A stretch of DNA of 43,690 nt from Robiginitomaculum sp. (GTDB lineage Bacteria > Pseudomonadota > Alphaproteobacteria > Caulobacterales > Maricaulaceae): positions 1 through 43,690 of the forward strand of contig JAESTZ010000015.1 of NCBI GenBank assembly GCA_016763315.1, in the 5' to 3' direction. The position numbers were made by a program, and so were the translations under genes. The notes under the pieces were generated by a model, which was given only the letters and a program-made list of their open reading frames with translations, was not told where the DNA came from and did not search any database. Shown here piece after piece: positions 1-43,690 of the stretch. Within the stretch, counting starts at the first letter, position 1, and every line of letters starts with the position of its first letter.

Positions 1-57
1 ATAAGTCATAATAATTGTTAGCTTTGGTATTATTTCTCCAAGACTAACATCTGGTAC

Positions 58-83
58 AGCCCGGCTGATCAGCCGGGCTTTTT
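58..83 (+). terminator. Rho-independent terminator of an upstream gene
   Basis: A perfect 11-bp-arm palindrome (58-79, arm AGCCCGGCTGA) runs straight into five T residues (79-83). This is the standard intrinsic terminator layout for + strand transcription. It lies upstream of trcR, so it should end a transcript that enters from left of the window; that gene is not visible here. Confidence 0.85.
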
Positions 84-102
84 ATATTTTGGAGCTATTT
101 TG

Positions 103-771
103 ATGACCGATATTTTGATGCCAAAAGCAACTGCCGTCTGGTTGGTTGACAACACGTCACTGACATTTTCTCAAATAGCTGATTTTTGCTCTATGCACCC
201 TTTGGAAATCAAAGGCATTGCCGATGGTGATGTGGCACAAGGCGTGCGTGGTCTTGATCCAATTAGTGGCGGACAATTAACCCGTGACGAAATAAAAAAG
301 GCCGAAGGCAATAGCGATTATCGAATGGTTGCGGTTGTTCCCAAACATGCTGATAAAATGCAACAAAAACGTAGGGGCCCTCGTTATACTCCGGTCTCAC
401 GTCGTCAAAATAGGCCTGATTCAATTGCCTGGATTGTTCGCAATCACCCGGAAGTTTCCGACGTTCAAATTTCCAAATTGATCGGCACGACCAAGCCAAC
501 CATTATTTCGGTTCGTGACCGTACCCACTGGAATGCCAGCCAAATCAAGCCTGTTGATCCGGTATCAGTTGGCCTTTGCACACAAATTGATCTTGATTCT
601 GTGGTTAAAATAGCCGCCGAGAAAAAACGCATTGCTGATGAAAAGGCCGGTATCGTTCATGATCCGGTGGAAGAAGACACATTGGCACCAGCAGATGAAA
701 TTATCGACGATCGGCCAAAAAAGGTTAGCGCCGAATCAGTCTTTGGTTCGTTCTCAGACGACAAAAACTAG
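103..771 (+). CDS. trcR: TrcR/DUF1013-family cell-cycle transcriptional regulator
   Basis: This 222-residue protein matches the alphaproteobacterial DUF1013 family, named TrcR after its role in cell-cycle transcription. The N-terminal half is the most characteristic part: MPKATAVWLVDNTSLTF (about residues 6-22), then IADFC, GIADGDVAQG and GLDPISGGQLT. A second helix-rich block near residues 105-135 (DSIAWIVRNHPEVSD, then IGTTKPTI) reads like a helix-turn-helix. The C-terminus is acidic and probably disordered. I chose the ATG at 103 because GGAG at 91-94 is well spaced from it; a TTG at 100 and an ATG at 118 are alternatives. It follows a strong terminator, so it should have its own promoter. 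It is convergent with the SDR gene, 21 bp away. Family assignment is confident; the function is inherited from the family. Confidence 0.88.
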   Translation: MTDILMPKATAVWLVDNTSLTFSQIADFCSMHPLEIKGIADGDVAQGVRGLDPISGGQLTRDEIKKAEGNSDYRMVAVVPKHADKMQQKRRGPRYTPVSRRQNRPDSIAWIVRNHPEVSDVQISKLIGTTKPTIISVRDRTHWNASQIKPVDPVSVGLCTQIDLDSVVKIAAEKKRIADEKAGIVHDPVEEDTLAPADEIIDDRPKKVSAESVFGSFSDDKN

Positions 772-792
772 ATCAATTTTTTAGGCAGGGTC

Positions 793-1596
793 TTAAGCGG
801 GGTCTATTGTATAGTTCAACGCCAATCGTCCACCATCTGCATATAGACATTGGCCGGTAATATAGCTGGCGTCTTTGGACGCCAGAAATTGTACTATGCT
901 GGCAATTTGTTCCGGCTCGCCGATATGACCAAGCGGTGTACGGGACATAATTTTCTGTTTTGCCTCAGGGTTGCCGGCAACGGATTTTAAAACATCGGTA
1001 TTGATGCTACCAGGACCTACAGCATTTACCCGTATTCCATATTCTGCCAACCGCAGAGCCATTGCCTTGGTCATTTGATTTAACCCGCCCTTAGTGGTGA
1101 CATAAACCAGTTGATCGGGGATCGCCATTACTGCGTTAACAGAAGACATGTTGATGATTGCATAATTGCCTAATCGTTCGCGTTCTCTGTCTTGTTCATT
1201 GTCAATTTGCTCTACCATTTGTCTGGCCGCTTCTCTGGCAACTAAAAAACTGCCGCGCAAATTGACCCCCATAACCCGATCATAGTCTTCGGTTTCTAGA
1301 GATAAAATATCACCGCTGGCAACGATTCCGGCATTATTGACTAAAACGTCAAGTCGACCAAAGGCCGACCTAATGCGGGCAAATAAATTACGCACCGATA
1401 ATAGATCGCTAACATCACAAGAAACAAACAACACCTCGCTTTTTTCACTGCTCAAATCGTCAGCAGCGCGGTTTCCGGCTTTGTCGTCACTATCTGCAAT
1501 AATTACATTGCATTTAGCCTGAGCAAACTTTCTGGCGCAAGCTAGGCCTATTCCTTTTGCTCCGCCCGTTATTAAAACAGTCCGTATATCTTGCAT
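793..1596 (-). CDS. SDR-family NAD(P)-dependent oxidoreductase
   Basis: A classical short-chain dehydrogenase/reductase of 267 residues. The cofactor-binding motif TGGAKGIG is at residues 10-17 and NNAG at 87-90. The catalytic set is Ser152, Tyr165 and Lys169 (YVTTK). The PG turn after the active site (VGPGSINT) and the C-terminal ITGQCLYADGG are typical of the family. Asp36 after the second beta strand (IIADSDD) suggests NAD(H) preference, which is an inference. The substrate cannot be read from the sequence; generic annotations in this family range from glucose dehydrogenase to 3-oxoacyl reductase. An unusual charged insertion around residues 130-143 (EQIDNEQDRERERLG) precedes the active-site serine. 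The gene stands alone, convergent with trcR. Confidence 0.9.
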   Translation of the reverse strand: MQDIRTVLITGGAKGIGLACARKFAQAKCNVIIADSDDKAGNRAADDLSSEKSEVLFVSCDVSDLLSVRNLFARIRSAFGRLDVLVNNAGIVASGDILSLETEDYDRVMGVNLRGSFLVAREAARQMVEQIDNEQDRERERLGNYAIINMSSVNAVMAIPDQLVYVTTKGGLNQMTKAMALRLAEYGIRVNAVGPGSINTDVLKSVAGNPEAKQKIMSRTPLGHIGEPEQIASIVQFLASKDASYITGQCLYADGGRLALNYTIDPA

Positions 1597-1657
1597 AATC
1601 TTTCCCGCCGAGAGCAGGATAAGACTGTTCTCGCTATTATGTTAGAGGTTTTAAGGT

Positions 1658-1828
1658 TTAATGTTGTCGTTTTAATCCAGTGAGCTGTTCTTTTAATGCT
1701 AATTTTTGTTTTTTAAGAGCGGAAATATAAACCGTGTCAAAAGCTGGCCTTTTTTGTTCTGCGGTTATTTTAGTTTCAAGTTTTGCGTGACGATTATCCA
1801 ATTCTTTGATCCGCGCTTGTATAGACAT
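1658..1828 (-). CDS. Small YdcH/DUF465-family protein
   Basis: A 56-residue protein with the DUF465 (YdcH) pattern: an amphipathic N-terminal helix (MSIQARIKELDNRHAKLE) and a lysine-rich second helix (ISALKKQKLALKEQL). Members are short two-helix coiled-coil proteins of unknown function. GGAG in the reverse complement lies a few bases upstream of the ATG at 1828. It is one of two DUF465 genes in this window; they flank ubiX at 1658-1828 and 2514-2723. The sequence is confidently of this family but no biochemical role is known to me. Confidence 0.75.
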   Translation of the reverse strand: MSIQARIKELDNRHAKLETKITAEQKRPAFDTVYISALKKQKLALKEQLTGLKRQH

Positions 1829-1913
1829 TAACATCTCCTTTTGTAATGAAGACTGTTAGTATGACAGAAAACCGTGTATCCGTCACATCACATTTTGCCG
1901 CATGGGTAACTAA

Positions 1914-2486
1914 ATGCAAACTCAGTCTTCCAATTTACCGATTGTTATTGGCGTTTCTGGCGCGTCGGGCAGCATCTTTGCTGTCAGGTTATTGCAAATA
2001 TTACGTGAATTAAATGTACCGACCCACTTGGTGATGAGCAAGGCGGCCGAACTTGCCCTATCAATGGAAACTGATTTAAGCGCTGGTGAAGTAAAATCAC
2101 TAGCTGATGCCGTCTATAAAGTAGCAGATGTTGGTGCGGCTATTGCTTCGGGCTCATTTTTAACCAGAGGCATGGTTATTGCTCCTTGTTCGGTGCGAAC
2201 ATGGTCGGAAATTGCTACTGGCGTTACCTCGTCACTGTTAACCAGAGCTGCCGATGTAACCTTAAAAGAACAACGCAAACTTTTGCTCATGATCCGTGAA
2301 ACCCCGTTACACCTTGGGCACTTGCGATCGCTTACTGCCTTGGCTGAAATGGGGGCAATTATCGCTCCGCCAGTACCGGCTTTTTACCTAAAACCACAAA
2401 ACATCGAGGAAATGGTCGACCACACACTGGATCGGGTCTTGGACAGTTTCGGGTTGGCACGAAAAGATGTGAAAAGGTGGAGTTGA
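1914..2486 (+). CDS. ubiX: Flavin prenyltransferase UbiX
   Basis: UbiX transfers a dimethylallyl group to reduced FMN to make prenyl-FMN, the cofactor of UbiD-type decarboxylases (for example in ubiquinone synthesis). The 190-residue protein has the nucleotide-binding GVSGASGS at residues 13-20, the segment PCSVRTWSEIATG, LLTRAADVTLKE, and the hallmark RETPLHLGHLR near residues 129-139, followed by PPVPAFY. Length is normal for the family. Upstream Shine-Dalgarno sequence is weak (GGGTAAC). No ubiD is in the window. The DUF465 gene that follows begins 27 bp downstream and is probably co-transcribed. Confidence 0.95.
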   Translation: MQTQSSNLPIVIGVSGASGSIFAVRLLQILRELNVPTHLVMSKAAELALSMETDLSAGEVKSLADAVYKVADVGAAIASGSFLTRGMVIAPCSVRTWSEIATGVTSSLLTRAADVTLKEQRKLLLMIRETPLHLGHLRSLTALAEMGAIIAPPVPAFYLKPQNIEEMVDHTLDRVLDSFGLARKDVKRWS

Positions 2487-2513
2487 GTATTTCAATGAAA
2501 GAAGGGTTTGAAT

Positions 2514-2723
2514 TTGCAACTATCAGATGACTTAAATGAACTACGAACTTCTTTGGCTCTTTTGAATGAAGAACACCGCGACCTTGACAGTGCAATTTCA
2601 GCACTGATTGAAACCGGCGCTTCTGATCAGATAAAAATAGCCCGCCTGAAAAAAAGAAAGCTGTCTCTTAAGGACAAAATTGCCAAATTACAAAATAGAA
2701 TTATACCGGATATTATAGCGTAG
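2514..2723 (+). CDS. Small YdcH/DUF465-family protein (second copy)
   Basis: A 69-residue DUF465-like protein. It ends with the typical KIARLKKRKLSLKDKIAKL helix and has an N-terminal helix rich in Leu and Glu (NELRTSLALLNEEHRDLD). No ATG is available. TTG at 2514 is 7 bases after AGAAGGG and is my choice; TTG at 2508 is only one base after that motif. It lies directly behind ubiX and probably shares its transcript. Function is unknown. It differs clearly from the copy at 1658-1828, so it is a paralogue rather than a recent duplicate. Confidence 0.75.
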   Translation: MQLSDDLNELRTSLALLNEEHRDLDSAISALIETGASDQIKIARLKKRKLSLKDKIAKLQNRIIPDIIA

Positions 2724-2813
2724 TCTTTGGATATTACCCGTGTCATTATCAGCACTGGTTATTTCTAGCAAAACAGTTACTTTGAGGTTTGTTTTGATCA
2801 ATAGGGGGCTTAA

Positions 2814-3014
2814 ATGACCATAATGAAATCTTCGCAAATTCTATCGGATTCCAGTAAAAGCTTTGAGCACGCAATGACCAATGCGGTTGATCGCTTTAGT
2901 AAAACGGTAAAACATGTCCGCTCGGCCAGCGTCAACCATCTTTCTGTTACGGTGAAAGATGGAAAAATAGACAAATATCGGGTAAATATGCAGATCACTT
3001 TTGAAGTGAAATAA
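2814..3014 (+). CDS. Dodecin, flavin-binding protein
   Basis: Dodecins are small proteins that form dodecameric shells and store or buffer flavins. This 66-residue protein has the family layout: SSKSFEHAMTNAVDRFSKTVKHVRSASV, then a beta hairpin with VKDGKIDKYRVNMQITFEV. The usual flavin-stacking tryptophan of the family (in the VxxxWV position after VRSA) is not present; the sequence reads VRSASVNHLSV. AGGGGG at 2802-2807 precedes the ATG at 2814 with good spacing; an in-frame ATG at 2823 is an alternative. It lies between ubiX (a flavin-modifying enzyme) and a thiolase. A flavin link with ubiX is suggestive only. Confidence 0.82.
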   Translation: MTIMKSSQILSDSSKSFEHAMTNAVDRFSKTVKHVRSASVNHLSVTVKDGKIDKYRVNMQITFEVK

Positions 3015-3109
3015 ATTTTGCATTATCCGCAAATTTAAGTTTCTTTGTCTTGACGATCTACGCTCAAAGCATGATCCTGCAAAAAAATCATTTTCATGAG
3101 GAAGTTTCG

Positions 3110-4297
3110 ATGTCACAGAGCCAAGACCCTGTAGTTATTGTTGGTTTTGCCCGCACCCCGATGGGTGGTTTATTGGGCGAATTATCTACATTATCAGCTA
3201 ATGAGTTAGGAGCGGTTGCGGTCGGTGCTGCATTGAAAGACGCCGGAATTGAACCAGAAAAAGTACAACAAATATTTATGGGTAATGTGCTGTCGGCCGG
3301 ACAGGGGCAAGCTCCCGCCAGACAAGCGGCCTTAAAAGCTGATCTGCCTTTGTCGGTCGAGGCAACAACCCTAAACAAAATGTGCGGCTCTGGCATGCAA
3401 GCAGCAATTATGGCTAATGATGCGCTGGTTTCTGGATCGGCAAGTGTAATAATTGCTGGTGGCATGGAAAGCATGTCAAACGCTCCGCATTTGCTGGGAT
3501 CACATCGACGGGGTCATAAATATGGTAATGACACATTACAAGACCATATGGCACTTGATGGCTTAACCGATGCTTATGGTGGCGAGCCAATGGGGGTTTA
3601 TGCCGATGCTGCGGCGCAAAAATATCAATTCACCAGAGAAGCCCAAGATGCTTATGCACTAGAAACATTAGCAAGAGCCCAAAGAGCAAGTAAAGACGGT
3701 GATTTTGATCGTGAAATAACTGCGGTAACTGTCAAAAACCGCCGTGGTGATATTGTGGTAAGTTCTGATGAATTACCACGCAAAGCCCGCCCTGAAAAAA
3801 TTCCCTCCTTAAGACCAGCGTTTACCAAAGACGGCACGGTTACTGCGGCTAATGCTTCGGCAATTTCCGATGGTGCGGCGGCCTTGGTAATGATGAAGCT
3901 GTCCGAAGCCAAGACTTTAGGCGTTACCCCTTTGGCCAAATTGGTAGCCAGCGCCGCCCATGCCCACGAACCAAAATGGTTTACTACTGCTCCGGTTCCG
4001 GCGATGGAAAAGGTTCTTGAAAAAGCCGGCTGGAGCAAAGATGATGTTGATCTTTGGGAAATAAACGAAGCTTTCGCCGTAGTACCGATGATTGCCATAT
4101 CAGAGCTTGGACTTGATCCAACCAAGGTAAATGTAAATGGCGGCGCTTGTGCTATGGGACACCCAATTGGCGCGTCCGGCGCTCGAATTATGGCGACTTT
4201 GATTGCGGCGCTACAAAAGCGCTCCTTAAAAAAAGGCGTGGCCAGCTTGTGCATTGGCGGTGGTGAAGCAACGGCTGTGGCGATTGAACTTTGCTAA
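3110..4297 (+). CDS. Acetyl-CoA C-acetyltransferase (thiolase)
   Basis: A 395-residue type II thiolase, which condenses two acetyl-CoA to acetoacetyl-CoA or runs the reverse cleavage. The nucleophilic cysteine is Cys92 in NKMCGSGMQA. The NEAF motif (WEINEAFAVVPM), the catalytic-histidine motif GHPIGASGARI and the second cysteine in the C-terminal CIGGGEATAVAIE are all present. Candidate roles are polyhydroxybutyrate synthesis, ketone metabolism or fatty-acid degradation; no phaB or other pathway gene is adjacent. GAGGAAG just upstream (3098-3104) supports the ATG at 3110. An upstream in-frame start at 3050 would add 20 residues not typical of thiolases. It appears to be monocistronic. Confidence 0.95.
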   Translation: MSQSQDPVVIVGFARTPMGGLLGELSTLSANELGAVAVGAALKDAGIEPEKVQQIFMGNVLSAGQGQAPARQAALKADLPLSVEATTLNKMCGSGMQAAIMANDALVSGSASVIIAGGMESMSNAPHLLGSHRRGHKYGNDTLQDHMALDGLTDAYGGEPMGVYADAAAQKYQFTREAQDAYALETLARAQRASKDGDFDREITAVTVKNRRGDIVVSSDELPRKARPEKIPSLRPAFTKDGTVTAANASAISDGAAALVMMKLSEAKTLGVTPLAKLVASAAHAHEPKWFTTAPVPAMEKVLEKAGWSKDDVDLWEINEAFAVVPMIAISELGLDPTKVNVNGGACAMGHPIGASGARIMATLIAALQKRSLKKGVASLCIGGGEATAVAIELC

Positions 4298-4366
4298 ACA
4301 GTCAGTTTTAATTGTCCTCAAAGACAAAGAAGCTGTCCGGTGTCGTTGATTAATTCCACTACGGAT

Positions 4367-4460
4367 CGTCATCGCCCGATTTATTCGGGTGATCCAGTTT
4401 TTCCACCATTGATCTCGCAGCAACGGCATAGATGGATTCCGGTCTGCGCCGGAATAACGG
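4367..4460. repeat. Composite palindromic repeat (MITE/REP-like)
   Basis: About 94 bp made of two hairpins. The left one pairs ATCgCCCG with CGGGTGAT (about 4371-4393); the right one pairs ATTCCGG with CCGGAAT (4436-4455). The outer ends are imperfect inverted copies of each other (CGTCATCGCCCG against CCGTTATTCCGG read from the other end). This resembles the widespread dispersed family of CGTCATTCCCGC...GCGGGAATCCA type seen in many proteobacterial genomes. No transposase is nearby. Only one copy is in the window, so dispersal cannot be shown here. Confidence 0.55.
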
Positions 4461-4599
4461 CATTTTTGGTATTTGACCGCGAGACAGAATAGAGGTGCGA
4501 ACAAAGGTCACGCACCCTTCACACCCAACCCTTAACTAGCACTCATTGGCAAAGGTGTTATCTGAGCCAAGGGTTAATTGGTAAACAATGCACCCTCAT

Positions 4600-4629
4600 T
4601 TGGCACTCATTGACACTCATTAGCAATCA
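4600..4629 (+). repeat. Three tandem 10-bp repeats upstream of the rrn-like promoter
   Basis: TTGGCACTCA, TTGACACTCA and TTAGCAATCA follow one another without gaps. A related CACTCATTGGC is at 4540-4550. The 10-bp period equals about one helical turn, so each unit presents the same face. The array ends 47 bp before the TATAAT at 4676, where activator sites often lie. The proposed regulatory role is inference. Confidence 0.6.
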
Positions 4630-4672
4630 ACAGTCGGGGATAAGTTTCAACCATACCCGCTTTGTCTGTGCT

Positions 4673-4681
4673 TGCTATAAT
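4673..4681 (+). promoter_or_regulatory. Extended -10 promoter (TGCTATAAT)
   Basis: The sequence TG-C-TATAAT is a perfect extended -10 element. No good -35 hexamer lies at 16-18 bp; ATACCC is at the 17-bp position. It is 33 bp upstream of the boxA-like motif, a normal distance for an rRNA-operon leader. The expected start of transcription is near 4688. Confidence 0.55.
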
Positions 4682-4713
4682 GGTGTTGCAAGTGGCTTTC
4701 ATACGCCAGTTTG

Positions 4714-4730
4714 TGGCTCTTTGACATTGT
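4714..4730 (+). promoter_or_regulatory. boxA-like antitermination site of an rRNA-operon leader
   Basis: TGGCTCTTTGACATTGT closely matches the boxA region upstream of 16S rRNA genes in alphaproteobacteria (E. coli boxA core TGCTCTTTAACA). The bases after it (GAATACGTGAGAAAC, then GAAACGTGA) also resemble the spacer that normally leads into 16S. No 16S sequence follows: the next gene is the ChaN-like lipoprotein at 5034. It therefore looks like an orphan leader. Confidence 0.6.
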
Positions 4731-4766
4731 GAATACGTGAGAAACCCAATGAAACGTGAAGTTTCT

Positions 4767-4807
4767 AATACCGTAGTGATCGGTATTGTAAGTAATACCT
4801 ACTTTTT
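4767..4807 (+). promoter_or_regulatory. Competing hairpins with T run (attenuator-like)
   Basis: AATACCG (4767-4773) can pair with CGGTATT (4781-4787). The same GGTATT can instead pair with AATACC at 4794-4799, a short stem followed by TAC and five T residues (4803-4807). The two pairings exclude each other, as in an attenuator. The second stem is only 6 bp and AT-rich, so terminator strength would be low. A further hairpin GAAAC/GTTTC is at 4751-4765. Confidence 0.4.
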
Positions 4808-5033
4808 CTACCTAGGCTTTTATTAAATTATCCTGTGGGGAAATAACCCAAACCAGCATATTGTTTTTTATTAACTCCAGAATAGCAGTAAAATTGATCT
4901 CCATCATTGTTGGCAAATGCTAAACTTTTAGTAACAAAGACAAAGGTGACAAACGCACAATTTAGCTAGATAGTGCTTTTGAAAAAGTCATTTCTTTTCC
5001 AGTTAAAAAACATTTGCATGGGGCAATCAACAA

Positions 5034-6107
5034 ATGAGTAAATTTCCGCTTTCTTTGGCCATATCACTTAGTGCAGCTTTACTAGTTGCTGCTTGTGGAA
5101 CCACAAAACCCACTACACAAACTGCTATCAGCAAAAATGGTGAAAGCTATGTTGTACCGGAAGCTCTTGGCGGATTTTCAGATTATGTTCTGGTTGAAAC
5201 CCAAATGGGAAACATTGCTCCACGAATAGTTGATCTTGATTATGTGTTGGCTGACCTGGCTGCTTATGATGTGGTGTTTGTTGGTGAAGCGCATGGCCAT
5301 GTGACTAATCATTACATTCAATCAAAACTGTTTTCCGGCTTACATGAAAAGTCTGCAAACATTGCTTTATCCATGGAGCAGTTTGAACGCAGCCAGCAAA
5401 ACATTGTTGATCAATATTTGGCCTCCGAAATTGGAGAAGAATCTTTGGTTTTTGATGGCAAAGCCTGGCCACATTATCGATCCTCTTATCGACCTTTAGT
5501 CGAATATGCCAAAGATAATAAATTGCCGGTTATTGCCGCTGAAGTTCCAGCCAATATAGTATCCTGCATCAGCGAAAAAGGGCCAGAGTTTCTTGGCGAC
5601 CTACCTGATGAGGCTCAAAACTGGGTAGCAAAAGATCTAGACCTTGAAGACGGTGCTTATAAAGACAAGTTTTACCGCTTCATGGATGCTGCAACCGGTC
5701 ACAGCATCGGCGGCGACCAAAGCGATGAAGATATTGCCCGCAAAAAACTAAACCGCTATGCCGCACAAGTAAGCCGCGATGACACCATGGCCGAAAGCAT
5801 TGCCAAACACATCACCGACAATCCGGGACGCAAAGTCTTTCACATTACCGGCAGTTTTCATTCGGCAGAAATGCTGGGAACTCCGGAGCGGGTTCTAAGC
5901 CGTTTACCGGACTTAAAAGTTGCCAATATCCACCCAATTTTGGTCACTGATCCGAAAAACCCTTCATTTTCAAGCGAAGACCTTAAACAAGGGCGGTATT
6001 TGTTGTTACTGTACCCGGTACCAAAACGCTTTGTGCAAATGAAAAACATCAATGCCTTTATCAAACGCACTCAAGCCAGTCTCGATAAAGACACTTGTGC
6101 TTACTAG
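5034..6107 (+). CDS. ChaN-like lipoprotein (haem/iron-regulated, Tiki/EreA-ChaN superfamily)
   Basis: A 357-residue predicted lipoprotein. The signal peptide ends in the lipobox LVAAC with Cys21 as lipidation site. The mature part carries the ChaN domain: VFVGEAHGHVTNH near residues 81-93, then SMEQFERSQQ, and HITGSFHSAE near residue 275. These His/Glu motifs are those of the ChaN/EreA-like fold, whose bacterial members bind haem. A role in haem or iron acquisition at the outer membrane is likely from the family. It follows the orphan rrn-like leader, which could be its promoter region. GGGG at 5020-5023 is a weak Shine-Dalgarno sequence. No TonB receptor or transporter gene is adjacent. Confidence 0.82.
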   Translation: MSKFPLSLAISLSAALLVAACGTTKPTTQTAISKNGESYVVPEALGGFSDYVLVETQMGNIAPRIVDLDYVLADLAAYDVVFVGEAHGHVTNHYIQSKLFSGLHEKSANIALSMEQFERSQQNIVDQYLASEIGEESLVFDGKAWPHYRSSYRPLVEYAKDNKLPVIAAEVPANIVSCISEKGPEFLGDLPDEAQNWVAKDLDLEDGAYKDKFYRFMDAATGHSIGGDQSDEDIARKKLNRYAAQVSRDDTMAESIAKHITDNPGRKVFHITGSFHSAEMLGTPERVLSRLPDLKVANIHPILVTDPKNPSFSSEDLKQGRYLLLLYPVPKRFVQMKNINAFIKRTQASLDKDTCAY

Positions 6108-6208
6108 AGTATTTCCGGTTCACATTGAGCCGCAAATTTACTCTAAGTGTTTGTTTTATCGCATTTCTTATCGAAAAACCGCTCCACACTTTTTCGGAAA
6201 GGCTCTAA

Positions 6209-7135
6209 TTAAAGCGCGGCCTCTAATTCTGGCAGAGCTTTAAACAGATCCATCACCAGACCGTAATCGGCGACCTGAAATATCGGTGCCTCCTCGTCCT
6301 TGTTTATGGCGACGATCACTTTGCTGTCTTTCATTCCGGCAAGATGTTGTATCGCGCCAGAAATACCAACAGCAATATATAGCTCTGGCGCCACTACCTT
6401 GCCGGTTTGTCCAACCTGATAATCATTCGGCACAAACCCGGCATCAACTGCGGCACGAGACGCGCCAACGGCTGCGCCCAGTTTATCAGCAATGCGCTCT
6501 AACATGGCAAAGTTTTCACCAGAGGCCATGCCGCGCCCGCCGGAAATAATAATTTTGGCGGCAGTAAGCTCTGGTCGATCCGACTTGGTTAGCTCTTCGG
6601 AAACAAACTCTGCGCCGAACGAGCCTGATGGCGCGGAAACTGTCCGCTGTTCGGCATTGCCACCCGATCCGGTGGCGGCAAAAGTTGTTGCCCTTACAGT
6701 AATTATCTTCTTGCTATCAGTTGATTTTACTGTCTGCATGGCATTGCCGGCATATATTGGCCGAACAAATGTATCAGCCGAAAGCACTTCGGTAATTTCT
6801 GACACCTGCATAACGTCTAATTTAGCAGCAATGCGCGGCATAAAGTTTTTGCCAGATGTGGTGGCTGGCGCCAGCACAGCATCATAATCCGCCATTAACG
6901 GCACCACCAAGGCCTCTACCGCCTCAGCAACCGCATGAGACAGCGACGCGTCATCAGCAACTAAAACAGCTGTAACGCCACTTAATGCCGCCGCCTCTGT
7001 GGCCACATCGCCAACGCCCGCACCAATTACAAGAATGTCCACCTCGCCACCCATTGCCAAAGCAGCAGTAACGGTTTTGGCGGTCGCGTCATTCAAATTA
7101 GTGTTGTTATGTTCTGCAATTACTAGGGCATGCAT
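6209..7135 (-). CDS. etfA: Electron transfer flavoprotein subunit alpha
   Basis: The 308-residue alpha subunit of ETF, which accepts electrons from acyl-CoA and other dehydrogenases and passes them to ETF:quinone oxidoreductase. The C-terminal FAD domain is clear: [12 protein letters not shown], then [55 protein letters not shown]. The N-terminal domain begins [11 protein letters not shown]. The start codon overlaps the etfB stop by one base (TGATG), so translation is coupled. It ends the leftward operon that also includes the cobalamin adenosyltransferase. About 100 bp separate it from the convergent ChaN-like gene. Confidence 0.97.
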
Positions 7136-7884
7136 CAGATCACTCCTGCTTCATTTTTCAACTTATCAACCAGATCGGCGACACTTTCTAAAATCACCCC
7201 GGCTTTTCGACCCGCCGGTTCTTCGGTTTTAACAATTTCAAGGCGCGGTGTTATATCAACACCAAATTCATCAATAGGTTTGATATCTATCGGTTTGCGC
7301 TTGGCTTTCATGATATTTGGCAAGGACGCATACCTTGGCTCGTTAAGGCGCAAATCGGTTGTTATTACCGCCGGAACCGAAAGCTTTAAAGTCTGTAGGC
7401 CGCCATCAATTTCACGAGTAAGTAACAAATGATCACCGTCCTTAACCAGCTCAGAAGCAAATGTACCTTGTGGCCAATCAAGCAAAGCTGCCAACATCTG
7501 ACCGGTCTGGTTGCTGTCATCATCAATTGCCTGCTTCCCTAAAAGCACAATTTCAGGATTTTCCTCAGCAGTGATTTTCGCCAAAATTTTCGCCACAGCC
7601 AAAGGTTCAACATTTTGATCGGTTTGTACTAAAATTCCACGATCAGCGCCCATCGCCAAGGCAGTACGAATTGTCTCTTGCGACTGTATCGGGCCAATAG
7701 AAACAGCAATGATCTCTGAAACCACGCCTTTTTCCTTTAGCCGCACCGCCTCTTCCACCGCAATTTCACAAAATGGATTCATTGACATTTTAACATTAGC
7801 CAGATCAACGCCAGAGCCATCAGCCTTAACCCGAACCTTAACATTAAAATCCACAACCCGTTTAACCGGAACCAGAACCTTCAT
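7135..7884 (-). CDS. etfB: Electron transfer flavoprotein subunit beta
   Basis: The 249-residue beta subunit of ETF. It binds AMP and contacts the dehydrogenase partners. The start [20 protein letters not shown] is characteristic, as are [47 protein letters not shown] and the C-terminal [24 protein letters not shown] lies directly upstream of the ATG. It precedes etfA with a one-base overlap. With etfA it forms the soluble heterodimer used in fatty-acid, amino-acid and choline-derivative oxidation. Confidence 0.97.
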
Positions 7885-7961
7885 TTTCTTCTCCTCATCT
7901 AAGCCTAATGGCTCTTATCACCTTTAATTACAGGATTGCCTACAAAAGGTGTCGCCGTGGG

Positions 7962-8543
7962 TCAACCGGCTGTTTGCCGACTTGCACCCGGAACCCATAA
8001 AACTTCGGTGTTTTCTTGCTTGTTTTCAAACCTTGCAGCAACAAACAAAAAATCCGAAAGTCGGTTCAAATAAACCAACGCAGCTTTGTTAGACGATTGA
8101 GTTTCTGCCAACAACAAAGCATCAATTTCAGCTCTGCGGCAAATCGCCCGCGCTAAATGCAATCTGGCTGCCGCCTCGGAGCCACCCGGTAAAATAAAAC
8201 TTTTAAGCGGCTCTAAGCTTTCATTCATCTGGTCGATAGAGCTTTCCAATTGTTCAACTTGTTCAGAAACTACCCGCAAAGGAGTTGTTTTTGCTTGCTC
8301 ATCTGGCCCCGGGTGCGACAGATCTGCACCAAGATCAAACAACTCGTTTTGTATTCGCGCCAAATCAGTAAGTAATTGTTTAGACTTTACCTCTCGTACC
8401 GCCAAACCTATCGCGCTGTTTAGCTCGTCAACCGCACCAAAGGCAACAACACGACAGTCGGTTTTACTGGTTCTGCTTCCATCAGAAAGGTGTGTTTGAC
8501 CTGCATCACCGGTGCGGGTGTAAATTTTGTTCAACCGAACCAC
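7962..8543 (-). CDS. pduO: PduO-type cob(I)alamin adenosyltransferase
   Basis: A 193-residue PduO/MMAB-type ATP:corrinoid adenosyltransferase, which adds the 5'-deoxyadenosyl group to cob(I)alamin or its precursor. The ATP-binding N-terminal motif YTRTGDAGQT (residues 8-17) is intact. So are GAVDELNSAIGLA, the helix FILPGGSEAAARLHLARAICRRAE and the C-terminal LSDFLFVAARFEN. The start is GTG at 8543, three bases after the stop of the twin-TM gene, so coupling is likely. Placement next to etfBA is common in alphaproteobacteria. The product coenzyme B12 would serve enzymes such as methylmalonyl-CoA mutase, none of which is in the window. Confidence 0.93.
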   Translation of the reverse strand: MVRLNKIYTRTGDAGQTHLSDGSRTSKTDCRVVAFGAVDELNSAIGLAVREVKSKQLLTDLARIQNELFDLGADLSHPGPDEQAKTTPLRVVSEQVEQLESSIDQMNESLEPLKSFILPGGSEAAARLHLARAICRRAEIDALLLAETQSSNKAALVYLNRLSDFLFVAARFENKQENTEVLWVPGASRQTAG

Positions 8544-8546
8544 AAC

Positions 8547-8747
8547 TCAACCCCCGTTTTGCGATTTCAAATAAAACCCAATTAGCAAAAACACAAGGGC
8601 AATAGCTTGCAAACCAACCCGCCAGCGCATCAGCTTGTTCGAGCGTTTATTGGCAGCCTCTCCTTTACGTCCCAAATTAAGCAACCCGGCAAACAACGTA
8701 AGAACAACCGCCGCTAAAGATCCAAAAATTAAAATATTAATCCACAT
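8547..8747 (-). CDS. Small twin-transmembrane (HIG1-like) protein
   Basis: A 66-residue inner-membrane protein with two predicted helices (about residues 3-23 and 45-62). They are separated by a basic loop, LGRKGEAANKRSNKLMRWRVG. This matches the small twin-TM/HIG1-like proteins regularly found upstream of the PduO-type adenosyltransferase in alphaproteobacteria. Loop residues KRSNKLMRWRV are the recognisable part. A role in respiratory-complex assembly, as for HIG1 proteins, is possible but unproven. It sits three bases before the adenosyltransferase. Confidence 0.75.
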   Translation of the reverse strand: MWINILIFGSLAAVVLTLFAGLLNLGRKGEAANKRSNKLMRWRVGLQAIALVFLLIGFYLKSQNGG

Positions 8748-8774
8748 TTTCTCTTACCTCTTTATGTTTTCTCA

Positions 8775-9812
8775 TCAACTTCTCCACTCCAGTGTTTTTG
8801 GTTTAACCGGGTTTTGAAACGCTGTTCCTGATTTTTGACTCAATTCCCAGGCCTTCTTTAGCGAGAAATACCATTTTGCCTGTACATCTGAATCGTGAAT
8901 CAACATTAGTTTTGGGTTATAAGCCAAGCCTTTCTGTTGTGCATTAACCGCATCACGGTCTTGACCAACAAAGATATCTAGACCTTTTCGTAACAAGGCG
9001 TTCGGCAGCAAGCTCATAACCGGGTGATCCCAATAAAGGGCGATGGTAATTTGGCTTTTGTCCTCATTAACCGGAGTAATGGCCGTAAACCCAACCACAT
9101 ATTTCTCGGCAATTTTTATGTATTCAACCCTAACTCCGGGTAACTGAAAGCGTATTTCAGTTTCTGGTTTTGCTCCCAGCAACCGATACAAAAACGAATT
9201 GCTAGATGGTGTATGCGGCAACATTGTAAACCCGCGCTCTACGGGGCCAAAGTTTTTACTTTTCTCATGCATGCTTTTTTCAGTGCGCCACCACCATTGT
9301 CGGTGAATATACGCAATATGTGCCGGATCCATCAAACCAATCACTGCATGGTCAACATGGCAATTAAAAACCGTTGTTGTTGAAAGCTTTGGTGTTGCAG
9401 CACCCACAAGGTCAACCCATATGGGCTTGTCTGTTGGTTTTTCATCGCCTTGGTATATCCAGATCAAACCCTGTTGTTCGCAAACGTGAAAATTCTTTGT
9501 TTTAATTTTACTTAAATCGCGGGTTAAAGATTGCTGTTTGGTCAAAGATGGAATTCCAGCACACTTACCATCGCTACCGAATCGCCAGCCATGGTATGGG
9601 CACTCAACTTGGGTTTGACCGTCTTTTTCCAATAACCGCCCTGTGGAAAGCAATATTCCCCGGTGCGGACAAATATCACGCAAAGCAAATACTTCGCCAT
9701 CAAAACCTCTTGCCAACAATATAGGCTGCCCAAGCAGCTCAATATTCAGGTGTTGACCGGGTTTTAATTGCTCGCCAAGCGCGCCAAAATACCAAAGACC
9801 GGATAAATACAT
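8775..9812 (-). CDS. Rieske non-haem iron oxygenase (ring-hydroxylating type)
   Basis: From the ATG at 9812 the protein has 345 residues. The Rieske cluster ligands are Cys48/His50 (CPHRG) and Cys71/His74 (CPYHGW). The mononuclear iron site follows as D162-x2-H165-x4-H170 in LMDPAHIAYIH. This layout is that of the alpha subunit of aromatic-ring or demethylase-type oxygenases (vanillate demethylase-like). Such enzymes need a reductase and often a ferredoxin; none is encoded nearby. The substrate is unknown. A GTG at 9863 would add 17 residues, but the ATG start places LSGLWYFGAL where family members normally begin. Neither start has a good Shine-Dalgarno sequence. It lies upstream of the twin-TM gene by 27 bp and may head that operon. 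Confidence 0.88.
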   Translation of the reverse strand: MYLSGLWYFGALGEQLKPGQHLNIELLGQPILLARGFDGEVFALRDICPHRGILLSTGRLLEKDGQTQVECPYHGWRFGSDGKCAGIPSLTKQQSLTRDLSKIKTKNFHVCEQQGLIWIYQGDEKPTDKPIWVDLVGAATPKLSTTTVFNCHVDHAVIGLMDPAHIAYIHRQWWWRTEKSMHEKSKNFGPVERGFTMLPHTPSSNSFLYRLLGAKPETEIRFQLPGVRVEYIKIAEKYVVGFTAITPVNEDKSQITIALYWDHPVMSLLPNALLRKGLDIFVGQDRDAVNAQQKGLAYNPKLMLIHDSDVQAKWYFSLKKAWELSQKSGTAFQNPVKPKTLEWRS

Positions 9813-9949
9813 AAAATAGACTTTAAGGGGGTTCTTCTTCCACGAAAAGCCCCGTAATGTCACATGACTGAAAAATTATTCCCTTTTTTTAAATAACCCG
9901 CTACACCACATTAACTTAATCCTACCAAAACAAAAACACGGGCAAGAAA

Positions 9950-11011
9950 ATGAACAAAGCTTTAGGACGCGGCGCATTAATATTCGTTATAATTCTGGTC
10001 ATAAGTTCGTTTTTCTGGTGGCGAACAATGTTGTGGATGGGCCAATTACGCGGTGTTCAGCCGCATTTTAACGGTCAGTGTGAGGTTGTTACCGGAATTG
10101 TTGGGGCGGAAGACTTAGTAATAGATAGAGAAAACCGTCTTGTTTACATTTCCAGCCACGACCGCAGAAACCCGCAAACACAAGGAAGCCTGTGGGTGAT
10201 GCCCGTTGATGACCCCGGCTCTGCCAAAAGAATGATTCTTCCTGATATGGACGAGGCTTTATTTGCGCCTCACGGCCTTGATCTATTGATCAACGAAAAT
10301 CAAACACGATCTTTGTTTGTAATAGACCATGGCTCAAAACCAGACGAACTAATACGTAAATTTGACATTTCAGACAATAAATTGATTTTGACGCTAACTT
10401 TTTCCAGCCCTGAGTTTTATAGCCCAAATGACATAGCTGCTGTCGGGCCGGAACAGTTTTACATCACCAATGACAAAAGCGAAAAATCGGGATCATTAAA
10501 TGAGTTTTTAGGGGTGTTGTTCAAGAAAAAATCGGGAAATGTAGTTTGGTATAATGGCTCGGATTCAAAAGTCGTTGCTGATGGGTTTTCCTATGCCAAT
10601 GGTGTGGCAATTTCTGCCGACCGAAAACAGCTTTATGTTAGCGCCACTGTTGATCAAAATTTACGTATTTTTGATCGCGATCAAAGCACCGGCGAATTAA
10701 ACCAAATTGATCAAATTCATTTTGGCAGCGGGCTTGATAATATTGATGTTGCTGCTGATGGCTCGCTTTGGATCGGTAGCCACCCACGACTATTGGATTT
10801 TTCAGCCCACGCCAAAGACCCATCAAAAAGAAGCCCTTCACAAGTTTTTAAAGTAAATGTGGAGAAAAAAACCGTAAAAGAAGTTTATCTGGCCGCCGAT
10901 GGCCTACTTAATGCTTCATCCGTCGCGGCCTCAATTGATGATTTAATATTTATTGGCGGTGTTTTTGATGAAGCCATCCTTGTTTGCAAACAAAAAAGAG
11001 AAGAAAAATAA
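9950..11011 (+). CDS. Membrane-anchored arylesterase/paraoxonase-like beta-propeller protein
   Basis: A 353-residue protein with one N-terminal hydrophobic helix (about residues 8-24), probably an uncleaved anchor, followed by a beta-propeller resembling serum paraoxonase/arylesterase and SMP-30. Recognisable pieces are GAEDLVIDRENRLVYISSHDRR, FAPHGLDLL, NDIAAVGPEQFYITND (an Asn-Asp calcium-binding type motif) and YANGVAISADRKQLYVS. These enzymes are Ca-dependent lactonases or esterases; the true substrate is unknown. Its stop overlaps the adenosine kinase ATG by one base (TAATG), so the two are translationally coupled. Confidence 0.82.
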   Translation: MNKALGRGALIFVIILVISSFFWWRTMLWMGQLRGVQPHFNGQCEVVTGIVGAEDLVIDRENRLVYISSHDRRNPQTQGSLWVMPVDDPGSAKRMILPDMDEALFAPHGLDLLINENQTRSLFVIDHGSKPDELIRKFDISDNKLILTLTFSSPEFYSPNDIAAVGPEQFYITNDKSEKSGSLNEFLGVLFKKKSGNVVWYNGSDSKVVADGFSYANGVAISADRKQLYVSATVDQNLRIFDRDQSTGELNQIDQIHFGSGLDNIDVAADGSLWIGSHPRLLDFSAHAKDPSKRSPSQVFKVNVEKKTVKEVYLAADGLLNASSVAASIDDLIFIGGVFDEAILVCKQKREEK

Positions 11012-11991
11012 TGCCTAATCCGGCTACTTATGATGTGCTTGGTCTTGGAAACGCTATTGTTGATGTTATCGCAACAGTTTCCGATGAGTTTTTGTTTCAA
11101 CACGATATAACTAAAGGCTCTATGACATTAATTGATCAGTCGCGGGCGCAAGAATTGTATTTGCGCCTTGCGGGCGCCAGTCAGTCGTCTGGAGGTTCTG
11201 CCGCCAACACAATTGCCGGTATTACCAGCTTTGGTGGCAAGGCGGCTTTCATGGGTAAGGTTGGTAACGACCCTCTTGGTGAATCTTTTGCATCTGACTT
11301 ACGCAACGCCGGTGTGTTTTTTGAGGTGCCTCCGCTGATAAATGGGCCAGAAACCGCTCGCTGCCTGATCGCTGTAACCCCAGATGCTCAACGATCAATG
11401 TCGACTTTTTTGGGGGCTTCATCTTTATTTGGCCCCGAAGACCTGGACCCGGAAGTCATTAAATCAGCACAAATAACCTATATGGAAGGTTATTTGTTTG
11501 ATCGAGATGATGCGAAAAAAGCATTTATCAAAGCCGCTGAAATTGCTCGCTCTGCTGACCGAAAAACAGCCATTACCCTTTCAGACCTATTTTGTGTTGA
11601 TCGCCACCGCGAAGCATTTTTACACCTAATAAAAGGGCATATCGATATTGTTTTTGCCAATGAAACAGAATTATTATCGCTGTATCAAACAGCTTCAATT
11701 GATCAGGCGATTGAACAGGTACGTAAAGATAGCAGCTTTGCTTTAGTAACATTAAGCGAAAAAGGCTCGTTAATTATGGATGGTTCCGGAATAATAGAAA
11801 TTGATGCTGTGAAGGTCGATCAAGTTGTTGATACCACTGGAGCCGGTGATTTATATGCTGCCGGGGTTTTATACGGGCTAGCAAACGATCTACCATTACA
11901 GCGCTGTGGAGAGCTTGGCTCTGCTGCCGCCTCCGAGGTAATTTCTCATTATGGAGCTCGCCCGGCTATTTCTTTGAAAATCCTATTATAA
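11011..11991 (+). CDS. Adenosine kinase (PfkB/ribokinase family)
   Basis: A 326-residue PfkB-family kinase that closely follows the alphaproteobacterial adenosine kinase pattern: LGLGNAIVDVIA near the start, SSGGSAANTIAGI (residues 59-71), RSMSTFLGAS, YMEGYLFD, TLSDLFCVDRHR and FANETELLSLY. The C-terminal signature DTTGAGD is at 274-280, with Asp280 as the likely catalytic base. It would phosphorylate adenosine to AMP and help clear S-adenosylhomocysteine breakdown products. I chose ATG 11011, which overlaps the previous stop by one base; an upstream in-frame start at 10984 would add nine basic residues. Confidence 0.93.
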   Translation: MPNPATYDVLGLGNAIVDVIATVSDEFLFQHDITKGSMTLIDQSRAQELYLRLAGASQSSGGSAANTIAGITSFGGKAAFMGKVGNDPLGESFASDLRNAGVFFEVPPLINGPETARCLIAVTPDAQRSMSTFLGASSLFGPEDLDPEVIKSAQITYMEGYLFDRDDAKKAFIKAAEIARSADRKTAITLSDLFCVDRHREAFLHLIKGHIDIVFANETELLSLYQTASIDQAIEQVRKDSSFALVTLSEKGSLIMDGSGIIEIDAVKVDQVVDTTGAGDLYAAGVLYGLANDLPLQRCGELGSAAASEVISHYGARPAISLKILL

Positions 11992-12138
11992 GTATAATTT
12001 GTTTTTTTTGAGTGGATTGCACTTAAAGTTTATTTTACATAATTCCAGCTTTAGTTAACGCCCCCGAAACAATCGTTTGATAGTTTGATCAAAATTATCT
12101 GTGAGCTTTTGTGGTTCTCTCTTGGGGTTGTTACGGTT

Positions 12139-13938
12139 TTGTTCGATAAGTTTCAAAAAAACCTTGCTTTTAAAGCAACCGCATTGTTCTCGGTCGCTAT
12201 TTTTTTTGTTGCTGTTTTTTTAGTGGTTATTGGCTCCGTATCTGACTTGGTAAGCGCCAAATCTCTTGTCGCAACTGAAACCGCTTTGCTCGGAACCACG
12301 CATCACTCAGTTCCAAGCTTTGGTTTCTTCATAACAAAAAATCTTTGGAAGGGGGGTGTCATTCTTGGTTTGGGCATTCCTTTGTCTATATTGGTTTTTG
12401 GTAGACTATTGGCGCCAATCAAAGAGCTTATAAGGGTAGCAAAATGTGCAGCAAATGGTGACTTAACCGCCAGAGTTGCTTTTTCTCGCAAAGATGAATT
12501 TGGAGCCCTAGCCAACAGTATAAATCTGATGCTTGAGCGAATGAAAGCAAACATAGACCGCACTAGGTGGTTGGCATATGGCGACAGTTTAACCAGATTA
12601 GCCAATAAAACCGCCTTTAACGAGAGGCTTCGCCTACTTGTCGATAGCGGCAAAACGCCTGGCGCGCTGTTTTTAATCGACCTAGATGGCTTCAAGCGAC
12701 TAAATGACGCATATGGTCAAGAAGAAGGTGACGCTCTTCTTTGCGCCACGGCCGACCGTTTACGAAAAGTAGCCGGCAAATATGTAGATAAACTTTCCGC
12801 AAACGGCTCCAGCCCCAGTCCTGTTTTGGCTCGGCTTTCAGGTGATGAGTTTGCTCTTATTGCTCCCGGGTGTGTTTCTGTTCCGATGGCACAACAAATC
12901 GCCAGAGAAATAACAGAAATTATAGCTAAGCCTCTGTCTGCCTCCGGGCAACCTGTCACCCTGTCTGCCCGCACCGGCATCGCTATGTATCCTCATGATG
13001 CTAGCGATTCTAAAACCTTACTAAACAGCGTTAATTTTGCCATTGATGTCGCCAAAGAAAACGGTGGCGGAAACTGGCAGTTTTTTGAACCAAGTATGAC
13101 ACAAGCTGCAATTCGCCGAATTACCTTGCAAAACGAAATGCGGCGGGCGCTTAAAAACCGTGAATTCATTGTTTTTTATCAACCAAAAATAGATGTTCGC
13201 GACGGCTCTATTTCGGGATGCGAAGCACTAGTTCGCTGGCAAAAAGCCCCTGGAAAAATAATTTCTCCGGGCGCATTTATTGATGTTGCCGAAGAAACAG
13301 GGTTAATTTTAGAAATTGGGGATTATGTCCTAGAAGAAGCTTGTCGGGCGGCAGCGCGCTGGGTTGATGCCGGATTTAGTTGCCCCGTGGCAGTTAATGT
13401 TTCTGCATTACAATTTGCCCGTGATGATTTTACACAAATTGTTGGAAGGATTCTCGAAAAAACAGGACTGCCTCATGAATTGTTGGAGTTGGAACTAACT
13501 GAAAGCGTAGCCATGACCAACCCGGAGCGATTAATCGAACAGGTTTCTCCACTTAGGGATCGTGGTGTACGTTTTGCAATTGATGATTTTGGTACCGGAC
13601 ACTCTTCCTTGGCTTATTTAACCCGCTTGCCATTTGATGTTTTCAAAATCGATCAATCATTTGTACAAGAAATGACAGAAGACAAACACGCTAGGGTTAT
13701 TGTTCAAACGGTGCTGGCAATGGCAGAATCGCTTGGTTACAGAACGGTTGCCGAAGGGGTAGAAACCAGAGAGCACTTCGCATTTTTACAGCTTCATTGT
13801 TGTGATTATGTTCAAGGTTATTACTTTTCAAGGCCTGTACCAGAGGCTGACTTTACTATTCTTCTGGAGCAAGACCGCAAGGGATTAGATAGAAAATCCG
13901 AAAACAACCAGCCTGCTAAAATCGCGCAAAACTATTAA
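12139..13938 (+). CDS. Membrane HAMP-GGDEF-EAL protein, likely c-di-GMP phosphodiesterase
   Basis: With TTG 12139 as start the protein has 599 residues. Two TM helices (about 13-33 and 73-92) enclose a short periplasmic loop of about 40 residues. A HAMP segment (near LAPIKELI to NLMLERM), a GGDEF domain and an EAL domain follow. The GGDEF active loop reads RLSGDEFAL, with Ser for the first Gly. The EAL domain keeps its metal and catalytic residues: EALVRW (about 362-367), NVSALQFA, ELTES, IDDFGTGHSSL (about 481-491), KIDQSFV and AEGVET. Hydrolysis of c-di-GMP is therefore likely, with the GGDEF part either active or GTP-sensing. The start is uncertain: TTG 12085 is possible, and TTGGGG precedes 12139 by about 11 bases. 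It stands alone. Confidence 0.9.
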   Translation: MFDKFQKNLAFKATALFSVAIFFVAVFLVVIGSVSDLVSAKSLVATETALLGTTHHSVPSFGFFITKNLWKGGVILGLGIPLSILVFGRLLAPIKELIRVAKCAANGDLTARVAFSRKDEFGALANSINLMLERMKANIDRTRWLAYGDSLTRLANKTAFNERLRLLVDSGKTPGALFLIDLDGFKRLNDAYGQEEGDALLCATADRLRKVAGKYVDKLSANGSSPSPVLARLSGDEFALIAPGCVSVPMAQQIAREITEIIAKPLSASGQPVTLSARTGIAMYPHDASDSKTLLNSVNFAIDVAKENGGGNWQFFEPSMTQAAIRRITLQNEMRRALKNREFIVFYQPKIDVRDGSISGCEALVRWQKAPGKIISPGAFIDVAEETGLILEIGDYVLEEACRAAARWVDAGFSCPVAVNVSALQFARDDFTQIVGRILEKTGLPHELLELELTESVAMTNPERLIEQVSPLRDRGVRFAIDDFGTGHSSLAYLTRLPFDVFKIDQSFVQEMTEDKHARVIVQTVLAMAESLGYRTVAEGVETREHFAFLQLHCCDYVQGYYFSRPVPEADFTILLEQDRKGLDRKSENNQPAKIAQNY

Positions 13939-14025
13939 CCCAAATAGTTATTAACATTAAACCTCTTGAAATTTATCATTACACGATCCAATTAAGGCGT
14001 TACCTTCGCTACTCAAGGGTCAATT

Positions 14026-14595
14026 ATGCCAAAACACTCTAACACTAATGCAGCTAATTGGTGCGGCACGACAATTCTGGCCGTACATAAAAACGGCAAA
14101 ACAGTCATTGCCGGAGACGGACAGGTCTCTATTGGCTCAACGGTTGTCAAAGGAAATGCGCAAAAAGTTCGTAAACTTGGAACAAGCGGTCAAGTCATCA
14201 CCGGGTTTGCCGGCGCAACTGCCGATGCTATGGCGCTATTTGAAAGACTTGAAACTAAGCTGGAACAATACCCAACCCAACTGGCCAGAGCCTGCGTTGA
14301 GCTGGCCAAAGACTGGAGAACAGATCGTTATATGCGCCGCCTAGAGGCCATGTTAATCGTCGCAAACTCCGAAACCGTATTGATACTTACCGGCGCCGGA
14401 GACGTCTTGGAGCCGGAACACGGAATTGCAGCTATCGGGTCTGGTGGTAACTTTGCTCAAGCCGCAGCGCGGGCATTATTTGAATATGAAGATGATGCCG
14501 AAGTAATTGCTCGAAAAGCCATGGAAATCGCCGCAGAAATTTGTGTTTATACTAACCGTAACTTTACCATCGAAACCTTGAAAAGCGATAAGTGA
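14026..14595 (+). CDS. hslV: ATP-dependent protease subunit HslV
   Basis: The 189-residue proteolytic subunit of the HslUV (ClpYQ) protease. The catalytic threonine is expected at Thr15 (GTTILAV), exposed by removal of a 14-residue propeptide; an extended N-terminus of this sort is usual in alphaproteobacteria. Downstream motifs [31 protein letters not shown] and [14 protein letters not shown] are standard. AAGGG lies seven bases before the ATG. It is followed by hslU after seven bases, so the pair forms an operon. Confidence 0.97.
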
Positions 14596-14602
14596 TAATC
14601 AA

Positions 14603-15907
14603 ATGAGTGAGTTTTCCCCAAGAGAGATTGTTTCCGAACTGGATCGTCATATTGTCGCACAGGCCGACGCAAAAAAAGCCGTAGCAATAGCCCTTCGCAA
14701 CCGCTGGCGGCGACGTCAGATTAAAGGGCCGTTACGCGATGAGGTAACTCCGAAAAATATTCTTATGATCGGGCCAACCGGTGTTGGAAAGACAGAAATT
14801 GCCCGCAGGCTATCAAAACTGGCTAACGCTCCATTCCTTAAAATTGAAGCAACCAAGTTTACCGAAGTTGGTTATGTCGGGCGTGATGTTGATCAAATTG
14901 TTCGTGATCTAGTCGAAACCGCAATTATAATTGTCCGATCAAACAAGCACCTTGAGGTAAACGCCAGAGCCGAAAAAGCCGCAGAAGAACGGGTTTTAAA
15001 CGCCTTAGTTGGTGAAAACTCTTCCGCCACAACCCGTGAAAGCTTTCGACAACGACTTCGTAGTGGAGAGCTTGATGATCGTGAAATAGACATTGCTCTC
15101 AAAGTCACATCGTCACCTTTTCAAAACATTGAAATTCCCGGAATGCCCGGAGCCGGCGTGGGAATGCTGGATATTGGAGAGCTGTTTGGTAAGGGCGCTG
15201 GTCAACAAACCTCCCCTAAACGCATGAAGGTCTCTGATAGCTTCAAGCCGCTGCTTGAAGAAGAGGCTGACCGACTGCTTGATGATAACCAAATTAATTC
15301 GGAAGCCATCAAACTGGTTGAAAATGATGGCATCGTGTTTTTAGATGAAATTGATAAAATTACCTCGCGCTCTGATCGCGGTGGCGACGTTTCTAGAGAA
15401 GGAGTACAGCGTGATTTACTGCCTTTAATAGAAGGAACGACAGTCACCACTAAACACGGCTCCGTTAAAACCGATCATATTTTATTTATTGCCTCTGGTG
15501 CATTTCATGTAGCTAAGCCATCTGATTTATTGCCAGAATTACAAGGCAGGTTGCCAATCAGAGTTGAGTTGCGCGCGCTAACAAAAGAAGATTTTTTACG
15601 TATTTTAACCGAGCCTGAACACTCTCTTATCCGCCAATACACAGCGTTGATGAAAACTGAAAACGTTACCCTTGAGTTTACCGATGGCGCAATTAAAGAG
15701 CTTGCCTCTATTGCCGCAAGCGTTAATGAAAACGTAGAAAACATTGGTGCCAGACGCTTACAAACTGTCATGGAAAAACTTTTGGAAGATATTAGTTTTA
15801 CTGCCTCTGATCGTTCTGGTGAAACCATTAGAATTGATACAAATTATGTTGTTAAACAGTTAGGCGATCTAGCTAAAAACACTGACTTATCAAAGTTTAT
15901 TTTATAG
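14603..15907 (+). CDS. hslU: ATP-dependent protease ATPase subunit HslU
   Basis: The 434-residue AAA+ unfoldase partner of HslV. The N-terminus has [16 protein letters not shown]. The Walker A GPTGVGKT is at residues 57-64, and the pore-loop region is [11 protein letters not shown] characteristic I-domain follows, then Walker [10 protein letters not shown] near residue 247, the sensor segment [20 protein letters not shown], and [18 protein letters not shown]. The C-terminal tail LSKFIL, which docks into HslV, is intact. It converges with smr, 11 bp away. Confidence 0.98.
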
Positions 15908-15918
15908 CTGACTGGTGC

Positions 15919-16410
15919 TCATGCACCGCCTTGCCGGCGCAAAAATAAATACCACGCCCCATCACCACCATGGCGAAGGTGTGCTTGCGCATACCCGCTA
16001 ACCAGCGGCACAAACTCAGATTGTTGCAACCAGCTTGATAAAGCCAACCGAAGGGCTCCCTCTCCACGACTTCCTTTACCGGTAATTATCAAAACGGTTT
16101 TGCTGTTCTGACACACTGAGCTTTGTAAAAACAACAAGAGGCTTTTACGCGCTTGAATAATGGTCATGCCGTGTAGGTCCAGCCGCCCGGATAAAGCGAT
16201 TTTTCCTCGCCGCACGCGACGATGTCCATCCTCTCTTGCTGGAAAGGTGTGTGTTTTTATTTTCTGCTGCTTTATCAAGCTGCTATCACGAATAGGTCTT
16301 GGTTTAGTTTTTGGTTCGGTTGCTGTAACGCCGGTTGTTTTACCCTTTGTCACCAACGGCTCTGTTTGCTCTTTAACTCTTTCCCAAGCAGGGTCTTTAC
16401 TGTCTGACAT
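15919..16410 (-). CDS. Smr-domain protein
   Basis: A 163-residue protein with a C-terminal Smr domain (MutS2-related). Its core is LDLHGMTIIQARKSLLLFL, VLIITGKGSRGEGALR, and the end LRHGGDGAWYLFLRR. Smr domains are nucleases or nucleic-acid binders. Stand-alone forms next to mltA occur in many alphaproteobacteria; recent work links Smr proteins to ribosome rescue in some bacteria. The N-terminal 60 residues are charged and low-complexity. The ATG at 16410 is two bases after the mltA stop. A longer frame from 16467 would overlap mltA by 55 bases and is less likely. Confidence 0.85.
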   Translation of the reverse strand: MSDSKDPAWERVKEQTEPLVTKGKTTGVTATEPKTKPRPIRDSSLIKQQKIKTHTFPAREDGHRRVRRGKIALSGRLDLHGMTIIQARKSLLLFLQSSVCQNSKTVLIITGKGSRGEGALRLALSSWLQQSEFVPLVSGYAQAHLRHGGDGAWYLFLRRQGGA

Positions 16411-16412
16411 GC

Positions 16413-17687
16413 TTATGATGTGGTATCTCGAAGCCGAGACAAGTGATTTGGCATTAAAACCCACCATTTAGCCGGGTGTTTTTGAATTCCGGCTAACTTT
16501 CCAGCGGCAGCACCAGACCCATAGAAAAGGTCCCCGCGCAACGCCCCTTTAATTGCCCCACCTGAATCTTGAGCGATAAGCAGAAGCTGTACTGGTTGCC
16601 CTTTCCAGTCTTTTTCTGATTCTGGTAAACGAGTTTCAATCCAAACCGGCGTCCCAAAAGGGTGAAAAGCCGGATCTACCGCCAAAGATGCTTTTGCCGT
16701 AAGGGCTACCCCTTGGGTTCCGTTTGGTCCGGTTTTCGGGTTATTTATTGGTTGTTTTTGAAAAAAAACATATCTTGGGTTAACATTCATTAACTCCTGC
16801 GCTGCTGCAACACCCGCCTTATTCATCCAGTTTTCAATCGCAGATTTTGAAGCACGTCCTTTTTCTAATTCCCCGCGAGAAACCAGCTCACGGCCAATAG
16901 AGTGGTATTTTCTTCCATTATGTCCGGAAAAAGCAGCCCGTGCAGTTTCTCCACTTGTATACTTTATTCGTCCAGACCCCTGAATTTGCAAAAAGAAAAC
17001 ATCAATTGGCCTTCCCCAAGCCAAAGCTGGTCTATCAATACTTCTTATTTCTTCACGCTTGAAATACGGCTCTAACATTCCATTTAACACACGCCCGACA
17101 AGTATTTTATCTGGCAAACTAGAATCTAGGCGCCGTAAAGACACCGAAACAAGGTCATCTGGCCTAGGTAAAATCGGTTCCGAAAAAACCTCCGTCTTTA
17201 TAAAGCTTACCTGAAGCTCCGGCTCATAATATGCCGTTAATAACCCGGTGTTTTTCTGAGCTAAAGACAAAGCATAAGGCGTAAACTCGTCTTCAAAAAA
17301 CTTTCGTATTATCTCGATATTTTGCTCTTGGGTTTTTGCTAAAATTTGCTGAGCTTTTGTACAAGGCTCTTCCCAGCCCTCCTTTTCGCGAGACTGTTGA
17401 TATATTTTTTTACATGAGCCAAGAAACGCTTGAAAGGCAGCCCTGGAATCACCGGAAGCCCACCCTGGGAGTTCTACAAACGTCGTTTTTTGACGAAAAA
17501 CCCCATCTTCGTCAGCCGTTAAAGGTTCTGGCGCGGAATCTACAGTTTGCTCTGGAGTCACAGCCTTAGGCTCGAGCACAATCTCTGTTTTAACAATAGT
17601 TTCTTTTTCTGGTGCTGCTATTGTAGTTGCACATGAGGCTAAAACCAAGACGGCCATCAAGATTAAAGCTTTTTTATTAACCCTCAT
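16413..17687 (-). CDS. mltA: Membrane-bound lytic murein transglycosylase A (lipoprotein)
   Basis: MltA cleaves the MurNAc-GlcNAc bond of peptidoglycan with 1,6-anhydro formation. This 424-residue protein has a lipoprotein signal ending in LASC (Cys19). A linker of about 50 residues rich in Glu, Thr and Pro follows, then the MltA domain: LLTAYYEPELQVSF, FFLQIQGSGRIKYTSGE, then the 3D domain VDPAFHPFGTPVWIET and LLIAQDSGGAIKGALRGDLFYGSG with its catalytic aspartates. It overlaps the tim44 gene by four bases at its start and is followed by smr after two bases. The tim44-mltA-smr operon is conserved in alphaproteobacteria. Confidence 0.95.
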   Translation of the reverse strand: MRVNKKALILMAVLVLASCATTIAAPEKETIVKTEIVLEPKAVTPEQTVDSAPEPLTADEDGVFRQKTTFVELPGWASGDSRAAFQAFLGSCKKIYQQSREKEGWEEPCTKAQQILAKTQEQNIEIIRKFFEDEFTPYALSLAQKNTGLLTAYYEPELQVSFIKTEVFSEPILPRPDDLVSVSLRRLDSSLPDKILVGRVLNGMLEPYFKREEIRSIDRPALAWGRPIDVFFLQIQGSGRIKYTSGETARAAFSGHNGRKYHSIGRELVSRGELEKGRASKSAIENWMNKAGVAAAQELMNVNPRYVFFQKQPINNPKTGPNGTQGVALTAKASLAVDPAFHPFGTPVWIETRLPESEKDWKGQPVQLLLIAQDSGGAIKGALRGDLFYGSGAAAGKLAGIQKHPAKWWVLMPNHLSRLRDTTS

Positions 17688-18304
17688 GCGATGGCCGCCA
17701 CAGCAACAAGCCGCCAGTTTGGATCATTGCTGTTCAAGCCACGCGAAAACGTCCACTGCTCTTTAGTTTCAGCTAAGCCTGTGTCTTCTTTTTCCAAAAT
17801 ATCGCCGTCTTTGTTTTTTTCTATTATTGATAGATCTGTATGAAACTCTACAGTAACAAACACCTCGTTTTTATCTATTTCTGCTTCGGTTATTTTGACG
17901 TCATGCACCTTAACAATGTCGGTTTGCATGCTTTTTTCTGATTTTTCCCGTTCACTTATTGCCGCGTCATAACTGTTATAAACCTCATCTTCAAGCAGCG
18001 GCCGCAAAGCATCTCTGTCGCCGGAGGCATAACTACGAACAATTATTTCATATGCAGATCTAGCCCCAGATAAAAATTCCTCTTCATCAAACGATGCGTC
18101 TATCTTTTGTAAGGCTGCCAATCCAGCAAAGCTTGGGCGTGAAACAGGTTCTTTTACAAACCCGACCTCCTCTTGTGGGGCTGGTTTTTGCTTCGGTGGC
18201 AAAGGAGCAGCGCCAACATCTTTTCCCAATACTGCATACAGTCGGGATAAAACAAACAAGGCCACACCGGCAATTACCAATAAAACTAATAAATCCATCA
18301 TCAT
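17684..18304 (-). CDS. Tim44/TimA-family membrane-anchored protein
   Basis: About 206 residues. One N-terminal TM helix (MDLLVLLVIAGVALFVLSRLYAVLG) is followed by a Pro-rich linker and a Tim44-like domain with FLSGARSAYEIIVRSYASGDRDALRPLL, VTVEFHTDL and EQWTFSRGL...DPNWRLVA. Alphaproteobacterial members (TimA) are relatives of the mitochondrial import subunit Tim44 and sit in the inner membrane; their exact role is unsettled. Three consecutive ATG codons (18304, 18301, 18298) preceded by GTG leave the exact start open. It heads the tim44-mltA-smr operon and lies divergent from secB, as is common. Confidence 0.88.
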   Translation of the reverse strand: MMMDLLVLLVIAGVALFVLSRLYAVLGKDVGAAPLPPKQKPAPQEEVGFVKEPVSRPSFAGLAALQKIDASFDEEEFLSGARSAYEIIVRSYASGDRDALRPLLEDEVYNSYDAAISEREKSEKSMQTDIVKVHDVKITEAEIDKNEVFVTVEFHTDLSIIEKNKDGDILEKEDTGLAETKEQWTFSRGLNSNDPNWRLVAVAAIA

Positions 18305-18476
18305 CACACTTTATTTTTTACCAATGCTTTGGTAAATTATAATCAACATTATAGCCTTGATAGCAAGACCATGTAAGCCCGGCTCTTGCCGAAAACACAT
18401 TGCCATGTTACCAGCCGCCAACTTTTTGTCAGGAACATGACTTTTTCACAACGAATCGTCTTTTAAGGAACCTTCA

Positions 18477-18983
18477 ATGTCCGATACTACAACAACCGAC
18501 GTTACACCAAATGAATCTGGTCCCCAGCTTCGAATACTAACCCAGTATGTAAAGGACCTTTCTTTTGAAAACCCACACGCCCCAACCTCTTTACAGGGCG
18601 GAGCGGCTCCAGCAATAGATTTGCAAATTGGTGTCAGCATCGACCCTGTTCAAGACGGTCTTTGGGAGGTTGGCTTACCGATTACTATTACCGCCAAGCG
18701 CGATGACAGCACGCTCTTTCTTGTAGAGCTGCTTTATTGTGGTTTATTTGCGTTAGAAAACATTCCGGCTGAGGGTATGGAGCCCATGTTGCATATTGAA
18801 TGTCCACGGCTACTGTTTCCTTTTGCCAGACAAATCATTGCCAGTTTGACGCAAAACGGAGGATTTCCTGCCCTACCGCTTGACCCTATTGATTTTGCCA
18901 ACATTTACCGAATTCGTTTAGAAAAAGCAACTTCACAACAGGCTGCGGAAAATGGTGCGGTAAAGCCAGAAACTAAAAACTAA
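18477..18983 (+). CDS. secB: Protein-export chaperone SecB
   Basis: The 168-residue tetrameric chaperone that keeps preproteins unfolded and hands them to SecA. Motifs include LRILTQYVKDLSFENPHAP (about residues 18-36), IDLQIGVSI, FLVELLYCGLFAL and the C-terminal half HIECPRLLFPFARQIIASLTQNGGFPALPLDPIDFANIY. AAGGAACC precedes the ATG. It is divergent from tim44 and convergent with dnaQ (20 bp apart). Confidence 0.97.
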   Translation: MSDTTTTDVTPNESGPQLRILTQYVKDLSFENPHAPTSLQGGAAPAIDLQIGVSIDPVQDGLWEVGLPITITAKRDDSTLFLVELLYCGLFALENIPAEGMEPMLHIECPRLLFPFARQIIASLTQNGGFPALPLDPIDFANIYRIRLEKATSQQAAENGAVKPETKN

Positions 18984-19003
18984 ACCTTTTTGTCAAAACA
19001 ACA

Positions 19004-19699
19004 CTAACTTTTCAAAAACTTATGCCAGACAGCATCTTTTCCCAATTCGCCGATAAACCTCTCGTGCGCCGCTTGCACAGGTGTGTCCAGTTTACTTGGT
19101 AATGGTTGCTGTCGTGGTTTTCTTTGTGCCCAGTTGATTTTTTCTGCATCTTTGTCCTGCCCGGCAAAGGACAAATCAAGCACCCCTTCACGCCCACCAT
19201 TTAGCTCAAGGTAAACCTTGGACAAAAGTTGCGCATCAAGCAAAGCCCCGTGAAACTCCCGGCTTTCCAATGATATTTGCATTCGTCGGCACAGGGCATC
19301 TAGAGAGTTTGAGGCACCAGGAAACATGTTTCTTGCTAATACCAATGTATCAAAAAACTGATCTTCTGGCAGGGCTGTTTTTTTTGCTCTTGTTAATTCA
19401 GCGTTTATAAAGCTTCGATCAAAACTGGCATTATGAGCAACCAGCCTGCCGTCACCAACAAAGCTTAAAAAGCCATCCACAACATCTTCGAATTTTGGTT
19501 TGTCGTGATAAAAGGCCGTTTCGTGCCCGGTGATTTTAACAACCTCAGCAGGAATGTCTCTTTGCGGGTTTACATAGCTTTGCCAAGTTTTGCCTGTTGG
19601 TAAATAATTTACCACCTCAACACAACCAATCTCTGTTATTCTGTCTCCGCCTTTAGCGTGAAAGCCTGTGGTTTCTGTGTCAAAAACTATTTCTCGCAT
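19004..19699 (-). CDS. dnaQ: DNA polymerase III epsilon subunit (3'-5' exonuclease)
   Basis: A 231-residue DEDDh exonuclease, the proofreading subunit of the replicase. ExoI is FDTETTGF (residues 6-13, Asp and Glu ligands), ExoII is LVAHNASFDRSFI, and ExoIII is HGALLDAQLLSKVY with the active His and Asp. The C-terminal tail, which binds the alpha subunit, is basic (QRKPRQQPLPSKLD). It is the last gene of the ppsR-maf-aroE-coaE group, 28 bp after coaE; this order next to the origin is conserved in alphaproteobacteria. Confidence 0.96.
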   Translation of the reverse strand: MREIVFDTETTGFHAKGGDRITEIGCVEVVNYLPTGKTWQSYVNPQRDIPAEVVKITGHETAFYHDKPKFEDVVDGFLSFVGDGRLVAHNASFDRSFINAELTRAKKTALPEDQFFDTLVLARNMFPGASNSLDALCRRMQISLESREFHGALLDAQLLSKVYLELNGGREGVLDLSFAGQDKDAEKINWAQRKPRQQPLPSKLDTPVQAAHERFIGELGKDAVWHKFLKS

Positions 19700-19727
19700 T
19701 TTTCCCTGATTTCAATTTATGTTTTAA

Positions 19728-20327
19728 TTAATTAGCTGTTGTTTTTCCAATATGCCGCAAAATGGCTTTAACTTGCAGCCGAGAGTCTGTAAAATCATTA
19801 TCTGTAGTAATAATATAATCTGCTTGTTGCCTTTTCATGCTATCTGGCATTTGACGTTGTAAAATTTGCTCCAGCCGCTCTTCGCTCATTCCCGCTCTTG
19901 CCAGAACCCGTTGCCGCTGTTTCTCTAGCGAAGCTGTTACCACAATAACTATATCCATGTCTTTTTTTCCACCCTTTTCCAATAAGAGCGGGATATCAAA
20001 TAATATTATCGGCTGATTGTTTTTTTGTTGATCTGTTATCCACCTTTTTCTTTCTTTTGCTACTTCCGGATGAATTATTTTCTCTAACTGCTCATAATCA
20101 GCGGGGTTCTTTGCCAAATGCTTGGCTAACACGGCTCGGTCAACCTTGTTGTTTATTATAGTATCCGGAAACACTCTTGCTATTTGTTGGGTAGCTTTTC
20201 CTTCCATTGAGTATAGCTGATGAACAACAGCGTCAGCATCAAACACCGGAATACCGGCATCAGCAAACATTTTAGCTGTTGTGGTTTTTCCCATTCCTAT
20301 TGATCCTGTAAGGCCTATTTTTATCAT
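19728..20327 (-). CDS. coaE: Dephospho-CoA kinase
   Basis: The last enzyme of coenzyme A synthesis, which phosphorylates the 3'-OH of dephospho-CoA. The P-loop is GLTGSIGMGKTT (residues 5-16). It is followed by FDADAVVHQLY, the acceptor-site segment IHPEVAKERKRW, and the lid region RQRVLARAGMSEERLEQILQRQMPDSMKRQQADY. Length (199 residues) is normal. It overlaps aroE by four bases. Confidence 0.96.
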   Translation of the reverse strand: MIKIGLTGSIGMGKTTTAKMFADAGIPVFDADAVVHQLYSMEGKATQQIARVFPDTIINNKVDRAVLAKHLAKNPADYEQLEKIIHPEVAKERKRWITDQQKNNQPIILFDIPLLLEKGGKKDMDIVIVVTASLEKQRQRVLARAGMSEERLEQILQRQMPDSMKRQQADYIITTDNDFTDSRLQVKAILRHIGKTTAN

Positions 20328-21196
20328 TCGCTACCATCATTTTCTTTAATTAGGTAGGATTCCAACTTGTTTCTTACAAAAGTATCTTTTGGTGGCTCTA
20401 TGCCAAAAAACACTTTAAAACAAGGCCTTGCCTGAGAAATCAACATCTCTAAACCGTCTATTACCTTTAAGTTTTTACTACTCGCCTGCAAAATAAACGG
20501 CGTCAGCAACGGCTTATACACCAGATCATAAACCAAGGCTTCTTTTTGGCAAAAGTCTAGATTAACATCCAGAGATTCAACTCCGGTCATACCGGCACTA
20601 CTTGCATTCACTACCAGGTCTACCGTCCCTTTGGGTTTATTTCGGTTTTTCCAATCTAGCGTTTGAAGGTTTGTTATACCTGTTTTTTGATCAAGACTTT
20701 CTACTAGTTTTTCTGCCCGTTCATTTGATCTGTTACACAATGTTATTTGTTGAACGTCTGCGTTTTGTAGCGCGATTAAAACGGCTCTGGCCACGCCTCC
20801 TGCCCCAAAAACCAATACCGATGCTTGTTTTAATTGCTGACCGGATCGCCGCTTTAATAATGGAGTTATAAATCCTGCTATATCAGTGTTGTCGGCAATT
20901 ATTTTATTGTTCTTTTTATATAATAAATTCGCCGAGCCGGTTTTTTCTGCCCTTGTTGTTACCTCATCAGCTATCTGCAACGCAGCCCTTTTATGCGGTA
21001 AGGTTATGTTAGCTCCAACAAACCCATCATCTTGAAATAATGCTTTTAGCTTTTTTGATAAGTCCTTATAGGCAATGTTCTTTTTTTCATAACGGCCGTT
21101 TATTTTTGTCTGCTTTAACCATGTTTGATGTAGTAGTGGCGATAAACTGTGTGCTATTGGGTCTCCAATAACCAAAGCTCTTGGAATTGTTCTCAT
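20324..21196 (-). CDS. aroE: Shikimate dehydrogenase
   Basis: AroE reduces 3-dehydroshikimate with NADPH. The substrate-binding motif is GDPIAHSLSPLLH (residues 11-23), the catalytic lysine lies in NITLPHKRAAL, and NTDIAGF follows. The nucleotide-binding glycine motif is GAGGVARAV. The NADP-phosphate motif appears as CNRSNERA and the C-terminal QARPCFKVFFG is typical. Many AT-rich codons occur here, in keeping with the approach to the origin. It overlaps maf and coaE by four bases each. Confidence 0.95.
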   Translation of the reverse strand: MRTIPRALVIGDPIAHSLSPLLHQTWLKQTKINGRYEKKNIAYKDLSKKLKALFQDDGFVGANITLPHKRAALQIADEVTTRAEKTGSANLLYKKNNKIIADNTDIAGFITPLLKRRSGQQLKQASVLVFGAGGVARAVLIALQNADVQQITLCNRSNERAEKLVESLDQKTGITNLQTLDWKNRNKPKGTVDLVVNASSAGMTGVESLDVNLDFCQKEALVYDLVYKPLLTPFILQASSKNLKVIDGLEMLISQARPCFKVFFGIEPPKDTFVRNKLESYLIKENDGSE

Positions 21197-21792
21197 TTAA
21201 TCAACACACCAAGTTTTTGTAATGCCGTTAATAATGGCAAAAGAGATAAACCAAGCATTGCTGTATAATCACCATCTATTTCCTTAAACAAACAGATTGT
21301 TTCTGCTTCTAACTCATAACAACCAACACTTTTCAAAAGCCGCTCACCGCTTATTCGCATTACTTTATCTAATAGCTGTGGGCTAAACTCATTCATGACC
21401 AGCCTGGATTTCTGCTTATTATTCCAAAGAATTTTTCCATTTCTAGCCAAAACACAAGCACCAACTAAAAAGTGTTCCCGTCCACGTAAACTCCAAAGCC
21501 TGTCTCTTGCTTCTTGCATATTTCTTACTTTATCCAGCGACTTCCCATCTATTTCTAATATCTGGTCGGCGCCAATTACCAGACTGTTGTTTTTTGTAGA
21601 TACAGATAATGCTTTTTCTGACGCGAGCAACATTGCTAGATCAATTGGACTTAAGTTTTGGTTTTTTTGTTTTATTTTTTCTTCATCAACGCTTGACGGA
21701 AGAATAGAAAACTCTAGCCCTGCCGACAACAGAATTTTTTTTCTAATCTGGCTAGCTGAGGCTAGTATTAAAAGATCTTTCTGTATGCTCAT
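21193..21792 (-). CDS. maf: Maf-family nucleotide pyrophosphatase
   Basis: Maf proteins hydrolyse non-canonical or modified nucleoside triphosphates and are linked to septum control. The N-terminal LASASQIRKKILLSAGLEF corresponds to the usual S-A-S-P-R-R signature, with PR changed to QI, so one arginine is kept. VDEEKI, VIGADQILEIDG, ARDRLWSLRGREH and the end EIDGDYTAMLGLSLLPLLTAL support the assignment. It is in the middle of the four-base-overlap operon starting at ppsR. Confidence 0.92.
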   Translation of the reverse strand: MSIQKDLLILASASQIRKKILLSAGLEFSILPSSVDEEKIKQKNQNLSPIDLAMLLASEKALSVSTKNNSLVIGADQILEIDGKSLDKVRNMQEARDRLWSLRGREHFLVGACVLARNGKILWNNKQKSRLVMNEFSPQLLDKVMRISGERLLKSVGCYELEAETICLFKEIDGDYTAMLGLSLLPLLTALQKLGVLIK

Positions 21793-22625
21793 TCCAAAGC
21801 TTCTTTTTCTTGTATCAAAGATAAAATTTTAGCAGATGTTTCTTCTATAGATCGCCTTGTTACATCAATAACCGGCCATTTATGACGAGCAAATAATCTC
21901 TTTGCACTTACCACCTCGTTTCGCACTTCATTTTCGTCCACATAAGCTGTTGAGCGGTGTTCATTCAGTGATAACAAACGATTTCTTCTAATTTGAACCA
22001 GACGCTTAGGGCTCACTGTAAGGCCTATAATTATTGGACCAGTTAGCGTTTCCAGCTCTTTTGGTAAATCAACACCTGGCACTACCGGTATGTTTGCAGC
22101 TTTTACCCCCCTGTTCGCCAAATAAACACATGTTGGTGTTTTTGATGTTCTACTAACCCCGACAATTATTACTTCTGCGTTTTTTAATCTCGTTCCAATT
22201 TGCCCGTCATCATGCATGGTTGCAAAATTCAAAGCATCAATTCGCCGATAATAGTTTTCATTTCTAATATGTTGTGCTCCAGTTTCATGAATTATTGGAG
22301 CCCCTAAATACTGACTCATCGTTTTTAACAGAGGGTCTAATACATCCAAGCAAGGAGTTCCATTTATCGAACACCAGTTTAACAGATTCAACCGTAGTGT
22401 TTCGCTAACCATCGTAAACATTACCAAACCCGGCGCTTGTTCTATAGAGTTCATTACCTGTTCCAACTGCCTGTCAGAACGAATTAAGGCGTGCATATGA
22501 TCTATAGGGATTAACTCTGGAAACTGAGCGCATGTTGCTTTCATAACTCCGGCCAAAGTTTCTCCCGTTGAATCTGAAACCAAGTGCACATGCAGATATA
22601 ATCCGGGTTTTTCGGTAGTGCTCAC
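21789..22625 (-). CDS. ppsR: Pyruvate,phosphate dikinase/PEP synthase regulatory protein (PPSR, DUF299)
   Basis: A bifunctional ADP-dependent kinase and Pi-dependent phosphorylase of the DUF299 family, which controls PPDK or PEP synthase. Motifs are HLVSDSTGETL (about residues 14-24), the P-loop-like VGVSRTSKTPTCVYLANRG, IPVVPGVDLP and the end VIDVTRRSIEETSAKIL. The start is GTG 22625 with AGGG nine bases upstream. In Caulobacter and Rickettsia this gene (RP001-type) lies immediately beside the replication origin, with maf, aroE, coaE and dnaQ behind it. A perfect CtrA-type site is 23-37 bp upstream. Confidence 0.95.
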   Translation of the reverse strand: MSTTEKPGLYLHVHLVSDSTGETLAGVMKATCAQFPELIPIDHMHALIRSDRQLEQVMNSIEQAPGLVMFTMVSETLRLNLLNWCSINGTPCLDVLDPLLKTMSQYLGAPIIHETGAQHIRNENYYRRIDALNFATMHDDGQIGTRLKNAEVIIVGVSRTSKTPTCVYLANRGVKAANIPVVPGVDLPKELETLTGPIIIGLTVSPKRLVQIRRNRLLSLNEHRSTAYVDENEVRNEVVSAKRLFARHKWPVIDVTRRSIEETSAKILSLIQEKEALE

Positions 22626-22647
22626 GGTATAACCCTGTTCATAATTG

Positions 22648-22662
22648 TTAATAAAGTATTAA
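22648..22662. promoter_or_regulatory. CtrA-type binding site (TTAA-N7-TTAA)
   Basis: An exact TTAA-TAAAGTA-TTAA match to the full CtrA consensus, 23 bases from the ppsR start codon and inside the candidate origin. In Caulobacter CtrA binds the origin and blocks initiation. The region is so AT-rich that one chance match is not improbable. Confidence 0.45.
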
Positions 22663-22895
22663 TATAAACGTATTATTTTAATGCATATTCCTAAAAGTTT
22701 TAGTTAACTACGATCTTTGTATTATTATCCTGAAGTTACCAACAAGCAAATTTATACATTTTTCACATTTTTTTTTCACCAAACAATAAAAATACTGTTT
22801 ATTAAAATTTACGTTTGTAAGCTTTTGAACTATCGGCTTTTTTTTAGTTTTGCCTTTCTACTTTTTTAGTTTACTGTTGAATATCTGTTATTAAC

Positions 22896-22904
22896 TTTGG
22901 ATAA
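22896..22904 (-). promoter_or_regulatory. DnaA-box-like 9-mer
   Basis: On the minus strand this reads TTATCCAAA, one mismatch from TTATCCACA. It faces the box at 22910-22918 with five bases between them. Confidence 0.5.
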
Positions 22905-22909
22905 CTTTT

Positions 22910-22918
22910 TTATCAACA
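22910..22918 (+). promoter_or_regulatory. DnaA-box-like 9-mer
   Basis: TTATCAACA, one mismatch from TTATCCACA and a form used in several bacterial origins. Paired with the opposite box at 22896-22904. Confidence 0.5.
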
Positions 22919-23035
22919 AATCTAACAGGCTAAAAAGAACTAAAATTATTTATTTAAAAGTTTTATTAAGTAAAAATAATCTTTGGTTTTTAAAAACTTC
23001 ATACTATTTAAAAAACATCTAATTGTTAAATGGGC

Positions 23036-23064
23036 TTGACGAAAAAATAGCATTATTGTTTAAC
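23036..23064 (+). promoter_or_regulatory. Possible rho promoter
   Basis: TTGACG (23036-23041) and TTTAAC (23059-23064) are separated by 17 bp, about 130 bp before the rho start codon. The -35 is good and the -10 is poor, so this is tentative. Confidence 0.3.
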
Positions 23065-23134
23065 ATAAATTCCTTTCTTGTTTGATCAGGTTTATTTCTT
23101 GGTCTTAATTTAAAAATCATTTTTATTTTCATGA

Positions 23135-23157
23135 TACAGGAATATTTAATTCCTGTA
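23135..23157 (+). promoter_or_regulatory. Hairpin in the rho leader
   Basis: A perfect 9-bp-arm inverted repeat (TACAGGAAT / ATTCCTGTA) with a five-base loop ATTTA ends 37 bp before the rho ATG. It could be an operator or an RNA hairpin in the leader; rho is autoregulated in other bacteria. There is no T run behind it, so it is not a simple terminator. Confidence 0.45.
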
Positions 23158-23194
23158 ATTGTCATGTTTATATTTAATTACATTAGAGAAATTT

Positions 23195-24541
23195 ATGTCT
23201 GATAATATTATCGCTGATAACGTCGATGAAAACAACATTTCTGAAGCCGTAGTGAAATCTACGCTGCCATTTGGTTTGACTAAAATGACAATGGCTGAGT
23301 TAAAAGAAAAGTCGCCAAAAGCTCTTTTAGAATTTGCAGAAAAATTAGAAATTGAAAATGCGTCAACAATGCGCAAACAAGATATGATGTTTGCTATTCT
23401 AAAAGATTTGGCTGAACGTGAGGTCGAAGTATTTGGCCAGGGAACTTTGGAAGTTATGCAAGACGGGTTTGGGTTTTTACGCTCACCTGAAGCTAATTAC
23501 CTTGCTGGTCCTGACGATATATATGTAAGTCCGGCTCAAATTAAAAAAATGGCTTTGCGCACAGGAGATACCGTTGAAGGTGAAATTCGTTCGCCAAGGT
23601 CAGGTGAAAGATATTTTGCTTTAATGAAGGTGACTTTGATTAATTTTGAAGATCCTGAAAAAACACGTCACAAAGTTCATTTTGATAATTTAACTCCTTT
23701 ATATCCTGAAGAACGGATGTATATGGAAACAAAAGATCCAACGAAAAAAGACAGATCTGGACGGGTTATTGATATTGTCTCTCCATTGGGGAAGGGACAA
23801 AGAGCCTTAATTGTTGCACCTCCTAGAACTGGTAAAACTGTTTTGTTACAAAATATCGCTATTGCGATAGCTGAAAACCATCCTGAATGTTTTTTGATAG
23901 TATTGCTTATCGACGAGCGTCCGGAAGAAGTAACAGATATGCAAAGGACAGTAAAAGGCGAGGTCATAGCATCAACTTTTGATGAACCTCCAACCAGACA
24001 TGTACAAATTGCCGAAATGGTAATTGAAAAGGCTAAACGACTTGTTGAACATGGTCGTGATGTGGTGATTTTACTAGATAGTATCACTAGGCTTGGTCGA
24101 GCGTATAACACAGTTGTACCATCGTCTGGAAAGGTCTTAACCGGCGGTGTTGATGCAAACGCCTTACAGAGACCCAAGCGGTTTTTTGGAGCGGCTAGAA
24201 ATATTGAACACGGTGGATCCCTAACTATTATTTCAACAGCTTTGATTGAAACAGGGTCAAGAATGGATGAAGTGATTTTTGAAGAATTTAAAGGTACGGG
24301 TAATTCTGAAATTGTTCTTGATCGGAAGGTTTCTGATAAACGGGTGTTCCCGGCTATTGATGTTACAAAATCAGGAACCAGAAAAGAAGAGCTTATTGTA
24401 CCGGCTGATCAATTAGCAAAAACATTTGTTTTGCGTAGAATTATCAACCCAATGGGAACTATTGATGCCATTGAGTTTTTATTAGAAAAATTGCGGCAAA
24501 CAAAAAATAACGATGAGTTTTTTGATAGTATGAACACTTGA
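23195..24541 (+). CDS. rho: Transcription termination factor Rho
   Basis: A 448-residue hexameric RNA helicase that ends transcription. The N-terminal domain has [21 protein letters not shown]. The RNA-binding OB fold has [23 protein letters not shown]. Walker A is APPRTGKT ([14 protein letters not shown]), and the catalytic region has [18 protein letters not shown] and [13 protein letters not shown], with [26 protein letters not shown] after it. The ATG at 23195 follows AGAGAA; an upstream TTG at 23159 would add residues not seen in Rho proteins. It is the first gene right of the candidate origin, where hemE/hemJ often intervene. Confidence 0.97.
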
Positions 24542-24558
24542 TAGAAAGATAATATATA

Positions 24559-25176
24559 ATGAGCATGACACTTTATCACAGCCAACACACTCGTTCTATT
24601 AGAGTTTTATGGTTATTAGAAGAAATGCAGTTACCATATAATTTGGAAACGCTTTCTTTGGAACTAGGTAACACCGGTGGTAAAAAATACGCTAAAATAA
24701 ACCCTTTGCAAAAAGTTCCGGCACTAGAAATAGACGGGAAACTATTATTAGAGAGCACTGCAATTCTTGCATATCTAACAAGTGTTATGAGCGGAGGTGA
24801 CTTTGCTCTTGATGCAAACGATCCAAACTATGGTTTGTACTTACAGTGGCTGCATGGGGGTGAATCAGCATTTGGTATGTATTTATCTTTGTATTTTGGG
24901 CACTCTGTTTTGTTGCCGGAAAACCAGCGCAGCAAACTTATGGCTGACTGGTCTCTTTTAAATTTGAAAAACAATTTTGATCAACTCGGCTCTGATCTTG
25001 GCAGTAATGAATTTATAACAGGGGAGAAATTTACAACCGCCGATATTTCTGTCGGTTATATTGCTTATGGAATGAGCCTTCTTGGCAAACTAGATGAAAT
25101 TGCTCCGCAAAATGTCATAAATTGGTGGCAGCGACTTGCAGAACGGCCAGCACTGAAGAAAGCGTTAAGCTTTTAA
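24559..25176 (+). CDS. Glutathione S-transferase family protein
   Basis: A 205-residue two-domain GST. The N-terminal thioredoxin-like domain has LYHSQHTRSIRVLWLLEEM and the cis-proline/GSH segment KVPALEIDGKLLLESTAILAYL. The C-terminal helical domain has GEKFTTADISVGYI, with the conserved Asp of the N-capping box. The substrate is unknown. It lies 17 bp after rho. Its stop codon overlaps the convergent gene by four bases. Confidence 0.9.
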   Translation: MSMTLYHSQHTRSIRVLWLLEEMQLPYNLETLSLELGNTGGKKYAKINPLQKVPALEIDGKLLLESTAILAYLTSVMSGGDFALDANDPNYGLYLQWLHGGESAFGMYLSLYFGHSVLLPENQRSKLMADWSLLNLKNNFDQLGSDLGSNEFITGEKFTTADISVGYIAYGMSLLGKLDEIAPQNVINWWQRLAERPALKKALSF

Positions 25177-26072
25177 TTAGGTAAGCGGCAAGTTTCAAGA
25201 ACATCATTATCTGCGGTTAAAGATTTTCTTACGCTGGAAATTTGCCCTGTGGCTAAAATGACAGCACCGGAAGCCTGATAATTTAGGTACTTTTTGTAGT
25301 TTTTTGTTTTTGAAATATGCAGATCAACAGCACCCATGGTTCCTGCTGTAGGCTCAATGCCAAGTTCTGACAGGATTCTATATAATTGTGGTTTTTCTTG
25401 CCCTACGCCAGTCCACGCAATTATTTTTTCAGAGCCGATACCGGAACTTAAAAAAGCATCAATCGTTGTTTGGCTATTAATTCCTAGAGACAACAATATG
25501 TTAGGGTTTTTTTTCTGCCACCTTTGAGCATGTTTTAAAGTATATGCAATTAGCATTGCTTTATTCGTTGTTCCGGTTTTTTCTATGAGAAAAATAATAT
25601 CGTCTTCGGAGGTGCCAGGTTTTATGTCTAGCTGTAAAACTACATTTGCAGACTTTGCCCATAATAGAACATCTTCCAATTTAGGAATTTTAAACTTGGT
25701 TTTTTGTTCATTCGAAAGCTTTAGGTTTAAACTTTCCAAATACGCCCAACTTTTATTTGTTGCTGTTCCTTCTCCAGTAGATGTGCGGCCTAGTTCTTTG
25801 TCATGATATAAAAACAAGACGCCATCCAGGGACTGTTGAACATCAATTTCCAGTAATGCAAACCCTTCACCAGCTGTATTTATAAGCGCTTGTATAGAGT
25901 TTTCAGGAAATAAGTTAGTTGAACCGCCTCTGTGTGCGCTTATTAGCATTTTGTTGTTTATTCGAACACAATCAAAAAAAGCCGAAAGGCCGGTTTGAGA
26001 AACAGGAGGTGTTTCTTTTGGAGAACACGCTGTTAGTATTATGACAACTGAAACGAGAAAGAAAAATTTCAT
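25173..26072 (-). CDS. Glycerophosphodiester phosphodiesterase family lipoprotein
   Basis: A 299-residue predicted lipoprotein (lipobox LTAC, Cys16). The GDPD TIM-barrel motifs are present: ISAHRGGSTNLFPENSIQAL with the catalytic His-Arg, EIDVQQSLDG with the metal ligands Glu and Asp, and LYHDKELGRTSTGEG with the second catalytic His. The domain continues with VVLQLDIKPG. It would hydrolyse glycerophosphodiesters to glycerol-3-phosphate in the periplasm. Its stop overlaps the GST stop (convergent). It is the only leftward gene between rho and parB. Confidence 0.9.
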   Translation of the reverse strand: MKFFFLVSVVIILTACSPKETPPVSQTGLSAFFDCVRINNKMLISAHRGGSTNLFPENSIQALINTAGEGFALLEIDVQQSLDGVLFLYHDKELGRTSTGEGTATNKSWAYLESLNLKLSNEQKTKFKIPKLEDVLLWAKSANVVLQLDIKPGTSEDDIIFLIEKTGTTNKAMLIAYTLKHAQRWQKKNPNILLSLGINSQTTIDAFLSSGIGSEKIIAWTGVGQEKPQLYRILSELGIEPTAGTMGAVDLHISKTKNYKKYLNYQASGAVILATGQISSVRKSLTADNDVLETCRLPN

Positions 26073-26165
26073 GTTATATGGTGTCCGTACATTCTGTAGA
26101 GGTTATGATTAGTAAAATAAACAAGACTAATCTATAGAAAAAACCGTTTACTGGTGATTTAAGTT

Positions 26166-27518
26166 ATGAATACAGAACAAGAAAACACTATTTTTGCTTT
26201 GGCGAGCGCGCGAGGACGTTCCGGGATTTCTGTTATACGGATTTCTGGAAACCGTGCATTTGATGTTTTAACTACTCTAAGCAACATCAAACAAATATCA
26301 CCACGGAAAGCGGTTTTAACTAATATTGTTTCACGTGAAACAAAAGAAAAAATAGACGAGGTTATTAGTCTTGCCTTTAAAGCGCCAAATAGTTTTACTG
26401 GTGAAAATGTTATAGAGCTTCATTGTCATGGCAGCGTTGCTGTTCTTGATGCTCTGTTTGAAGAGCTCTTGTCTTTTGGCTTGCGACCGGCCGAGCCTGG
26501 AGAGTTTACTAAGCGTGCTTTTAATAATAACCGTTTGGATTTGATACAGGCTGAAGGATTGGCGGACCTAATAGACGCCAGAACACGATCACAGAGACAG
26601 CAAGCATTACAACAAATGAGCGGTAACTTAAGCCAACAAATAAGTGTCTGGAGGGGGTTGTTGCTTTCTGTTCAAGCCCGGGTTGAGGCTGAAATTGATT
26701 TTCCAGATGAAGAAGATGTGTCAGGAAATTTTGCACAGCAGGTTTTACCTGACTTAACCTCTTTGATAAAAAACCTGCAGCAACAATTACAATTTTCTGC
26801 TAGCAAGCAAAAAATCCGGGATGGTTTAGTAATCGCGCTAATTGGTGGTGTTAATTCAGGAAAGTCCACACTTTTAAATACCTTAGCTGGTGAAGATCGG
26901 GTAATTGTCTCTGATCAACCGGGAACAACACGCGATATTGTAGAGGTTCAATTACAAATCGGTGGATACATGGTTAGCCTTGCTGATACGGCTGGTTTGC
27001 GAGAGTCAAAAAATATTATTGAAAAAGAAGGTATTCGAAGGGCGCAGACTTTAGCTGAAACGGCAGACATTAGGGTGTTTTTGTTTGATGGAGCGCAGCA
27101 CCATGAAGGATTAGCCGCTGATGTGCTAAAATATAAAAACCCCGGAGACCTTGTGGTTTACAACAAGGTGGATTTAAGTGGTTTTTCAGTAAAGTCACCT
27201 GATGGCTTGATTGTTTCTGCTAAAACCGGTGAAGGAATATCAGGCTTGTTTGCTGCGATAAAGTCTAGGGTAATCGATATTCTTTCTGTTTCTGAAACAC
27301 CGGGGCTTACTAGGTCAAGGCACGTACAAACCGTTACTTCGGCTTTGGTTTCTTTGGTGGCAGCAAAAGAGCAGCTAGAAAATCAAGATGGTTCTCGGCC
27401 AGAACTGGTTGCTGAAGGCTTGCGGGAAGCGGGACGGCATTTGGGGTTGTTGCTTGGTGATATTCATTCAGAGCAGGTGCTAGATGAAATTTTTAGTGGT
27501 TTTTGTATAGGGAAGTAA
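26166..27518 (+). CDS. mnmE: tRNA uridine-5-carboxymethylaminomethyl(34) GTPase MnmE
   Basis: A 450-residue GTPase which, with MnmG, makes the cmnm5 group at wobble U34 of certain tRNAs. The N-terminal folate-binding domain has IFALASARGRSGISVIRISG and ENVIELHCHGS. The helical and G domains follow: the P-loop reads GGVNSGKSTLLN (usual form G-x-P-N-x-G-K-S), switch II is DTAGLRES, and YNKVD is the NKxD motif. The C-terminal CIGK is the catalytic cysteine motif, fully intact. A perfect parS palindrome is embedded at 26327-26342 where the protein reads NIVSRETK. Confidence 0.96.
   Translation: MNTEQENTIFALASARGRSGISVIRISGNRAFDVLTTLSNIKQISPRKAVLTNIVSRETKEKIDEVISLAFKAPNSFTGENVIELHCHGSVAVLDALFEELLSFGLRPAEPGEFTKRAFNNNRLDLIQAEGLADLIDARTRSQRQQALQQMSGNLSQQISVWRGLLLSVQARVEAEIDFPDEEDVSGNFAQQVLPDLTSLIKNLQQQLQFSASKQKIRDGLVIALIGGVNSGKSTLLNTLAGEDRVIVSDQPGTTRDIVEVQLQIGGYMVSLADTAGLRESKNIIEKEGIRRAQTLAETADIRVFLFDGAQHHEGLAADVLKYKNPGDLVVYNKVDLSGFSVKSPDGLIVSAKTGEGISGLFAAIKSRVIDILSVSETPGLTRSRHVQTVTSALVSLVAAKEQLENQDGSRPELVAEGLREAGRHLGLLLGDIHSEQVLDEIFSGFCIGK
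26327..26342. promoter_or_regulatory. parS: parS centromere site 1 (inside mnmE)
   Basis: TGTTTCACGTGAAACA, a perfect 16-bp palindrome identical to the bacterial parS consensus bound by ParB. It lies in the mnmE reading frame, encoding IVSRET. Confidence 0.92.
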
Positions 27519-27529
27519 CTAAGAGAAAT

Positions 27530-27545
27530 TGTTTCACGTGAAACA
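27530..27545. promoter_or_regulatory. parS: parS centromere site 2 (mnmE-mnmG intergenic)
   Basis: An identical TGTTTCACGTGAAACA, 12 bp after the mnmE stop and before mnmG. Confidence 0.93.
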
Positions 27546-27622
27546 AACTGTAGAACGGATTCGACTTATTGATAGATATTCGTTACAAAAACTGCTCGGT
27601 AAAACAGATTGAATTAAGCTTT

Positions 27623-29488
27623 ATGTCCTCTAGTTTTGATATAATTATAGTTGGCGGTGGCCATGCTGGCTGTGAAGCTGCTGCTGCTGCTGCCCGCTTG
27701 GGGGCAAAAACCTTGTTAATGACCCCGTCTCTTTCCAATCTTGGGAAAATGAGTTGCAACCCGGCAATTGGGGGGCTTGGTAAAGGGCACCTGGTTAGAG
27801 AGGTCGATGCGCTTGGCGGCTTGATGGGGGTGGTCGCTGATCTATCGGGAATACAATTTCGTTTGTTGAACCGTAAAAAAGGGCCGGCGGTACATGGGCC
27901 AAGAACTCAATCGGACCGAAAGCTATACCAAGTAGCAATGCAGGGGCTTATAGAAGAACAAGAAAACTTAACTATTAGTTTGGCAATGGTGAGTGACTTG
28001 GTAATAAAAAACCAAGAAGTAGTTGGTGTTATAGATGAGAGCGGTAAAAACTGCTTAGCTGGAGCGGTGGTTATTACTACCGGAACTTTTCTAAATGGTG
28101 TAATTCATCAAGGTGACAAACGAACACCAGCAGGAAGACATGGTGAAAAACCATCAACCGGCTTGGCAAAAACATTATATGGGCTTGGCTTGCCAATAGC
28201 TAAACTTAAAACCGGAACCCCGGCTAGACTTGATAGCACAACAATTGATTATAGTGGGTTGGATTGGCAAAAGGCAGATGAAGTCCCTGTGCCCTTTTCG
28301 TTCATGCATGATACAATCAACACCCAGCAAATTGCTTGTGCAATTACGCACACAAACAAAAAAACTCATAAAATTATCTCTGAAAACCTTCAGTTTTCAG
28401 CGGTTTACGGCGGCGCAATTACCGGAAATGGTCCGCGTTATTGCCCAAGTATTGAAGACAAGCTGCATAGGTTTGCCGACAAAACCAGCCACCAGATATT
28501 TCTTGAGCCGGAAGGGCTACAGGACACAACAATTTATCCAAATGGAATTTCTACATCACTACCAGAGGATATTCAGTTGCGGTTTTTACGAACGATAGTT
28601 GGTTTGGAGGCTGTTGAAGTAAAACAGTATGGTTATGCAATAGAGTATGATTATGTTGACCCTCGAGCTTTGCGTCGGACGCTAGAGGTTAAAAAGCTCC
28701 CTGGACTGTTTTTGGCTGGGCAAATAAACGGAACAACCGGCTATGAAGAGGCGGCAGCACAGGGCTTAATGGCTGGATTAAATGCGGCTTTGAAGGCTTC
28801 CGGATCTAGGCCGTTTTATTTGGATCGATCACAAGCTTATATTGGAGTCATGATAGACGACTTGATTTCAAGGGGGGTAACAGAGCCGTATCGTATGTAT
28901 ACCTCTCGAGCCGAATATCGGCTGTCGTTGCGAGCGGATAATGCAGATCAACGGTTAACGCCACTGGCTATTGCCGGCGGTTTTGCTTGCCCTACAAGAG
29001 CTAAGCGGTTTTTGGAAAAACAGGAAAAACTTACAGTAGGACTAAGTTTGGCAAAGTCTAATTCAATGAGTCCGGCAAAAATTCAAGCAAGGGGTATAAA
29101 AATAAATCAGGATGGAGTTGCCAAAACTGCATTTGATTTGCTCGCATACCCAAACCTTGGTTGGCAAGATGTTGGCCTCTTGTGGCCAGACTTGTTGTTT
29201 ATAGATCAGAAAATTGCAGAACAAATAAAAACAGACGCGGTTTATGCTAGTTATATCGAGCGGCAACAAGTAGATATCAAGCGGTTTTTACAAGACGAAG
29301 AAAAGCGATTGCCGGAAGACTTGGATTATTCCGCAATTAGCGGATTGTCGATAGAAGTTAAGCAAAAACTAGACGAGATACGCCCCCTTAGTCTTGGTCA
29401 AGCCAGCCGGATTGAAGGTGTTACGCCAGGCGCAATTACCATGTTGCTGCATTATGTTCGCCGCAAGCGGAAAAGGGGAGAAACATGA
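27623..29488 (+). CDS. mnmG: tRNA uridine-5-carboxymethylaminomethyl(34) synthesis enzyme MnmG (GidA)
   Basis: A 621-residue FAD protein, partner of MnmE. FAD-binding is [22 protein letters not shown] near the N-terminus, followed by [22 protein letters not shown] and [35 protein letters not shown] and [10 protein letters not shown] follow. The second signature is [25 protein letters not shown], then [24 protein letters not shown] use the ATG at 27623; an upstream in-frame start at 27569 would add 18 atypical residues. It overlaps rsmG by four bases (ATGA). Confidence 0.97.
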
Positions 29489-30108
29489 CAGAAGATAAGG
29501 CAATTAAGTGTTTATTAGACATTGTTTCACGTGAAACATTTCAAAAGTTTGAAATTATTCAACAACAGTTAATCCTGTGGTCAAAGCGGTTTAATTTGGT
29601 TGCGCCGTCAAGTTTGCCCCAGTTTTGGGCAAGACACGTGCTTGATAGTGTGCAATTATATGACTTAGCACCAAAGTCGGCTAAAAGCTGGCTTGACCTT
29701 GGCTCTGGTGCTGGTTTTCCGGGAATTATTTTGGCCATTATGATAATGCAGCGACCTGGAGCAAAAATGACTTTGATTGAAGCAAATGGAAAAAAAGCAA
29801 ACTTTTTAAAACATTGTGCAAGAGAGGTCGGAGCTCCAGCGCAGGTGTTACAACAGCGAATTGAAGTTGTTGCACCATTTACTGCGGAGGTTATTACCGC
29901 GCGCGCGTTGTCTTCATTGTCTGGCTTGTTGGAGTATTCATTGCCTTTTTCTGATAAAAACACATTGTTGGTTTTACCAAAAGGCAAGCAGGTTGAAGCA
30001 GAGCTTTCTGTGGCTCAAAATAGCTGGAAACTAGAACACTCAAACCATTCAAGTATTACAGATAACGAGGCAAGTATTTTATGTATCAGGGGATTTAGTC
30101 GTGTCTGA
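29485..30108 (+). CDS. rsmG: 16S rRNA m7G527 methyltransferase RsmG (GidB)
   Basis: A 207-residue SAM-dependent methyltransferase that makes m7G527 in 16S rRNA. The SAM motif is [17 protein letters not shown] near residues 70-86. The family markers [22 protein letters not shown] and [19 protein letters not shown] are present, then [15 protein letters not shown] perfect parS palindrome is embedded at 29523-29538, encoding IVSRET near residue 15. It overlaps mnmG by four bases and parA by eight. Confidence 0.95.
29523..29538. promoter_or_regulatory. parS: parS centromere site 3 (inside rsmG)
   Basis: A third identical TGTTTCACGTGAAACA, in the 5' part of rsmG in the frame that encodes IVSRET, 563 bp before the parA start. 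Confidence 0.92.
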
Positions 30109-30913
30109 AGATAGTGCCGCCGGTTTACGGGTTTTAGCTGTGGTTAATCAAAAAGGGGGTGTTGGTAAAACCACTACAACGATTAATTTAGCAACAGCTT
30201 TGGCCGCTATCGGCCAAAAAACCTTGATACTGGATATTGACCCACAAGGAAACGCCTCTACAGGTCTTGGGGTTGCTCCGGCGCAACGAAATAAAACCAC
30301 ATATGATGTTTTAATTAAAGAAGAAAACTTATCAGAAGCTATAATGACAACAATAGTGCCAAATTTAAGTTTGGTTCCCGCGCACTATGACCTAGCTGGT
30401 GTGGAGCTGGAGTTGGCGAGCGCTCCGCGTCGTTCTTATCGTATAAAACTGGCGGTGGAAGAGCTTTCGAAGCATACAGACCTGAATTACATTTTAATTG
30501 ATTGCCCTCCGTCTTTGAATGTTTTGACCGTAAATGCGCTAACAGCCGCCGATGCGCTATTGGTACCATTACAGTGTGAATTTTTCGCTCTTGAGGGCTT
30601 ATCACAACTTTTGCGAACGGTTGATTTAGTGCGCTCTAGTTTAAATCCGAAGCTAAGTATTCAGGGCATTGTGCTAACTATGTATGATGGGCGGAACAAT
30701 TTGGCGCGGCAGGTAAGCTCTGACGTACGCAAACATTTTGGAGACTTAGTTTATCAAACAATGATTCCACGCAATGTGCGAATTTCTGAAGCTCCGGGGT
30801 TTGGTAAGCCGGCTTTAATTTATGACCACTCTTGTGTTGGCAGTAAGGCTTATATGCGTTTGGCTAGCGAGTTAATACGGCGCGAACAAATAGAAATAGG
30901 GGTAAGTGTATGA
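30101..30913 (+). CDS. parA: Chromosome partitioning ATPase ParA
   Basis: A 270-residue ParA/Soj ATPase. The deviant Walker A is VNQKGGVGKTTTTINLA (about residues 16-32); Walker A' LILDIDPQGNASTGLG and Walker B YILIDCPPSLNVLTVNAL follow. QGIVLTMYDGRNNLARQVSSDVR and IPRNVRISEAPGFGKP are standard. The start is GTG 30101 with AGGGG upstream, inside the end of rsmG. ParA moves ParB-parS complexes and so segregates the origin region. It overlaps parB by four bases. Confidence 0.96.
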   Translation: MSEDSAAGLRVLAVVNQKGGVGKTTTTINLATALAAIGQKTLILDIDPQGNASTGLGVAPAQRNKTTYDVLIKEENLSEAIMTTIVPNLSLVPAHYDLAGVELELASAPRRSYRIKLAVEELSKHTDLNYILIDCPPSLNVLTVNALTAADALLVPLQCEFFALEGLSQLLRTVDLVRSSLNPKLSIQGIVLTMYDGRNNLARQVSSDVRKHFGDLVYQTMIPRNVRISEAPGFGKPALIYDHSCVGSKAYMRLASELIRREQIEIGVSV

Positions 30914-31791
30914 GTAAATCTGGAAAACAAAGCGGCTTAGGTCGTGGACTGTCTGCGTTGTTGGGTGAGTTTCCCGAAATAGAGAGCTCTGGTGCTGTAG
31001 ATCAAAAACCAGTTTCATTGCCGATTGATTTAATACAACGAAACCCTGATCAACCAAGGCGGTATTTTGCCGAAGCTAAAATGCAGCAATTGGTTGATTC
31101 AGTAAAGAAGCAAGGCGTTTTACAGCCAATTCTTGTGCGACCAATAGTTGGAACAACTAAATATCAACTAGTTGCCGGTGAGCGGCGGTGGCGAGCTGCT
31201 GGTCAGGCCGGTCTACATGATATTCCTGTGTATGTTAGGGAACTTTCCGATCGGCAGGTTGCAGAAATTGCTTTGGTGGAAAACATTCAGCGGGTTGACT
31301 TAAATCCAATAGAGGAGGGGCGTGGGTATCATGTTTTAATGAAGCAGTTTCACCACACACAAGAAGAGGTGGCAAAAGCTGTTGCAAAAAGCCGCTCTCA
31401 CATTGCAAATACAGTGCGCTTGCTTGATTTACCGAAAAGTGTACAGGAGCATCTTGTTAAGGGTGATTTGACGGCTGGTCATGCTAGGGCACTGTTATCT
31501 GCAAAAGATGCTTTATCTTTAGCGCGGCGGGTGATTGAGGCTGGATTAAGTGTTCGTCAAACAGAAAACATGGTTCGGGAAAGCCTGTCGGCTCCGGAAA
31601 TAAAAAGCCGAAAGAACAAAGACATACAAATTAAAGATCCAGACATACGTGCTCTAGAGGCGCAATTAAGCGATGCTCTCGGGTTGGTGGTTGCGGTTGA
31701 GCAAAAAACTCCGACAAAAGGGGTTTTGCGCCTTGAATATCAAACACTAGAACAACTTGATGATTTGTGCCGGCGCTTGAACTCTATTTAA
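30910..31791 (+). CDS. parB: Chromosome partitioning protein ParB
   Basis: A 293-residue CTPase clamp and DNA-binding protein. The N-terminal KQSGLGRGLSALLGE is typical. The CTP-binding regions are RNPDQPRRYF and LVAGERRWRAA (GERRxRA motif), followed by VAEIALVENIQRVDLNPIEEG. The helix-turn-helix is TQEEVAKAVAKSRSHIANTVRLLDLP. The C-terminal dimerisation domain is ALEAQLSDALGLVVAVEQ, ending in LEQLDDLCRRL. The parS motif it should recognise occurs three times just upstream. It ends three bases from the convergent holA stop. Confidence 0.96.
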   Translation: MSKSGKQSGLGRGLSALLGEFPEIESSGAVDQKPVSLPIDLIQRNPDQPRRYFAEAKMQQLVDSVKKQGVLQPILVRPIVGTTKYQLVAGERRWRAAGQAGLHDIPVYVRELSDRQVAEIALVENIQRVDLNPIEEGRGYHVLMKQFHHTQEEVAKAVAKSRSHIANTVRLLDLPKSVQEHLVKGDLTAGHARALLSAKDALSLARRVIEAGLSVRQTENMVRESLSAPEIKSRKNKDIQIKDPDIRALEAQLSDALGLVVAVEQKTPTKGVLRLEYQTLEQLDDLCRRLNSI

Positions 31792-31794
31792 TTA

Positions 31795-32832
31795 TCAAGC
31801 GTTTAAGGAAGATGTGGCCAATATAAACCGACCAAGAATGCTTCCACTAACGCCGGAGGAAGATTTTAATGCCCGCTCGGTTTCTATGGCATTATTAATA
31901 GCAATCTCAAGTTTGGCCAACGACCAGTTATGACAGTGTTTGGTAAACATGGCTCTGTGCATTATAAAAACAGGTGGTCGTAATTTGGCCATTGCAGCAC
32001 TAAACGGCTCGCCGGATTTTGTTGCGGCCATAACATTATGCATGCGATGTAAATATCGGTAAAGCATGCGGACTATCATTACCGGGTTTTGCCCGCCGGC
32101 CAAGGCTCGCAATAAAATACGATCCGCGTCAGCTTTACGACCCTCAACGCAAGCAAAGATCAATTTATCTAAAGAGTTATCGCCAGCTTCGGAAATAATT
32201 GCCTGTATGTCTGTGGTTTGAATATGTGTTTTGGGTTTATCTGCAACAAAGCAAATCAGCTTTTCTAGCTCAAGGGTTAATATTTTTCGGTCCGGGGGAG
32301 CGGAGGCAACAAGAAAGTTTAAAGCCTCTGGTTCAATAGTGTGTCCGGCATTAGAAAGGATCTGCTTGCAGCGCTTTATTACATCTTGCGAGCTGTCCGG
32401 ATAACAAGCCATACTTGCTGCGCCTGATTTAGCCGTTTCAATTGTTTTTCTGAGCGTGTTTGTTGGGGGTAGAGTGCCAGCTTCAATAACTAACTTTGCC
32501 ACAGGAAGGGCGGTTTTTGAAAAAGCTTTAAACGCGGCAATGGCGGCTTTGTTGTCACTGATATCTGGGTGTTTTAGATGAACTACTCTAGCGCCACCGC
32601 TTAACGTATAGGCTGACATTTCATCAATAAGGCTGTGGTTTTCTTTGGCTAGTTGTCCAGATGAAAAGATAGTTGTAGAAAAAGCATCTTTTAAGTTACC
32701 CAACCACGCTTGTTTAATTTCAGCAACTATTTCAGATACTTGGCCGCTATCAACTCCGTAAACAAGAGTTATAAAAATAGAGGTGTCTGGGTTTTTTATA
32801 AATCTTTCAAAACTTGCTGAATTAAACTTCAC
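31795..32832 (-). CDS. holA: DNA polymerase III delta subunit
   Basis: A 345-residue clamp-loader delta subunit that opens the beta clamp. The sequence begins MKFNSASFERFI and has the family features IFITLVYGVDSGQVSEIV, VAKLVIEAGTLPP, FLVASAPPDRKILTLELEKL and RALAGGQNPVMIVRMLYRYLHRM. The gene order leuS-lptE-holA is conserved in alphaproteobacteria and in most proteobacteria. It overlaps lptE by four bases. Confidence 0.93.
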   Translation of the reverse strand: MKFNSASFERFIKNPDTSIFITLVYGVDSGQVSEIVAEIKQAWLGNLKDAFSTTIFSSGQLAKENHSLIDEMSAYTLSGGARVVHLKHPDISDNKAAIAAFKAFSKTALPVAKLVIEAGTLPPTNTLRKTIETAKSGAASMACYPDSSQDVIKRCKQILSNAGHTIEPEALNFLVASAPPDRKILTLELEKLICFVADKPKTHIQTTDIQAIISEAGDNSLDKLIFACVEGRKADADRILLRALAGGQNPVMIVRMLYRYLHRMHNVMAATKSGEPFSAAMAKLRPPVFIMHRAMFTKHCHNWSLAKLEIAINNAIETERALKSSSGVSGSILGRFILATSSLNA

Positions 32833-33329
32833 TTGTTTTTGTCAACACTTAAAAAATAATGCCCAAGTTGGTCAAGAACAGTATCTGCAAGAATGGAAAT
32901 GGCGCGGTTTTCAGCATCGGTTTCAGCGACTTGCGAAGCATAAGGGCTAGCACCAGAATCAAAGGATGTGGTGCTGGTAGAGGTTTTGCCGGTTAAAACG
33001 CTGCCCTCTTCATCAAGTAAAGTCCAGTTTGCGGTCATTTGCACCTGAAATCTGGTTGCAACGTTATCAACCCTGATGCCAAAGCCACGGCGTGCTGGTT
33101 GTAGCTTTACTTGTAACTGGTATTTACCGCTTTCACCGCTTGTTATGCCGCCGCGATCTAAAATTTCTTGTGTAAAAACAAAACCCTCTCGCCCAGATAT
33201 CGGGCTTATTTGAATTTGATTAAAAGCAATGCGGGCGGCGCTTTTTTCGGCATAAATTGGAGTAAAGCCGGCACAAGATACAAGCGTGAATAGAAAAACT
33301 AAAAAAAACGGTAATAATAACTTTTTCAT
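32829..33329 (-). CDS. lptE: LPS-assembly lipoprotein LptE
   Basis: A 166-residue outer-membrane lipoprotein that plugs LptD for lipopolysaccharide export. The signal peptide ends in LVSC (Cys19), followed by the beta-sandwich segment FTPIYAEKSA...FNQIQISPISGREGFVFTQEILDR and NVATRFQVQMTANWTLLDEEG, then SFDSGASPYASQVAETDAENRA. The ATG at 33329 is one base after the leuS stop; a longer frame from 33344 would overlap leuS. Context between leuS and holA supports the call. Confidence 0.9.
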   Translation of the reverse strand: MKKLLLPFFLVFLFTLVSCAGFTPIYAEKSAARIAFNQIQISPISGREGFVFTQEILDRGGITSGESGKYQLQVKLQPARRGFGIRVDNVATRFQVQMTANWTLLDEEGSVLTGKTSTSTTSFDSGASPYASQVAETDAENRAISILADTVLDQLGHYFLSVDKNK

Positions 33330-33330
33330 A

Positions 33331-35898
33331 CTATTTCGCCACAATGTTTATAATTCGATCAGGAACAACAATTATTTTTTTTAAACTAAGGCCAGTTAAA
33401 GACTTAATTATGTCCGGGTCTTTTAGGGCAAGGCTCTGTAATTCATCTTTATCAAGCCCGAAAGCCACAGACAACTGGCTTCGTCGTTTACCGTTAACTT
33501 GAACCGGAATTATCAAGGTTTTTTCTTCTAGCCACTTTTCATCGAACTCTGGCCATCTTGTCATAGCAACCAATTCTTTGCAACCAAGGGTTTCCCAGCA
33601 GCTTTCGGCCAAGTGTGGCGCAAATGGAGCTAACAATAAAACCAGCGACTTGGTTGCAAACCGACGAGCAGAAATTTGTTCAGGCTCAAGGCCAGTAGAC
33701 TTTTTAATATCATTCAACAAAGAATATAACCTAGCAACCGCCCTGTTAAATCCAAGGGTTTCTATGTCTTGTGAAATAAAGTTAATAGTCTTGTGGGTTG
33801 TTTTTACGAGGTCTTTCGAGAGGGTTGTTGTTTTTTGATCTGTAAAAACAGGCTCTTTGGAAATTCGTAACACCTCGACCCATACTCGTGACACAAAACG
33901 CGCAGCACCCTCTAGTCCTGATTCTGTCCACTGAACATCTCTATCCGGCGGAGAATCAGAGAGCACGAACCACCGAGCAACATCTGCGCCATATTTTTGA
34001 ATAATTGCCGCAGGATCAACGGTATTTAATTTTGATTTAGACATTTTTTCGATGGCGCCAACTGTAACGGATCTGCCAGTTTTGGTGGTTAACCCTGTCT
34101 CGGAGCGAAGTACATTTACAGGTTCTACCCAATTACCATCTGGGTCTTTATAGGTTTCATGAGTAACCATTCCTTGAGTGAACAGTCCATCAAACGGCTC
34201 ATCGGCCTTTATTTCAAGCAGGCCACAGTCTTTGAGGGCTCTTGTAAAGAAACGGGCATATAAAAGATGCATAACCGCGTGCTCTACTCCGCCAATATAT
34301 TGATCGACTGGCAACCAGGCATTTGCTGCTACCGAGTCGACAGGGTCTTTGGCTTGTGGAGAGCAAAACCGTGCAAAATACCATGAGCTATCAACAAATG
34401 TATCAAGTGTATCGGTTTCGCGAATTGCTTTTTGGTTGCATTTTGGGCAAGAAGTGTGTTTCCAGTCAGGGTGGTGGTCAAGGGGGTTTCCCGGTGTTTC
34501 AAATGAAACTTCATCGGGCAATAACACCGGAAGATCTGCCGAAGGAACCGGAACGGCTCCACAAGCATGGCAGTGGACAATAGGAATTGGGCAACCCCAA
34601 TACCTTTGGCGGGACGCTCCCCAGTCACGTAAGCGATATTGTGTTACTGCCTCACCAATTCCTAGTGCTTCAAGCTTTGAAAGCGCTGTTTTAATTGCCT
34701 CTTTGACTTTCAAGCCATTTAAAAACCCGGAATTAAACAAGGAGCCCGTACCGGTCCAGGCTTTATCTGTTATTTGATAATGATCCGCGCATTCGCCTTC
34801 TGGCAAGACTACCGGCAAGACAGGGAGGTCATATTTTATGGCAAAGTCCAAATCTCTTTGGTCTCCAGCTGGACAGCCAAAAATGGCGCCGGTTCCATAA
34901 CCTATTAACACAAAGTTGGCGATCCAAACCCGAAGGGTTTTGGTTTCGTCAAACGGGTGAACAACCGTTAAACCCGTATCAATTCCTGATTTTTCTGCGC
35001 GCTCAATGGTTTCTTCCGACGTGCCTAATTGTGCACATTCGCGGACAAAGGCATCAATTTCAGGGTTGTTTTTAGCTAATTCGGAAGACAAGGGGTGTTC
35101 TGGAGAAAGAGCGATAAAGCTGGCGCCAAATAAAGTGTCGGGGCGAGTGGTAAATACCTCAATGTTTTGTTGTTTTTGGCCGGAATCCACTATTTTAAAG
35201 CAGACCTTTGCACCGCGAGATTTTCCAATCCAGTTGGTTTGCATGGTTTTTACTTTTTCCGGCCAATTATCTAGTGTTGAAAGGCCGCTCAACAGATCTG
35301 TTGAGTACTTTGTAATTCTAAAAAACCATTGATTAAGTTGCCGGGTTTCTACCAAAGCGCCTGATCGCCAGCCGCGTCCGTCAACAACTTGTTCATTTGC
35401 TAATACCGAATTTTCCACGGGGTCCCAGTTAACACGGGAGCTTTTACGGTAAACAAGATCGTTTTCAAAAAACTTGAGGAATATTTTTTGCTGCTGTGAA
35501 TAATACTCAGGATCACAAGTGGCAAACTCCCGACTCCAGTCCAAAGAAAATCCTAATGATTTTAGTTGTTCCCGCATTGCAGAGATGTTTTTATACGTCC
35601 AGCTCTTTGGTTGTGTTTTGTGTTTTATAGCGGCGTTTTCTGCTGGAAGACCAAAGGCGTCCCAGCCCATGGGGTGCAAAACGGCATAGCCTTTAGCGCG
35701 CTTATATCGGGCAACAACATCCCCGAGGGCATAATTGCGTACATGACCCATGTGTAATCGTCCCGATGGATAGGGAAACATTTCAAGCACATATGACTTT
35801 TTTTGCCCGGGTTTTGGTGTTTTCGCAACGAAACACTTGCTTTTTTCCCAAGCCTCTTGCCATTTCTTTTCAATAGATAAGTGGGGGTAGTGGGTCAT
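33331..35898 (-). CDS. leuS: Leucyl-tRNA synthetase
   Basis: A class I aminoacyl-tRNA synthetase of 855 residues, normal length. The HIGH motif is PYPSGRLHMGHVRNY (near residue 45) and KMSKS is EKMSKSKLNTVDP. The editing domain has FTTRPDTLFGASF and YGTGAIFGCPAGDQRD. The residues CHACGAVPVP and CPKCNQKAIRETDTLDTFVDSSWYF mark the zinc-binding and leucine-specific region. The start MTHYPHLSIEKKWQEAWEKSKCF is standard. It is 71 bp after the DUF3576 gene and one base before lptE. Confidence 0.97.
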   Translation of the reverse strand: MTHYPHLSIEKKWQEAWEKSKCFVAKTPKPGQKKSYVLEMFPYPSGRLHMGHVRNYALGDVVARYKRAKGYAVLHPMGWDAFGLPAENAAIKHKTQPKSWTYKNISAMREQLKSLGFSLDWSREFATCDPEYYSQQQKIFLKFFENDLVYRKSSRVNWDPVENSVLANEQVVDGRGWRSGALVETRQLNQWFFRITKYSTDLLSGLSTLDNWPEKVKTMQTNWIGKSRGAKVCFKIVDSGQKQQNIEVFTTRPDTLFGASFIALSPEHPLSSELAKNNPEIDAFVRECAQLGTSEETIERAEKSGIDTGLTVVHPFDETKTLRVWIANFVLIGYGTGAIFGCPAGDQRDLDFAIKYDLPVLPVVLPEGECADHYQITDKAWTGTGSLFNSGFLNGLKVKEAIKTALSKLEALGIGEAVTQYRLRDWGASRQRYWGCPIPIVHCHACGAVPVPSADLPVLLPDEVSFETPGNPLDHHPDWKHTSCPKCNQKAIRETDTLDTFVDSSWYFARFCSPQAKDPVDSVAANAWLPVDQYIGGVEHAVMHLLYARFFTRALKDCGLLEIKADEPFDGLFTQGMVTHETYKDPDGNWVEPVNVLRSETGLTTKTGRSVTVGAIEKMSKSKLNTVDPAAIIQKYGADVARWFVLSDSPPDRDVQWTESGLEGAARFVSRVWVEVLRISKEPVFTDQKTTTLSKDLVKTTHKTINFISQDIETLGFNRAVARLYSLLNDIKKSTGLEPEQISARRFATKSLVLLLAPFAPHLAESCWETLGCKELVAMTRWPEFDEKWLEEKTLIIPVQVNGKRRSQLSVAFGLDKDELQSLALKDPDIIKSLTGLSLKKIIVVPDRIINIVAK

Positions 35899-35917
35899 TT
35901 AGCAGCCTGTGGTCAGG

Positions 35918-35938
35918 CCCGGCTTGGTTTATGCCGGG
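35918..35938. repeat. Short inverted repeat between DUF3576 gene and leuS
   Basis: CCCGGC and GCCGGG arms (six bases) enclose a nine-base loop. It is GC-rich compared with its surroundings. No T run follows on either strand, so I do not call it a terminator. Confidence 0.4.
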
Positions 35939-35969
35939 ATGGTTGGCAGTGCCTGCGTTATGTTGTTAT

Positions 35970-36425
35970 TTAGCGCAGCGTGCGAATTTTAAGTTCTCTG
36001 GCGCGGGATAAAATTGAATTTTCTATTTGAATCCCTGTATCTGGGTCAACACCGGACGTAATCCAGTCGCCGCTCTCGTCTTTAATTTGTTTAAAAACCG
36101 AAACCTTTAAACCGTCAGCACGAAGCCGGGTATCAAGAATATACACTGTAGCTTTAAACCGCTCATTTGGCGCGGCTTCGTTAGAGTGCCAACCGGTAAT
36201 AATAACTCCGCCATAAGGGTCTGCAGAATCCAAAGGCATAAACTCAAGTGTTTCTAGCGAGGCGCGCCATAAAAAACTATTTACCCCAATTCCTGCCACT
36301 TCTGTAGGTTTTCCAGAGCCAGAAAACGGGTTTGGCACATTACTGAGCACTTGGCCGGTTTGCGCGCAAGACGTTAGTCCCAAAGACGTAATAATTAGAA
36401 AAACAAGACCAAACCGAGACGACAT
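35970..36425 (-). CDS. DUF3576-family lipoprotein
   Basis: About 151 residues. The signal peptide MSSRFGLVFLIITSLGLTSC puts the lipidated cysteine at 20. A conserved domain follows: GIGVNSFLWRASLETLEFMPLDSADPYGGVIITGWHS, RFKATVYILDTRLRADGLKVSVFKQ, and the C-terminal IQIENSILSRARELKIRTLR. DUF3576 proteins commonly lie just upstream of leuS in alphaproteobacteria. They are thought to act at the outer membrane, but their function is unknown. GTG 36431 with better Shine-Dalgarno spacing is an alternative start. Confidence 0.85.
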   Translation of the reverse strand: MSSRFGLVFLIITSLGLTSCAQTGQVLSNVPNPFSGSGKPTEVAGIGVNSFLWRASLETLEFMPLDSADPYGGVIITGWHSNEAAPNERFKATVYILDTRLRADGLKVSVFKQIKDESGDWITSGVDPDTGIQIENSILSRARELKIRTLR

Positions 36426-37004
36426 TTTCACCAATACTCCAATAATAACAGCTGTGTATAATAACTAATTATATAATACAACCAACATGGTCGCTTATAA
36501 CACGTTGTTTTCTAATGCCTAGTGTCAAGATACATGTTTTTGAAAAAGTTCTATCTGTAAAATAATTGTCGTGAATACACAAAAATTCCGTTTGTATTAT
36601 AAATTACAAATATCTTGGTTTTATAAAAAGGCTGTCCGTTGCTCTAAGGCAACATTAAAAATGAGTCTTGACGACGCCCTGTACCGGCTCTTGACCAGAA
36701 ACCTGTCGTGGTACAGAAAACTATCAACGGCAACCGGGGGAAGGGGCCGATTGTGTCCGGTTACGGATCTGTGTTAAGCTAGGCTTTGCTTTTCTTAGTG
36801 CTTCCGTAACCGGCGCGCATTGTTTTTAAGGCCTTTCCTGTGAAAGGTTAAAGGGCTTGGCGGGCTAAGTTTGTTAATATTAATAAAAGAAAACTTTGAC
36901 TCCTGTTGGGTTTTGGTAACATGTTTATAGTAGAGTGTTTTTAATTTCGTTGTGTGGCATCATTAATTAATACGGGTGATGCAGAAAATTAAGGAGATTG
37001 TCGC
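36426..37004. other. 579 bp gene-free region with a GC-rich structured core
   Basis: No convincing protein gene lies between the DUF3576 gene and the NtrZ-like gene, which diverge. The outer parts are AT-rich (15 of 60 bases G/C at 36541-36600). The core near 36665-36850 rises to 34 of 60 bases at 36721-36780 and is packed with inverted repeats, annotated separately as a candidate RNA. Confidence 0.6.
36665..36850 (+). ncRNA. Candidate structured non-coding RNA
   Basis: Three clear stems occur in a row. CTGTACC (36679-36685) pairs with GGTACAG (36710-36716) with an inner GAC(c)AG/CTGTC stem. CCGGTTACGGA (36757-36767) pairs with TCCGTAACCGG (36803-36813), an uninterrupted 11 bp. CCTTTC/GAAAGG (36832-36847) closes a CTGT loop. 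GC content is about twice that of the flanks, as expected for a stable RNA in an AT-rich genome. I compared it by eye with 6S, RNase P, SRP and tmRNA signatures and found no match. The strand is a guess, and it could also be a repeat element. Confidence 0.35.
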
Positions 37005-37451
37005 GTGAGAACGTTGCGGCAAATTTTAGCAATGGCGGGACTTTGGCTCGCTGCCAGCACGCTGGCTTTGGCAACGGAGCCAGAGCCGGTAAAAAACGTG
37101 CTGCCAGCGACTAGCGCTGAACTTCCTTGGTATCGTTCATTTACTTTGCGTAGTGCTGAAATTGAAGATGGCGCTTTTATGCGGCTTAAAAAACCAGATG
37201 TGGAGTTTCGGGCAGGCAATCAATGGGGTCTTTCGGTTGGTATGAACGAGCAAGGTACGTTGTTAGAGTCTCGTGATCGTATGAGCGCAGGAGCCTTTTA
37301 CGAGTTTTCACCAAGGTTTCGTTTAGGTGGAGAGTTAAGTTTTGTTGCTCCGGGGGAGTTACGCATTTCTACTCCACAAGAGAGTCTTTTGCCCGTTAGT
37401 CCAGCTGACGAGCAACCTCGAGTACGAATTGAATCATCAATTAAATTTTAG
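37005..37451 (+). CDS. NtrZ-like periplasmic regulatory protein
   Basis: A 148-residue exported protein. The signal peptide is predicted to be cut after ALA23. The mature part has the pattern WGLSVGMNEQ, then SAGAFYEFSPRFRLGGELSF, and the end EQPRVRIESSIKF. This matches the alphaproteobacterial NtrZ family, a periplasmic inhibitor of the NtrY/NtrX two-component system in Caulobacter. No ntrYX is in the window. The start follows AAGGAG at good distance. Its 3' end overlaps the convergent thiE-like gene by 11 bp. Assignment rests on a short C-terminal domain and is moderate. Confidence 0.65.
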   Translation: MRTLRQILAMAGLWLAASTLALATEPEPVKNVLPATSAELPWYRSFTLRSAEIEDGAFMRLKKPDVEFRAGNQWGLSVGMNEQGTLLESRDRMSAGAFYEFSPRFRLGGELSFVAPGELRISTPQESLLPVSPADEQPRVRIESSIKF

Positions 37452-38082
37452 CTGTAACCTTAAAAGCTCCTGAAACTATAGCCACTCCGTGACAGGCTGT
37501 TTTTAGTTTTAGTACATTCGTTTCATTGATTCCGCCTAAGGCAATGACAGGCGCATCAATTTTTTTTATAAAGTTTCTAAATCGACAGGCTCCCATTGCC
37601 GGACTTGCGCTTGCGCTTGTCGATGGAAAAACACAAGACACAATTACGGCCATTGCTCCGTTTTTTATTCCTTGCCTTCCCGCAGAAACGCTGTGAGCTG
37701 CGCAGGTGATAAGACTAAACTGATACTTTGCTTGAATTGCCGGTAATTGCTTGATCATTGACTGCGGTAAATGAACCCCATCAGCACCAACTATCCGCGC
37801 CAGCTTAGGGTCGGCTCCAATTAACAGTTTCGCCCCTTGTTGTTGGCAGAGGTGTTTTAGCTCTACAGCTATTTCCTTGTGCCGGGATTCAGAAAAATGA
37901 CGATATACCAATACGCTTTTGGCTGGTAAGTTTTTGGCCAAATCAAACAAGTTCGGGCTACGGCTTGGGTCTGTAAAGATAAATAGTTTTGGTAGGGTGC
38001 ATTGTTGCCTTCTGCGAGAAAAGTTTGGTTTCGAAACTGTGCTTGCGATGTTAGCTAGTGGTGTATATTGATGAGAAATCAT
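37441..38082 (-). CDS. ThiE/TenI-like thiamine-phosphate-synthase family protein
   Basis: A 213-residue TIM-barrel protein. It begins near LPKLFIFTDPSRSP and has GADGVHLPQ, ITCAAHS, VIVSCVFPSTSASA and VIALGGINETNV, so it belongs to the ThiE/TenI superfamily. The substrate-binding motif of true ThiE (VQLREK-like) reads LVYRHF, keeping only the Arg, and the GPxFPTxTK loop reads SCVFPSTSAS. Thiamine-phosphate synthase activity is therefore doubtful; a TenI-type or unknown role is more likely. The only usable start upstream of the domain is the ATG at 38082, which overlaps the yggS ATG on the opposite strand. Confidence 0.8.
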   Translation of the reverse strand: MISHQYTPLANIASTVSKPNFSRRRQQCTLPKLFIFTDPSRSPNLFDLAKNLPAKSVLVYRHFSESRHKEIAVELKHLCQQQGAKLLIGADPKLARIVGADGVHLPQSMIKQLPAIQAKYQFSLITCAAHSVSAGRQGIKNGAMAVIVSCVFPSTSASASPAMGACRFRNFIKKIDAPVIALGGINETNVLKLKTACHGVAIVSGAFKVTAKI

Positions 38083-38761
38083 GGTAGAAAACTTGTCTTA
38101 CATTTCCGATCGGCGCAAGCAAATTTCCCAGCGTATAGAGGTTGCAGCAAAAAGCGTTGGCCGCGATTCAAAAAGCATTTCTCTTATTGCTGTTTCAAAA
38201 AGACAGACGCAAGAGCGCATTGACGCCCTGTGGTTGGCTGGCCACAGGGTGTATGGCGAAAATCTAGTAGATGAGGCAGAGCGGCGCTGGCAAGGAAAAA
38301 GGAAGAAGAACCTGAAACTACAACTTCACCTTATTGGTCATTTACAAAGCAATAAGGCAGAACGTGCCGTTGCTTTGTTTGATGTGATAGAAACGCTGGA
38401 TAGTTTAAAGTTGGCCAAAAAGCTTTCTGCGGCAATGAAACGAGTAGGTAAGCGGCCACAGTTTTTAGTACAGGTTAATACTGGGGAAGAGTCGCAAAAA
38501 TTTGGAGTTTTACCAAATGAACTTTTTGAGTTTCTTAAAAGGGTGGGAGAAGAAACCGATTTAAACGTTTCTGGTTTAATGTGCATACCGCCAAAAAACG
38601 ATGAGGCCGGATTACACTTTGCTTTATTGGCAAAACTAGCCAAACAACATGGTCTTGAAAACCTATCAATGGGCATGAGCGAAGATTATGAAACAGCAAT
38701 ACGGTTTGGCGCAACATCTATTCGGGTTGGTTCGGCTTTATTTGGAGATAGAGAGATATAA
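38081..38761 (+). CDS. YggS-family pyridoxal-phosphate homeostasis protein
   Basis: A 226-residue alanine-racemase-like TIM-barrel protein (YggS/PLPBP) that binds PLP and balances vitamin B6 and amino-acid pools. The PLP lysine lies in ISLIAVSKRQ (near residue 40). YGENLVDEAERRW, LIGHLQSNKAERAV, FLVQVNTGEESQKFG, GLMCIPP, LSMGMSEDYETAIRFGATSIRVGSALFG are all family motifs. It starts at 38081 in a CATG shared with the thiE-like gene. Confidence 0.95.
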   Translation: MVENLSYISDRRKQISQRIEVAAKSVGRDSKSISLIAVSKRQTQERIDALWLAGHRVYGENLVDEAERRWQGKRKKNLKLQLHLIGHLQSNKAERAVALFDVIETLDSLKLAKKLSAAMKRVGKRPQFLVQVNTGEESQKFGVLPNELFEFLKRVGEETDLNVSGLMCIPPKNDEAGLHFALLAKLAKQHGLENLSMGMSEDYETAIRFGATSIRVGSALFGDREI

Positions 38762-38772
38762 CCCGGTAAACA

Positions 38773-39240
38773 CTACAGACGAACAACAGCGTCGTGTAGC
38801 GATTGTAAAAACCGTGAACGATCAGCGGGTGTAAATGCTGCGGGTCCGCCAATGTTTTCACCGCCAACGCTTGAGCGAATATCATTCATTATAGCTCGCG
38901 TGGCGACAATTGAACCAATATTATCGGCGGTAAAAAAGCTTCCGTTTGGAGAAATTACTACTGATCCGGTTTTTATGCAGCGTTCGGCGAGTAAAATATC
39001 TGCGGTTATTACAATCGTTTTGTTGGAAGACTGTTCGGCTATATAATCATCGGCAGCATCGAATTTATCAGAAACCACGATTTGTTTAATCAAAGAATGA
39101 ATGGGTATTCTTAAATAGCTATTGCTGACAACCAAGACGCGCTTCTGGTGTCGTTTTGCAATCTTGAACACCTCGTCACGCACCGGACAAGCATCTGCGT
39201 CTATCATTATTTCTATGGGTGGGGGCGATTCTTTTTGCAT
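38773..39240 (-). CDS. YaiI/YqxD (UPF0178, DUF188) family protein
   Basis: A 155-residue UPF0178 protein. The hallmark motif IEIMIDADACPVRDEVFKIAKR is at residues 9-30, then VVSDKFDAADDYI, VITADILLAERCI and SPNGSFFTADNI. The fold is PIN/NYN-like, and a nuclease role has been suggested for the superfamily. The conserved Asp residues are present. Function is not established. It is convergent with yggS, 11 bp away. Confidence 0.9.
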   Translation of the reverse strand: MQKESPPPIEIMIDADACPVRDEVFKIAKRHQKRVLVVSNSYLRIPIHSLIKQIVVSDKFDAADDYIAEQSSNKTIVITADILLAERCIKTGSVVISPNGSFFTADNIGSIVATRAIMNDIRSSVGGENIGGPAAFTPADRSRFLQSLHDAVVRL

Positions 39241-39405
39241 TTTAGGCTCAAGGTATCATGAGTTGGGGGTTATGGTTTAAGGCTTGGTGTCTTTTCGAAA
39301 ACAACCTTTACTCCAGCACGGCTAAATGATGGTTGATATGATCAGATACCTTACCTGTACAAAAGTTGGTGTCGTGAGCTCGAATCTTGCTAGAGATTGC
39401 GCTCG

Positions 39406-40515
39406 TTAATTGGCATTACCGAACTCTCTCTTTTCAATATCGACGGCGGTGGCAGCCAGTCTGGACGAGATATAATTATAATAATGTGTTTCTGAAGAAT
39501 ACTCCAATTTTGCTTTCTCTAAAAATTCTTTAATCAGAAAATCATCTTTCCAGTGAAAATAATAACCCCATCCCAATACCAGCGTAAGGAACATGAGGGC
39601 AATAGAGATTAAAGCCGGCGCTGTGCTATTATGAATAAAAGATTCATTCATGACAGAGGTGTAAATCCAGTAGGACGAAGCTATGACAATTGCACTTTTT
39701 ACAAAAAACGTAGTGGTTTCAAGACGTTTAATAAATAAGCGTATTTTCCATGAAACCGTAGTGCTGTATCGATCTAGGTATTCTGCGCGTTTTGCGTTCC
39801 ATAAAGCCGCCTTTGTCCAGAGAGTTACGCTATCTTCCCAGGATATTTCCATGTCCTTCAAGCGCCCTTCACGGACAAAAATATTACCGGCACACAAGCG
39901 CATGCGCTCTGCAATGTCTGAATGCCTCATGGCAACATTATGGGCAAAACTTTCTGTGCAACGAGTAAGTTCATAATGAGCCGCACCCCGTAATAAAAAC
40001 CGTAAAAAAGTAAAAGACAAGCTGACCAGAACTAGGAAGGCGCTGAAATATAGCAGTTCACCACCATTAAAGCGGGGCAGAAAAGCTGCAGCCCCACCGG
40101 GTATGAAGTCTCTAATTTCACCATGGCTAACAAAATATAATAGAGCGTTGATTATTGTGTAAACATAAACACTAAAGGTCAGCAGGGTAATCAATCGCAA
40201 ACCAAAATATATTTTTTCTATTCGGAGCTGACTCTTGTCTGCTGCATCATATACCTTAGTGTCATTGGAGAATGAAGACCTGCACTCTTCTTTGATTTGC
40301 CTAGAAAAGGGTGTGACATATTTTTTTACCCGCGCAAAATTATCCGTTTCAGATTGTAAATCAGCAAGGGCAGCATGCTCTTTCGCCCCATGGCACAGTT
40401 CACCCGAAGCCGCCGGCTTTGGGGTGATATCGCTCAATGGTTCGCTTGTTGTGTTGTTTGCATGATTAGCACTGCTCGCGTCCTTTTGTGCGTCATCATC
40501 ATTTTCCAAGAACAA
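39406..40515 (-). CDS. Unrecognised four-TM membrane protein
   Basis: About 369 residues. I do not recognise a family. An acidic, low-complexity N-terminus (1-60) precedes a basic helical stretch (about 60-100). TM helices are predicted near 107-129, 154-175, 268-288 and 299-320. A cytoplasmic or periplasmic helical domain of about 90 residues lies between TM2 and TM3 (with WEDSVTLWTKAALWNAKRAEYLDRY), and a helical tail follows TM4. Both candidate starts are TTG (40515 or 40509); GGAGAG is better spaced from 40509. It is divergent from the small protein at 40738, with 222 bp of AT-rich DNA between. It could be a sensor or a channel-like protein; I assign no function. Confidence 0.7.
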   Translation of the reverse strand: MFLENDDDAQKDASSANHANNTTSEPLSDITPKPAASGELCHGAKEHAALADLQSETDNFARVKKYVTPFSRQIKEECRSSFSNDTKVYDAADKSQLRIEKIYFGLRLITLLTFSVYVYTIINALLYFVSHGEIRDFIPGGAAAFLPRFNGGELLYFSAFLVLVSLSFTFLRFLLRGAAHYELTRCTESFAHNVAMRHSDIAERMRLCAGNIFVREGRLKDMEISWEDSVTLWTKAALWNAKRAEYLDRYSTTVSWKIRLFIKRLETTTFFVKSAIVIASSYWIYTSVMNESFIHNSTAPALISIALMFLTLVLGWGYYFHWKDDFLIKEFLEKAKLEYSSETHYYNYISSRLAATAVDIEKREFGNAN

Positions 40516-40737
40516 CTCTCCACCAAACTATTACCCTACATAATAGAACATACCAGATTGACTTCGCCGGACAAGAAGTATTTATTAATACTTTCTATAA
40601 ACGTCGTTATTACCATGTATTATTAGAGTTATTTTTATTATTAAGCCGCTCTATACAACAGTTTCACTTATATAGAGTGTGTTAACTTGACAGTATAAAT
40701 CAAAACTATTTACACGCACATAAAAGACGGGAAAAAC

Positions 40738-41187
40738 ATGGATATCTGGTTTCAACACTCCGCGGCACTGGCAACGCTTATTTCTGTATTTTTTGCGGTG
40801 GTTACGGCCATCATCGGTTTTACCATAAACCAGTCGAGGTTGCGACGAGAGTTCACGCAAAATATAATGCTTCAGAGGTTAAGTAATCCAGATCTTGCCA
40901 GAGCATCACAATTGATTGCCAATCGAGTAGCCAACAATGACAAATATCCGGTTGCCCCGTCTGATGATGATGAAAACCGCCTGGTTATTATGTTGCTCAG
41001 TTATTATGAGTTTGTAGCTGTTGCGTATTTACGCGGTGATCTTAATGAAAAAACCGTCAAACGGCAGGCACAAAAGGCCATCAAGTCTACGTTTGAGATC
41101 GCGCGAACGTACATCACGGAAAGAAGATCAGCCTTGAATAGGCCAAAGCTTTACAAGGAGCTGGAAACTCTGGCAAAGAGGTTTTAA
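40738..41187 (+). CDS. Small single-TM protein, possibly DUF4760-like
   Basis: A 149-residue protein with one N-terminal TM helix (about residues 8-28, SAALATLISVFFAVVTAIIGFTI). It is followed by a basic juxtamembrane segment (NQSRLRREFTQNIMLQRLSNPDLARASQLIANR) and a helical domain with LLSYYEFVAVAYLRGDLNEKTVKRQ. This helix pattern (YYE(F)...GxLxExxxK) resembles DUF4760-type proteins of unknown function. It is divergent from the four-TM protein and convergent with the TolB/TPR gene. Confidence 0.7.
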   Translation: MDIWFQHSAALATLISVFFAVVTAIIGFTINQSRLRREFTQNIMLQRLSNPDLARASQLIANRVANNDKYPVAPSDDDENRLVIMLLSYYEFVAVAYLRGDLNEKTVKRQAQKAIKSTFEIARTYITERRSALNRPKLYKELETLAKRF

Positions 41188-41230
41188 CCAGCTCTTTGGG
41201 CGAATATTTGTGAAATTAGGTAGACATCAA

Positions 41231-43381
41231 TTAGGGTCGCGGCACGATGTTGACCCAGTTCGGTTTTGGGTTAGCGAGTTGTGCTTCTGTCTCGGCGCGG
41301 TGTTTTGCGGCGTTTTCAATCAATCGCTTTTCAATTTCGAGCCATTGTGGATATTGGCGCAAGCTCTCCATCCCTAGGAGTGACACGTTTTCAACGCCGG
41401 CCCATGCATAGCCCACATTGGCCATACGCTCAAACCAGGGCAGCGCCTGTTCGGTTTTACCATTAGCAATGGCAAGCAACCCTGCACCAAATAAAACGTT
41501 ACTATTGGTAAAATCGACTGGTGTTTTTCCGGTGAAATATACGTTGAGTTTATCAATCAGTACCTCTGCGTCCGGATCAGATTGTTCTTGAAAAAGCATG
41601 GTGATAAAAACCATGTAATTTGCAAGATCTTGGGTAACGGGAAGTGCGACAAAGTTGATTTGGCTCGCCTGTTTGCGCAGTTCTGGATAGGCTGCCGCAG
41701 TTTCGCCCAACAGGAGTGCTGTGAGTGCTGTTTTGTCAGGGTTTTCCGCGATAATTTTCCGCGCCGCCGCTATACCCCCACGCATAATAAGCAATGACCC
41801 TTTCTCGTCGGGCGTTTGTGCAAATGGTGCGGCTAAATCAAACAGCCCGACTTCCGCATAAAGGTTCATAAGAGAGTTATGTATATTTGGACTTTCAGGG
41901 TTTAACGCTTGCGCATCCTTGAACATGGTGTGCGCGCCAGCATAGTCACCATTTCCATGTTTTATTCTGCCGAGCGCCAAATATCCTTGCGTACTCGTTG
42001 GATTATACCGGATGTTTTTTTCATGGGTAACCTGTGCGGCCGCAAGGTTTCCAAGAGTTTCTTGAAAGGTACCTAAATTTACCAAAAGCACGGCAGACAG
42101 CGGGTCTAATTCCAGGGCTTTTTCAAAACTTGCCAAGGCTTTTTCAGCCTGCCCGAGCCAGCCGTATGCCAGACCTTGACGGTGATAGGCCAGCACATAA
42201 TTGGGATTGGCGGCAATGGCTCTGTTGGCAAAATCGAGGGTGTCTTGAAATTTAAATTGCTCCAGAGCCAGCGATGCAGCAGCGGTTAATGCCTCGGCAG
42301 AATTTGGTGCCAGCTGCAAAGCCCGCTCCACATTGGGGCGAGCCAATTCTATCGCCTCATCTTCCTCTGTCCCTACATATTCAGGGATTAATAAATAAGT
42401 AACCGCCAAGCCGGCATAGGCCGGGGCGAAACCCGGATCGAGGGCTATGACGTGTTTATAACCCTCAACAGCGGCAGTTAAAGTATCCGGCAGGCGTTTT
42501 TGCATTTGTTCTCGGGCGCGTAAATAAAGTTCATAGGCTTCCAAAGACGCGGTACGATTTGTGGACTTCGTTGCACCAATAGAAAGTTGACCTTTTAGCT
42601 CTGCCACAATAGCGGCGGCAATTTCGTCTTGTATGGCGAAGATGTTTTTTGCGGTTAGCGGCTTGTCATAGGTTTGTGACCACATATGTTCATCAGTATT
42701 GGTATCAATCAACTGGGCGGTGATCCGTAACGTTGTGCCGGATTTGCGGATGCTGCCCTCCAAAATATGATTTACATTCAAAGCTTCGGAAATTTCACCT
42801 ATACCGATATCACGTCCCTTAAAGGCAAAGGCTGAGGTTCGTGACGCTACCCGAAGGCCGTCAACCCGAGACAAAACATTTAACAGCTCTTCGGATATAC
42901 CATTGGCAAAATATTCCTGATCTTTATTTGGCGAATAGTCTTCAAACGGTAACACTGCAATGGAGGGTTTTTCATCTGTTTGTACTTGTTGGGTATTTTC
43001 TGGCGCGGTGGTTTTTTGCGGTAAAAACCGGCCACCAATTATCAACGCCACGACAAGCACCAGTCCGGCCAAAATCGCAAAGTCTAGTTTACGCCCGGTT
43101 TTGGCGGCAATACTATCCTCGTCATTGACATTCTCCGTCCGCTTCATGCCCTCCGGTGTCATCTCGAACGCCCATGCCAGCAATATGGCAATCGGAAAAC
43201 CGATCAACACTAAAACAACAACAATCGTGTCAAACCAGCTTGGTAGACTTAAGGCCTCTTCAAGCACACCAGATGCTTGCGATAATATCCAGCCGGTAAC
43301 AGCATATACTCCGGCAACACGGAATATGTTCCGACGGCGCAGTTCGGCAAAGAGACTATTCAAACTAATGTTCCCCAACAA
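41231..43381 (-). CDS. Membrane TolB-like/TPR protein (adenylate-cyclase-associated type)
   Basis: A 716-residue protein. The N-terminal FAELRRRNIFRVAGVYAVTGWIL (11-33) is typical of a large family of TolB-like/TPR membrane proteins. Hydrophobic segments are near 21-38, 51-71 and 100-119. A TolB N-terminal-like (FlgO-like) domain follows with SIAVLPFEDYSPNKDQEYFANGISEELLN and VNHILEGSIRKSGTTLRITAQLIDTNTDEHMWSQTYD. TPR repeats run from about 280 to 500, with a C-terminal helical region. No cyclase or DNA-binding domain is present, though relatives carry one at the N-terminus. The role may be protein scaffolding or stress signalling. The start codon is a TTG (43381, 43378 or 43363); no ATG is available near. 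Confidence 0.85.
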   Translation of the reverse strand: MLGNISLNSLFAELRRRNIFRVAGVYAVTGWILSQASGVLEEALSLPSWFDTIVVVLVLIGFPIAILLAWAFEMTPEGMKRTENVNDEDSIAAKTGRKLDFAILAGLVLVVALIIGGRFLPQKTTAPENTQQVQTDEKPSIAVLPFEDYSPNKDQEYFANGISEELLNVLSRVDGLRVASRTSAFAFKGRDIGIGEISEALNVNHILEGSIRKSGTTLRITAQLIDTNTDEHMWSQTYDKPLTAKNIFAIQDEIAAAIVAELKGQLSIGATKSTNRTASLEAYELYLRAREQMQKRLPDTLTAAVEGYKHVIALDPGFAPAYAGLAVTYLLIPEYVGTEEDEAIELARPNVERALQLAPNSAEALTAAASLALEQFKFQDTLDFANRAIAANPNYVLAYHRQGLAYGWLGQAEKALASFEKALELDPLSAVLLVNLGTFQETLGNLAAAQVTHEKNIRYNPTSTQGYLALGRIKHGNGDYAGAHTMFKDAQALNPESPNIHNSLMNLYAEVGLFDLAAPFAQTPDEKGSLLIMRGGIAAARKIIAENPDKTALTALLLGETAAAYPELRKQASQINFVALPVTQDLANYMVFITMLFQEQSDPDAEVLIDKLNVYFTGKTPVDFTNSNVLFGAGLLAIANGKTEQALPWFERMANVGYAWAGVENVSLLGMESLRQYPQWLEIEKRLIENAAKHRAETEAQLANPKPNWVNIVPRP

Positions 43382-43605
43382 TTAATGCCCCGGAAATTAC
43401 AACCGGTTTGCAATATCAGTAACAGACTATCTGATAAGGTGTAAGAAAACCAGTAGTGACCTTATGATTTAAAACCAAGGGCATTTGGTGGTCGTGGAGC
43501 CAACCATGTTTGCAAGCCGATATGATCCGGTTAACGCGCTTTGGATTAAAGAGGAGGTATAGTGCTAGTAATAAATATAATCACATTAAATGATTTAAGG
43601 TGTTT

Positions 43606-43680
<75 letters not shown>

Positions 43681-43690
43681 ATCCAAATAA

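Follow-up and report, generated by a model that had tools for sequence, protein, structure and literature searches.

The 569-bp gap between ppsR and rho in the window, by which we mean the whole 43,690-nucleotide stretch of Robiginitomaculum sp. DNA analyzed here, is very probably the chromosomal replication origin (oriC), at a place known to hold origins in alphaproteobacteria. The element belongs to a known kind and differs at one border: hemE is gone, and rho lies beside the origin. An earlier sequence-only reading of this DNA had proposed an origin in this gap, and had missed that the usual border gene is hemE rather than rho, and that hemE is not found in the genome. Position, composition, a switch in GC skew, conservation, and a cluster of parS sites all point to this assignment, which places the origin of an alphaproteobacterial lineage. 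The features discussed below are collected in Table 1.

Table 1. Features of the gap between ppsR and rho and of its surroundings (positions in the window).
Feature	Position	Strand	Basis and remarks
ppsR (COG1806/DUF299), border gene of Caulobacter-type origins	21789-22625	-	Pfam PF03618 (Kinase-PPPase), E 3e-86
Candidate oriC, AT-rich gap	22626-23194		22.0% GC; window skew minimum inside; corresponds to the position of the ppsR-hemE gap of relatives
CtrA-type site TTAA-N7-TTAA, TTAATAAAGTATTAA	22648-22662	+	Exact match; predicted binding site; core of conserved 16-mer 22647-22662
Weak DnaA box TTATCCAAA	22896-22904	-	One mismatch from TTATCCACA; aligned with TTATTCAAA in close relative G009
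Conserved island, DnaA boxes and A-rich tract	22896-22955		90-93% identity to G009 (30-column windows)
Weak DnaA box TTATCAACA	22910-22918	+	One mismatch; close relative G009 has exact TTATCCACA here
Probable DNA-unwinding element	22930-22979		Least stable 50 bp of window (nearest-neighbor stability); same relative place in G009
Second TTAA-N7-TTAA site, weak	22955-22969	-	One mismatch; rule from the accessible part of PMC1914354; predicted binding site
Probable rho promoter/leader, conserved island at right of gap	23031-23194	+	77-93% identity to G009 (30-column windows); putative promoter role
rho, right border	23195-24541	+	Pfam Rho_N, Rho_RNA_bind
parS 1, GTTTCACGTGAAAC	26328-26341		Exact 14-mer match
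parS 2	27531-27544		Exact 14-mer match
parS 3	29524-29537		Exact 14-mer match
parA	30101-30913	+	Pfam AAA_31 and related
parB	30910-31791	+	Pfam ParB_N, HTH_ParB, ParB_C

The gap is bounded by 2 divergent start codons, a GTG for ppsR at 22625 (-) and an ATG for rho at 23195 (+). Its GC content of 22.0% compares with 43.2% for the whole window; outside the gap, the lowest-GC stretch of 500 bp has 33.8%, and the 60-base line of the window with the lowest GC content (9 G/C, starting at 22921) falls within it. Scans for Rfam families (at the gathering threshold) and for tRNAs gave no match in 22626-23194, and no ATG-started open reading frame (ORF) of 90 or more amino acids is present in the gap. 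The description of this gap as the longest very AT-rich non-coding stretch of the window, free of genes and flanked by diverging ones, was therefore borne out, coordinates of the flanking genes included. To the left, ppsR is followed by maf, aroE, coaE, and dnaQ, all on the - strand, and then by secB (+); to the right, rho is followed by genes for GST and GDPD (-), mnmE, gidA, gidB, parA, and parB. The ppsR-maf-aroE-coaE-dnaQ order is as the sequence-only reading had it, and the site on the ppsR side is the known position of alphaproteobacterial origins, according to the accessible part of PMC1914354. Similar flanking gene orders were found at loci of Phenylobacterium and Brevundimonas (L002, L013-L014), and 2 genomes of the window's order (G034 and G038) match a Phenylobacterium locus at rho (85-88% over ~1.3 kb), which makes Caulobacterales the probable order. 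The same window also carries Pfam matches to TrcR (transcriptional cell cycle regulator) and NtrZ, at 100-771 and 37005-37451.

In Caulobacter, the origin has been located experimentally in the gap between ppsR (COG1806) and hemE, where that of Rickettsia has been predicted as well (in the part of PMC1914354 available to us). The gap described here resembles the Cori of Caulobacter crescentus in that it adjoins ppsR (COG1806/CC_0001), is intergenic, and has an AT content above that of the genome (same part of PMC1914354). Further shared features are the presence of TTAA-N7-TTAA sites, weak DnaA boxes, and parS within ~8 kb; for Caulobacter, parS is placed within 8 kb of the origin (available parts of PMC1914354 and PMC4468827). 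Unlike Cori, the other border is formed by rho instead of hemE, the CtrA-type sites number one exact and one with a mismatch rather than five, and no TGATCCACA G-box was found in the gap within one mismatch. The predicted origin of Rickettsia prowazekii (hemE/COG1806) is likewise bordered by ppsR and measures 384 bp with 82.6% AT, as given in the same excerpt; hemE has been retained there, while it was not found in the window's genome. The literature that we searched contained no origin bordered by ppsR and rho, which is not proof of absence.

The cumulative GC skew of the window reaches its minimum at 23019. Since the genes diverge from the gap, third-codon-position skew was split by strand, using 36 of the 74 listed ORFs, which were picked as likely genes (some of them without a Pfam match, and rho taken from its ATG). 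Left of the gap, this skew, read on the + strand, was -0.19 for + genes and -0.23 for - genes, and right of the gap it was +0.27 and +0.11, respectively. As the sign changes for genes of both strands, the switch tracks position and not gene direction alone. The assembly of the window's genome consists of 122 contigs, so that its own skew was computed over contigs and not over a whole chromosome. In G014, which belongs to the same genus and is 99% complete, a 316-kb contig has its minimum at 101768, only 141 bp from the equivalent gap. Sixteen stretches of 20 kb sampled along a 703-kb contig of G011 were negative up to the gap (11 of 11) and positive beyond it (5 of 5), with a local minimum ~1 kb from the gap. 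In G018, which consists of one contig, the sampled curve drops from ~1.5 Mb to ~3.1 Mb and then climbs unevenly; in a densely sampled 400-kb stretch, the minimum (3115593) is found 35 kb away from the gap, and this looser fit counts against the assignment. When regions of 15-25 kb were compared for the window, 2 copies from the close relative G009, and 14 other relatives, the minimum lay in the gap in 9 of these 17 regions, including the window and both G009 copies, and no more than 1.05 kb away in 16. The exception, which also counts against, is G020, where the minimum of a 20-kb region is 8.2 kb from the gap. The proposal of an origin is thus supported by a skew minimum in the window's own gap and, for most of the relatives examined, by one that falls at or close to the equivalent gap.

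Three exact copies of the 14-mer GTTTCACGTGAAAC, which we take to be the parS consensus, are present in the 2.52-Mb assembly. All of them lie in the window, beside parAB and 3.1-6.3 kb from the gap, and a control pattern had no match anywhere in the assembly. The earlier statement that parS and parAB are found nearby therefore holds, with both genes identified by their Pfam domains.

The adjacency of the gap to rho can be traced to the loss of genes that are present in relatives. Among 41 genomes, including the window's own, ppsR was found in 39 and hemE in 37. The 2 genes stand head to head on one contig, a few hundred base pairs apart, in 35 of the 37 genomes with hemE; G034 and G039, where they are on separate contigs (both near contig ends in G039), count against this pattern. 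The search did not find hemE in the window's genome, G009 (73% complete), G008 (70% complete, without a ppsR or rho match), or G019 (without a ppsR match). In the window's assembly, which is 92% complete, neither hemB nor hemH was found either; outside the locus, this search covered hemE, hemH, and hemB. Among 8 genomes tested, hemB was present in 5 (not found in the window's genome, G009, or G006, the last of which is 77% complete) and hemH in 4 (not found in the window's genome, G009, G008, or G019). Given these levels of completeness, the absence of the hem genes from the window's genome and from G009 is likely, not proven.

Between its gap and rho, G014 has ORFs for hemE, hemH, and a UPF0093 protein, the last presumably hemJ. 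The distance between ppsR and rho is 2.96-3.12 kb in 11 hemE-bearing regions of the same genus, against 565-570 bp in the window and both copies of G009. With the hem genes that stand between ppsR and rho in relatives gone from this locus, the gap adjoins rho directly. The simplest history, as read from these sequences, would be a clean loss of the hem genes that left the origin and the rho leader behind. One consequence is that the common rule of looking for an origin between hemE and ppsR breaks down in genomes that have lost hemE, and that ppsR together with a parS cluster forms a safer set of markers.

A comparison with 80 named loci, among at least 591 matches listed, gave a ppsR match in at least 40. 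Among the matches listed, at least 35 of the named loci with ppsR also matched hemE, 3 (L019, L022, and L025) matched the UPF0093 gene only, and 2, L027 from Bartonella florencae and L081 from an unclassified bin, matched none of hemE, hemH, and the UPF0093 gene. The Bartonella locus closely parallels that of the window, with ppsR, a 579-bp gap at 22% GC, and rho. We take Bartonella to belong to the Rhizobiales/Hyphomicrobiales, an order different from that of the window, and the loss of its hem genes was therefore probably a separate one. As Bartonella, a haem auxotroph, has it too, the same collapse of ppsR onto rho seems to have occurred at least twice. Haem auxotrophy of the Bartonellae is described in the available parts of PMC3365110 and PMC3483173.

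The exact CtrA consensus that had been reported for the gap, TTAATAAAGTATTAA at 22648, is the sole exact TTAA-N7-TTAA in the window. A chance match to this pattern appeared in 36% of 1000 first-order trials with resampled gap sequence, so a single match alone is to be expected by chance this often, and the site owes its weight to conservation. An exact TTAA-N7-TTAA was found in all 17 compared gaps; in 16 it lies 21-70 bp from the ppsR end, and in G018 it is elsewhere in the gap. The 16-mer around the site, GTTAAYAAARYRTTAA, occurs in 15 of the 41 genomes, one copy each and always 22-61 bp from the ppsR match; as the 16-mer was drawn from these gap sequences, its proximity to ppsR is partly by construction, while its single-copy status is not. 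Carriers are G020 and, within the genus, 14 of 18 genomes, among them the window's; G020 is the only one of 7 same-family genomes of other genera to have it, and none of the 16 order-level relatives does. Read backwards as a control, the 16-mer had 1 match in the 41 genomes. Within the genus, the exact 16-mer is missing from G008, G009, G012, and G016, and near variants sit at the same place in the last 3 of these. In named alphaproteobacteria, the 16-mer was found in part only. Judged by sequence, no element of the gap is better kept across the genus than the single CtrA-type site, which could also serve as an operator of ppsR. The assembly encodes a CtrA-like protein with 81% identity to a Caulobacter sequence used as the query. 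For IHF, the strict pattern WATCAANNNNTTR had no match in the gap, and the looser rule WATCAN5WTR, taken from the accessible part of PMC1914354, had one, at 23124 (-), against 17 across the window.

The DnaA boxes are less conspicuous. The window contains 15 sites that differ from TTATCCACA by one mismatch and no exact ones; 2 of the 15 lie in the gap, at 22896 (-) and 22910 (+), in the opposed arrangement that had been claimed. Resampled gap sequence (first-order, 1000 trials) had a mean of 0.16 such boxes and 2 or more in 1.8% of trials, so that at P 0.018 the pair is only moderately above chance. An exact TTATCCACA is present in 12 of the 17 compared gaps, the window's not being among them, and this lack is a point against an origin. 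The candidate unwinding element begins at 22930, 12 bp past the second box. In 14 of the 17 regions, the gap contains the region's least stable 50 bp; in G013, G018, and G020 these lie outside it, which counts against the assignment. Between the window and G009, the gap has an overall identity of 72.9% and reaches 97% at 22626-22655. At four-fold sites, identity is 51-70% for rho, parA, mnmE, and parB, the genes covered by this comparison; gidA, whose lengths differ, was left out. A DnaA-trio reading of the A-rich tract (compare the accessible part of PMC8287927) was given a look by eye only and is not claimed.

From these elements, a course of initiation can be proposed. DnaA would bind the weak opposed boxes (22896-22918) and spread into the adjoining A-rich tract (~22930-22980), which would melt and let the helicase load. 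Upon firing, forks would proceed both ways, along an arm with ppsR-maf-aroE-coaE-dnaQ and an arm with rho-mnmE-gidAB-parAB. The CtrA-type site beside ppsR would probably let CtrA block initiation in one cell type or under one condition, and the ParABS cluster 3-9 kb away would then segregate the new origin. Tentatively, and with distinctly less than even confidence, we suggest that the fixed part of the origin in this genus is one CtrA-type site (GTTAAYAAARYRTTAA and its near variants) at the ppsR edge and not an array of DnaA boxes. CtrA may then gate initiation through a single strong site, with DnaA boxes drifting even to the point where no exact box is left, and the origin would have survived when its original border genes disappeared along with haem synthesis. 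With its single conserved site, this origin provides a simple natural setting for the question of whether CtrA needs more than one site to control an origin.

If the gap were merely an AT-rich divergent promoter region, the origin might lie near dnaA, as in many other bacteria. The dnaA gene is indeed on another contig (C32), which has a small skew minimum of its own at 33041, ~2.5 kb past the dnaA frame, but this minimum falls at a pair of divergent genes, 3 kb short of the end of the contig. G014 shows no clear skew minimum at dnaA across the surrounding 80 kb, and in the one-contig G018, dnaA is ~300 kb from the ppsR-hemE gap and the cumulative skew climbs through it. Together with the lack of any exact parS outside the window, this makes an origin at dnaA very unlikely. 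The sequence-only reading had named a better box cluster near dnaA on another contig as evidence that would speak against the gap. No comparable signal was seen at dnaA, but better boxes do occur elsewhere: the assembly has 51 exact TTATNCACA boxes, of which just 2 pairs are spaced within 60 bp, at C16:26221/26233 and C26:14451/14488. These match better than the boxes of the gap, and at the C26 pair the skew shifts from clearly negative to nearly zero. A change from negative to positive skew is seen at neither pair, however, and their locations, between rplI and dnaB (C16) and just upstream of mraZ (C26), put them at likely promoters. For Cori itself, the DnaA boxes are reported to be weaker than those of some Caulobacter promoters (available part of PMC4468827), and we regard an origin at either pair as extremely improbable.

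It could also be argued that the gap consists of decayed remains of hem genes and promoters, with the origin elsewhere within a few kilobases. The hem genes are missing at exactly the position of the gap, and its 569 bp exceed the 332-490 bp of the ppsR-hemE gaps of 14 relatives. This extra length, however, fits an origin plus the rho leader, and no ATG-started ORF of 90 or more amino acids remains. The islands with the box block and the CtrA-type site have been kept between the window's genome and G009, in neither of which hemE was found, and in the window and both copies of G009 the skew minimum falls in the gap itself. We thus give this explanation hardly any credence, and retain the gap between ppsR and rho as the origin.

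Several further observations were made along the way. The lack of detected hemE, hemB, and hemH in the window's genome and G009 suggests that these bacteria are haem auxotrophs, and a gene for a ChaN-type haem-binding uptake protein is present in the window at 5034-6107. G009 holds 2 ppsR-rho loci (L150 on C2 and L151 on C20), one of which has many ambiguous bases, perhaps reflecting 2 mixed strains. In the unclassified alphaproteobacterial bin (L081, 5313-6000), ppsR and rho are 689 bp apart without a hem match, at 52% GC. Finally, both exact box pairs may be of interest in their own right. The pair at G000:C16:26221-26241 (L167) consists of 2 exact TTATCCACA boxes that share a strand and are 12 bp apart, which suggests control of the replicative helicase gene dnaB by DnaA, while the pair at G000:C26:14451-14496 (L168) consists of opposed exact DnaA boxes directly upstream of mraZ, the gene that usually opens the division cluster.
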